A DNA stretch of 64,000 bases. It comes from Ceratodon purpureus. Lineage: Eukaryota > Streptophyta > Bryopsida > Pseudoditrichales > Ditrichaceae. A program made the translations under genes and the position numbers. Of this stretch, positions 1 through 64,000 are shown piece by piece (the first letter of the stretch is position 1; each line of letters starts with the position of its first letter). The stretch is from NCBI GenBank assembly GCA_014871385.1, contig CM026427.1:14096430-14160429 (forward strand), given 5' to 3'. The notes beneath the pieces were generated by a model. That model worked only from the letters and a program-made list of their open reading frames with translations, searched no databases and had not been told where the DNA came from.

Positions 1-1369
1 TGATGTGCATCATTTCACTCCCATGGCTGAACTCTCGGATTTTGCCTTCTAGCAGAGACTGGCAATCTTTGAGCTATCGTAGCACCATAGAAGGGTCACC
101 ACCCAGTGAGCAAATATTTACTCCTATTTCTATGGAAAAAAAAATGTTCACCTTTCAAAAAACGAATTTCTTAATTTTTCAATCATGAGCAAAAAATATT
201 CTCAAAATGATCCCAAATACCTCAGAACTAATGTTTATATATTTTAATTCTATTTTCATGTTTTTCTCCTCACAATTTTTCAAATTCTTAATTTTTATTT
301 TAAAATGTTTTTGGGGCAAACCCAATATGCTGCTAGGTATGCAATTTGTGAGAACTGGTTCAGACCATATGAAGCCAACTGGTTTATGCCACATCCAGTA
401 TTCACCCAGATCCCTTTGTTTTGGCTTGATGGTAATTGTCCAGGCCTTGGTTTTGCTGCTTGAGGAGGCTGCAGTAATATCCCGTAGATCAATTCTCATG
501 TCTTGAATTGTTTGTGTTTTTGATTGCAGGTGCAAACTAAGGGAATTCATTGCAAGTAAGACCACACTAGTGATTGTGATTTCTTGTTCCACTGAGCTAT
601 CACGGCAACTTTTTTCACACGCTACCGTACCCAAGACATGCTTAACCTGCATTTTACATACCCTGGTAAGATGGGTCAAGTCCACAAATATGAATTTTCT
701 TAGCATCACTTTTAGAGTCTCTCCAAGAAGTACAATAGGTTTCGAGTTTGAGGGGGTTCCCTGTGCCAATTTCTTAGCATTGGTTTCAACAAATATAGTA
801 AAATGTTAAAATAATTAAAAATAGTTTTTACAATTTCATTCTCTCATTTTTAGGTCTATTTTTAACCTCGTATTTTTATTATTTATAATGTTTTTTTTCT
901 TCTCCTTCATAGCCAAATATACTAAAATTTATCTTTATTTATTTTTTAGCTATTTGTATCACTATCCAAAGTAGTTTATAAAATATATTCTTTAGTGTTA
1001 TTATTTCTTCTGTTTCATTTAATATACATTGAAAAACACAACATGATTGGACGGATTCATGGACTAATGAATGGTCCAAGGTTTGTTGAAGTTCAATAAA
1101 ATTCTATTAATTTTTTATATTTATTTCTCACTTGATATTGATTCTACTCAAACAAACAACTCCACCAAACGAATTATGCAATTTCATCACAAATTGTGGT
1201 TCATAAATTTGTTTAAAATAGCACATGAAAGTAATGAATTTATTTTTTGGATGTATTGGTCATTTCTTATATTTAAGGGTAAAAAAGGACAAAGAAAATG
1301 ATACAATGATGATTCACAAATGAATGTTTTACAGCATTTGTGTAAATTTTTTGCACTGTAAAAGTCAAA

Positions 1370-2010
1370 GGTTTTGTACTAATATGATAAATATGATGTT
1401 GGTTACTTGTGCACCAAATTTTAGATTTAACAAAGAGGTGTAGCATTGTGAAAAAGTTGTATAAGGATCATGGGTGTTAATGCTATTTTATTTTTTGACA
1501 AACGATTTTTTTTTTAAGAATAGAAATCCATGCGGTCAAAACAAAGGTTTTTATCTATTCTTGAAGTGATAAAAAAATAAATTAAAAAAAATAAAAAAAA
1601 TTAAAAAAAATCTTTATCTTTTATGCGACAAAGAAATAGTTATCTTTTGCTCGACCAAAAAAGATGAAAAAACTTTTGCTCCTTCTAAAATGAAAATCTT
1701 CCACAATATAAGAATTTTTTAATGACAATACCAAAACCAATCATGTTAGTTACTTGCACAAAAAATCTTAAAGGTAGTTTAAGGGTGTATCAAAAAAATT
1801 GAGCCGCCCGAGGAGTAGGAAAAAAGGTTTTGGGCACTATACATTTTTTTTTTGAGGTTTAGTGCAAAAAACATTTATATTCCCGCAAAGCTCTTGCAAT
1901 TCCTATGTCTACAAAAAAATTCGGAAACTCATATCTAAAATTGACATTATAGAAACTTGCCCAAATTTTCAAAAAGCCCTCTCGCCGATTAGGGGTTAAA
2001 GTAGAAGCAC
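1370..2010 (+). repeat. Dispersed AT-rich repeat, copy A
   Basis: The stretch runs through ordered blocks: a 'gatgttggttacttgtgca' block, then 'gtgtagcattgtgaaaaa', then a 'tcttccacaatataagaa' block, then 'ttgacattatagaaacttg'. The same order of blocks recurs, diverged, at about 3030-3480 and 24780-25330. The later blocks recur at 45560-45790. This suggests an old non-coding interspersed repeat. I see no terminal repeats or coding capacity. Confidence 0.5.
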
Positions 2011-3029
2011 CAATTCTCAATAGTTCAAACACTTGCAGCTATAAGGCAGAGGAGGAGCAATTCTACTTGGAAAGAACTTCAAAGTTAGAACAGATCGAGT
2101 ATAGTTATTTGTGAAGTCATTTGGTATTTGACTTAAATACTATGAATTTTGACACAATATCTAAGCCATATATTTAGATATAATCTTATTTGTTTACTCT
2201 AAGTCTTGATAAACATGGAAGAATTTGGTGGTCTCACTACATTAAATGCATGTGACTTAGGTGGTCTCCAAATTCCAAAAAAAAAAGGTTTTTAAAGATG
2301 GAATGTTAGTAAAACAAGTTTTCCATGAATTTAGAGACCAACAAGCATTTACACACCATATACAGAGAGACCACCTAACTCTTACATGTCCATTAGCTAC
2401 TTGAAGTGAAAAATAATATTATAATAAAGTAAAATCCATGGTAAATTATACAAACTCAAGATACTTTGAGGATAACTCTAATAACTTTGCATGTTTTAGC
2501 ATTGGAAGATAAAATAATTTGATTCATGTGATTTGTAAACTTACAAGCTAATATGAATAAGTTATGGATTATTAAAGCTCATGATGAAAGTTGCAAAATT
2601 ATAGACAGTACAAACACTCAAAATGAAAATCACAATTTCATGTATTCAACGGTTTAAACAAATCAAGATCAAATTTTGTAATAACAATAAGTTTAGATTC
2701 TCTTACAGTCAATTATATTGAATAATAAATAACCATTTCAAACAACTGGCCATATTGGGTACATCTATTCTATTTCTCAAAATTCCTTCACCACTTGTCA
2801 CCAAAAACACTCCAAGATTACAAATTGAAAGCAAGAAGTGAAATAATCAATGCAAATTTTTCTTTAAATATCCATTTTCTCTAAGCTTATTGAATATCAT
2901 GCATAAAAAACATTAATTGAATCTGACTTTACATATTGGAAAATTATAGAATTTGAAGTAAGTGAAATGAAATTTTGATTTGATCAATGAACTTTGACTT
3001 GTCTTTGTGACAATTGTCTCGACTACAGA

Positions 3030-3480
3030 AGGGCTAAATTTTACAATAGTATGGTGTACATGATGTTGGTTTCTTGTACACCATATTTAAAGGTTGTGAA
3101 GGGGTGTAGCATTGTGAAAAAATTGTAAAATGGACATGGGTTCATAAAATTGTCTGTACACATTCTATTTGTTTGCTAACTCATTCTTCTTTAGAATTTG
3201 AAACCATTTGGTCAAAAAAAGGTATATGTCTACATTTGAAGTAGAAAAAAAAATTAAAAAAAAATAAAAAATGAAAAACATAAGAAAAAAAATTGCATCC
3301 TAGAGAAGAAGGGTGAGAAAACTTTGAATCTTCAAAGTAATGAAAATTCTCCAATATGACCACATTTTCTATTGATTGTGTCCAAAGTAATAAGTTTAAC
3401 TATTTGCATAAAAAACTTGAAAGGTAGTAAAAGGATGTAGCCAAAAAATGGAGTTGCCCTTAGTTAATCCTTAAACGTCC
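3030..3480 (+). repeat. Dispersed AT-rich repeat, copy B
   Basis: This is a diverged copy of the 1370-2010 repeat. It shares 'atgatgttggtttcttgtac', 'ggtgtagcattgtgaaaaa' and 'aatgaaaattctccaatatg' in the same order. A possible continuation at about 3770-3835 shares the 'ttgacatcgta' block. Confidence 0.45.
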
Positions 3481-4658
3481 CACAGGGATGGTATATACGT
3501 TGTTCTATGATTGAGATTTTTTACCAATAAAAAAAACTCTCAATTAGAATCTTATTAACTCACTAGAACCGCATTCATGTATATTTCAACTTCTTTTTTG
3601 CACCCAAATCCATTAAAGGTGTGAATACATTCCAAATATAATCAAAATACATTGTATTGTACTGATCGCTAGGGCACACTAGACGTTTAGGGGTTAAGGA
3701 AAAATGACTCAAAGGATTATAATTTTATTTTTAGAATTAATGTGGATAAAAATGTTATTGGCACAAAACTCTTGTAATTTTGGACGTCTACAATTTTATT
3801 TTTTTAAATCACATTCAAAGTTGACATCGTAGCCTATTTGTTCAGTATTGAACATTGGATAGTGTGCTGATTCTGAATGTCTGATCTCTTGTGTCAACAA
3901 CGATGCAATACCATGATTTACTATTGTAAGCATATAATTGTCCTTATGAACTGCTGTTGACGTATTTCCTTCTTTCAGGCTTGCTCTCAAAGCATGCTGA
4001 ACCTATTGTTCAATGATAAATTGTGACTATTCATTAGAAACGTACGGTAACCATTGATTTCAAGAAACAAAAACTCATTGAACAAAACATTATTCTCTAG
4101 CTTCATCTCAAACTCAAACTTGGTTGGACATTATATTTGTGTATGTTGAGACAGATGCATGCCACTTCCTGCCTAGAGTGAGTTTTAACTTTTACGCACT
4201 ATTCACGGATGAGCAGCTCTTGAATTTGCAGTTTCATCTAAGAAAGAATATGAACGATCTAAATTTTGCACAACTGGTGCTTCAATATAATTGTGGAGTT
4301 TGGGAACATCCACCAGTTGAAACAAAATGATTTTAACCCCTAAAGGACCATTGTCCTAGAATGGGCTTTTTTAAATTTCAAAATGATTTTAAGGGTCTTT
4401 TTATAAGTCTTCAAGGCCATCTTGAAAGAGTGAGTTAGCATCAAGAAGACTTGTGAAGGTCTCCGTTTCAATAGTTGTATGGAAGCCATAGCCTATCGAC
4501 GTAGTATAAAGTGAGAAGAGACTATAAATAAAACCAAATCGTTCATTTATAATAAAAGAATCATTAAATATTCCTCCAAAAAAATCACTTCAAAATCAAG
4601 TTTTAAGACAAAAGTTAACATGGATCATGATAAGATAATCAGGCCATAATTGTTTCAA

Positions 4659-4660
<2 letters not shown>

Positions 4661-4719
<59 letters not shown>
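4661..4719. repeat. (TA)n microsatellite
   Basis: An almost pure alternating TA tract of about 55 bases, in AT-rich intergenic DNA. Confidence 0.95.
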
Positions 4720-4722
<3 letters not shown>

Positions 4723-5710
4723 AAATTGATTTTAGAAGATATGTGACCTATAGTATTTTAATATAATATAAAGCTTGTACCAAAATAATTTTTTCCTTTA
4801 AATTGACCTCTAATTAAAATTCTACACATGGTTTTTGATTCAAAACTATCAAACTACTCTATAATCATATGTAACAAGCTAAAAAAATCATGTTTTTTTA
4901 ATTTTCTATGAATACATGTTAAAAAAACTTTCTTCTAATGGGCCTCTAACCCACCTCAAAGACGTAGGCCAAATGCAAATTTTGAAGGACTCTACTTCAT
5001 GCATTTTTGGTGCTATGTAAGAAAAAAAAATTAAAAAATCCTACAATATATTTCCTTTGATTTTCCTTAGTCAATTTTTTGTAGTCAAATACCTTATGCG
5101 TTTACAAAAAACTGTAATATCAAATTATAAAATAATTTGAATAAAATAATAATTACTGAAAATAATGTAGAACATGCCAATTTTCAGTTACATGCTTTGA
5201 AATCTTTGTCCTTGAATTTTTGAAAATTGCTTTAAAAATAAAAATTAGATTATACAAATAATATTAGTGAGTTTTGATTAAGAAATAATCAACATAAAAA
5301 TATGCACCTTTAGTATGCCATTTTGATATGTTAGAACTTTCAATAGTTCTATAATTTAGATATTTCTCTATTTAAAAATCTAACAATTTGACAAGTTGCT
5401 TTTAAAGATATGGATTTTTTTCATATTAAATTCGACAAGACACTATTGTACATTGTTCAATAAAAATAATATAAAAATGAATAAAATAATAGAATTTTGT
5501 TTTTTTATAACATTGCTTTCAAAGATTTACATTGAAATCACTTACTATTATGTTTCAAAAAGAAGATTTTAATCAAAGGCTCAAAATAATGTCAAAATAA
5601 GTTAAAATATAGAATCCTTAGCAAAGAAAGTTGAGGTAAATGGTATTTTATTACTAATTATCTATATTTTATCAATCACCTCAAATAAACTATATACATA
5701 ACAAAAATAC

Positions 5711-5714
5711 TCAT
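5711..5714. repeat. Candidate target-site duplication, left (TCAT)
   Basis: TCAT directly abuts the left TIR of the 739-bp element and is repeated directly after the right TIR. A match of only 4 bp could be chance, but its position on both sides is exact. Confidence 0.55.
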
Positions 5715-6453
5715 GGGGGGAAGCACAATAAAGTGTACCACAAAGTGCAATATGTGACGACTAAGAAGTGAATATGAAGTGTGCTGTTTTTGAAAGCTCA
5801 AAGCTGATTTTGAGCATTTTGGTGTAGTTTTTGAGCATTTTAGTCACTTTTTAAGGTGTCATAGGGTATCTTACACACATCTCCATGAAAGAAACATCTT
5901 CAATTGAAACTTAACTTGACCGCTAGTTCTAAATCATGAAAATGAACTTTTTCAAAATTTTAATTTCTTCACTTGGGGACCTCTATTGTCTTTAGAGGAT
6001 GTTTTTTCCAATTTAAAAAACAATGTTCGGTGAAAAAAACCTCACAAAAAGTTTCACGGAAAAGAGTGTTTTAAAAAACGTCCTTGAAATACTTCTCGTG
6101 CACCCAAAACTTTCATTTCAAGTGGTCATTGCCATTTATACATCCGCAATTCACAAACGGAGATCCCGGTGGAGTCAGAAGTGATTTCCGACAACATTCG
6201 ACATTGTTCTTGTCACTTTTTGAAATCTTGACATTCACTTTGTCGTACTTTGAGCTTCTCGTATCGCATTGTAGAAGATGCGAATTCGTACCATATTTTC
6301 CCACACTTTAGAGAATCAAGTCTATTTTCTAAACCCATACTTCTTCCCAACATACCAACATTCGAGATGCCACTTTCTTATGTCTTTGCGGTAGGGGCTG
6401 AAATTGACAATGAGCGTAGCACTTTTTTGGTACACTTTATTGTGCTTCCCCCC
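5715..6453. mobile_element. Non-autonomous DNA element with perfect 26-bp TIRs
   Basis: The first 26 bases (5715-5740, starting GGGGGGAAGCACAATAAAG) are the exact reverse complement of the last 26 bases (6428-6453), and weaker similarity continues inward for about 10 more bases. The 739-bp unit is flanked on both sides by TCAT (5711-5714 and 6454-6457), a candidate 4-bp target-site duplication. No frame inside is long or family-like, so the element is non-autonomous. The superfamily is not recognised: the ends are not CACTA, hAT or Mutator type, and a 4-bp duplication is unusual for the common plant groups. Confidence 0.8.
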
Positions 6454-6457
6454 TCAT
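6454..6457. repeat. Candidate target-site duplication, right (TCAT)
   Basis: This is the right-hand copy of TCAT, directly after the run of six C that ends the 739-bp element. Confidence 0.55.
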
Positions 6458-6899
6458 ATATTAGATATCCTTGTTGATATTAAATGATTGTATTAACGCA
6501 TCATTATATATTAAATAGAATGAGATGTGTGATATGCTTATCATTCACCACCACTATGTATAAATAATATTAAATAAAATTTATATGAATATGATGGTAA
6601 ATGATTATACAATAAATTTCTTCATCTCCAATATTAATATCTTTGATTGTAGAAGGATCGCATGGCAAGTCTATTGAATGGAATGACAAATTTATAATTG
6701 TTCCATACTAATTATCTCGTTTAAATATATAGAAGACAACTAGTGAGTAATAAAAAGGATGCATGCCATTTTATTTTCTATTTATAGATCTTAATTGTAT
6801 TACTTTTTAAATAATGGCTACTTCTAATAAAACTTATATAAGACAAACTACAAGTAAACAAGTATGACTTCTAAAATGTACGTCCAATCTATTTGTTGA

Positions 6900-7490
6900 T
6901 ATCATTTAAATCTCCAAGCACAACATCACAAATTGAAATTTCCAAAGCCACATCACAAACCCAATGTCTCAGGGCAACATTACAAATTGAATGTACACCA
7001 TAGATTAAATGTTCCAAGGCAACGTCACATATTGAATGTTCCAATGTGACATTCTTGATTGAATATCTCAGTGACATCCTAGATTGAATATCTCACGTGA
7101 CGTCTGACATTAAAGATTGAATGTCTTACTTCAAGGCCACATCACAAGTTGAATGCTCTTGGATGATATCCGAGATTGAATGTCTAGGGTGGCATTTGAC
7201 ATCACAAATTGAATGTCTTAGGGTCACATCACAGATTGAATGTTCCAGGTGAAATCTTAGATTGAATGACCAGGGTGACATTCTAGATTGAATGACTATG
7301 GTGACATCTGACATTGTAGATTGAATGCCTTAAGGCCACATCACAGATTGAATGTTCCAGAGCCACATCACATGTTGAATGTTCCAGGTCACATCACAAA
7401 TTGAACGATCTAGAGTGACATCATAGATTGAATGTCAGAAGGCCACATCACAAATTGGATGTTCCAGGGGCCACATGACATATCAAATGG
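6900..7490. repeat. Degenerate minisatellite, 24-28-bp units
   Basis: About twenty imperfect copies of a unit close to 'cacatcacaaattgaatg' followed by 'ttccagggc' lie in tandem. Unit length varies from about 24 to 28 bp, and some copies carry an extra 'tgacatc' piece. The short minus-strand frames here (repeating HSICDVAL-like peptides) are only translations of the repeat. A run of plain AT-rich DNA follows to about 8050. Confidence 0.85.
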
Positions 7491-8239
7491 TAGCTACTAC
7501 AGACAAATCATATAAAAGTCATAGCGACTGAAAAATATGACTACTGTCTACGTCATAAAGATAATGTCCTTGAGTTGTACCAGACATCAATTGAATTGGG
7601 TGTATGGCTTCAATGTACTAGACCAGTTGACATATCAATTGTCAGCTACCTAGAATTATATTCACAACAAAGCTTTATCGTGAGTAATAGACATGGCCCG
7701 TTCATTTGCATTCTTTACCGACACTTTTTGAATGTAATAAAAGGGAAATGAAATTTTATCGACTGATATAGTAAATCATTTGTTCGTTGACCATCACTTC
7801 CCTATGTCAATTTCTTAAACTAAAAATGATAAAAGAAAATGGTATAAGACTGCAATCCGAAGTAGAGTTACAAACTTTACACACCTCTCATTAAATCTTG
7901 ACAGAAAACAAGACACCAACAATATCTTAAAAAAACTTACAATAGGTACATTACATCCAAAGCCCTCCAACACCTTACCAAACCAAAGTACAAAAAATGA
8001 ACATACAAACATGGTAAAATTTAGTTCCCCACCTCATCAGAGTGATTTGACATCACTCTGACCCCATTCACTAAGTTGTAAGTTTCTTGCTGTGCAAGCG
8101 ACGCCGACCTCAATGGTCACAGGAGCTCCGGGTATGGCCCAACACGGAAAACCATGCCACAGACAGACTCAGCTCTGGCTACAAAACCCAAGCGCCCGGA
8201 GAAATTCTTGGCGTGATAACACACAATCACTTATCATAC

Positions 8240-8240
<1 letters not shown>
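7491..8240. other. Intergenic DNA upstream of the ROP gene
   Basis: AT-rich sequence grades into a GC-richer stretch from about 8050. No gene is visible. Confidence 0.6.
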
Positions 8241-11077
<2,837 letters not shown>

Positions 11078-13040
11078 AAACAATCAAGCACTTTGACCAA
11101 GCTTAGTTTTTGGAGCTGGTTATACTCATTGACTTCCAGGCTCGCTTATGCTTTGGTTACGTCTCAGCTGACATCCAGTAGTATAGGTTCCACGGGTGAT
11201 TCGCCACAGCCTATCTTTGTCCACTTCTCTGTGGGAATTGTGATCACCTGGATTGTAGTGTATTCTTTTCTCCTGCTGGTAATTTGGTGATGGACATGGG
11301 GTGTGATTTTGTAGATGGTGCGTTCGGTACCATTGACCAGAGGGGCTACCGCATCTCCTAGAAATGCTTTTGGTCATCAGGTACTTGACAAACATCTTCT
11401 GCCAGCCAAAAGGGGGCTGCAGTAGGAAGCTTTGTAGACTTATCAGGCATTACACTGGAAACATCCCCATTTCAATGCTTTTGCACCATCCGTTGTGTTT
11501 TCCACTTTCGGGGCCATTGTTTTTGTCTACTACGAGTAGATTACCTTTTATGTAGTTGGTCGTAGCCATCATGTAGCAGGATGTACCTATTTCTATTGAA
11601 ACTGTCAGTAATTGTGTGCATGTTTTTGCTCAGTAATTGAGTGATGTCCCTTGACTCGGGTTGAGTGCGAAAGCATCCTCTATGTGTAACATGATCTTAT
11701 TTCCCCTTCCATGGTTTGTTGATTTGTACTGTATGATATACATGATTGGGATTTAGGAACGCTGAATGGTGTACTATCATCGAGAGAATAACTACCCATC
11801 TCATTATTTTAGAATGTCGTAGTTGATAGTGGGAACCAGATACGATACCATCGTCTCTCTCCTTGAATGTAATCTACGAGTAGTTGTTTTGAAATGGGAT
11901 TGAAACAGTATTCGGTAGTCTTTGCTGCAATTGCTACGTGTCTGGGTTGCCCAGTGGGATGTCAGGCTTGGTGACAGGTGATGCTCCCTGCAGTAACACT
12001 ATCCTGCCGCTACCTGGTGTACTTCTGCTGGTTCTTATTCAAAATAGATTTCCTTTTTAAATCGTTCGAAGCAGTCCTTGACCAGAGTACAGCACTCAGA
12101 CTGTTTTAATGCTGATTTCCTATTAACCATATGTTCTTACCTATCATTTAAATAAGGATGTGCAGTACAATATTCAGAGAGCCTCTACAGAACAGTATTC
12201 AGATTAGCATGTGTAGTACATTATTCAGACTAGGATGTGTAGTAGAGTAAGAAACATACAATAGTTCAAAGCATGAAACATGATTAAACAAATAATGAAG
12301 TTTTCAGTTCTGTAACCCTTGTTATATTGTTTCCAAAGAGCTAAGGAACAACATTACACAACTAGTTTTGAAGAAGGTATGAGCTTTAACATGTTGAAAT
12401 CTTAGAAGTATATATCTCCTTCATATCATATTTTCAAAAAGCCTAAGACCACTATTATATAAATAATGAGATTTCAACATTAATTTTTTACATTATTCAT
12501 CGTTTGATCAAAACTTACTTGAACCTTACTTGTGATTTATGTATCTTGTAGTGCTCAACAAGATCTCTTCAATGAACTCAAGATCAAATGCAAAGTCCAA
12601 GTACTAAATATATGAACAATCGAAGATGTTGAATGAAAATTTAGGTGTTCATAGTGATGAGAATTGAAATGGGTTTGCTTCTAAAACCCCTATAACTGCC
12701 GTATATTCCAGAACCCAAACTTAAGTTTCAAAATTATTTTCAAACACAGATGTATGAGCGCATGAATAAGATTCAATCCAATTTTGAAACAGTGCGCCAG
12801 TTGACTGGCACTATTGGTGCAGCATAAACCTAGCCAAGTGGAAGTAGGTTAACTTTCATCCTTGACCACCTATCTCCGAATCTATTTCTGGAATGCAGGT
12901 GATTGAATTTATTAATTCATTTTACATTATTCAATCAGAAAATTGTTTGAAAAACACATCATTCACAGATAGGCCTAATTTCGCACAAAAAAGATGTCCT
13001 AAAATCCTTTTCCCAAGACTCCATTGCATGAGACGAGACG
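11078..13040. other. ROP 3' UTR and intergenic DNA
   Basis: The first 600-1000 bases have genic composition and are probably 3' UTR. After about 12.1 kb the DNA becomes AT-rich. At 12155-12250 a loose tandem repeat of about 30 bp carries 'gtagtacattattcagacta'-like units. No coding region is supported. Confidence 0.55.
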
Positions 13041-14700
13041 GTTTTATCAGGTCGGAACTCTCGTTGTAGAATATCCCCCAACAAATCTAAATCCGGATGA
13101 TAATGGCTGCCTTCCCTCTTGCCCTGCCCGTCTAAACATTTTCTCTCCGCCCGCCTGCCCGCCTGCCCGCCGGCTCTTGTCCAGCCGCTGACGCCGCCGG
13201 ATGCTGACTGCCGCGTAACGACCGATGATGGCCCTTGACCGAACCAACGACATCTCGACGGAGGCAGCCAGGCTCGTCGTCACCAACTTCCGTCGCTTCT
13301 CTCCGTTCGCTCCTCGTCGAAATTTCGTCCGTCACGGTGGCGCTCGTGCTCTTCGTTAACGAAGACAAACAACTGAATAGTTTAATCGTTTTGAGAGGGA
13401 GTCGAAGAGGGTGTCTAACTGGTTGTTGCTTAAGAAAAGAACCAATACAGAAGTCTGGATTACCCCACCAACAATTGGTGAATGCCATCATCCTGATTCC
13501 TGGTCTAACAACTTGGTTTCTGAAAGAGAGGTTGCAGTTCTATCTCCTATTTTGTGGTGTCGTTTTCCCACCAGTATTGAATTTTATCTCCCTGGTTTAG
13601 AGTGGGATGATGGTCATCAATGAATGAGGTAGGTTGAGGCTTTGTCTTGTACTGTTGAGTTTGCTGAAGCTTTTCATCAGGCCCTCTTCCAAACTTGAGA
13701 CCCACATGAGATGAACATGAAAGAAGCGGTTGTGATGGAAGTTGAGAACGGGGCGATCGAGGCTGGAGGCCGTGTGGTGCTTGTTTTGTTTTGGTGTTTG
13801 TTTTTCTCTCCTTGCTCATTCTCCCCTCCTATGTGCTGACTGAGGTGCGATTGGAGATCTTCATGCTACCTCGGTATTTGATAAGAGAGACGTTGCTGCT
13901 ATGTTCTTGCTGTTGATGCTGCTCTTTCTCTAGTCCTGGTGGCCGCCCTTCTTACATGTGCTTCGTTTTCCAAGTTCTTATAGTGTGGTTTAACTGTGCC
14001 TTTGTTAGCTGATGCTCCTTTCTCTTGGCTAGTGGTGTTGCTGGTTGGATATGAAAGGAATCACTTTCAAAACCTGACCAGGCCTCAACACAAGAAAGCA
14101 TTTTGGATTTGCACATCCGTGGTGGATATAAAGAGCAGAACCAAATAGTTTTTATTCCCAAGAGTTCGAAATACAAAACATCTAGGTTAATTGTGTGCGT
14201 CAAGCAGACAACTCTTACACCTCTCAAACGAAAGACTCAGATCCAATCAACCCATCATGTGCGCAGAGTATGCAAGAGCAGATGCAAATGACAATCAAAC
14301 CTCATTAAATTGTTACATGTTGCCTGGATTAATCCATGAAGGACAAAACCTTGTCCTTCATGACGTTACATCGTAATTTTTAAGACCATATTCTGCAGAC
14401 CTTAACCCATCCTGCATTGTGCATCATAATCTATCCTACACTTAACTCCGACTGTGAACCATCACGCTGTATGCACCTGAATCCATTGCCGGGGGACTGT
14501 TCCATCTGTGACGTGACGTAAGCCCTGTATTCATACCCTGAAATAGAATACTTCCTTTCCCAAATCAATGCAATGGCTCCAAACTTCCAAAGCTCGGCGG
14601 TCTTCAAAGAGTGCTGCTTCTGTTCAGTACCGTTGACTGAAACATGATATGAGTGTGAGCCATTCTTTTGCACTTGGTGCTTCACATGCCGGCTTGGTTG
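13040..14700. other. Gene-like island of unknown identity
   Basis: This block is GC-richer than its flanks, with a sharp CpG-rich peak at 13130-13350. Open frames lie on both strands: plus 13235-13600, minus 13132-13491 and minus 14431-14685. A small ATG frame at 13228-13359 would give 43 residues rich in Arg and Phe, with an N-terminus (MALDRTNDISTEAARL) that reads like real coding sequence. I could not join these into a model or recognise any family. It may be an expressed but poorly conserved gene, a non-coding transcript or a decayed gene. Confidence 0.3.
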
Positions 14701-16368
14701 TTTCAGGGCTTGACTGGCCTGGCTTCGCCTGATTTCGGTTGCATTCGGCCATTTCTGCTGAATTTTATACCATGTTTCTGGTGAGGATCAACTGTGATCT
14801 AATATTGTTAAATGCAGGTTTCGGAATATAAGACAGCTATGGGGCCTTGGGGATTCCGTGTCACTGTGAACATCTAAGTTCTGAAGTTCTGAATCAGATG
14901 CTTTGATTGTCCATATCTCATTCAGTAGTAGGAACTAGCATATGATAATGGGCTCATTGGAAAGATTTTGTCGAGCACTACAAGGTGCATATATCACAAA
15001 CAAGTTTTGACCAAGATGTGAGTAATATGATATATGTTTTTTCCACAATGCAATCTGGTCAATTTCGTGGTAGAAGTCTTATGGCCATGCCCCACTCTTT
15101 AACAATTGTGGAAACTAGTAAAAGCTTTGAAAAACTTGTGAGTCACATAATTTTACAGGTTGTTGTGACTTTAACCAATAAGTAAAATTGTCGCTCACAT
15201 CTGAAAATTTGGGCAACATTGACCATACCTTTGTCGTTTGTAGCTAAAAAGCTGAATGTTGCCTCCACTCTAACTACCTTTTGTTAATTTGTAGTTTTCA
15301 AGGTGGGCAAGTAATGGGTGTGTGGTAAGAATGATATCACACTTTTTTCATGACAATTTTGACAATATTGTGCTTAATTGTTAATTTAGGGTTTACTTTT
15401 GATTTCTACATCAATTTTGATTCTTGAAGACCAATTATTGAGATTGGAAAAGATATTTTTGAATTAATGACATAAGTTGAATGCAATGAGCATCTCTGCA
15501 CGCCAATTGTCTTCCTTGTGTAAAAGTTTGATGTGCTCAATTTCTACAATGGGCAATGACAACTACATCCTTTCAAATTATTCAATGACAACAACATTGT
15601 GTGGAAAATGGCTCAAAGCTTTGTATCAAAATTGGTGCTCCATCGCAATTGCTTGAACTTTTCCATTCTTCATGTCGCTAATGAATTGTAATTGTGGTTG
15701 AAGCCTATATCAATAGCTTGCTTTTAATGGATGTATATGATTGTAAGCAAATGTATTCAACACTTGTGATGTTGAAAAAGATTGACATTTACATTTGCAA
15801 CTAATTTCAACCACATATTAATTTTTAAGATTTTTGTTGCTAAGCTGCAAACCCACTTGAAATAAAGGTGGTAGTTGCTTAATATAAAGTAAAATATGGA
15901 GCAAACTTCTTGATCTGCTCCAAACTCTTTGCGATTGGACAATCAATAGTTAGATGTGCACTTTGACAAATGATAAATGCAATCAATGTTTAGTTTCAAA
16001 ACTTATTCAATTAATCTTGTAAAGATTAGATGATCACAATAATACAAAAGTTTAGATAGTGGTGTCATATGCTGGAGATACAAAGTGTTATAGATTATAT
16101 CCAAATCTACATTGAAAAGCCAAAAAGTTTCTTTTACCTTGAAGATTATTTTTAATATAAGGCTAACAATCATTCAATAGTTTGTCAAATTGTGGTTGAT
16201 TCTAAGAAATAGTTTTTTGATATCTTTGTATGCATACGTGAAAGTATGCGTACAAAGTTGTGGATGTCAATGCATTATTGGCACAAGTTGTCCTTGAGGC
16301 AAAAATGAATTTTGATGAAGATGGAGTTCTACACCTCAAACATTGAAATGAAGCTTCTACACTTCTAT
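14701..16368. other. AT-rich intergenic DNA
   Basis: I see no gene or clear repeat here. Composition returns to AT-rich, with only short chance frames, up to the hAT insertion site. Confidence 0.6.
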
Positions 16369-16376
16369 GTTGAAAC
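16369..16376. repeat. hAT target-site duplication, left (GTTGAAAC)
   Basis: This 8-bp sequence abuts the left terminus of the 4.9-kb element and is repeated exactly at 21314-21321. An 8-bp duplication is diagnostic of hAT transposition. The absence of mismatches suggests a fairly young insertion. Confidence 0.95.
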
Positions 16377-16387
16377 CAGCGTTTTTT
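16377..16387. repeat. hAT terminal inverted repeat, left
   Basis: CAGCGTTTTTT, 11 bases, exact inverse of 21303-21313. Confidence 0.93.
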
Positions 16388-17204
16388 CTACGATTTTCAT
16401 TTTGGAGCTCTGGTGGCCACATGTGAACATTTTCGAGAGAATCACTGGCTGCCACTCATTTTATTTAAGGGATTTTTTTTTATTTATTTCTAAAAATTCT
16501 CAGAGTTTATGCACCATTTCTGGCACTATACAAATTTTTCTGTAAGCCAGTAGGTGGCACCTAGGTGATTCTATGTGTCAAAGTTACGGCGACATCGCAA
16601 GAATTTGCAGAGCAAAATCTCAGACTCCTAGGCGAGTAAAACACAACTGAGGGGGAAATGTGGCGACATTATGAGTTTCCCGTATCTCCCGCGATGAAAT
16701 CTCTCAGCGTCGGTTCACCATTTCTCCTGATCTCCTGCCCAGGTAGGATAACAAAATAGAAATAACAAAGACTGCAAGTAAATTCAAGCGAAGGCAAACA
16801 CATCGACCAACAGGAATGCATCATCGAAATTTGACAAGAACCATCCAGCAAAGGAAAACACGACATTGAGATTTGGCCCACAACATCGACAAAAGGGTTT
16901 CACCAGCAAAGGAAAGCAAAACAGTGAGCACTGAGTATATTACAAAATGAACTCAATGAATACTCAAGACACCTGAAGATCGACAAAAGGAAATCAGTAA
17001 AGATTGAAGACACAACATGCATAAAATGAAATCGGACACTTGAAAAAAGACTCAGGGAAAAACTGGGACTCGGGAGGGGAAGGTCTGGTGAACCGACGAC
17101 TTCCACGGTGAAGGCCAGACAGACGTCTGGCCTATCGTGTTTCATCATTGAGACGCCTGCGTAAGAACCTGCAAAACTCCAGAATTGAAAACACAACGTT
17201 AACG

Positions 17205-20200
17205 TTAGTCTCCCTTCCTCACCGAAGCCTTCCACTGATCATAGGCTGCATCGTAAGGAAAGTCATCAAGGGAGTAGAACTCTTGGGCGTGCATCCCAAC
17301 CACGAGTGGCAGGTGTGTGGACAGGCGGTTCCGAAGCTTATTTTTCATGAAGCTGAGAGTGGAGAAGGTGCGTTCGTCTTCAACACTCCCCAGAACAGTG
17401 ACCACAGCCAGTTCCACAACCTTCATATACTCCGACAGCTTGTGCCGGAGTAAAGAGTTGGTTTCTATGCGACGCCAGAGGCGGGTCAACGGATTCAGAG
17501 GGAGATCCCCCTGCATGGCAGCATGGCAATTGGCTTTCATAGCAATTTTAAACATGCAAGCCTGTTCGTCTAGCCTCGGGATGGAAAGGACCGGTGGAGC
17601 ATCCTTTCCTTTAGACTTCGGAACAGGAGCTACAGAATCGGCAACCGGCTCCACATGTGTGCCTTCAGATGACTGGCCCAAAGAGCCCCCCCCCTTCTTC
17701 GGAATGGCATATGTTTTAACGAGCCCATAGTGTTCCTTAATGACAGTAATGTGCTTGTCAAAATCAGAGTCGGCATTCTCCCGTAGCCAATACTGAGGGT
17801 AAACGAACCCGAATGCATCCATGAGGGATGATGAGGGGAATCGCCCCTCAAGCTCTGCAATGAGCTTCTCAGCTGCCTCTACATACCACACAGCCAGTGA
17901 ACAACGGTTAGACCGTGCACAACATTTCCAATAGACAAACCGGTAAGCGATAAAACTGCAGCATGTTTAAATCAGGAAGTAATTCACAGAATTCAAAGAC
18001 TCTTACCTCTACACAGTTGTTTCACGTCATGCACAATATCCGCATAGACTTGTTTTGTGACCATGCGAATTGTCTGCTTCCCGGCCTCCCTGTACGTGGC
18101 TGGAATACTGTGACCAGTAGGTGTAAAGTGGAGGACCTCGGCAGCATCGACGTTGAGATCAAAGGAGCCTTGCACCCAACTCATGGGAATTGCCTCATGT
18201 CTCACGCCAACTAGTCCTTTGAAGTCGAAGAATACGTCATGTGTAAACGCTGTATGATCGTCAAGATAAAACGAAAATACCTCTGAGATGCACATCTGAA
18301 TTGCCGAGACATAGTCACAGACAAACACGTCACGTGCTTGAGCGAATTGCATGAGACTGTGGACACATTTCAGAAGCGGCAAGAGGCCGGACAGGCCAAG
18401 TAAGATTTGAATGTCTGTGAGGTGTTCCAGGTTCTTCCGTGCAATCTCCATCAACTTTTTATCAACCTTTGCTTTGCTGCCCATGCCGTCCTCTACAGGC
18501 CGCACAGAATCCGTGGACATCTTCACAATGAGGGGCCGGTATTGGCACATAACCCGCACAGCCGGGGACAACATCGAAATCCACCTCGTTTTCACATTTT
18601 TGAGAATCTTCAGCCCTTTAGAGTGCATCAACTCAGCCAGTTTCACGAACTCCAAGTGTCTCTTCGGGGATTTTGCAAAAAAGGCGTGCAGGCTTGTCAA
18701 CATCTCTTCGATACGCTCCACGACGGGTAAGGAGCTCAGAGTCCGAACCGCCAAGTTCGTCCTGTGAGCCTGCGCACAGCAGAAGACGAGCACTGGTAAG
18801 ACTTCAACAGCTCCCCCTAAAACCTAGTTCAAAAATAAAAACGCAATGCTAAACATCTAAAGCAGCAAGCTACATGACCTAAACCCCATGCTGCGAATGC
18901 AAATACTTACCATGCAGTGTATGCCAAGCATACGAGGTGCGAAATTGTTCTTGAGCTGATTAACTACTCCGTTTTTTGTGCCTTGAAATGTGCTGACTCC
19001 ATCTGCACAGTATTCCACAGCATTAGAACATTAGAATTCGAAATTAAGTTCCCTAATCGGTACATTGCTGTGGTTTTTAGGGTCTGCAATCTCCATGCAG
19101 GAAGATGCACAGAATGTCAACGACAGCAGCGTGCATGATATCGTCATTGATCTCTCACCGCACCTCCATTAGCATGCACAACACTGCACCCACCTCACCG
19201 ATACAAAAAGGACAGAACTTAAACAGGGTTTGGATTTTACGCACCTGCTCCGAAGGATGCAAATCGGGAGAGAAGTTGATCTTCCTTGATGCCGGCTTGG
19301 TTCTTCAACGCCTCGACGATTACGCTGGTGAGGTTGTCGCTGCCGCCTCCATCGACGACGCGCTCCAACGACAACAACATCGCCTTCCTCTCCCAGTCTT
19401 CACAGACATATCCATGTATAGATATCCAACTCTGGGTATCTAACGTGGTTACCTCATCACATGTAACGGAGAAGAACCGTGCTCTGCCCATAACCTCTTG
19501 TGTTTTGAGCTGCACCTGATGGTGCAAACATTCAGCCAACGCCCACCCTGCGGAGTCGCTCCAGTGACGCTTTGGCAACTTCGGCACAGCCAAGAAGTTC
19601 AGTAGCGGTACAAGAGCCGCGTACTCTAGCATTGGCCTCCCCTCTTGGAGGAGATGGAGTATCGTAGCGAACTGCAGCCTTTTCTGCGCTCTCTCACCCT
19701 TCACCACGGCGAGTTGCTCCGCCACCGTGACTGAATTTCGAGCTGCGCAGAGTCTCTCGTAACGCAAATGTTTACAATTCTTCGCCACATACCACTGGCC
19801 CTTTTTAATCCCCGGAGCCATGTCCTTGGTCGCTTTCCGCTTTCCGCTGTGCTTCACCAAAGTATCCCACTTGGGTCCCAGAATCTTGGGCTTACCTGTG
19901 ATCTGCGAGCAGACAACACACTTCACTGACTGGAAGAGTCCGTCAGAACCGCGAAATAGCTCCGCCCATGGTAGTTTCGCGGACCACGTTTCTTGGAATT
20001 TCCGAGTTGCATCGTAATTTTTCTTCGGCACCTTCTCTCTGACGTCCACCTCGATGTCGTCATCGGAGAATTCATCCTCCTCTTCGACCATGGGCAACTT
20101 ACCTTTATCGACAACCCTGGATACCACAGGCGCATCAACACCTGCAATGTTAACGTTAGATTCATTGTGTCCGACCTCGACAGACCCCTCCGATGACAGA

Positions 20201-20523
20201 ACAATGACGTCCGCCACGGAGTCCGACGTGCATGGTGCACTGCATGCGGGAATAGTATCCGCGTCAACAGTAAGCAGCCTGACAGCAGGGTTCGACCTCC
20301 GCCGATGACCCGCACCCCCCTTCACCTTCCTCTTTCGAGGATTATCGCACACTGATAGACTCTTAGTACCCACACTTGAGCACCCCGCGACAGAATTGGA
20401 GGTCATAGACATACTGGATCCATCAAGAAGCACAGTGGGAGTAACCCCAGACGACGAAGACGACGACCCAGTCATCGGGATCCTGTTGTAGTATCGGAAT
20501 AGAGCAGATCCAGGAGAAACCAT
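17205..20523 (-). CDS. hAT-family transposase with BED-like finger (935 aa)
   Basis: DNA transposase that would cut and paste the surrounding element. There are four exons on the minus strand: 20523-19245, 19002-18911, 18769-18007 and 17878-17205. Introns are GT..AG, phases close, and no internal stop is present. The N-terminus is Ser-rich with a basic NPRKRKVK at 61-68 (probable nuclear signal) and an acidic patch near 147-156. A C202-x2-C205...H225 motif marks a BED/TTF-like zinc finger. The RNase-H-like core has candidate catalytic Asp356 (VTCDEV) and Asp427 (GADGVS), followed by the hAT signature HCMAHRTNLAV at the exon 2/3 join. The C-terminus has the hAT dimerisation motif (EDERTFSTLSFMKNKLRNRL). 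The architecture resembles the ZNF862/KIAA1586-like hAT lineage. The start is the first ATG in the open frame. A domesticated gene is unlikely because the TIRs and target duplication are intact. Confidence 0.9.
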
Positions 20524-20535
20524 CGCAACCCCACT

Positions 20536-20856
20536 CTACAACAATAAGTCAATGACTTCAACGACGTTCAGAATTTTCAGGAGCGGAATCAGAAGAGCAC
20601 AAATGAAAAGCACAATCACAAGTTCAGTGATACCAAAAACTCCGGCAACATTGGACGCTGGGGTAGCATCAAAATCAGTGCCGCGATACAGAAGCCAAGC
20701 GCGAGACAGCATGAGACAGAGACAACATGCACAGCTCAATTGCTGCAAAACCAAGCGCCAAAGCTCCGCACTCCACAGACCCCAACCCAACTTTCCCCCA
20801 TTGTACAATGCGAGGATTAAAATAAACACCCTAATCCCCCTTGCATTCCCGCCCAT
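20536..20856 (-). CDS. Small hydrophobic ORF upstream of the transposase (106 aa)
   Basis: The frame opens at an ATG at 20856 and stops at 20536, twelve bases before the transposase ATG, on the same strand and inside the same element. The predicted peptide is strikingly hydrophobic, with one segment near residues 9-20 and stronger Leu/Ile/Val-rich segments near 35-50 and 78-104. It could be an upstream ORF in the transposase leader that lowers translation, an accessory membrane protein of the element, or a chance frame. An acceptor-like 'ttggttttgcag' inside it also allows a 5' UTR intron. No family is recognised. Confidence 0.25.
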   Translation of the reverse strand: MGGNARGIRVFILILALYNGGKLGWGLWSAELWRLVLQQLSCACCLCLMLSRAWLLYRGTDFDATPASNVAGVFGITELVIVLFICALLIPLLKILNVVEVIDLLL

Positions 20857-21302
20857 GGTCAACAATCGTTGTTCGACTTCTCCGGCAAAAACATTCAAAA
20901 CACAAAGGAAATCAAGAAAGATCAAAGAATGCCAAACAATGAGCAACCCTCCTGCGAAGTACACAACAGAACAGGCGACATGGAAACTGATGATGGTGCA
21001 TCAAGGTGGCGATAGCCAGGTGGAAGCAGGGGATTTGTGGACTGTCGGATCAAAGCCGCCAGGCTCCAACCCCACTCCATCCACTCTGCTTTGGTAGCCA
21101 GCTGGCTACATCAAGGAAACGGCGGGGTACTTCTCATCATACCCCCAGGCGACGTGACCAGCCTCAACCATCGAACGGTGGCGATTGCAGGAGACGAATC
21201 AGGTAATTCTTGGCACTTTCACATTTGAGTTTTACCCTGTTTTATCGCATTTTGAGGATATGCTCAGATTTATTTCGCCATTAGGCTTTAAATCGCCAGT
21301 TA

Positions 21303-21313
21303 AAAAAACGCTG
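21303..21313. repeat. hAT terminal inverted repeat, right
   Basis: This is the exact reverse complement of 16377-16387, directly followed by GTTGAAAC. Confidence 0.93.
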
Positions 21314-21321
21314 GTTGAAAC
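21314..21321. repeat. hAT target-site duplication, right (GTTGAAAC)
   Basis: Right-hand copy of the 8-bp duplication, identical to 16369-16376. Confidence 0.95.
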
Positions 21322-24300
21322 TATGGTAAGATGAATATAAACGTTGTAGAAAACACTACTTGAGTATAGAATCAAGTTAGTTAAGCAAGCCTTGATGCTT
21401 TGATAATTAGTTTTTACTTTGAACTAAACAAATACGTGATTACATGTAAATTTGTTGCTTAAAGCCTTCATGCTCATTGCTTCTAACGCGAATGTTAAAA
21501 CAATAAACATATTACTCTTATAATGAATCATTGTTCATGATTGTTTGAGTTTTTTCTTTGATTATAATCTTTATTTCAAGTAGACTACATGGTGAACAAG
21601 GAGCAATTGAATTTTGCAAATCTTTAGAAAGTCATTTTAACGATATAACACAAAGTAGATAAAAGACCACCATATCTACCAATGTTGCTTCAAAAATAAT
21701 TACAAACTCCAAGAAAGCATAAGGAGGCCGCGACATATATGACCTAATTCTTCTCTTAATGTATGCTTTTTGTATACATGGAAAAATATTTACATGTTTT
21801 TATTTGGTTTTTTTTTATAAAAAAAACCTTCGTTCAAGACCCTATTTTTTGACACTATAGAAGTAAATACAATTCCTTTTACTCTTTTCAGGATTTTTTT
21901 TTTTTCAAGGCTAGAATAAAGAAATCAGTTGCAACTTTACTTAGATGTAGTGTTGTCAACTATGACTCTCATCCTTGAGTATTAAAAAGAAAAATTCAAT
22001 ATACGGTTCAAATGAAATTGTACAATAGATTTTTCTATGAGAAAGATATGAAATATAATTGGAGTCATTTCTTAAAGAGTTGGAAGTACTGGTACATGAG
22101 ATGATGCGGGTTGATAACCATGCATAAGCCATATGGATGTTTGCGCTTGTAAATGGCATATGAATAGATAATTTGATGCTTACATTTTCAATGTTTGCAA
22201 AAGCTTAATCCATCATTTGTAATAAGCCAACAATTGCTCTCACCAACCCCTTCTAGATTTTATTAACCTTCATGTTGCATCACTAGAACTACTTCGATTA
22301 CATCACCAATTTGGTTTAAGTGTTTCTCTTTTGCCTTCTAAGTGGATTGGTGGTTCTTATTGATAGAGGCTACAAGATCCTTTGTTCCATTTACATTAGC
22401 CTCCGCAAGACCAAATATAATATTATTTTTTTCATTTTTTTCTCATATGACTAGAGCTTAAGACAATTGACTTCTTCGAAGTACCTACAAAGGAAGTTGT
22501 GGAACAATGGTTGCACATCATTGGCATCTACCAAATCAACTAGGATTGTGATGTGAGGATCATCGAAGTTCTTTTCAAAAATGGCGACAAATAATTGCAA
22601 ACTCTTGGAGCAACATTGAATTAAAGGATCATTAGACAAGTACTCAATCTTTATATCACCAATATTGTTAATCACATTGTTCTATTCATTTGAATATAGT
22701 CTTAGAGGTGTCTAATGTCTTGAGTAGTTAATGTCATCCTTAGACTTCACGTACGAGTAATAAATCAAGACAATCTAGTGGCTATACTTCCAATCTTTTA
22801 TAAAGAAATTTGTTCATGAGATCATGTTTTTTATGAAATTTATTCATGAATAAATTATACTTGTTTTACTTCTCAAATGCCATCATCTAGTATGAAATGT
22901 TGTGCTTTGATCAAAGATAATAATTTTTATCTTGTTAAAGGCGTGGTACAATTTGTTCTACCTGACCATCTAAGCATTTATATCTTGCAACTATAGACAA
23001 ACTTGCTCTACCATAGCTACTTGTGAAATGCAATTCCAATTTGCTTTGATTGAAATACCTTGTTTTGAGGTTCGTGATTCTCAATATACTCCTGTAAGGA
23101 TTGAGCCACTACTCTTGATGGAGAAATTATCATGTATCTATGTTGTTGAGCACAAAGTACCGGTAGGAAATATACAACGCATACATGATACTGGTGATAA
23201 AATAAATAGGCAAAATTTCAAGTGTTGTTCGAAAATTGGCTACAAGTAGGATTTTGATAAAATACTTGCAATTATTATGAAAGATAAGCGGTGTGTTCTT
23301 GAAGGTGTTGGTCAAGATGGTAGTAGGGAAGGAACTCGGGATGGTAATAGAGAAGGAACTGGGAGTGGCAATAGAGGAGGAAACATAGGTAATGGGGGAG
23401 GAGGAAGTGGAGATGGGTATAATGGCTCAGGAGGATGTGGAGGTGGTGACAACGATCATCAATTTCATTCTTCAACTTTAGTGTACACGAGTGATTGTAA
23501 ACACTTAGTTGGCAATACCATCTTGAACTATTTGATGCAATGTTGCAACCAAGATCTTTTGCAAATCATAAAATAAAAGACTTGTTCAAATTGTCGTACA
23601 TCATAACAAAATTGACTTAATTTTTTAATGATGCGAGGACATCAATGTTTTTTAATGGATATATTGACTTTAACAAGAAAATGACATGTGCATGTTTTTA
23701 TTAAGCATGAAGTCATAGACAATCTCAAATATTCAAAATAAACAGCAAATAATAGATAGTGGTGACTCATGAGGTTCAAGCTATAGCTTTGAGCTTACAT
23801 TGTGCATTGCAATATGTAGTAGCGGTTTTAGTCATCACTACGCCTTCAATGATTTTTGTTAATGCTTTAGCATTGTTCTAGTCACAAGCTGGATTGATCC
23901 ATTTTGAATTGCAATTGTTGTTGTAATAGCAATGATGCGTCTAGGAATCTTCTATTCAAGTATTCTTAAAATTTTAGCTTAGACAAAGATAAGATAGTAT
24001 TTGGCATGAAATCACTCCTATAAACCACAAATGTTGCCTTCAATTGACAAATTATACAAGTTTAAATATGGTTTATACTCCCAATTTTGAAGTCTACATC
24101 TATACTTGATGAGTAGTCATGTACCTTCAAACTCTCTTGCTGAAGTATGGAACAAATCAATATTAACAACTAGAAAAGAAACTTTTAGTTCTCTCTTGAT
24201 TTTGAGGTGTATATGTAATTGCTATAAAAATTTCTAAAATATTCTCATTTTGATATTCTATAAAATGTCACTTCTATTGAAACTTTACAATACCTTTGCG

Positions 24301-24527
24301 TTGTTACAAAATTCAATTTTCCATCCAACTTGCTCACATATCTACAATCCATTAAGTTTAGGGTTTGACTAGCAATTGCTTGCCATTTGATGTATAAAAT
24401 GTGACAAAACATGAATAGATGTATACAACCTTATTAGTAATTTCTTCCAAATAACAATCATATATAATATATCCAATATGCTCAAAAAGTTTCATATAGA
24501 TCTATCAATAGTTGCTGAGATGCTATG

Positions 24528-24626
24528 GCATAAGTCAAATGTAAAATATTAAATCATATTGTTGCATAAATCCAATGTAAAATATTAAACCATATTGTTG
24601 CATAAGTCCAATGTAAAATATTGAAT
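24528..24626 (+). repeat. 36-bp tandem repeat, about 2.7 copies
   Basis: Units begin with 'gcataagtccaatgtaaaat' at 24528, 24564 and 24600, a spacing of exactly 36 bases, with few mismatches. Confidence 0.85.
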
Positions 24627-24779
24627 ATTGATTTTTTGACTTGCAAATTATATAAATTTTTAACTATTGAATACTTAATCTTTTAATTTTAATTACAAAG
24701 ATGTTTTAGCTATCCTTCCTAAATAGGTTTAGTAGACTTTGACTCTTCTTTGTTTTAAAATTTTCACTATATAGGTTGG

Positions 24780-25330
24780 AGGTTTTACGCTAGTATGGTA
24801 TAAATGACATTGTTTTCTTGTACATACAATTTCAAGGGAAATAATAAGATCTAGCATAGTGAAAGGAACGTTAATATTCTAAAAAAATAGGAAAAAACAA
24901 GAGAAAAAAGAAAAAAGAAAATCTATCTTTTTTGTGATGAAGAGAAAGTTTTGCATCTTAATCCAAAAAGGTGCAAAAACTTTGATTCTTGATGGAATGA
25001 AATTTTTTCTATTATAAAAGATTTTTTTGATACTCTCAAAGGCCATCATGATAGTTGCTTGTACAAAAAATCCCAAAGGTACTTCTGAGGTATAAGAAAA
25101 AGTTTAAAGTTGTTTGACAAGTAGTAAAACGGCTTCAAGCACCATAAATATTTTTCTAATGTCTAATGCAAAAGAAATTCCCCATGTCTACAAAAGATTT
25201 CTTAAATTCACATTCAATATTGACATTGTAAAAAGCTGCCTAAAATCAGAGAAATCCCATTCTAGGACTATGGCCAATTGGAGGTTAATGAAACAAAGAT
25301 TTCCTTATTCCAAGATTTTCCATATTCTCA
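24780..25330 (+). repeat. Dispersed AT-rich repeat, copy C
   Basis: It shares the ordered blocks of the 1370-2010 repeat: 'ttttcttgtac', 'ctagcatagtgaaa', 'ttcttgatggaatgaaattt', 'cttgtacaaaaaatcccaaa' and 'ttgacattgtaaaaagctgc'. It is the longest parallel to copy A. Confidence 0.5.
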
Positions 25331-25880
25331 TGCAAAAATATTTATAAAGTATAGGCATCAAACTATTTTGATGTTTTCTAAAAACCTAATTTAGATCTTA
25401 AACCTACACTTGCATCAATTATTACAAGCTTATTTGATGTTGACATGTTAGAATATGATCACAACCTATAAGCCATCAATAATGCAACTTGTAATCATTT
25501 TTTAATTTTTTTTTAAAAATAATTTCTGAAATATTGTTTGAAGATTGTCTCACTTTTGTTTTTAGATATTTAAATGTTGATATGTTGATTAGAAACTAAA
25601 ATCTGAATTTTTAGAAGAATTTATACTCAACTACAATCTTCAACTATCTTCTTTCGAAAAGTACAATTGATCATCGTTTACATTTTAGACTTCATTTGGA
25701 CAAATGTACAATCATCATTATTGATTTCACGCATCTTAGAGGCTTACTAGACAAACCACATCTTAGTTTATTTCAATTGCAAAGCTTCAAATTAAAGAAA
25801 ACAAGGTTGTTGCTCTTGTAACTAGTCTTGTATGACTCTTTAGAAGTGTGCTTGACTGTTTCCCATAAAAAATAAAATAT

Positions 25881-26144
25881 AAAATCCCATTATTCATGAA
25901 GGTATTTACATCTACAATTCTTGAAGAATCTATGTTTTTAAGAAACTTAGTCTGAAAAAAACTATGGTCATATGCATCTCTCGGTTTGGTTTGTTCATTT
26001 CAAATACAAAAAAAATAAAAATCCCATTATTCATGAAGGTATCTACATCTACAATTCCTGAAGAATCTATGTTTTTAAGAAACTTAGCCTGAAAAAAACT
26101 ACGGCCCTGTACATCTCTCGGTACCTTTGGTTTGTTCATTTCAG
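25881..26144 (+). repeat. Tandem duplication of a ~125-137-bp block
   Basis: The block beginning 'aaaatcccattattcatgaa' at 25881 starts again at 26018, and the two copies stay nearly identical through 'ggtttgttcatttca'. Differences are a handful of substitutions and one small insertion in copy 2. It lies at the border between AT-rich DNA and the leader region of the epimerase gene. Confidence 0.9.
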
Positions 26145-28235
26145 CGAAGCCTGTTTACAGTCGTGCAACAAAAGCCCCCTTCCGCAGTCTCACACACATG
26201 CACTGCTATGTGCATGGCACATGAACAAAATAACACACACTGTGGTACGCCCGCCAGCCCCACAAAGGCACCCCATAAAAGCCTACACCATCATGCAAAC
26301 CTATCTGGGGTACTCAGCCAGGACAGAGACCAACCTGAGGCCCAGAGGAAAAGGCAACCATCCGCACTCCAAAACACACTTGAATGTAAACACACACTTT
26401 GTACAAACAAACTTGAAACTCCAAAACTCCTCCCACCCAAACTCACTCCCTCGCCCTCCATCACTCTCCCCCACTCCTCATTACCATTCATTACCCTCCA
26501 TTACTCTCTCTCTCCCCCTTCATTGCCTTGTCAGAAAACCACAACCAAAACCAAACCTCCACCATCATCACCATCACCATCCCCATCATCAAACCTTGCT
26601 CGCACTGCTTTTCTCCTCAAGTTTTCCCACCCATGTTCATCACATCCCCCTCATCCTGCTTTTTTCTCTGCGCAACCAGCATCAATCCAACACACATACC
26701 AATTGGAATCTAACTTCAGTGCAAGGTTGAATCTCATTCTTTGGTCTACTTTGTGCTGTGACAAATGAGCTTGGGATGAAGGAAGCTAGTGGTGCATGGA
26801 GGTGAGGTTTTGCAGGTGAGGATTTGGGGTTTAGATGTCTAGGATTGCCCAGATTTTTATTTTGTTTCTTTGTTTATTTTGGGATTCTTAGGGATGGTTT
26901 GAGTATTTTTGATTTTATGGTATTTTTGGGGTTGTTTTGGGGGTTTGGGTCATCTGGGGTGTTTGTTGGGATTTGTGTGAGTAGTGAGCTGTGTGGGTTT
27001 TGGTGGTTTTGGTGTTTCTGATAACTCTGGAGTTGAGAAAGCGAGAGTGGGTTTTTGTGAGCTAGGATTGGAATCAATATTTTTTCGTCGTGGTGGAGGG
27101 GTTTAGGGTGAAGGCGGATTTTCAGCTCGCAGGTGCGCTGTTTGCAATCTGGAGGGAGGGATGTGCTTGAATGTATATGCGCTTTGTTTTTTTGATTTGA
27201 GAGTTTGGTAGTAGTCTAAGCAGGAGAGCTCTGCAAGAAACCCGCCGGTCTCCATTCATTCGGTCATGATTTTTTTTGAAAGACATCTTCAGGATTGAGC
27301 TTGGAATTGATAGTTTGCATTAGCTCAATCGCGCCGTCTGTTATTGAGGTTGTGGTCATTGGTAGTGGCTAAATTTCTCAGCCCAGCTCTGTTGAGAAGT
27401 TGGTTTTTGGTTTGAAGTGACCTTGAAACCTATCGTGTAGGAAGACAGCATCTTGCGTTTTTTTCGTACCAGTAGAGGCTCGTTCTTAGGTTTCGGGTAC
27501 GTGGGTAGGTCCGTCTGCTGCTGATGTTTTTACTGGGTTTGTTATTGCTGCCTTTCGGCAAAGGTTTATATGGACGGTTTTATGGACTGTTAGGTCAGCT
27601 TGGATTATGATGGGACTCCAACCCAAGTGATCGTATTTGTTTCTCTGTTTTGGTCATCACGATTATACCTCTAACCCCTTGGTCTTTCGTGTATATTCTA
27701 CAGATGCATCAAATAATCCTGTTTGTACTTGTCTGGATTATGTAGGTATCTGTAATTCGCAAATGGTGGTGAGTTTGTAAGGAGACTATGCGAGGTAGGA
27801 GAAGGTGCATGTGCTGCTTCCAATAGTGGGTGAAACATCTGGTATATGAAATACAGTAACCATGATGCCAGGTTCGCCCCTCGTCCGAAGGCGGAGCAAT
27901 ACAGGAGGGAATACCCCCACTCGGTTGGGTAGAGGAACATGGAGCCTTGCAGGTGGTTTTATTGTAACCCTTGGAGTCACCACAGTTAATGGTTCTATTA
28001 GTGACAGGTTCTGAAATTGTTTCCTCAAATTTTCTTGCCTAGTTCTGAAGCGGGTTATGCATGGTCAAGTATGGACATTCGAATTGGAAGCTTAATTATT
28101 TTCAGTTTTGAGAGCAGCGATGTATTTCAGGTCCTGGAGGACTATTATGCAAGCAACTATTATTTCCTAGTTGTAGTGGAAGGAACTATTTGCGTTTGGA
28201 CTGATGGGTAATTTGCGCTTTTCGATTCGATAGGG
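26145..28235 (+). promoter_or_regulatory. Promoter and probable long 5' leader of the epimerase gene
   Basis: A CT-rich, pyrimidine-dense stretch (26380-26640) is followed by T/G-rich intron-like DNA after a donor-like 'gcag|gtgaggattt' near 26816. This pattern suits a transcribed leader containing a long 5' UTR intron that ends shortly before the ATG at 28236. The low-complexity Pro/Thr/His frame at 26127-26768 follows from composition. The exact transcript ends are not determined. Confidence 0.4.
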
Positions 28236-31088
28236 ATGGTTCATGGAGTCTCACGGCCACGATCACAGGTAGTGATCAAGATCCTCATTGCTGCGACATT
28301 AACTGCGCTATGCATGTTCATCCTTCGTCAATACGATTCCGCCGGCACTGTCATTAAGGTATGTAGCCCTCCAATAGTTTAGTCTTTCGTTTTATACTCA
28401 ACCTTCCACTTTTTGTATATTCTTGAAGGCACATGGGACAGTTCTAATTTCAAGAAGAAAGTTTCTCTATCAATATGATGCCTTTGCAAAGAGTGTCCTG
28501 GAGCAATCTTTTGTTTGTATGCATGATGCTGTCACGCACTTGTGCTAATTTTTTTTAATGGATTGTGCCTGCAGTTCTCGGTCAACGATGGTGTGACCCA
28601 CGTGTTAGTGACTGGCGGTGCAGGCTACATTGGCTCGCATGCCACTCTACGATTACTCCAAGATGGCTTTCGAGTCACTATAGTGGTAGGCGCTCACTGC
28701 CCCTGCTCTTATTGCCCGGGAACACTGTTATGAAACCTAGTTCTTACAGTCTTATTATTACTAGAATAACCTGCTATTGCGCAAGTCAAATTTACTTTTA
28801 CGTTTGCTTTTGCAGGATAACTTATCAAGAGGAAATATGGGAGCCGTTCAAGTGCTCCAAGAACTGTTTCCAGAACCTGGGCGATTGCAGTTCCTCTACG
28901 TGGATCTTGGTGATAGTAAAGCTGTATCCTTGTGATGCTAATCTTGGGGGCAAGAGGGGATTGTATGCTTATCGTTGGACGCAACTTTTATTTTAGAAAG
29001 TGCTACTTTAGCCAGTACAAACTTCGGGATCTGTTCAGTGCTTATTAGTTTGGAGGGCAAACCGGTATCTTGCAATGCGAATATGGACGTGGTCTGAGCC
29101 ATTATTTCTTTTGATCTGGTTTCCACTTCTGCGAGTTCTGCATACTGCACATAAATTGTTTTCTCTTGACAAGAAAGTGCAGGTCAATGACGTGTTTACC
29201 AAAAATGCAATAGACGTGGTCATGCATTTTGCAGCAGTGGCGTATGTTGGGGAAAGTATGGCTGAACCGCTGAGGTAAGTCTCACTCTTCATAAAAACAC
29301 CCTCACCTTTTCAGACTTGATCGACAAGTTGACAAAGTGCATAATCAATTTCGTGCCAGTGCTTAGAAAGAAAAGGTTCTTTGTTGCAGGTACTACCACA
29401 ATATTACCTCAAATACTCTCGGGTTGGTTGAGGCTATGGTGAGACATCGTGTTCACAAGCTCATCTACTCAAGCACCTGTGCAACTTATGGGGAACCGGA
29501 AGTAATGCCCATAAAGGAAAGCACAGTACAGGTAAAACCTTTGTAATTGGTTATTGATAATTGGTTCTGTCAAGCAGAGGTCTAACTGGTGTGGTCCTAT
29601 GCTGTTGTTGAGCGCGCACGCCAAACCTTCTTTGTGAAAATAGACCTTCTTTCTTTCATTTTCAATTCTCCGTGAAGGATCCAATTTGGAATACTTGGAA
29701 AATAAACCTCAAGGATTGGAACTTAGTCAAGATACTCATACAGACTTACGCCAAACTTCTTTATGTAATTATGATTTTAATCCTCTGGGATTGTGTTCAG
29801 GTTCCAATCAACCCATATGGGAAAGCAAAGAAGATGGCAGAAGATATCATACTGGATTATGTCAAGAGCAACAGCCAGTTAGCTGTGACGATCTTAAGGT
29901 TAGTCTTTGTGTTGCTTCTGAAGGAGTTACTGCTAGGTTTTGATGGACTAAGCCTTTTCTTCGGTGTGGGGAGGTCACGACGGTCTTGCTCCTAGTTACA
30001 TTTTGCACGTTTTGGATGGGCCAGGTACTTCAATGTGATTGGGTCCGATTCCCAAGGACGTCTTGGAGAAGCTCCTCGACCGGAACTTCGCGCTCATGGA
30101 CGAATCTCGGGGGCCTGCTTTGATGCAGCTCTGGGTCTCATTCCAGAGTTGAAGGTTCAAACCACTTTAACTCTTCGTTCGTTGTTGACCGTTAAGCTGC
30201 AACGATGTTACAATTTATCTCCACATCATCTTAGTTACACTAAGTAGAGGATATCAGATTGCCCCGCAGTAATAGCTGGGATCTATTCGATGATGAAGGA
30301 TTCAGCATGTAGTGTGGGGCAATTTCGTAACACTATTTGGTGTAGTTCGTGTTTAGGTGCAACTGTATTTCTGTCTATTCTTATGTGTGCATAACTGAAG
30401 ACTGCAACTTGCTGATTTCAGGTTCAAGGAACAGATTATAATACTCCAGATGGAACTTGCGTACGGGATTTTATTCATGTGACAGATCTCATTGATGCTC
30501 ATGTGAAGGCTCTGAAAGCCGCATCGCCTGGCAAACCGGGTATTTACAACGTGGCTACTGGCAAAGGTGAGTTCTGTCAGTCTACTTCCAATCAAAGTTT
30601 ATGTTGTTTAGGGTTTAGGGTCATCATCAGTAAAGATGGCTTATAACGACTCTTATCATCCACTAAAAACGACGTCTGAAGTTCTGCGAAGTGACACATA
30701 CTCTCGAGAGTTCTTCTGACATATTTCACAAGAAACTCATGCTGACTCTGACAGCACTTAACGCCCGTCTCCTGTGAGGAATACGTTCGTGATGAGTCCT
30801 TACAGATTGATTAATTTTGACACTCTGTTGTGCTGGCTGTTTATAGGTGTGAGCGTTAAGGAGTTTGTAGAAGCTTGTAAAACAGCAACAGGTGTGAACG
30901 TAACCATCAAATACATGGACCGACGACCAGGGGATTATGCCGAGGTTTACAGTGACCCAACTAAAATTGCGACTGAACTCAATTGGACAGCCCAACATAC
31001 TGACTTGACTAAAACGCTAAGAGTAGCTTGGAAGTGGCGGAAAGCGCATCCAAAGGGTTATACGTCTGTTGACTATGTAAAGAACTGA
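28236..31088 (+). CDS. UDP-arabinose 4-epimerase, MUR4/UXE type (396 aa)
   Basis: Converts UDP-xylose to UDP-arabinopyranose for cell-wall arabinans and arabinogalactan proteins, probably in the Golgi lumen. There are nine exons: 28236-28358, 28575-28685, 28816-28923, 29183-29274, 29390-29531, 29801-29898, 30025-30154, 30422-30566 and 30847-31088. All introns are GT..AG and the phases close. Residues 12-31 form a single membrane anchor after a short basic N-terminus (type II topology). The NAD-binding motif [10 protein letters not shown] is at 54-63, SST at 172-174 and the catalytic Y198-x3-K202 in NPYGKAK. The segments [20 protein letters not shown] and GEAPRPELR are typical of MUR4-like enzymes rather than cytosolic UGE. 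Length is close to the family norm. The downstream neighbour is convergent. Confidence 0.95.
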
Positions 31089-32501
31089 GTTGAAGTTCTC
31101 ATATTCTATATACTAGCTCATCCTTACAGCATTGAAGAGAAGGCTATTTTCCACAGGAGTTGATGGAGCTAATGCAAGCTGCTAATGCTGCAGAAGGACA
31201 AGCATTTATGTGCACTACTGTCGTGCATGTACCTGTCATTGTGTTGATGGAGTCAGCCGCGACTCTAACTACACAGCAATAGAGTTCTGTTTTTTTTCTC
31301 CGAAACAGAGGAAAAGCGGTTACGCTAGAGGCTTTGATTAGAAGATTAACTCACGGGGACAGTCTAGAATCTGATCCTCACATTGAGACTTGACAAAATT
31401 TAGAGGGCAGAAGGTTGTTCTGCAACAGGAACGACCTGGACAGTGTTCGGATGTAGATCTTATAGCAAAACATACAAATACAGTATGACACACAGTAGTA
31501 GTGCAGAGACTTGTACAGGTTTATGCACAGGAACTCAAAACCTTGCATAGAAGTCCTTATTTTTAATTTTATCATGGCTATGAGGAAAGTAATGCTAGTA
31601 ACAAGTTCATACTCTTCCCTCTTCTCTTTAAATGTGTCACGTATTTTGTGACCAGTGTGAGAAGTTGATTGCACCTCGAGTCACCCGCAAAATGTTGAAA
31701 AGCCGAAACTGCTGTAAGCACCTTCAGTATTATTCTTGTTATTATCAAAATCTTGAGTATTCTTCTTGTTAGTCTTCGCTATTGCAGCTGATTCCCCAGT
31801 TTTGGGGGATTTAGATGAGCACTTGCACACTGCTTGTTGTCCTCCATCTACTCTGCACGTAACATTGAAAATTTTGTAAGAAGAAAAGAATCTATTCTTC
31901 GACCCGGGGTTACATTTTCCACCTTATTCTCGAACTTTAGATCTCACAATTCACTCACTCAAGAATTCTATGTAGGAGAACTTAAAAGGTAAGACTCGAG
32001 ACTAAGAACAAAATTACTACCATAGAGGGGTTAAGATCACTATGTACGTTCTTCCATCATCCTTTGCTCTGACTCAGGAATGAAAAATTCTTCCTCGGTT
32101 GCAGATTTTTTGCAGGAATCTCATGCCGCAGGTTCTCGATCGGGAATAATCTCATGAAGATCATAATTTGTAGACTTAATCGAATTCCCCACACCAATCT
32201 GCATTCGAACGCCATTTGATGCTTCGGTGAGCGTGATTCAGTAAGACCTGCACCAAGTCAGAATCAGATTCACAATCCATGAGAAAAAAACTCAGGATAA
32301 ACAAACTCGCATCCCACAAACGGTCACTGCAATGGGTGCAAGATGGGTTGATCAAGGAAGGTTTATGGAGCTGCACCTTGAAGCTGATAATAATGATAAT
32401 CCTAGTCTCAAGCAGCTTCACGAACTTCGCAGCTGATCCTGCATTCGAATCGCAGTCCTTGTTTCTGAGAAGATTGATTCATCGCACTCATCGCATGTCA
32501 C
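31089..32501. other. 3' region between convergent genes
   Basis: The 3' UTR of the epimerase gene and that of the minus-strand proline-rich gene lie here tail to tail. No further coding region is visible. Confidence 0.55.
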
Positions 32502-33550
32502 TCACCACTCACTTCTCGGCTCATGCCATCCGCTGGCGCCAACGGTGACGGTGTCTCCGGTATCTGTGACATCATATGGCGCATTCGCCGTCGGGTGCCA
32601 GCCATGAGGACCGAGCTCGGCGATGTTCCTCGCATCGATCTTCTTCCCGAAGATCCCTGCAAACGTATCAGGTCGCATGTAGCTCGGCACTTCTGGGGGG
32701 ATGTCAGGTCCATCGTCATCGTCATCCCCGGAGCGAGGTGAGGCCTGACCAGAGCGATCTTCTTTCTCGCCGTACCCACCGTAATCGTCCTCCAGTCCCT
32801 GGCCCTGGCGAGTGGCCGGAATGTGGCAGATCGCGAAGATCGTCGGCAACTGGCCGAGGTCCGTCTCGCCTTGATCGTCACAGACGCCGTCTTCGCAGTA
32901 CTCGACCGGCTTTGGAGGCGGCGGAGGTGGCTTCTTCTTCTTCTTTTTCTTCCGCTTCTTCTTCGGCTTCTTGTCGAAGACCGACGGAAGACGCTTAGGT
33001 ACTGGTGGCGGGGAGTAGGCATCCGGTGTAGATTCGGAGACGGGGGAAGGAGGCGGCGGCGGTGGCGGCGGCGGTGTGCGAGGCGTTGCGGGCGGCGATG
33101 GCGGAGGCGCCTTCGGTGAGGAAGGCGCATCGTGTTTGGTGATCGGCAGTCCGGCTCCCGTTATCTTAACCTGCAGCACAACACTCCAGAGAGCAATCTC
33201 ATTGCAGATCTCGTCACCATCTCCACAGAATTTAACATGCTTTGCTATCTAGATGACGCACGAGTAGATGATTCCTTGTAGAGCATGATGCACCGAAGAT
33301 TGGTAACCATGCTTTCTGTAACAGACCTGTCTAGACTGAAGTTAAACCGCAATGGCGTTCAAGTTACCTTAGGAGGAGGATCTTCCTTCTTGTATTTCGG
33401 AAGTTTAGGAGGAACCGGAGGTATGGCGCCTCCATAGAATGTTTTTGGGTGGTCTCCATCAGGCGGACTGGCTGGTCTTCCCGCCTTCTTCGCCTTCTTA
33501 TCCTCCTTCGCCTTCGGCTCAGGCGGCAATCCTCCAACCCAGTTCGACAT
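32502..33550 (-). CDS. Unrecognised proline/lysine-rich protein (283 aa)
   Basis: Two exons, 33550-33368 and 33170-32502, with a GT..AG intron in phase 0. The ATG (MSNWVGGLPPEPKAKEDKK) is the first in frame. The N-terminal 61 residues are rich in Pro, Lys and Asp. A PPPSPP/PPPPPPPPP tract follows at about 81-102, then a very basic run near 125-140 leading into six prolines. A short Cys pair (EYCEDGVCDD) comes next, and then an acidic stretch (SGDDDDDGPDIPPEVPSYM). The C-terminal 60 residues look folded (FAGIFGKKIDARNIAELG...). There is no signal peptide or membrane segment. The polyproline could bind profilin, SH3 or WW partners, but I recognise no family. The continuous codon structure and clean intron support a real gene. 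Confidence 0.65.
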
Positions 33551-36500
33551 CGATGGCGTTGCAAACCTCCGAGCTCAAAGCTAATCGTGGTTCTATCAAT
33601 CTATGAGATGGTCGTGGAAGCAGTCACATCTGCTGTGGTCGATTTCGCATCGATTCATAATATTGGAAGAATTGAGTATATGTAAGAGAAGTACTCTAAT
33701 TTCTAACTATCTGGATTCTCAAATATATGATGCTGACATAAGCTGCTCATGGTAGAGTAGGAGCAAATCACTCCATTATAGCACTCAAAGAGAGTGATCC
33801 CCCCCAGCCAGAAGGCTATTCCGTAGTGGGAAGAGATTTGCTAGAAGCGAGCAAGTACCTCACTACAGTGAAGGTGAATTCTAAGAGCTTCTGGTGACCG
33901 AGGAGAGCGATAATGAGAGAAAACAATAAGTAGGCCCTCAGTGACATGGTGCTGTCATATTATCACAACTACAACATGAAGATCAAACTCGGCATTCTGG
34001 GTGAATAATCTCTAAGTTGATCTCTAGAATGATCATTTAGAAGTCATCCCAACCCTCAATCCTCTTGGATCTTTTTTGAGGGTTTTTTTTTGAGAGGTCA
34101 GGGCTCTAAAGAATTTTCTCCAGAATACAGAAATGTGAATTCTCGATGATTCTGTCGTGAAGGTGAATCGCACGGTTGGGTATGTTCACGTGAAAAAATG
34201 AAATGTCTCCGAGGAACTATGGTACAGGGAAGAGATTCGGTGCAGGAATCGGCACCAGCTGAACGCCACGACCTTCAACTGCGACCTTCACAAATCTGAC
34301 GCCCCTCTTGAGCGACGGACGGATACGTTGCCTCGTTTCGGCCGACTTCCGTCATTCAATGTATTCGTATACGTAAGGATAACTATCATCAATATACGAC
34401 CAAGTCTAAGTTTGAGAGAGTACGTTTTTTGGAGTGACAAATTTAAAAAATAAAAATAAAAATTGGTCTTGAATAGTGTTTATATTTGCATCTGAAGCTT
34501 TCCAGTAGACTGCTCCTTCAGTGTGAGGGACACGGTAAGGTCGGATCTAGAATAGTTACTCCGCTCACTTTTCATCAGGACATCACAAATTCCTTAAACA
34601 GTAATAGCGTTGTAATAGCTTTGGACATAGATCATTGTTTACTCCAATGAGGCCTCCCAGTCCATGGAGTGAGCAAATGGGATATAATTCTTAGACTTGC
34701 AGCTTTCAAGGAACTACCCATCTGACTGAGGTCATCGATGATCCACTCGGACTCTTGGGAGTTCAGAAGCTGCGATGATGTCAAGATAGTCACTGCATAA
34801 TATTCTTCATCAGTTAGAAGGCATCCATGAAATTATAAGTCAAGAGAGTTATGGCTTTTCAAGAGATCGCCGATGGCATTTTCAGGTTCTCTATGGTGTG
34901 TAATTAGGGCGTTCGATATTGGCACGGACCCAAGGTACTTTAGTTCCAGCTACTCTGGAAGCGGTGAAAATCAGAGGACTCTTCTCGTTCCGAGAATACT
35001 TCTACGTGGATCAACGAATTGTTTGTTGGTTGGTGTCAAATCCAGTATTTCAACCTTCTCTTTCTTCACAGTCAAGGTCCGTAAAATATTTCAATAGTCT
35101 TCCTTTGAGGCCGTAAAACATTTCAAAATCTTACGCCATCAGTCCATCCGTAATCTGGATTCTGCAGTTTGTTCCTCACCTTGACTTCTGTGCCAAGAAT
35201 GGTCTTCCTCAGCAGTGTTTCTGATTTATAACTCAAGATACTGAAGACGATCCACTAACCACTGTACACCTTCTCACACGATGTATGTATGCAAATGCAG
35301 GGATGCAGTTCTGGATATGAAGGAATATCAGGTGCTGAGGCAGAGCTACCACTGCAAGAGAGCATTCAAAAGAGAGGAATGAGAAAAATTGGAGGTTCTT
35401 ATTACAGTATTAAGTGACTGTATGTCAACCGGGCTTTGTCCTTCTCTGTGTCTATGTGTGCACTGTGCAGTGTAAACAACCCTATACTGTATAACTTGCA
35501 TTCAACACGAGTTGCTGCACGTAGGAAATACCGTAGCACCATGGCACGGACGCCCAAAAATAATTCTATAAAAGAAAAACATAAAAATTGGAAAATTATG
35601 GGGATAGGAATAAACAATTAGAATATATAATTTATAATGATGTTTTGCTAATTCTCAGCCATTTGAGATTATCTCTTGTGAATTTGTGTTTTAAGGCCAT
35701 CTTTTGAGAAACCATGAGTATGCATTTTTGCATAAGTTGTGATCGGCGGAAATCAAGAAGATAGATAGAAACACTAACCCTAAAGGGCCAGCGTGAATGA
35801 AGTGTCCGTTTGTAGTGCCAATGACTCAAAATCAAGAAGACATATTAAGAAGGCATTGAGAATTGGCTTTGTATTAAAAAAAAAATCATGATTTTTAAGC
35901 ATTTTGGTAGTTCTAAATTCAAATACATAAATAGAATTTCAACTCAGGGTTTCTTTTGTGTCAAAATGCTACAACTTCTATATCTACTAAAACATATTTC
36001 TAAGTGAATATTTTATTTACACATTCAGAATCATTACAGACTAATAACCATGATTTGAAGTGATTTCTGGCAAATAAGTTGATAAATCTGTTATAACATA
36101 TGAATGATTTGGTCTTTTTTCATAGAAAGGCAGCGTGAACATTCTTGAGAAGAAGAACACATGAGAAGAAGATACAGGAACACTGAGGTCAAGCCACCTA
36201 TTACCAACCAGGAACCCATCGACAGCATGTAGGGTATATAAGCATGTAGGGTATATAGAAATAGTCATGGGTTGGACGCATTTCGGATCATGTTTACTTT
36301 TTGTAGATGCTTCTAAATAGGCTTAGGTGGTTCACTCTTAGTGGTTCTTAGAATTTGTATTAAAGAAATTCTGACTTTCATTGTCCACAATTATATGCAT
36401 CGACAGTGAGCGATTATGCTGTATCTAGATATTGGTTGTGGGTTCCAAGCAACTTTTCACTTCAAATAATTATAACTATTAAAATAGTGGGAATAAAATT

Positions 36501-37031
36501 ATGGGACTTCTTGCATTCAACAAGAACCTTATGTTTGCACACATGAAAAATCCTAAACAAATTATATACCTTATTCTCATATGCTAAAATCCTTTAGTGA
36601 TCGGTTATGGGTGGCTCGACCTTAGGTTCACCATGTAGTAGCGGACCATAGAACAGGTATTTACAGGTAATCAATCAGGCATTTGAGGAATATGGTAGTC
36701 AATGATAGCACTGTTGCTGCACTGTTCCGAGTAATTTGTTTTTATCGACGCTCTGCGCAGATGACTTGCACTACAGGCAGACAAAAGACTGAACCACCTG
36801 CCTTCCGATGCTGATGCATTGACATCGCAATAAACGGAGTTGCAAACAATGTCAATCTCGTGTGCGTTTTAACGCTGCTTGATAAGAATTCTGTAAGGGA
36901 CTGTAAGCGGATGAGCTCCTCTGAAAACGAGACATAACTGCAGGAAAACAGTCACAATACCTCCGGAAATGGCATATGACTCCTTCGAAAAATCTCACCC
37001 TCACTTGCGAAAGAATCTTTGCTTTACTATT
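33551..37031. other. Intergenic DNA
   Basis: No gene recognised. A GC-richer, CpG-bearing patch at about 34200-34380 could be the promoter of the minus-strand proline-rich gene. The rest has intermediate to AT-rich composition with short chance frames. The part from about 36.7 kb is likely 3' UTR of the PGAP1 gene. Confidence 0.5.
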
Positions 37032-40000
37032 TTAATGTCTATGAAAATGGCGTTTCCCTCTACCTCTAGCTTGAGTATCTCGTATTCTAATGCCGGCAAT
37101 CGAAATTCCAACCAAAGCAAGGGCGTAAAATGCCCTGTAAGGTGACAGGGCCAGTCCAGCCCAGTAGCAATACACTCCTGCGAGCAGATAAATGAAGCTC
37201 ATCCCAGCATCCGGGACAGGAGGACCAGAGAAACTGGGAACTTTGATCAAAGAGATATTGACATCCACGCTGGTGAAGTAGAGTCCATGCAGCATGAGCC
37301 CCAACGTCAGGGTTGAGTCGACAAGGGCCGGTGTCGTCCATTCCATTCCCAATCTCTGCAGATCCCAAACAAGGCAGAAGTCAATAACACAATAAAATAC
37401 GAGCCATTCAATAACATGCGATTGCGAGTGTGATGAGGATTCCAAAAGGACTGAAAACACAGTCAACCAGATGAAAACAAACTAAAAATCATATGTACCC
37501 ACCTGAATCCAGGCAACTAAAGAAGGAACGAGCATTATCATAACGACCAGATGGAGCATTAAGAGTCCTTGTTGATGATAAAAAATCTCTACATGAGATT
37601 CTCCGTCGCTGAATGCCATAGACTTATTATCACTGGGAAGAAGTGGCCGATCTTCCTTTTTAACGATTGAGGTTGCAGACGGCTGCTGCCTAATGCTGTC
37701 ATGAATCATACACCTAAAAGAGTCAGAGGCATAATCTTTTCATGATGGCCCATACTCAACGTTTCAAAGCCGAACACGATCGCCACCAGAACAACTAGAG
37801 ATAACATACGAAACAAGGAGTTGCATACGCAGGTGCGAGTGATCGGAGGGATACCTGACAAGAGCCCAGAAACATCTCCAGGCATGCAGTGATAACAGCA
37901 CTACAAGACCCAAACTGGGATGCCCAAAGAGCACCAAAATAGCGATACCAACCCCTAGAGTTGACATGGGCCATGGTCTCAGCTTTCTGATTATCTGCAA
38001 TAGTATCAAAACAAGTCAGATGTTTTCCGAAATCTCTATGTCAGAACAGCTCTCACATCTTCCGAAACAAAGAATATCCAAGATTCACTAACGAGCTCGA
38101 AATTTAGACACGGAGACAGACGAACCTGTATATTTAAGAGCCTTGTGCCACACGACTTCAATACTCTCCTGGTCCAGTGGTCTTGTCGAGGTGGCCACCT
38201 GAAAAATATTCAATATATGTAGAGTGAAATCAATCTAAAAATCTGTTATTAAAGAATCTCATACTAGAGAAACTTGACAAGTCCTGCAGTTTGAGTTCTA
38301 TTGCACACATCCAGTGAGTCAAGGCGTTTAGGATATCAACGTACCTGGAAAGGTACCACGCCTGGAGAGAGTATGCAAGACTCAACACTGCACTGCAAAG
38401 ATGTGCCAGGAGAGCCACTGCCCCATTTGCGAATAAATAACAAGCGAGGGAAACTCCGACGAAACTGCTCAATGATGATTTTCTTTCTGTTCCGAAAACA
38501 GAAATGATGAAGTAGACCAGTAGCGGCCCCACAGTAACAGCAAAGAATGGGATGGGAAGTCCAAAGTTGGCCTCCATGCAAGATAAAAAGGAAGGGACAG
38601 TATTCTCCACTTCCCATGCTCGTGCTTGCCTCATTAGACCAAACAAGACCACTGCGACGGAAAGCCCCGCTATCTGCACGAAGCGAAATAAAGTCTTACT
38701 TTTACAAATGTCATCGAGAGAGATCGCCCGACGGGCTTGAAAAAATTATCCAACATTTGAACAGTTCGAGAATTTAGAGACAAAAGTGCAGTTCCATGTG
38801 ACATACCTGCAATCCGTGAACAAGAAGAAACCGGCTTGCTGATGTGAACAGTGATACAGTTACACCGATATCATAAACACAATGTGGGTCAGCCTGCATA
38901 ACGCACAAATTGGCGTCAGTGAAAATCTGTCCACAGAAGGATGGTAAGAGTGGAGCCTGCCATGTCTCTCAAAACAGGACCAACGAGCACTAAACTTAAA
39001 TACGGACGAATGCATAGACTCAGAGCTTCTGCACGTACCAAGAGAAGAATGGTGGTGTGTTCAGATCCATAAGCTGAACCCCACGTGGCGGGAGAGGAAT
39101 CCACCACAATGATTTGGGATGTAAGATTGGGGTAAACCTCCAGACCGTATGGAGGATCCCACACCATAGCAACTGGTGGAAAACAGCGTGCCTTGCAGAG
39201 TTCTGATTTCATAATAAACTGTAAGCTTTGAATCTTCAAAAAGTGCGACCAAAACGTAAATGTTTGTCAAATTTGTGATGAGAGGAAGAACCCAACAGGA
39301 CACAACAAAAAAATATAACCTAGATGGTATTATGATAAGCATCAGCTTACTTAGAATATCCTCAGGCTCTGGATGTTCCTTTGCGAGTCCTTCGGGCTTC
39401 ACTCCACAACTCACTGTTTTCACGTCTAGGACGATTGGCAAAGTACTCAAGGAGACCTCAATCGGTACTTGCCATACCATTGGATGGTATTCCCACATCC
39501 ATATCCTCTGCAAGAATGAATAGGGTCGATGTTGATAGATCACCCAAATGGCGACTCGATAAAAGCAGTAAGGCAATACATGAACGGCCATCTACGGCCA
39601 CCTACGCTACCAAAATTGCTGTTCTAGTGTCCTATCCGAGAAGAAAAAATACGCCGACTCGTTCCTTAACGAACATTCAAAATATAATATTTACAAGTAT
39701 AACACACCTGTACTTGGTAGAATGAGGACAAAAGCCATGTTGTGGACAGTGGTGTCTTCCCTTGCTCGGGATAGTAGAAATGAGCCACTGCCATAGTCCG
39801 GGGTGGTGGAGCGCTTCCAAGGATAGCCTGTAAGTGATAAACAAGCACAAGAAACTCTCAAGACAATCTCAAACAATGAGTATCAGAGTGGAAAATGTAA
39901 CAAGGAAATCGAGGAGCTGTTTATAACAAACTACATTCCGGCAGACAAGAACCACATACCGGCATAGGAGCAACAGAGACTGTCAAGTATCGAAATCTAC

Positions 40001-42908
40001 GCAGCTCGTCGGGGGTCAATTGAAGCACTCCCGAAGGTGAGACCTGCTCTGGAGGGCTTCCTGGTTCAGTCTGCACATCCATGCTAAATGTTCAGCATGC
40101 CTAACTTGTAAAGACTCATACAGAGGTTTAAATTCAAAGGAAGACAAATCGAACCTGGGGTGGAGTAGGACCAGCAGGAATTTGAACCATCTTCATTGTC
40201 ACCTCCACTATACGCTCGGAGGCTGCCACATCGCCCGACTGGCTCTTCTCAGGCCAGAGGTGCACCCGCAACCCAACACATGGGGACAAGTTTGTTACGA
40301 GAACAAACGATGCGTGATTATCCTTGTCCCGGCGTGCCTGTACAAAATATTCATGTCCAGAACTTAAGATTCCCATTATAATATCATCATAACAATCAAA
40401 ATAATGGCGCGATATCGGGTTCATTGTTAAAAACTGTACAAGCAAATGAAATACAAACTCTCAAATTTCAGATAGACATTTTAAAATAGAACAGAGTGTA
40501 TACCAGTTTTTCGATGTCCATCCATCGCCGTCTCCCATCCATCGACAAAACATTCATGATGGGTGATTGAACGTCAATGTCGTCAAACATATCACCCTCC
40601 CAGAAAATCTTTTGTGGACATGAAAACTGAGTCACCTTCGTCTCATTCCCAGCTAGTAATTCAAGTTTCTTTGAAACTTGGGCCTGAGTCCCCGAGCTCT
40701 CTTTCGTGTTAAGAAAATCTACAATTTTCAATACAAAAATGAAAGTTAACACTATAAGTACCACAAAAATTTTGTGAAAAGAAAAGAAAAGAATAAACAA
40801 GTTACTTCCGAGTATCTCATGAACCAAGACTTCAAGTAGACACAGGAAGGGGTAAAATATACCTTTCCCACTGACATCTTTCACAGGGGCCTTCCAGGTA
40901 TACGGAAGCGAAAGAGGCGAATGCTTATTGCTAGATGGTAGTACATCTAATGCTTGAGGAAGCGCACTGCGCAAGTTGGACACAAAAACAGCCAACCTTG
41001 TGTGTGGATTTGTATACTGTTGGCCAGTGCTCTTGTCTACCAATTGAAGTAGCGTATGACCCACCTGTACGTCATGATATGAAACAAATCAAACCAACGT
41101 GCTAGTTGGGTTTCCAACAAAGAATACGTTATTTGGAATAACAGTTACTGCGTCCAAGATATGAGCATTCAAAGTACCTGAACGACCATCTGGTTGCACC
41201 AGAGAATGCTCTGATGCTCCATAGACATCCAGATGTTCACCATTCCTGCTGTGTTAACTGTTAATCCATTCGTCGGAGGTACAATCCCATCCAACGATGA
41301 CATTCGAGAACGAACCTGTGGGCACCATAACCAAGGTTCAATATCGGTCCCAAAAGCGCCTGGTCATAAAATGCAATAACAAAAAGGAATCGCAAATGCC
41401 AGGTAACAATGCGGTACCTGATAATCTCGAGCCCCTCCAGTTATAGACACTACCACCACTTTCGAAAGTGGAGGTTCTGATCCTTTAACAGATTCATAGC
41501 CACGGATCCAGGCATTGTTCACACGGGTAAAAAAATGCCCGAACGAAGGTTGCACGGCCAGTGGTGGCGACCTGACAGCACCAGTAATACCAGTAAGAAC
41601 GGAAACTTTCACGAAGAAAAAAGATTTCCTCCACTGACCTGAGATTATCAGCGCAATTTCCTACGGACATGCTATGGTTACTCTTCGATGACTTTTCAGA
41701 ACACACAGAGAGACTTACCGGTGTGGGCTAGAAAGAGTGAGCAGAGTCTCCACTGCGCCTTTTCTTAAACCCGGGTGGACTACAGCAGCTCGAGCTACAA
41801 AACCCCCCATTGAGTGTCCAACCAGGATGACACTTGTGGGAAGAACTCCCCCGGTGTTTCCATTATTCTGTGCCCGTGCCTGCATTGAATCCCTATACCT
41901 ATCCAATATCTGCCACCCAGCAACAACCAATCCGTTAAGCCTAGAAGAAAAATTCAAATTATTAACGAATGCCAGCACTGAATAATCATACACCCGAAGT
42001 GCAAGTTCCTTTGCCCAATAAATCACCGAAGTTGCAGAGTGAAATACCCTATGAACTGCTCCAACAACATAGTTCGCATGCTGTTCCAGAATCCATCCGT
42101 CCATTGCCGATTTCTCGCCCTCTAAATCAACTGTGAACCAGTCCAGGTGGTTCGGATACTGCCCTTCCACTTTCGCACCTGCCAGTAGCTCTGATATGTC
42201 TAGCCCATCAGGGCCTGCCTCAAGAGGCGTGAACGATGACTGCTGGTAATAATATCCCTCCATTGGCCCTCCATTGAAGGCCCTATCAGATTCAGCAGCC
42301 ACTGATCGCACCTGGCACAGGCAAACAGGAAAATCTTAAACCCCACCTACTCTCAGAGTTCAAAACGAATCGCAGCCCCAAACGAATTCAGCTCAAATCT
42401 CACCAGCAGTGCATTTCATCGCAGGATTTACACAGCTCCATTTACGCAGCTCACATCCTCAACATTGGCACTAAAAACAAGTTCACCTCCAGAATATCTA
42501 CATTCAAACTTTGGCAAGTTTACTAATTTCATACACAGATTGAAACATAGTCTACTCCATATACACCCCGAATGAATTGTCCCATGCGAGCCTTACTTGC
42601 TTGTAAGAGCCACCATTGCCTGGAATGAAAAGGACCGGCACACCCGAAAGTTGCAGAAGCTCCTGCTCCTGGTCGATCTGTTTCCAGCCTTCGTGATAAA
42701 GATACAACCCATATTTACTCTCCTTGGCGTCAGCAGGGGCAGGAACCGGTATATAACTCGGGTACATGAACGTCATAATGCAGCCATAGATTAAAGGCTG
42801 CTGCAGCCCAATCAACCCCGCTACCGCAATCGAAGCTGCGAACACCAAGCACAGAAACACCCGACAATTACACCCCATCCCTGCCCCTCTGTCTGCCCCT
42901 GTTTTCAT
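37032..42908 (-). CDS. PGAP1: GPI inositol-deacylase, PGAP1/Bst1 family (1124 aa)
   Basis: ER membrane lipase-like enzyme that removes the acyl chain from the inositol of GPI anchors, needed for ER exit of GPI-anchored proteins. Eighteen exons (high to low): 42908-42597, 42311-42048, 41909-41719, 41571-41418, 41315-41178, 41064-40863, 40718-40504, 40337-40155, 40070-39960, 39827-39708, 39507-39351, 39202-39039, 38893-38807, 38673-38345, 38198-38126, 37994-37855, 37713-37503, 37355-37032. Phases close throughout. One membrane segment lies near residues 15-38. GNGGSYKQ (98-104) and the GHSMGG serine-hydrolase elbow (Ser225) mark the alpha/beta-hydrolase domain. The C-terminal third holds several membrane segments. 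The open frame reaches back to 42944 without an ATG, so the first ATG, 42908, is taken. Length agrees with plant homologues. No key motif is missing. Confidence 0.93.
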
Positions 42909-43720
42909 AATCCACAAAACCAGGGCTCCTCGCGAAATTCCCAAACGAGTTCGCCCGGGGCATCATACGAGCAACCCCTGCATTCTCACCCGCCTCCACT
43001 CACACAACCCCTCCCCCTCCCAAACTCCACCATCCCCACGACCCTAAAACCCCGGAACACCAAAAAAAATACAAAAAAAAATCCCCCCTCCAAATCCCAC
43101 TCCAGAAAAAAAAACCACACCCCTCCAATCCCCTAAACCTCCACTTTCAGATCCTTCACAAAAACCCAATCTTCAACGCCGTCATTCACCCCTGAGCTCA
43201 AACCTCAGAGCTGCTGCTGCCTGCCACCCCAGCTGCTGCTCCCCGGAAATCCAACACCTGGGTCCTGCACTCCACTCCTGTCAGCAAAAGCCCCAGTTTT
43301 GACAGAATTCGAAACCCACATCCGAAAGCCAAGCGACGCAGAGAGAGACAGCGACGGATCTCAAGTGCCAAGAGGCGTCATCATCACCACCACCATCCCC
43401 ACCATCATGACAACCCAGGTGCCGTCCAAGGCCTGCCCTTGCCCCCAACTTCCAAGTGATGATCGAGCAACTATGGTCTCAGTGTCATGAGCTCATACAA
43501 AAGAGTCAAGACGGGCGTGGGAGGCTCCCGCATCATGATGGCAGTGGGAGCAAGGGGAGCACGCAGGATGGCGAGGGAGAGGGAGATGGCGATGGCGATG
43601 GCGATGATCCAGTGGAGCTCGGCCCCAGGCAGGCAGGCAGGCAGCAACTCAAGTGAGCAGGGTGTTGCTAAACTTGAGAAAATAGGAGCCTGCGCAGGTT
43701 TTGGACTTGGGAGGTGTGAG
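42909..43720 (-). promoter_or_regulatory. Promoter/leader region of the PGAP1 gene
   Basis: A C- and A-rich block on the plus strand (G/T-rich in the gene's own direction) lies just upstream of the ATG, then a more mixed GC-rich part with a 'gatggc' microsatellite near 43583-43607. The composition is typical of promoter-leader DNA in this window. The transcription start is not determined. Confidence 0.4.
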
Positions 43721-46700
43721 GCGTAGTAAGTTATTCAAGATTATTATGGTTTTGCTACAGTGGTAATAAACTCATGATCATTACGTTGAACTGGCTGACT
43801 GACTGACTCACTGGTGGGGGCTTCAATTACTGGGGTAACTTATGATGGGGGAAGGGGAGGCGATACTTGGGTGATACCGTGGTGAAATGTGTTTGATACT
43901 TAGGTGATATACGTGTGATACTTAGGTGATAGAAACAAACATTCTATCTTGGAGAGGATGAAAATGGTGCAAGGTGGTCGTGCCAGGTAAGCGAGTTGCA
44001 TGGCTTCGGGGGCTCGTGAGTTGCTCGCTTTGTGGGGGAGTGGAGTGGAGTGGAGTTTGGAATTCCGTGCAGTTCCTGCTGTGCGGTAAATGGTACCGTG
44101 CAGTGAGATTACTGTACCGTGGATTAATCGGTGCCCGGGGAGGTTTCCAAGAAACCGGTAATTATCTTATATTTTATGTGCACAATTACCGATTCATCAG
44201 GTTATTGTTCAAGTATTATGTAGGTATCACCTAAGTATCATATGATATTATTTTTGTTTGGTTTTAGCAAAAAGGCTTTGAATATCAATCATATTTTTGT
44301 GAATTCAATTAGCCAATTTGTAACTGCCGACCGGTTCATTGTGGATTGTGAAGAAGTAGCTTTACACTAGAGGCGAGAAGCCATGAAAGGAATTCTAACA
44401 AGGGTCATAGCATGTCCATGAGAAGCCAACTTTTGAACTTGATGGGGCCATAGAATAAAAAGTTAATTTTTTTAATATATAATTACAAAATTGAAATATA
44501 ATTTGTAAATTTGGCCATGAGTAAATGACTATAAGAACTTTGGTCAAATACAAAATTTGGACATCTTGAATAAACTTTAGATAGGTTTGATCCAAATTTT
44601 GGACCACTTAAAAAAATGTTTCTATGTAATTTTCTCCTATTTTGTGCTTTTGGATTGAAAATTACAAAGGTCTCACTTTCTAAGCCTTCGAGTGTCTAAA
44701 ATTTCTCTCTTCATGGCTTTTGGCATCTCATGTAAAAATGCCCTAAACTTCATAATGACTAGGCGAATTTCCTCTTATCATCTTTCTTTTTTAATATATG
44801 ATGTATTCAACACCTTTTTAGAAATTTTAAGTATATTTCCCAAAAAAAATATGAAAATAAGGTTTGAGAAGTCTCTTTAATAAAATTTAGAAAACTTTAA
44901 CATTTCTAATAATTTTGATTACAATATCTATTAATTAATACAAAAATAAAGGGCTTTTTGCTCCACCAATGGATGCATGTAATATATTTATCACTTTTGT
45001 TTAAGGAAAATACATTTTATATTATTCTCAAAGGATGTGTTAAGCAAGGTTGTTGTGAAGGAGATTTTATTGTCATGGATGTATGATGTAGGTTGTAAAC
45101 CTTTTAACAAAGAAAGATGTTTTTACTAAATTTTGACATATTCACATAAGTTCACTTTTATTTATTGTTAATTCAATTGATTGCCGGATAAACAAATAAT
45201 TTCACCGTATTAACTTCCTTTAGAGACCAAAACCTCTTTCTTTCTTCTTTCACTTGTTATTTCAGCGTATGCATGGATTAATAATAAAAATTGTTGTTTC
45301 AAAACATCATATCAATTTAATTCTTAAAGGCATAAACAATCTTTTTTGTCCTTTTGGATCTAAATTATCATAAATATGTTTAAAAAAATCAAATCTCGAA
45401 GATAGTTCATTATCCTACTCAATAGTCAAATATATTTCTTACTAAAATTATGAATACAAAAATATATGAAAATTTGACCAATTATATATAAATATTGGTA
45501 TTAGACCACTATGGAGGTATTAGAGCGGTGTAGGAAATTTTTAGGAATTTTTCAACAAGTAAAATGACCACTTTGAACAATAAATTTTATTTTTTTAATG
45601 CCTAAGAAAAAACTATATTCCGGTAAAGCTTTTGCAATTTTCAAAAAAACTTCAAAAATCTTATTCAAAATTGACATCATACGAACCTATCAAGATTTCA
45701 AAAAAGCCATTCTCAAACAATGGTTCCTTAAGGTTTCACACAAAAATAAGGGCAATATGGGCCAATTGCAAGAGACAAATGTTCAACCATTATAGATATG
45801 GAATAAATATATACCTACTGTAGATTGAAGTGAATAATATGTCATAATCAACAAAAAATAATGTTGTCATTAATTTTAGAATGTTTTAAGTAACTAATTT
45901 TGAATAATACATTATGATTTGTGCGAATGTAAGTAGCTTAGTTTATGTAAATTATAACTTGACATTAATATGTAAATTATGATGTAAATTATAATGTAGA
46001 TTATGATATGATTTTGGTCCTTTATAACTAATTAATCCCTAAAGTTCCTTTAAATCCAATCTGGATTTTAGGAGCAAAATGTTTAAATGAAGTGTAAAAA
46101 TTAATATTTTATAGTTAATTTTGTTGAGCATGCAAATTTGATTGTAGTCTGATTGTATGTTTTGTTTGGAAACTTTATAATTCCTTGAATGTTATAGTTC
46201 ATAAATTAGTTTTCTCTTCAAATTAGGCACCAAAAAACTTTTCATTTTAAAGTTTTATTTATTTATTTATTTACTTAACCAAATTCCTACTCAAACTATC
46301 AACTTACTAAAGTTGGAGTGTATATGAGTTTTATAAGGGTAGGACTCAAAGTGTGACAAAATACTAAGTATGATAATTGCTTAAAACAACTTTCTGACCG
46401 CTTTGATCTTTACATTCTCACAAATGAATAAAAAATTTCAATCAAATGTTGGTTTATAAGTAGTCTATCAAGTTAGTTCAAGATTTTACGGCTGAATGTT
46501 CTAAACTATGCTTAGATTGAGATTTATTAGAAATGAACCCCGTTTTGGGTGGTTTTGATAAAAAAACACCAAGGGATTCTAGGAATTAAACTCTCAACGA
46601 GCAGGACCTAAAGTCATATGCAGAAAAGATCATGTGTTTTAGAATTCTATAGATCAATGTATCATTATTCAAGATTTCTTATCTACTGTTGCTCAATTTC

Positions 46701-47403
46701 TATTTAAACTTTCCAAATTTTGAACATTTCATCCAAAAAATTCAAAGAACCGACAGTAACAATGCACAAAGAAACGGACAAAACAGTGTATAAATTTAAC
46801 AAAGTCACAGCTTCCTCCAAAAGTATTACGATATGCTTCCATTAGTCAATTTTAATACAACAACTTAAAACTTCCATTGTAGAACTCACCTATTGAAAAG
46901 CAGAACACAAGTGGATAAAGAGCAACATTTCAACGGAAGGTGAACAGAATCCATCCACACTTTCAAATGAGGTTATGCATCATAAACCACCTCTTCGCTT
47001 CATCACCTCTCTACATAGTTCATAAAGCAGTATTGTAACGAGCTTGGGTGCAGGTAAAACTACAAATTAAAATCTTCAGTATCAAGTTCAAGGAGCAGCA
47101 CAGCTGCAAGAGTCATTGTGTGGAGTATGCAAAATTTACAGGCAAGTTGAAGATGTCCACCCTAATCTAAAGACTACCTGTTTGGATGCTACAACTCTTT
47201 TAAGCTATGTACAAAAATCTTGTTACTCCTCTGGATGGAATGGAGTGGTAGGTCAAGTACTGTAAACAGAAAATGTTTGTAATCCCAGACTACTGTTTTG
47301 TGTCACAAAAGACAGAAATTGAAGGGTCTTTACTGGACAAGATCTCCCACAAGGCCTGTTCAATGCCACATTATCAGATGTTCATCTCCTCCCGGCACCA
47401 GGT
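43721..47403. other. AT-rich intergenic DNA
   Basis: No gene supported. From 43860 to 43935 and near 44220 a phrase like 'tgatacttaggtgata' recurs several times. A partial dispersed-repeat copy lies at 45560-45790. From about 46.75 kb the composition rises, probably into the 3' UTR of the SUMO-variant gene. Confidence 0.5.
45560..45790 (+). repeat. Dispersed AT-rich repeat, partial copy D
   Basis: It matches the end blocks of copy A: 'tattccggtaaagcttttgc' against 'tattcccgcaaagctcttgc', then 'aaaattgacatcatacgaac' and 'ttcaaaaaagccattctc'. The short plus-strand frames at 45598-45823 are translations of this repeat. Confidence 0.5.
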
Positions 47404-48379
47404 TTAACCACCCATGAGATGCACAAAAGCATCGATCATATCTCCCTCTTCCATCTTGAGCTGTTACTCAAACAAACGCACAATCAGTCATCATAAATGA
47501 AAATATATCATCACATGTTAAACCAAAAGAAAACATGTACTTTTCAAAACAGACACGACGAAGAACAATATCACCAAGGAATTAGAGAGAGAAATCAAGA
47601 TCTTACTAAAATTCTAATTAGGTCAAGGAATGAGTGAATCTTGTGATAATGTCTACCTCTGCTGGAGTGTGCTGTGTTTGAAGACGCCTTCCATCGAAAA
47701 TGAATGCAATAGTTGAAGGATCCACACTCATCTTATCACAATAAGCGTTCATCAGCTTCCGAAACGAAGTGTTTGTTTTCATCCTGAAATGTATCGTATG
47801 CTTTCCAGTCTACATTACAATAACCAATAGAAATAATCAAAACAAAACTAGAAATGATAGAACCGGACAAGGTCATAGCTGCCCAAAGCAGGCTTCGAAG
47901 AGAAACAATCCCCGCAGCTGGGCTATTTTCTAATCAATGTGCCTTCACACAAACAACACAAAGCTCCAGCAATCAAGAACAAAGCACATCACCTAACCAA
48001 CTTCCAAACTACATCAGATTATCATGCCCAAAGTTCAGAACCTCGACTTTGGAATTCCACTTACAACTTCCCTAACAACAAGGTTGATATGCTGCGCGGA
48101 GCCATCGAGCTTGGGCTGCTCCTCTGCGGGCTTCACCTCGAGCTGCACTTCGGACTTCGCCTCGGGAGCAATTGCCTTGTTAACGTCATTGTCCGCCGGC
48201 TCTTCGCTATCGCCAGAACCCTCAGTCAAGGGCGGCCCCTCCTTCACGGGCTTCTCTGGGTTGCAAGCTTGTTGCAAAGCCGCATCAAGGCAGTCTACGA
48301 CCTTATCTGGGTCACAAACCCGTTTCAAAGCCGCATCAATACGTTCTAAAATCAAATCACGCAACACATGATCGTCCAT
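47404..48379 (-). CDS. SUMO-variant-like protein ending in Gly-Gly (170 aa)
   Basis: Ubiquitin-fold modifier related to SUMO. Three exons on the minus strand: 48379-48077, 47809-47657 and 47460-47404. The SUMO fold covers about residues 97-170: HINLV, then FRKLMNAYC, SVDPSTIAFIFDGRRL and MEEGDMIDAFVHLMGG. The protein stops directly after Gly-Gly, so no C-terminal peptide has to be removed before conjugation. A 96-residue N-terminal extension precedes the fold. It holds two near-repeats (IDAALKRVCDPDK and LDAALQQACNPEK) and an acidic, Pro-rich linker. Length and extension fit the plant SUMO-v type rather than canonical ~100-aa SUMO. Exon 1 could end three bases earlier (48080), removing one valine. 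The start is MDDHVLRD; the frame continues upstream without a better ATG. Confidence 0.88.
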
Positions 48380-48978
48380 CGTTCCAAAGAGATAAAAACG
48401 ACACCGAAAGATCACAACACAAGTCTCAGGCGCAAAAACCAACACAAAACCAACTCAGAGACAAGAAAACACCAAACCCGGGAACTCAAAGAAGCTTATA
48501 AACGAAGGCAAGGTAGCCTCATCAATCATCAACATGCAAATCCGTGCAAGCAGCGCCGCCGCCTCATTAAATCATAAATCATAGCACTTCCTCCGGTTTT
48601 ACTGCAGTAATCAAGCTCTTACAAGCTATCATGATCGCTAATTAAGACGACATGAATATCATCGACATCATGGCATGCATCAGTCGGAGTTGCGGGATGG
48701 GTACCGTCCTCCTTTCGACATACCCTGCGAGGAGGAGGGCATCGAGCCGGTCCGGACGCCGGAGGGTGAGAAGGTTGTCAATCGAAGTCAGGTGTTGGAG
48801 AAAACCTTATCCCGCTCGGTGTCTCGCGTGCACAGTTCGATCGCTCGGAGGCTCTCGTGGACGACACAAGTCTGCGTTTTTGGGCAGCATTCCAATTGTC
48901 GACGATCATCTTTCGGAACTAGAACGCAATCACCCGCGCGCTGCTGCTTCGATTGCCGAGGGCTGGACTAACTTAGAC
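48380..48978. promoter_or_regulatory. Shared divergent promoter, SUMO variant and IF3
   Basis: Only 599 bases separate the two start codons, which face away from each other. Both leaders and both promoters must lie here unless they overlap. The IF3-side half (48652-48978) is GC-rich with open frames in two or more phases. No TATA box stands out. Confidence 0.55.
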
Positions 48979-51900
48979 ATGGCAGTGCTGGGGGCGAGGC
49001 CCTTTCTCGCACCGGGCGCGTCGCTGAGGCAAACGCTGTGGGAGGACAGTCCGCGCTCCAGCGTCTCGTTGTGCGGGTGCTTGAGCAGCAGCGCGGGCGA
49101 TGTCAGCGAGCGGTTGAATCCGGGGGGTTTGCTCGTCGGGACGAGTGGGTGTAGCCGGGGTAGGCTTGTGGTAGTGGGTCGGGCGGGCGGGTCGCGGCCT
49201 GCTGCTGGAGCGAGGCGGCCGCGTCCTCAGACCTCCAGGCGGCCCGGGGCCAAGGAGGAGGTGCAAGGCGATGGAACTCTGCTCAATGGCGACATCAGGT
49301 AGGTTTTGCCATGACCCATGTGCGCGAGTGGGTGGTTGTGGTGGCAGTTTTGTGTAGAAACGGGACTTTTTCTGTGGTTGCATTTTGTGGTGCAGTTGCG
49401 GGTGAGCGCTCACGATTAGGTTGGATTGTTGAATGCAGAGTGCCGAGTGTTAGGCTGCTCGACGAAGACCAGAACATGGTATGTGAATTTTTCTAGATTT
49501 TTCAATTACTGTGTGTGAATGTGTTTTCCAGGGGTTTTGTTGGGATTGGTTTGTGAATTAGGTCTTGCTTGATTGTGAGTAGGAATGTGGTCCTCTGTGA
49601 GACCTCTGTGGGTGTCTTTAGTGTTGGGTGTGCTGTGGAGAGGGTTTATCGGTGAAGGAGAATTTGAGTTTTTTGTTTCGAATAAATCTGTGAAATGGAG
49701 ACGACTAGCTCATCGTTCAGCTGTGAATTTGCACATGTTGATCACATTTGCTCCTTGCGTTTTTTTTTTTTTTTAACTTCAGGTTGGGGTGGTGCCGACA
49801 CAAGAAGCACAACAACGGGCAAGGCTAGCTGATCTTGATCTTGTAAGATTCTATTTCTTTGTTTGTTATCTAGATGATTTCTTTTTTTACTTGGTAGTTG
49901 TTTTTTTTGGAATGTGTCTGCAGATGTGGGGATGATTTTGAAGTTTTGTATTGGAGCTCGTCATAACATTTTGAAAAGAGACACGAAGGAATAAATTTCT
50001 ACTTAGATACTGTAATTTCACTTATGATGCTCTTAGGCTCCCGCACATAATATTATGCCGCGTTACAGAGAATGTTATACCCCGGCCTCTCAAGAATATC
50101 TTGGACTTTAAGTGATTCTAAATAGTTGAAAGCGCCACATTTACTTCCGAATTGTGGAGACTGTTTATCCTCACTTATGTACTGGATTGGAAGATAATTA
50201 CGTAAAAAGCAGTCAAGCACACATGTACTTTGGGTGAGTCTGAAGGCAACTGCGAACTATGAATTGAGTATGAGTCGAAACGCGTTTCTAAGACCTATCT
50301 ATCAGGGGTTAGGGCTGAGCTGAATATGGTCTCTTGCTCTCGCAGGTTATGATTTCTCCAGATGCAGATCCACCTGTCTGCAGAATTATGGATTACAGGT
50401 GAGCTTCCAGACTCGAGTATGGTTTGTGTAGTAAATTCATTACGGACTAGAGTGACGTTCGTGTTTTTGCAACGAAAGTTTCATCCAGGGATACTGATTG
50501 AGACAATGGTGTCTTTGTACAGTAAGTACAGATATGAAGCCCAGAAGAAGAAAAGGGAAGCCCAGAAGAAGGCAATAGGTGCTTTATTCTTGATGCCCTC
50601 AGACTTCATTCGTCATTTGTTTGACAAACGAGGACCTTTTTGCTTGATTATTCTAGAGTTCTGGCATTTCTCGTACGCTTTTATTTTCCATTGTCTTTTG
50701 TGTTGAGCTGAGGAAGTCAGTTAGGTAAAATAACTGCGTAGAATCCAAACTCATGCATGTCTAAACGTGATATTTCACGTCCAAGTCCTACTTAACCAGG
50801 GGAAATTTCATCAAGATTAGGCTGTGAAACAATGCACCACGCAACTGACATGGAAAGCTTGCTTAGAAGCGTTTGGGATCTTCTGTAGGCATGTTTCTGT
50901 ATGTCTTGAGGCAAATTTTCTTTGGACTATAAGATGATATTTTGCTATTGATTTGACATGGTTATGTTACTGCTATTGCTCTTGGCTCTACAGCAAGTCG
51001 ACAGGATCTCAAAGAGTTGAAGATGCGGTATTTTCTCAGAACCCAGCATTAATCTCAATCTACATAGAGATTCTTTGGAATTTTTCGTACGTTCTAAAAT
51101 GTGTCGCTTGGTGTAATTCGTGCTTGTTTTTTTCCCGGTTTCTTTTCCAGTTTTGACATGGTAATTATCTATGCACCGTTTTACTAACTACTTTCGTAAT
51201 TTTGTTGTCCAGATACAACATTGATACTCATGATTACGATGTGCGACTGAGGGCAGCGAAAAAGTTTTTGAAGGATGGTGATAAGGTGGGTATCTGCAAA
51301 ATGGCCTCATTTAGTTTTTTGCATATGTGTGTCCTGCTTCCATCCCACAAAATAATTTAAATATTCTAAAACGACCCAAAACTGGGGAGGTTGAGCCGCA
51401 CATCTCCTCATTTCTATCTATTGCTGTTCTTCACCCTAAGTACTTCTTGCAGAGGGTCAGGTTTTTGGAATTCTATTGTAGGGAGTTGTTTCCCCGTAAG
51501 TTGTCGTGCACAGGTTTACGATGTTTCTAGTAGACAGTGACCTGAAACTGTTACATCATTTGCAGGTGAAAGTGGTTTGCCAATTTAAAGGACGGGAGAT
51601 GGATTTCAAAGACTTAGCTTTCAAGCTTTTCCAGAGGTTCATTGACGATATTGGAGAGGTAAATACGTACCGGAGCTCTTCTTATGTCGTGCACACCTGT
51701 TATTTGTGAGAAGGACGAATGACGTTGCTTCTATAGAGCTGGTAATTGTAAATGTATTAGTTTCTGCCAGAAGCTTCACTAGAAGAGCGTCCCCTATATA
51801 CCATGATTGGCAAGAGTAGTGTTCATATTTTATCTAAATCAAATCCTTTCAGCTGATTTTGCAGTGGAGAAAGAGATATGTGTATTCTGATCAATATCTA

Positions 51901-52192
51901 AATCGTTATGGAATTGCTTGGTATTATACAGTTGGGGCTTGTTGAGAGCAAAATGGCAATTGAAGGAAGACAGATGATCATGCTGCTGGGGCCGAACAAA
52001 CTTGTTGTTGCCAAAATGCAGGCAACAGCCCAGTCAACTTCTGATAAATCTAAGAACAAAGGGCAAGTCAATGGGAAACCCAACCCCGGAAGCACCCCAG
52101 TTGAAGAACCTGTGGCAGCTGAAGAACCTGTGACAGCTGAAGTACCAGAAACATCAGAACCGGAGACAGCCCCTCTTGCGGCCGACACCTGA
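48979..52192 (+). CDS. Organellar (plastid-type) translation initiation factor IF-3 (329 aa)
   Basis: Binds the small organellar ribosomal subunit, keeps subunits apart and proof-reads start-codon pairing. Nine exons: 48979-49298, 49439-49478, 49783-49842, 50346-50398, 50523-50578, 50994-51027, 51213-51285, 51566-51658 and 51932-52192. Phases close. Residues 1 to about 100 are rich in Ser, Arg, Ala and Gly and fit a transit peptide. The IF3 N-domain begins DIRVPSVRLLDEDQ near 105 and contains DPPVCRIMDYSKYRYE. The C-domain has RAAKKFLKDGDKVKV, QFKGREM and GRQMIMLLGPNK. The tail after about 275 is a Glu/Pro/Ala-rich extension with AEEPVxAEEPV repeats, as in plastid IF3. The frame stays open upstream to an ATG at 48652, which would add 109 residues. 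The internal ATG is chosen because it gives a better targeting sequence. A mitochondrial location is less likely but possible. Confidence 0.92.
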
Positions 52193-53818
52193 ATCCTTGA
52201 GACCAGCTGAGTACCGGATGTCGAGTAGTCCAGGAACGAAGCTGCGAGCCTCTGTTTGATAACTGCACATACAGTTAGGTTGGATTTTATTTACCTTGTA
52301 CCCCATTTTTGCAGTCTCAGTGTTATTATTAACTTGTAGCATTCTGCGGTTCAAAATACTGCCCCATGTATTTGCGCAATCTCAATTAGTGGAAGAGAAG
52401 TATTTTCATTATTTTGTGAGAGCCATGGACTCTGTCAACCATGTCTGACAAGTCAATACTTGATGCTAACGAAATCGTTAAGTACCGATTCTGGACAGAA
52501 ATGTAGCAAATTTTTGTGCTCTTTACAAATATAGACTGTCAGATAAAGCTGACATTATGTTCCATCTTGGAGTCCGTCATGGTTCATAAGAAGTCCTTCC
52601 CGGCCCATTTATCTCGATATGCTTCACCTTTGTGGCCATGGGCCTGTCTTATGGCCGGTTCAGTCTGATGAATTTGAGCAATTCCTTAGGGACTCTTCGT
52701 AACGCACTCTTCGTAACGCCAATGCGACAGGACCTACTGTGAACTTTGGGTCCGGAAATTTATACTTAAGGAGAATTTGAGTCTTTAAAGAATGTAAAAC
52801 TCACTTCTTTTAGGAAGCCAAATTAATTTCTATATTATAGATAGTTTGTTAGATTTCAACTCTGGCTTCTTTGACTAATTTAGAGGGGGTGGATTTTGAA
52901 CCTTCAGGTTGGGCATAGTATTAATTGGCCCTTGAATTATAAGTCTTATAAATTTGGAAGGAAATGTTGCTTTATTCTAAATGAATTTGGAATTTATTCT
53001 AAAGAAAGATTTATAAGAAGCTGTTCTTGGTTACGAGAAAAGATATGGAATTGAGCGTAAATGGAAGTCAATTGGCAAACAATTCTCTTATGCAATCTTG
53101 ACATGGATTTTAATGTATCGAAGGACTATTAATAAAATACAAAATGATTGCATATCATTATTACAAAGTTAATAGAAATTTTGAACCTCAAAGAAGTTGC
53201 TAATAATTAATAGGGTATGTGATATTGGCATGTCTAATGCTAAATTATTGTAAATACATCTATAAAATTAAACATAGAGATAATTCCTTAAGTATTTTAT
53301 TGATACTATTTTAGAGCATGATTACCAATTTCTCTCATCGGGGGCAACTGGCGAGAGGCTTTGGAGTACTCGAGGCTGATCACCGAGAGCACTCCCTGTT
53401 AAACTGCCAGCGAGCTCATGTCTCTTTCCTCCAACATGACACATGACTGACAGGAGAGGGCCCTTCCATCTTCTCCCTCTTTCCTCCCACCTTCTTCTCT
53501 CCACTTTTTCCCCTTTGACAAGCTGAAATTTTCTGTCAGACATGGATCACTCAAATCTAGCGTCCCAAAATGTGATTGGAGAGAATAATGAGAGAGACCA
53601 AAGATGTAGACAACAATCAGAATCAGGGTCAAAAATAATGAGTCGCTATTATCACTTTACAGAAGTGGACAGTTGGTTTAATTCTATTAAAATGTACTTT
53701 TGGCTTTTAATTTACCCCACAATTCTACTATTGAGGATCAAATAAAACAAAAAACACTCTTCATTATGGCTCTTTATCTATGAAAAAAATTATCACTTTG
53801 CCTATCATTCTGCCTTCA
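52193..53818. other. IF3 3' region and intergenic DNA
   Basis: The first 400-600 bases have genic composition (3' UTR likely). A duplicated 'actcttcgtaacgc' pair lies at about 52691-52717. After that the DNA is AT-rich, with no gene visible. Confidence 0.55.
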
Positions 53819-54035
53819 AGGTAGAATGTTGTAAAATTGCCAATGTTTTAAAAAGGCTCTGTTGTCTATTGCAGCTCATTTTAGGTTGGAAATGTAGGCG
53901 ACTAGTACATTTCTTGTTGTTTTGGGTCACGATGGATAAGAAATGTACTAGTTGCCTAAATTTTTGCCTTAAAATAAGCTACAGTAGTACATTGGAGCCA
54001 TTTTAAAACACTGGCAATTTTGGGTATTCCTACTG
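53819..54035. repeat. Degenerate foldback element (~83-bp arms)
   Basis: The arm at 53833-53915 is about 75 % identical to the reverse complement of 53938-54021, leaving a 22-base loop. Weaker inverted similarity extends about 13 bases further out on each side (ggtagaat against cagtaggaat). No clear target duplication is found. It could be an old foldback MITE or a small-RNA precursor. Confidence 0.65.
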
Positions 54036-54063
54036 TACCGCTTGTATACGTTATTGGTTTAAG

Positions 54064-54071
54064 GTTGTATC
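54064..54071. repeat. hAT MITE target-site duplication, left (GTTGTATC)
   Basis: An 8-bp direct repeat, exactly matched at 54182-54189, abuts both ends of the small palindromic element. Confidence 0.9.
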
Positions 54072-54181
54072 CAGTGTTGGACTGGTATGGCATCAAATGA
54101 ATCACGGCATATATTTTAGCTTTAAAATCCAACCTAAAATGAACGCCACAGTTCATTTGATGCCATACCAGTCCAACACTG
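54072..54181. mobile_element. 110-bp hAT-type MITE with perfect 30-bp TIRs
   Basis: Bases 54072-54101 (starting CAGTGTTGGACTGGTATGG) are the exact reverse complement of 54152-54181, leaving a 50-base centre. The CAGTG terminus and the flanking 8-bp duplication GTTGTATC identify a hAT non-autonomous element. It has no coding capacity. Its termini differ from those of the 4.9-kb hAT (CAGCGTTTTTT), so that transposase is probably not its mobiliser. Confidence 0.92.
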
Positions 54182-54189
54182 GTTGTATC
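54182..54189. repeat. hAT MITE target-site duplication, right (GTTGTATC)
   Basis: Right copy of the 8-bp duplication, identical to 54064-54071. Confidence 0.9.
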
Positions 54190-56858
54190 ACCTGAACAGA
54201 GGGAGTTGTGATTATCGGCATCTCCTCAACTCAAGGATGTAAGGGAAACCTTTTTCTTCTTTATTCAATGGTGTCAATTCATTCCCTGACCATGCTTGTG
54301 ATGACATCCATTAGCAATTTCACGTAATACGCTGGAAGAATGTAGTAAAATCACAAGACATACCGTCCGGTAGAGTCTAGACTGATAGAGTCTAGATATG
54401 CGTTTGTACTTCATCTTGGTATTCATCGGAGTCTTCTAAATCGGTTTTCATGTGGATCATAGTTTTCAATTGATGGTATCTCTACTATTCCATTCTCATG
54501 TAGTAGTTATTTGTACATGGAAGTAGATCGGTGGAAATTCAATTGGGTATTGAGAACAACTAAAACTCTCTGTGTGTGCTATCCAGTACCTCGCAGTTCA
54601 GGAATTGGTCGACATCGAGATGACTTCTTCGTAGTAGATATATTATTGCTGGCATCTTCATTGTAGATAAGATGGTGCTGACTTCTTCAATAGACGAATG
54701 AAGGAAATACTGAGTAAGCGTACAAGAGGTATTCAGACGGGCCATATTCAATCATGCAAGGGAGCTTAATAATTTGCGCTAAGCAAGCACTTACAATTAC
54801 TTGTACGAAAGCTCAACAAACTACGGCAGCACATGCTCTAGCATGGATCAGGACCTACTCAGACTATAGAACTTCGCCATCTACCCTACAGTGGTTAAGT
54901 TCGGGCTCTACAGCTCTGATTTCAGAGAAATATCAGGCTATTCAAAATAATTACCAACCCCACTATACTCTGGTTTAGACAGAGTCTGGATGTGTTTCAA
55001 AATTATGAGTCTTGAATGAATGTATAACTGTGTAGAAAACTTGCAATTTGCCATAGGGTGTGCCTAAAGATTGTTATAACTTACCGTTAAGAGTGAGAGT
55101 GAAGCAAAATCCACGAAAGCTCTGTCTACCATCCTCTCCAGATGGCCATAATATGATCAGCTCACATGGTTGAAAAAATACAGTAAAATCAAAACATGGA
55201 AAATATCGTAGTAGTTGGAATCACCTGGAACTTACATTCAGATCAGAGAAACGCCTTGGGCTTGTCACCCGCTATCTTCTGTCACCAGACCAAAGGGTAG
55301 AAGTGAGTCAAGTTCCAAATTCATTCCTACCTTGAAAGACCGATTACAAATGTTGAAGTCATAACAAGAGTAATTGTTGAAGTCATAAGAAGACCTACGA
55401 GAAGCCGCATGAAAAAATTGACCATTGCCATATTTTCTAATTCAAAGAAAAGAAAAACTTGACTTACCAGTGAGCGTGAAAAACCGCCAAAGAGCGGTCG
55501 CCTTCAGAGCACTGTGAAGATATTGGTTCCTGCACTTAAAAGGACCTGGCAGAGCAGGAGGGTGCAGGCAAGCTCCTCGGAGATCCCATTTCTTGTCACA
55601 TGCATTCACTGCCCTGTCATTTGATTCGGCAATTTATAAAGAGTAAAATCCTTTGAATCTATCCACAAGTATCATCCAAAGATATCCTTCAGCTACGAGC
55701 TACAAGCTAGAACAGACCTGAAAGAATTCTCAACCGAGTCCTAAAAAGTTAAACGTCCCACAACTATCAGATCTGAAAAGGCTGGAGTAATTCCTTCTCA
55801 TTGCTGAAATGAGGTTATTATTCAAATGTATAAAAGTTGAGTAACAAGAACAGCGTGTTAGTATCACCTCTGCAACAACACAACGAACAAAATAAAAAGC
55901 ATATGCTAGCAGTCTTCTTTCGCTTAAAAATCCCACCAGAAGAAAAGCACTTCGCTCCTCACTTTTAGAAATCCCAAACATAGTGAAGTCCTGGCTTTTT
56001 AGGATCTTCCAGAAAATGGACCTAGCTATCTTGTTAACAATGATAGTGGCACGGTATCAAATGATAGTGACATTCCTCTAAATATTCACATGATATGATC
56101 ATCAAAAACAAAAGAAGACTAAAGATGGTGCTTTTCATGGTATGATCATGATTTTGCCCAACTATAAAGGACCCTGCTTAACAAGTAATAGTTATCAAAC
56201 AAAAACAGTAAGATCTGTGATTAGTTTGAAAATAAAAAATGAATAAAAATTCGCGGTTATCATGTATTTTGCAACCCGCTTCCTTGATACCTCAGAATAG
56301 TAACTAAAAGGTAGAGTTCAACTTACAAAATTGATAATTTTTTATATTGACTCCCAACTTGGGTTACAGAGTTACCAAAATTAACACCAGGTTGCTGAAA
56401 ACAACTTTCATAATGAAATTTAGACCCTTACATTAATTCTGCGCCTCACTGGGATTAACTAAAAGCCTTTCAAGAAACAAATTCGGTGGCCACGACTCAT
56501 TAGACCACAACCAGGGCTCTTCAAAACATGTACCTAAAAACCCATTGCAACGCATTCATCCAGTTTGGATAGCTTTACTCTGATCTCCTACATCTACTTC
56601 AACTAATCTGCAACACAGCTTTTCCATTCTTGTACTCCTTAGTGAAAAGCACCAATTTTCTTCAGTCTCCTTCTCATTGTGATGTGGGTTGCTGTTCCTT
56701 TCCGATAATTCCATCTTGTAGTGATGAGTTCTTTTAACTCCGTTCCTTGCTTCATTTTCCAACGTTGGTTAACAATAAAAGCATACAGCAACCTGCAATA
56801 ATCCCTCCCCCCGTTCCATTACCTGGCGGGTGGAAACAACAGCACCAAGATACCTCCC
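54190..56858. other. Intergenic DNA and 3' region of the KH/CCCH gene
   Basis: No gene recognised. Short frames such as 55730-55981 (minus) lack motifs. A GC-richer patch at 55440-55640 may be transcribed. The last several hundred bases before 56859 are probably 3' UTR of the minus-strand RNA-binding gene. Confidence 0.5.
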
Positions 56859-58746
56859 TCAGCTCCGGAACGGGTCCCTCATGTCCTCAGGCCCGTGGGC
56901 AAAGTGACAACGATCACCGAACGTACACGTCCCTTTCGCAAAATTCTCACATAACTTAGTTTTGAAATTGTGTGAAACAGCACCAGCCGGGGGACGGGCT
57001 GGAACGTTATCACGTTGCATTAGCACCTGACGCACCATTTGACTAGCTTGCTTGATCTGTTCAAAAGAGCCTTCCATTTCTACATTTCTCAACCCTGGGT
57101 CCGTCTCATGCTCCTTGATCGAAAGTTTGGCACCAGTAATGCGGCAAATCTGTTTAGCGTTAATACCTCCCTTGCCTATAATAGCTCCAGCCAACGATGC
57201 CTCAATGCTAATTTTAGCGGTGGATGATGCACCGAAAGAGTTGGCAGCAGCCATGCCTGGTGGAGTCGGCTCTCGATAAGAACCAAAGCGTCCTCCTTGT
57301 CCACCTACTTCTCTTTCCCTTCCAGGTCCTCCACTTCCAAACCTACCACCACTGTTAGAACCATATAATCCCGTCCCAGCTCCTCCACGATAAGACGCCG
57401 AGGGAGGGCCCTGATCCCTGGAGTAGTCTTGACGTGGATAGGTATCCCGCTCTATCGAAGGTGCGTTGAAGTTTGTGCTCGACTTCCGCAGTTCCTTCTC
57501 TCCATGAGCAAAATGGCACTTATCAGAGAAGCGGCATCCCTCTGGTGTATCAAACCGATTACAAAGTCGAGTCTTGAATCCACCGAGGTTGGCTCCCTGG
57601 TCATCTGGCCCTACCCCGCCAACGACCTTGCGAGCACCCGCACCACCCATACTACCGATGTTGGCCAGAGGGGCCAACCCGCCCATACTTGGCATACCCC
57701 CAGGTACAAAATGCAAAAAGTGGCAGCCTTCTCCATATGGACAACCGGATGTACTGCAAAAACAAAACACGTAGATATGTTCAATACACTAGTATGGTAG
57801 TGACGGATGAATCCAGACCTTACTCAAGAGCGGGAGGATATCACCGAGGGGTTACAAGTACGGCATTATGAAGCCAACAAACTTGTTCCTCTGATGGTCG
57901 TACCTTCGAAGCGAAATAACTAAAAGGAAAGAAGAAAAAGAAAAAAAGGTAACAGCATTTCAAAGAAGAGACTAGCATATCAGGACCAATGCGCTCTACC
58001 CCGTGTGCATTTCAAATTAAGGCTCAAGCTTACTGACATATTTACCTGAAAAATTTAGTGCAAGGCTTAGTCCTGTTGCCTGAGCTTCCATCCTTGTTGT
58101 CTACATTATCCAATGCACTGCTGTTATTAGTACTTTTTCGGATGGTTACCAAATGCATTAACTTCTAGTTGTGCAGATGTTCAGTCATTACTACGGGATG
58201 GGCCTCAAGTAAGAAACAAGGGTACAACTTAGAACAGTAGTAGCATTTGTAAAAAAAATTTAAAAAAAACTGTTCAGGCTTGTCCATGTTCGATAACTAA
58301 CAGAAGAGCTGTCGTTCAGACTGAGGACATCTCTACAAACGAGAGAAAACAGTATCGGGAAACACTGTCTAGACACCCCTGATACTCGTTTCCATGCAAA
58401 CACAAGGTCCGACAGTTACACAATAACCAGCTTCTACAGATCCTCAGTACAGAAGCTGCAGAAAACTGCTACAGGTGCTCCGTTACGAATCCATCAGGCA
58501 GATAGGTCAACAAGGCGGCTAGGTTAAAAAGCTTCTTTCTCGGAAATGGCTAGCTGTCGCACTAGTTCATGCAACATTGGGCAAGACAAGCTGAAACGCA
58601 GCGCACCCGACAACAAACGAAAAATGGAAGTGAATGAAGAGCTTACAATCATCTACGCCGCCATGCCCACCGTTAGCTCCATTGCTGCCATTCAATGGAC
58701 CAGATTCTGGTCTGGGCCTCTTCCGCGGCGGGCCGTAGGGATCCAT
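56859..58746 (-). CDS. CCCH zinc-finger / KH-domain RNA-binding protein (349 aa)
   Basis: RNA-binding protein of the plant KH plus CCCH family, expected to control mRNA processing or stability. Three coding exons on the minus strand: 58746-58647, 58100-58046 and 57753-56859, with closing phases. Order of domains: a basic Gly/Asn-rich N-terminus (MDPYGPPRKRPRPESG), CCCH finger 1 near 47-66 (C-x8-C-x5-C-x3-H), CCCH finger 2 near 115-134 (same spacing), a Gly/Arg/Ser-rich linker, and a KH domain near 233-300 with the GKGG loop (AIIGKGG). CCCH finger 3 (C-x7-C-x5-C-x3-H) lies near the C-terminus, which ends DPFRS. All metal ligands are present. The architecture matches angiosperm C3H36/C3H52-like proteins. 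The small second exon (55 nt) supplies the first Cys of finger 1. Confidence 0.93.
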
Positions 58747-59800
58747 CTCCAGATTCGTCGCTAAAACCCTGCCAACAAATCACGCCCACTATCAACACCA
58801 CCACCACCAACCCAACAAGCTCAACACCAAAACAACCACAAAAAATCCCCAAACCAGTCCCAAAAAAATGCCAGTTCCGAAACCGATACTAACCACTAGA
58901 CCCCCCCGCAAACCCCTCAACTCCAACCTCAAAACCCTCCCACACCACACACCACCCGCCTCAGAAACGCCGAATCCACACCAAGAACACCCTCTCCAGC
59001 TAGAAACGCCAAGCTCAAAACCCAGAAACAGAATGACAGCATGAAAATAAAAAACACTCACTGCTATACCCCGCCGGTGAGCGCGCGCACTCCACCAAAC
59101 ACACCACCACCACTAAATGTCCCCTTTCCTTAACTTCACTTCCTGCAAAGTGAACAAATGCCAGCAGAGAAGAACTAGGCCGGCAACGACAGAAACACAA
59201 ACACACAGATAGACAGAGAGACAGAGAAGAAGATGTGGGAGAGAGATGGGAGAGAGACAGTGGCAGTGAGTTGGAGTAAGCAAGAGATGCGAGTGTGTGC
59301 GATGGAAAATGGAGATGTGAGATGTGAGATGGGAGATGGGAGATGGGAGATGGCGATGGAGATGGGAAGTGTTGGTGTTAGGGTTAGAGGGTGCTGGTTC
59401 GGGGGATGGGGGGGAAGGAGCGCCACTGTGGGTTTTGTGCGACGGTGGGTGGCGGCCCACTCTGCTGGAGAGGAAACCAGACCAGACGAGGTCCTCCTGG
59501 AGGGAAACGGACACGGCCAGGGAGGCCAGGCTCTGCAAGGCAGGCAGGGCCTCCTCGGATTGGGGTGGATGGATGATAGGATATGGGGATGAAGGTTTCC
59601 ACCCTGGCAGGAAGGTGGTGCATGGATGAGTTCGGGATGGATGAGAGATGCTGGATGGATGGATGGATGGGGGATGTTGGTAGTGAGCAGGGAGTCTCGT
59701 TGAGCGGGGGGAGGAGTCATGATGTGGGGTCTCGGAGGTCACTGCAGTTGGTTTTGCCAGGTTTCGGTTCTGGAGGGTCAGTGCAGTGGCGTTAGTTAGG
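58747..59800 (-). promoter_or_regulatory. Promoter, leader and probable 5' UTR intron of the KH/CCCH gene
   Basis: Just upstream of the ATG the minus strand reads 'tgttggcag|ggttttagcg', a good acceptor. Near 59061 it reads 'agca|gtgagtg', a good donor. This suggests a 5' UTR intron of about 290 bases. Beyond it, purine-rich microsatellites (GAGATGG units at 59312-59364, GGAT units at 59651-59671) and GC-rich sequence mark the promoter. The long C-rich frames on the minus strand here are compositional. Confidence 0.45.
59312..59364 (+). repeat. GAGATGG/GAGATGTG microsatellite
   Basis: Seven or more copies of a 7-8-base unit, 'gagatgtg' changing into 'gagatgg', in the leader/promoter region of the KH/CCCH gene. 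Confidence 0.85.
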
Positions 59801-62457
59801 AGTGGTTTACTGGCACTGGGGTGTACTGGGAGTTGGAGGCATGTTCCGGGAGCATCTGCACGGAGACACTCTAAAGCGGCCTCTATCAGAATAGGAAATC
59901 AGCGGGGCCTCCGGAAATGCATGATGGACCGCCACTTTTGGAGTTGATACACGCTAAGGTAGAAGGCTCGAGAACAGTTCGGGCATTTAGAACCGCCAAC
60001 TAGATGGCTGTGAAATGGACATGAGTTGGTTCTGAAATTGAGCGGATACAGTTAGTGAATGAACCAAGAAAAAAAGGAAATGAGTCAATCATTCTCTTTG
60101 TTTTCCCCATTTTTTATTTAGGAGTGCAAGTGAACAGTTTATGAAAGACCTATGAGCTCAAATAGCACACTCTAGGTTGATGCCTTCAAAAAAAAAATCT
60201 AATTCAGGGAGACTCACAAAATTTCGATTAAAATTGCCACTCAACTGTTCTCAGATTATCTTCCAACCAAAAATATGTTCTGAAATTTCCCATTGACAGA
60301 TTTCTTCACAGAGGGCAAAATCTCCTTAGATGGTCTATTTCCGAGCCTCGTACCTTACTTGGAATTCCATTGGAAAGGTGCCAGCCCATAGCAACGCAAG
60401 TCTCTCATCGCGCATGCAAGCCAGAGGCGGGGGTCTCTAAAGTAAACGAACCCAAAACCGATCATTTAAGGAATTTAGCATATGTGTTTGAGGTATATAA
60501 TTTAAAGAGGATTTTTCATGTGTACAAACATAAGGTTCTTGTTGAATGTAAAAAAATTCATGATTTTATTCTTTATATTGACATAATTCTAATTATTTAA
60601 AGTGAAAAGTTGAAATCTCAGATGGGGTATATATAGGCTAATGTAAAACCGACCACCATGACACCAAAACTCGATCATGGTATTACTATCAAAATACTCC
60701 CATATGATTGCCTTTCTACCAATCACGCTTATTACACTCTTCTAGATCTCCTTTGATTTTAAATTTGAAACTTCTCTGAAATGGAGAAGTCTACTAATCG
60801 ATTATGGGGAGAAGTCTACTAATCGATTATGGGTTGATGGTTGGGTTTGTCTATCTCAGTTGCTTTAAGCGCGCGTTGAGAAATTTTCGAACATGCCTAT
60901 GTATTATGAGTTGTCCGTGCAATTTTTTGCATTGTTAAGAAATCTCACGGTGCAAAAATTAAATTGCATTGTGAAGAGTGTCGTGAGGGCATTTCTTGTT
61001 GGTAAGAAGTTGAAGATGAATAAAAGAACACATGGAGAGGTGATATTGTGTTGGTAGCAGTTTGAAAGGTTATTTAGAGTTTTGGGTTGGAGTATTGGTT
61101 ATTGACCTCATTTGTGTACAAATTTTATAAACCACAAGTATTTACTTTGCAAGTTGATATTGTGATGTATACTAAGATGTTCTAGGTCACTAAGTAACCC
61201 ATGTGTTTTGGTCTAAGACTTGAACCTTGAGAGATGACAACAAAAAGTGGTTGAATTTGAAAACATTGTGTCACGATTTGCAACTCATTAGATGACTAGA
61301 TTGTGTGATTTTCAATATTATTTTTTTATCTACACTAAAAATAAATTTGATCAACTTTCAAAGTGATTAAATTTTCTTTGATTATATCTTTTTAAGAAAA
61401 TTCTACAAGAAATTGTTCATTTTAATGAATAATATACATAAAGACTTGATTTATATGCCAAAATAACTTTAAACCCATTGTGGCCCTAAAAATAAGTGTT
61501 TACGTCTTATAAAGCTATGCCTTTAGAGTGGCTTTGAATCAAATGAATTATTTTGTTGAAAGCTTATCATACACATTTTTCTTAATGTAATAGATATTTA
61601 CATCGTCTGAAAGCTTTTAACATAAATGAAGAATCATTTTAAAAGAATTATGTCAATATATATAAAATGTCCTATCAATTTTAATACTTCACAATTAAGG
61701 TCTATTGTTTAATTTCATTGACTTTGTGATATGTTTTTTCCAATTCATTTAGTTTAAAATCTTTGTATGTAATTGAAAAAAAAATGCAAAGGTCAACAAA
61801 GTTATAAATATGGTAAGAATGAAAGAAGAATATTATAGTTACGAAAGAAAATAGTTTATAGAGAATTCTAAGAAAGATATCAAAGTATTAAAAATTATAA
61901 AAAATAAATAATATATGTCTATTCAGCTATTTGTTTCTTTCTTGGTTACAAACTAATTTGATATATTTGTGACAAGAAAGTTAAGATGATTTAGGTATTT
62001 ATATCAAACATGCAGCATATTTTCTACTTAAAGAATTTTTTATATGTCATTTGAAATTCTTCAAATATTACAAATTTCTCTTTTGGCTCAATCTATAGTT
62101 TATGTGTTTACTTATATTTCAAGCAATGCAATTTGTAAATGTATTAGCGTATTTTTTTAAACTTAAGTTAATCTTAAAAATTAAAATTAAATTTACATTT
62201 CACATTTTTTTACAATACGAATTTAAATTTAAAACTCATATAATCTATAATAAAATACATTTCCACAATATATATAAAATCTATATTAATGTGTATGTTT
62301 TTCTCAAATTGTACATTTTAACTCACATTCAAGTTATTTTCTCAAACAAAAAATAAAAATCTTTAATTATTGAAAATAAGGCTTCAAATTTTATCATTAT
62401 AATTAATTTTAAACTATTTAGAAGCTTTAAATATTTTGTTGATACAAAAATATCTTC

Positions 62458-62488
<31 letters not shown>

Positions 62489-64000
62489 GTCAATATGTGG
62501 ATTTATAATAGCTAATATAAATGATTATGCATTTGTGCCATAGGCGTCGACGGTTTGAAAAAAACATTGCATATTTTAAGGAAAAGATTGGTTTCTTTAT
62601 TATAAAGGAATTTCTATGATTTACATTCAAAACATCAAATCTTTCAAGTCAAAGTCAAACTAAATGAAACACAAATTTTTTATTATATATTACGTGTTTT
62701 AACATATATACATCTAAATTTAAATTAATAAAGAGTGTGATATGTCTTTATGAATTTTTACAAAAAAATCGTGTTATTATTTTAATGGTTAAATAAAAAA
62801 AATTAATTTAAATCAAAATTAATTTCATCAAAACATTTCAAAATTGTCAATATATCATTCTAAATATATTTTAACAAAAAATGACTCTCTTGTATAAATT
62901 TTATGAAAAATATAATTTTGACGTTTCAAATGCATAATGGTTTTTGAAATGTCTAATTTACTTTCATATAGTTTTATTTTAATTTTTTAAGTTATTTAAT
63001 TAAAAGCTCAATTTCAATCGCAAAACCTCAATTATGTTTTGTCACATGTTTCTGAAAACAAGTATTTCAACGTATGAGTGGTTTGCTTATTTGGCAACTG
63101 GAAGGCCATCGAAATCATCCTCAAGTCACCTTCACTGTTGATGTCATTTGAGATATTTGCCTTAACAAACCACCTCGGTTTTACTTCCGATTTGTGCTAA
63201 TAATGTTTAAAAGTATTGCTTCTTTAATAATCTCAAGGTTTATTTTCATTGATGCTAATTTTTTGGACTATTTTAAAGTGCTTTGACTTTCTAACATCGA
63301 CAAAGAAATCAACATCACATTGTTTCAAGTTTTGATTTCATTTAATGTTTAATAAGCTTTAAAAACTACATAAGACGTGTATAAAAATATCAAGTATGTT
63401 ATGAAAAGCGAACAAATTCAGTATAGTATACATACTAAATATAATATATGAATATCTATCATACATTCTCTACATGAAGCTCTATTCTGCGTCTACACAA
63501 CACATTCTATTGCAAATTAACCATTCTTGCGATTTCTTGGGCAAGATTTAAAACTAACTCTGCGGTTCGTAGATACATGCTAGAAGTGCTAGAAATATTC
63601 TACACGAAGCTTTATTGCAAACTTACCAATCTTGCAACTTCTTGGGTAAGATTTGCAAGTTCTTCGGCCAATTGTAACACTGACTCTGCTCATTTTATGT
63701 TGTTTGCTCCATCATTATTCTTATAGGCCTATCTATGTTAATGTTATTATTCTTAGTTATATTCTTTTGGAAATAGAAGACCACCTGCACCACCATATAT
63801 AGTGGTCAGAACTACAACTGAAAACAGTGGATCAAGATAAGATAACTATTAAGTTTTTTCTTTCTTATAAAACAAATCAGATTTTATTAAGTTACACTAT
63901 ATTTATAAATTGGTTGCCAACTTTATGTATTTTTTGTCTTTATTTGAAAGATTATTATTATATCTTAATACTTTGAAATATTTATTTATTTACTTTATCA
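59801..64000. other. AT-rich intergenic DNA
   Basis: No gene supported. GC-richer flanking sequence lasts to about 60.4 kb, then very AT-rich DNA follows with runs of A and T. A 25-base block 'gagaagtctactaatcgatt' plus 'atggg' is tandemly duplicated near 60785-60834. A TA microsatellite lies at 62462-62488. A loose pair of similar stretches (63475-63560 and 63600-63690, sharing 'aagctttattgcaaacttac' and 'cttgggtaagattt'-like text) suggests another old local duplication. Confidence 0.55.
62462..62488. repeat. (AT)n microsatellite
   Basis: A pure alternating AT tract of 27 bases. Confidence 0.95.

Follow-up and report, generated by a model that had tools for sequence, protein, structure and literature searches.

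hAT transposons carry short terminal inverted repeats with a CAGxG-like start, and hAT chemistry in which hairpins form on the flanking DNA is known from Hermes and Kat1. Accounts of these systems describe an 8-bp duplication at nTnnnnAn sites for Hermes, the hAT element of the housefly (PMC10512250), and name H268, W182, W319, K585, R586, and R588 as residues of Hermes and K907, R909, and R911 as basic residues of Kat1 (PMC4763223). Among plants, a survey reported no hAT element in Physcomitrella (PMC6027215).

The window, a 64,000-nucleotide stretch of the genome of the moss Ceratodon purpureus, contains an element, referred to here as copy W, that is very probably a genuine and recently functional cut-and-paste hAT transposon of the autonomous type. 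Established for copy W are its anatomy, its target-site duplication, an intact transposase frame, purifying selection, and the existence of relatives inserted elsewhere with matched duplications of their own; these relatives, found in the 362-Mb assembly of the same genome, carry L-numbers.

Structure of the Element

Copy W is 4937 bp long (16377..21313), and its transposase reads on the minus strand. The ends of the element, common to copies elsewhere, are the left terminal inverted repeat CAGCGTTTTTT on the 3′ side of the gene (16377..16387, plus strand) and the right repeat, also CAGCGTTTTTT, on the 5′ side (21303..21313, minus strand), which match as reverse complements at 11 of 11 positions, diverge from base 12, and show the CAGxG-like start of the general hAT consensus. 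Directly outside lie identical copies of GTTGAAAC to the left (16369..16376) and right (21314..21321), the 8-bp target-site duplication characteristic of hAT elements; neither has a strand. When the window was simulated 20 times with a second-order Markov model, exact inverted ends exceeded 8 bp in none of the pairs that had a matched 8-bp duplication and lay 100–10,000 bp apart; thus, the 11-bp ends of copy W exceed chance. No Rfam match was found in the window.

Inside the right end, a pair of GGC(G/A)A-type repeats, GGCGATTTAAAGCC...ATGGCGAAATAAA (21269..21297, minus strand), forms a candidate transposase-binding site. All 11 aligned right ends have repeats of this type, and none of the 19 aligned left ends does. 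They become visible only through alignment of ends across copies; in copy W alone, subterminal enrichment of GGCGA (9 occurrences versus 2.0 expected, z 5.0) is not significant against the 95% level of 5.8 for the maximum over k-mers.

The Transposase Gene and Its hAT Membership

The coding sequence comprises four exons on the minus strand that together give a stop-free frame of 935 amino acids. Exon 1 (20523-19245) encodes the N-terminal region, a partial zinc-finger-like arrangement (C202-x2-C205...H225), and the first catalytic Asp, D356. Intron 1 (19003..19244, 242 nt), whose position is common to other copies, interrupts the codon for D427, the second catalytic Asp, which lies in a GADG motif in exon 2 (19002-18911); this exon runs as far as C456-M457, the beginning of the CxxH motif. 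After intron 2 (18770..18910, 141 nt), exon 3 (18769-18007) supplies H459 of CxxH, W520 within KTRW, and the insertion region, and intron 3 (17879..18006, 128 nt) separates it from exon 4 (17878-17205), which holds the catalytic Glu E880 (EDERTFS), the basic residues K892, R894, and R896, the C-terminal region, and the stop codon. All three introns, likewise on the minus strand, are bounded by GT..AG. External backing for the model comes from L019 (930 aa) and L041 (902 aa), which splice at the same places and are stop-free. Of the 20 copies retrieved first, 10, L019 among them, have GT..AG at all three intron positions, and the other 10 lack it at one or more. An alternative acceptor for exon 3, giving 953 amino acids, was rejected because it adds 18 residues to the CxxH region that have no counterpart in L019. 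No defect was found in the frame, splice sites, ends, or motifs of copy W. A structurally complete hAT element with an intact transposase, as claimed by the earlier sequence-only reading, is borne out by the 11-bp ends, the identical 8-bp duplications, and the four-exon open frame.

The DDE residues (D356, D427, E880), CxxH at 456–459, and W520 follow the order expected of a hAT transposase, order and spacing being compared with those of Kat1 (PMC4763223). Across the open exons aligned for the clade, D356, H459, W520, E880, K892, and R894 are invariant, E880 being so across the sister group too; R896 is Tyr in the broken copy L024. Pfam, searched at E 10, returned no family for the protein of copy W or its pieces, and no hAT model for its exon 4 relatives or for five sister proteins, at most two of which had weak, unrelated matches (DUF3678, 0.048; PolB_N, 0.24). 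A PF05699 control sequence, not a database copy, scored 3.7e-32 in the same kind of search. PDB searches by sequence and profile gave no convincing match, the best being unrelated chains at E 0.91–1.9, and a profile comparison with the Pfam-positive hATs of the genome aligned at ER.FS without reaching significance (HH probability 1.7–3.1%). With a model of the intact sister protein L034, used in place of copy W, the top 11 PDB chains in Foldseek were all Hermes (E 1.0e-5 to 3.1e-3), followed by a next match at E 0.063; this model is of low confidence (pLDDT 37; query TM-scores 0.11–0.14). An AlphaFold model of exon 3 alone (pLDDT 39.5) was discarded. Since the motif skeleton fits and Foldseek ranks Hermes first for the L034 model, copy W is taken to be a genuine hAT despite the absence of a Pfam or PDB match.

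Relatives and Target Sites in the Genome

The sequence-only reading had called for a search for copies sharing both termini, and relatives with both ends were found at other sites in the genome, with the same intron positions as copy W. In this four-exon clade, 3 of the 24 copies examined have an intact frame (copy W, L019, and L041); a further 15 exon 4 places, as well as the C15 place, lie outside this count. Intactness was judged from exon-wise frames, the spliced frames of eight copies, and searches with exons 1 and 3; stop counts on aligned codons overcount, as in L019, which shows three stops when aligned and none when spliced. The earlier statement that complete hATs are uncommon thus holds within the four-exon clade and is wrong for the hAT-like elements of the genome as a whole.

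Perfect and mutually different duplications flank copy W, L011, L019, L028, L040, and L041, and that of L009 has one mismatch. The 22 insertion sites fit nTnnnnAn, the Ac-type hAT target rule, since position 2 is T in 19 of them and position 7 is A in 17; the duplication of copy W has both bases. The Buster-type target (nnnTAnnn) does not describe these sites, at which T occupies position 4 in 9/22 and A position 5 in 3/22.

In searches of its own genome, the closest exon 4 relative of copy W is 85% identical, and its ends retrieved nothing closer than that relative except pieces of 44–103 bp. Thus, nothing points to a recent burst in copy number. No near-identical copy of W was found in the assembly, where its lineage turned up as a single copy. 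A left end at C2:165031 (76%), without an exon 4 match, could be a deleted derivative. No paralogous empty site was found, the left flank being single-copy and the right flank giving only short matches of 68–75%. Scans of viral-contig and genome-contig collections returned no relatives.

Selection and Age

Codon changes indicate that purifying selection continued to act on the lineage of copy W during the decay of the closest relative of nearly full length (81% identical). Since the split from L009, copy W has accumulated 27 nonsynonymous and 29 synonymous changes and no stops, versus 108 nonsynonymous and 23 synonymous changes and six stops in L009 (27:29 versus 108:23, Fisher p 4.7e-6). Three-point distances on cleaned codons, with 7/7 outgroups, are 0.026–0.033 at positions 1+2 versus 0.18–0.26 at position 3 for copy W, and 0.092–0.099 versus 0.15–0.24 for L009. 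At codon positions 1/2/3, the intact pair W/L019 differs by 0.18/0.12/0.62 and the dead pair L023/L024 by 0.045/0.030/0.042.

The absence of stops in copy W limits the time since loss of constraint to less than approximately 0.03–0.05 neutral substitutions per site (P of zero stops 0.057 and 0.008). The description of the element as young survives as this upper bound; a young burst is not supported, given the 85% identity of the best exon 4 relative. Of the two signs of recency originally offered, the open frame is upheld through the same bound, and the exact duplication is by itself weak evidence of age, P being 0.21 when each copy has 0.1 substitutions per site.

Alternative Explanations and Proposed Mechanism

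The lack of a Pfam hAT match would suit an element of another superfamily that duplicates 8 bp, such as a P-like one, but the CAGxG ends, the nTnnnnAn sites, the ER.FS motif with K/R spacing like that of Kat1, and the fold search with the modeled sister protein L034, in which Hermes alone scored below E 0.01, render this highly improbable. Purifying selection and the lack of a near-identical copy could instead reflect a domesticated gene, in which the host has retained the transposase for a different role and the ends are remnants; domesticated hAT genes are known in plants, an example being the SLEEPER genes (PMC3499209). A domesticated gene is conserved after its transposon ends are lost, however, and both ends and the duplication of copy W are perfect, with the right-end subterminal repeats retained, which a host gene would have no reason to keep. 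Moreover, an insertion as old as the L009 split (~0.2 substitutions per site at third positions) would leave an identical 8-bp duplication with P of about 0.05. Domestication, which the sequence-only reading had named as its own refutation, is not favored because three diverged intact copies, W with L019 and L041, occupy three sites with matched duplications at each, and it is considered very unlikely.

The reading of copy W as a recently functional transposon takes two forms. It is quite possible, if short of probable, that the copy was active at its recent insertion and has since been silenced or inactivated outside visible frame changes, through its promoter, methylation, or missense changes. 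Nothing shows recent multiplication, as siblings reach at most 85% identity in exon 4 and no near-identical end was found, and the absence of stops leaves room for as many as ~0.03 neutral substitutions per site; yet no defect is visible in the copy, cut-and-paste movement need not increase copy number, and the C2:165031 end could be a derivative. Ongoing autonomous activity in living plants, which would draw on the same anatomy, intact frame, and selection, appears somewhat unlikely from the sequence, with only one copy of the lineage in the assembly.

For copy W as a cut-and-paste transposon, we infer the chemistry, the protein fold, and the functions of individual residues and repeats, as well as any present-day activity. 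A spliced, 935-residue transposase with a predicted RNase H-like DDE fold (D356, D427, E880; CxxH 456–459; W520) would be made from the element and would bind both the CAGCGTTTTTT ends and, at the right end, the GGC(G/A)AAAT repeats. By analogy with Hermes and Kat1, it would then nick at the ends and free the element, leaving hairpins on the flanking DNA. The freed element would join an nTnnnnAn site, producing the 8-bp duplication.

Significance of the Clade

Copy W sits in a hAT-like clade whose tested members Pfam misses. Since these members are missed, both transposon and gene annotations of such genomes may list these transposases as unknown host genes. An exon 3 search of the genome gave 604 first-look candidates, of which 149 were scored, yielding 155 matches. 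It is tentatively proposed that this large moss clade, its tested members unseen by Pfam hAT models, ranks as another major hAT family alongside Ac, Buster, and Tip, and that it contains several lineages, diverged from one another, each of which selection has kept intact. The result of no hAT in Physcomitrella could partly reflect such a Pfam-type blind spot. Literature on moss and bryophyte hATs, domesticated hATs, KIAA1586, Ceratodon, and hAT rules and structure does not describe copy W in titles and the beginnings of abstracts, which does not prove its absence. For mosses, which are haploid plants, copy W provides a candidate endogenous mobile element; it is also a test case for the persistence of hAT lineages.

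Comparison With Known Systems

Copy W resembles Hermes (PDB 8edg, 2bw3) in its 8-bp duplication at nTnnnnAn and in CxxH, Trp, and basic residues near the Glu, and Hermes chains are the top fold matches of the low-confidence model of the sister protein L034. It differs in having three introns and no detectable sequence similarity to Hermes. W520 and E880 are 360 residues apart, a spacing that we take to be longer than that of Hermes. The Pfam-recognized hATs of the same genome (e.g., L042 and L045) align with the clade of copy W, below significance, at the ER.FS of the Glu region and score against PF05699, against which the clade scores nothing.

The sister group L033–L038, also in this genome, is hAT-like and shares the motif order of copy W, although L035 and L038 have DxxH, with Asp replacing the Cys of CxxH. 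Five of its six members are 40–42% identical to copy W over about 770 amino acids, and L037 is 43% identical over 574; CAGxG ends with matched duplications were found in two of the six (L033 and L038). In contrast to the three introns of copy W, their frames of 786–949 amino acids are uninterrupted. Kat1 of Kluyveromyces shares with copy W the CxxH motif, subterminal repeats, and a Glu with basic residues located +12, +14, and +16 from it (PMC4763223). Whereas Kat1 is a domesticated hAT, copy W is a complete element with a matched duplication.

Structure of the Element

The element W, delimited by its ends and flanking duplications, spans 4937 bp (window positions 16377–21313). Its inverted ends are 11 bp long (CAGCGTTTTTT), and its 8-bp target-site duplication, GTTGAAAC, is identical on both sides (16369–16376 and 21314–21321). 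In 20 second-order Markov simulations of the window, no matched duplication came with inverted ends that were exact over more than 8 bp. The transposase gene lies on the minus strand in four exons (20523–19245, 19002–18911, 18769–18007, and 17878–17205), separated by three GT..AG introns of 242, 141, and 128 nt, and its spliced frame encodes 935 aa without a stop. The inverted ends, perfect duplication, and stop-free four-exon frame described in the sequence-only reading are all present. An alternative exon 3 acceptor (953 aa) was rejected; it puts 18 extra aa into the CxxH region that are absent from L019, a related copy.

Probable hAT Affiliation of the Transposase

The W protein matches no Pfam family at E 10, and five intact proteins of a single-frame hAT-like sister group from the same genome match no hAT-type Pfam model; a control search was positive, showing that the library works. 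Sequence searches of the PDB gave no convincing match. A profile-based alignment to the hATs that Pfam does recognise in this genome falls at ER.FS, below significance. The motif residues of W are D356, D427, C456-x-x-H459, W520, E880, K892, R894, and R896. D356, H459, W520, E880, K892, and R894 are invariant wherever open exons of the four-exon clade were aligned, and the R896 position is occupied by Tyr in the copy L024. The sister protein L034 was modelled with AlphaFold at low confidence (pLDDT 37). When this model was compared with 350,542 PDB chains by Foldseek, ranks 1–11 were all Hermes, the housefly hAT (E 1.0e-5 to 3.1e-3; next 0.063); since the query TM-scores against Hermes chains are just 0.11–0.14, the result is taken as support through local structure and sequence rather than as proof of the fold. 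Taken together, the motifs, Foldseek result, ends, and target sites make it very probable that W is a hAT.

Copies in the Genome

The searched genome comprises 362,488,568 bases in 151 contigs, with the window at C7:14096430–14160429; a review gives Ceratodon purpureus, a moss, a genome of 360 Mb and U and V chromosomes each exceeding 100 Mb (PMC8000587). Exon 4 of W has 39 matches, merged by eye into 36 places including W, and the closest relatives are 85% and 84% identical. Pieces of 44–103 bp aside, the relatives found with the left 828 bp of W do not exceed 83% identity, and those found with the right 790 bp do not exceed 74%. By manual count, contig C6 (110.5 Mb, 30% of the genome) holds 19 of the 36 places and is possibly a sex chromosome accumulating decayed copies. 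At C2:165031–165352, a family left end (76% over bases 1–323) without an exon 4 match is possibly a deleted derivative.

Twenty-four copies including W, some of them partial, were examined: 20 of the 35 other exon 4 places (L009–L028) and three (L039–L041) added through an exon 3 protein search of the genome. The spliced frame is intact in W, L019 (930 aa, 74% identical to W), and L041 (902 aa), and in each of the remaining 21 copies one or more exons are disrupted by stops, frame offsets, or large deletions. An exon 1 protein search agrees with this count, because among matches of at least 60% identity W, L019, L041, and L027 are the only ones showing a stop-free whole exon (1–426), and exon 4 of L027 is broken. 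The figure of three describes the copies read rather than the whole genome, since scoring covered 149 of the 604 first-look candidates in the exon 3 search and 98 of 615 in the exon 1 search, a place on contig C15 has exon 3 and exon 1 residues 1–356 open in the protein searches, and two relatives at 52–54% have almost entire exon 1 frames open. Diverged intact lineages persist among broken relatives, as these three copies show.

The sequence-only reading had proposed searching the same genome for copies sharing both ends; left ends were identified in 19 and right ends in 11 of the 24 copies. Nearly all were located by near-match to CAGCGTTTTT, so that the first ten bases, but not the inner stretches, are conserved through the choice of rows. 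The 11 aligned right ends carry two GGC(G/A)AAAT-like repeats inward of the inverted repeat, and the conserved stretch of the left ends differs from them. Perfect duplications flank L011 (GACAGAAC), L019 (GTGTTTAG), L028 (CTCATAAC), L040 (GTCTGCAC), and L041 (ATATAGTC), the last with a degenerate inverted repeat at its right end; the L009 duplication has one mismatch, and the two L018 flanks are unequal. Among target sites from 22 copies (one flank each), T occupies position 2 in 19 and A position 7 in 17, and the outer bases favour G (14) and C (12). These relatives show transposition of the W family by hAT rules.

Selection and Age

In the tree, W pairs with L009 (bootstrap 90). Since their split, W has acquired 27 nonsynonymous and 29 synonymous changes and no stops, whereas L009 has acquired 108, 23, and 6 (Fisher p 4.7e-6), as polarised against seven other copies. 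These counts exclude one odd codon as well as 1111 ambiguous sites, and they come from alignments in which misaligned patches had yet to be cleaned out. With L012 as partner, the counts (nonsynonymous:synonymous:stops) are 19:46:0 for W versus 57:23:2, and with the partial L010 they are 1:4:0 versus 21:6:3. Three-point distances from cleaned codons, which require no polarising, agree with the branch counts for all seven outgroups. The intact pair W/L019 differs by 0.18, 0.12, and 0.62 at codon positions 1, 2, and 3, whereas dead control pairs are far flatter (L023/L024, 0.045, 0.030, and 0.042; L039/L040, 0.035, 0.041, and 0.068). We conclude from these substitution patterns that the W transposase was functional for the greater part of the period after its divergence from L009. 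The stop-free frame limits the unconstrained time of W to an estimated 0.03–0.05 substitutions per site, and as a clock this absence of stops is stronger than the identical duplication.

Activity and Other hAT-Like Elements

The exact duplication and open frame had been read as signs of recent, possibly ongoing, activity. Recent function is suggested, but ongoing activity is not implied, and no sibling burst was found. The companion view that complete hATs are uncommon holds among the four-exon copies examined (3/24) but fails among the hAT-like elements of the genome. The sister group is large; five of six fetched members are 40–42% identical over about 770 aa, and its members have long uninterrupted frames. 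CAGxG ends with matched duplications were found in two of the six, and DxxH replaces CxxH in two of the six proteins. Among the matches listed in the exon 3 protein search, many sister-group frames of 700–949 aa are internally stop-free. A genome search with PF05699, the hAT dimerisation domain, found at least 150 places (150 scored of 874 candidates, all above cut-off), and a 1032-aa open frame recurs at at least 27 of them on ten contigs, at 40–45 bits (manual count among the matches listed). This 1032-aa family may represent a recent burst and be a better candidate than W for current activity.

The window also holds a 110-bp hAT-like MITE (54064–54189; duplication GTTGTATC), about 80% self-complementary overall, whose outer 30 bp at least are exactly inverted (CAGTGTTGGACTGG...); it occupies 11 distinct genome places, the ten others being 87–95% identical. 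Near it is a second foldback of about 190 bp (53833–54021, 75% self-complementary). A degenerate tandem array at 6904–7483 is built of units of roughly 27 bp (ATTGAATGTC...), with about ten copies within 7199–7462 and shorter runs besides, and a 163-bp inverted pair (36450–36612 and 60450–60612) is 82% identical. Parts of host genes for a PGAP1-like protein (41718–42335) and a CCCH/KH zinc-finger protein (56862–57788) lie on the minus strand.

Proposed Mechanism and Comparison With Known hATs

The spliced W transposase would bind the element ends and the right-end repeats and then cut, with hairpins presumably forming on the flanks by the hAT chemistry known from Hermes and from Kat1, the domesticated hAT of Kluyveromyces. 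Insertion, as read from the duplications, would occur at nTnnnnAn sites with an 8-bp stagger. The W family shares this preference with Hermes, for which the available text of one study reports nTnnnnAn, and differs from TcBuster, for which it reports nnnTAnnn (PMC10512250). For Kat1, the available text gives E895 followed by K907, R909, and R911, and names the second Asp as 377 once and 328 once (PMC4763223); on those numbers, its basic residues lie at +12, +14, and +16 after the Glu, the same spacing as in W.
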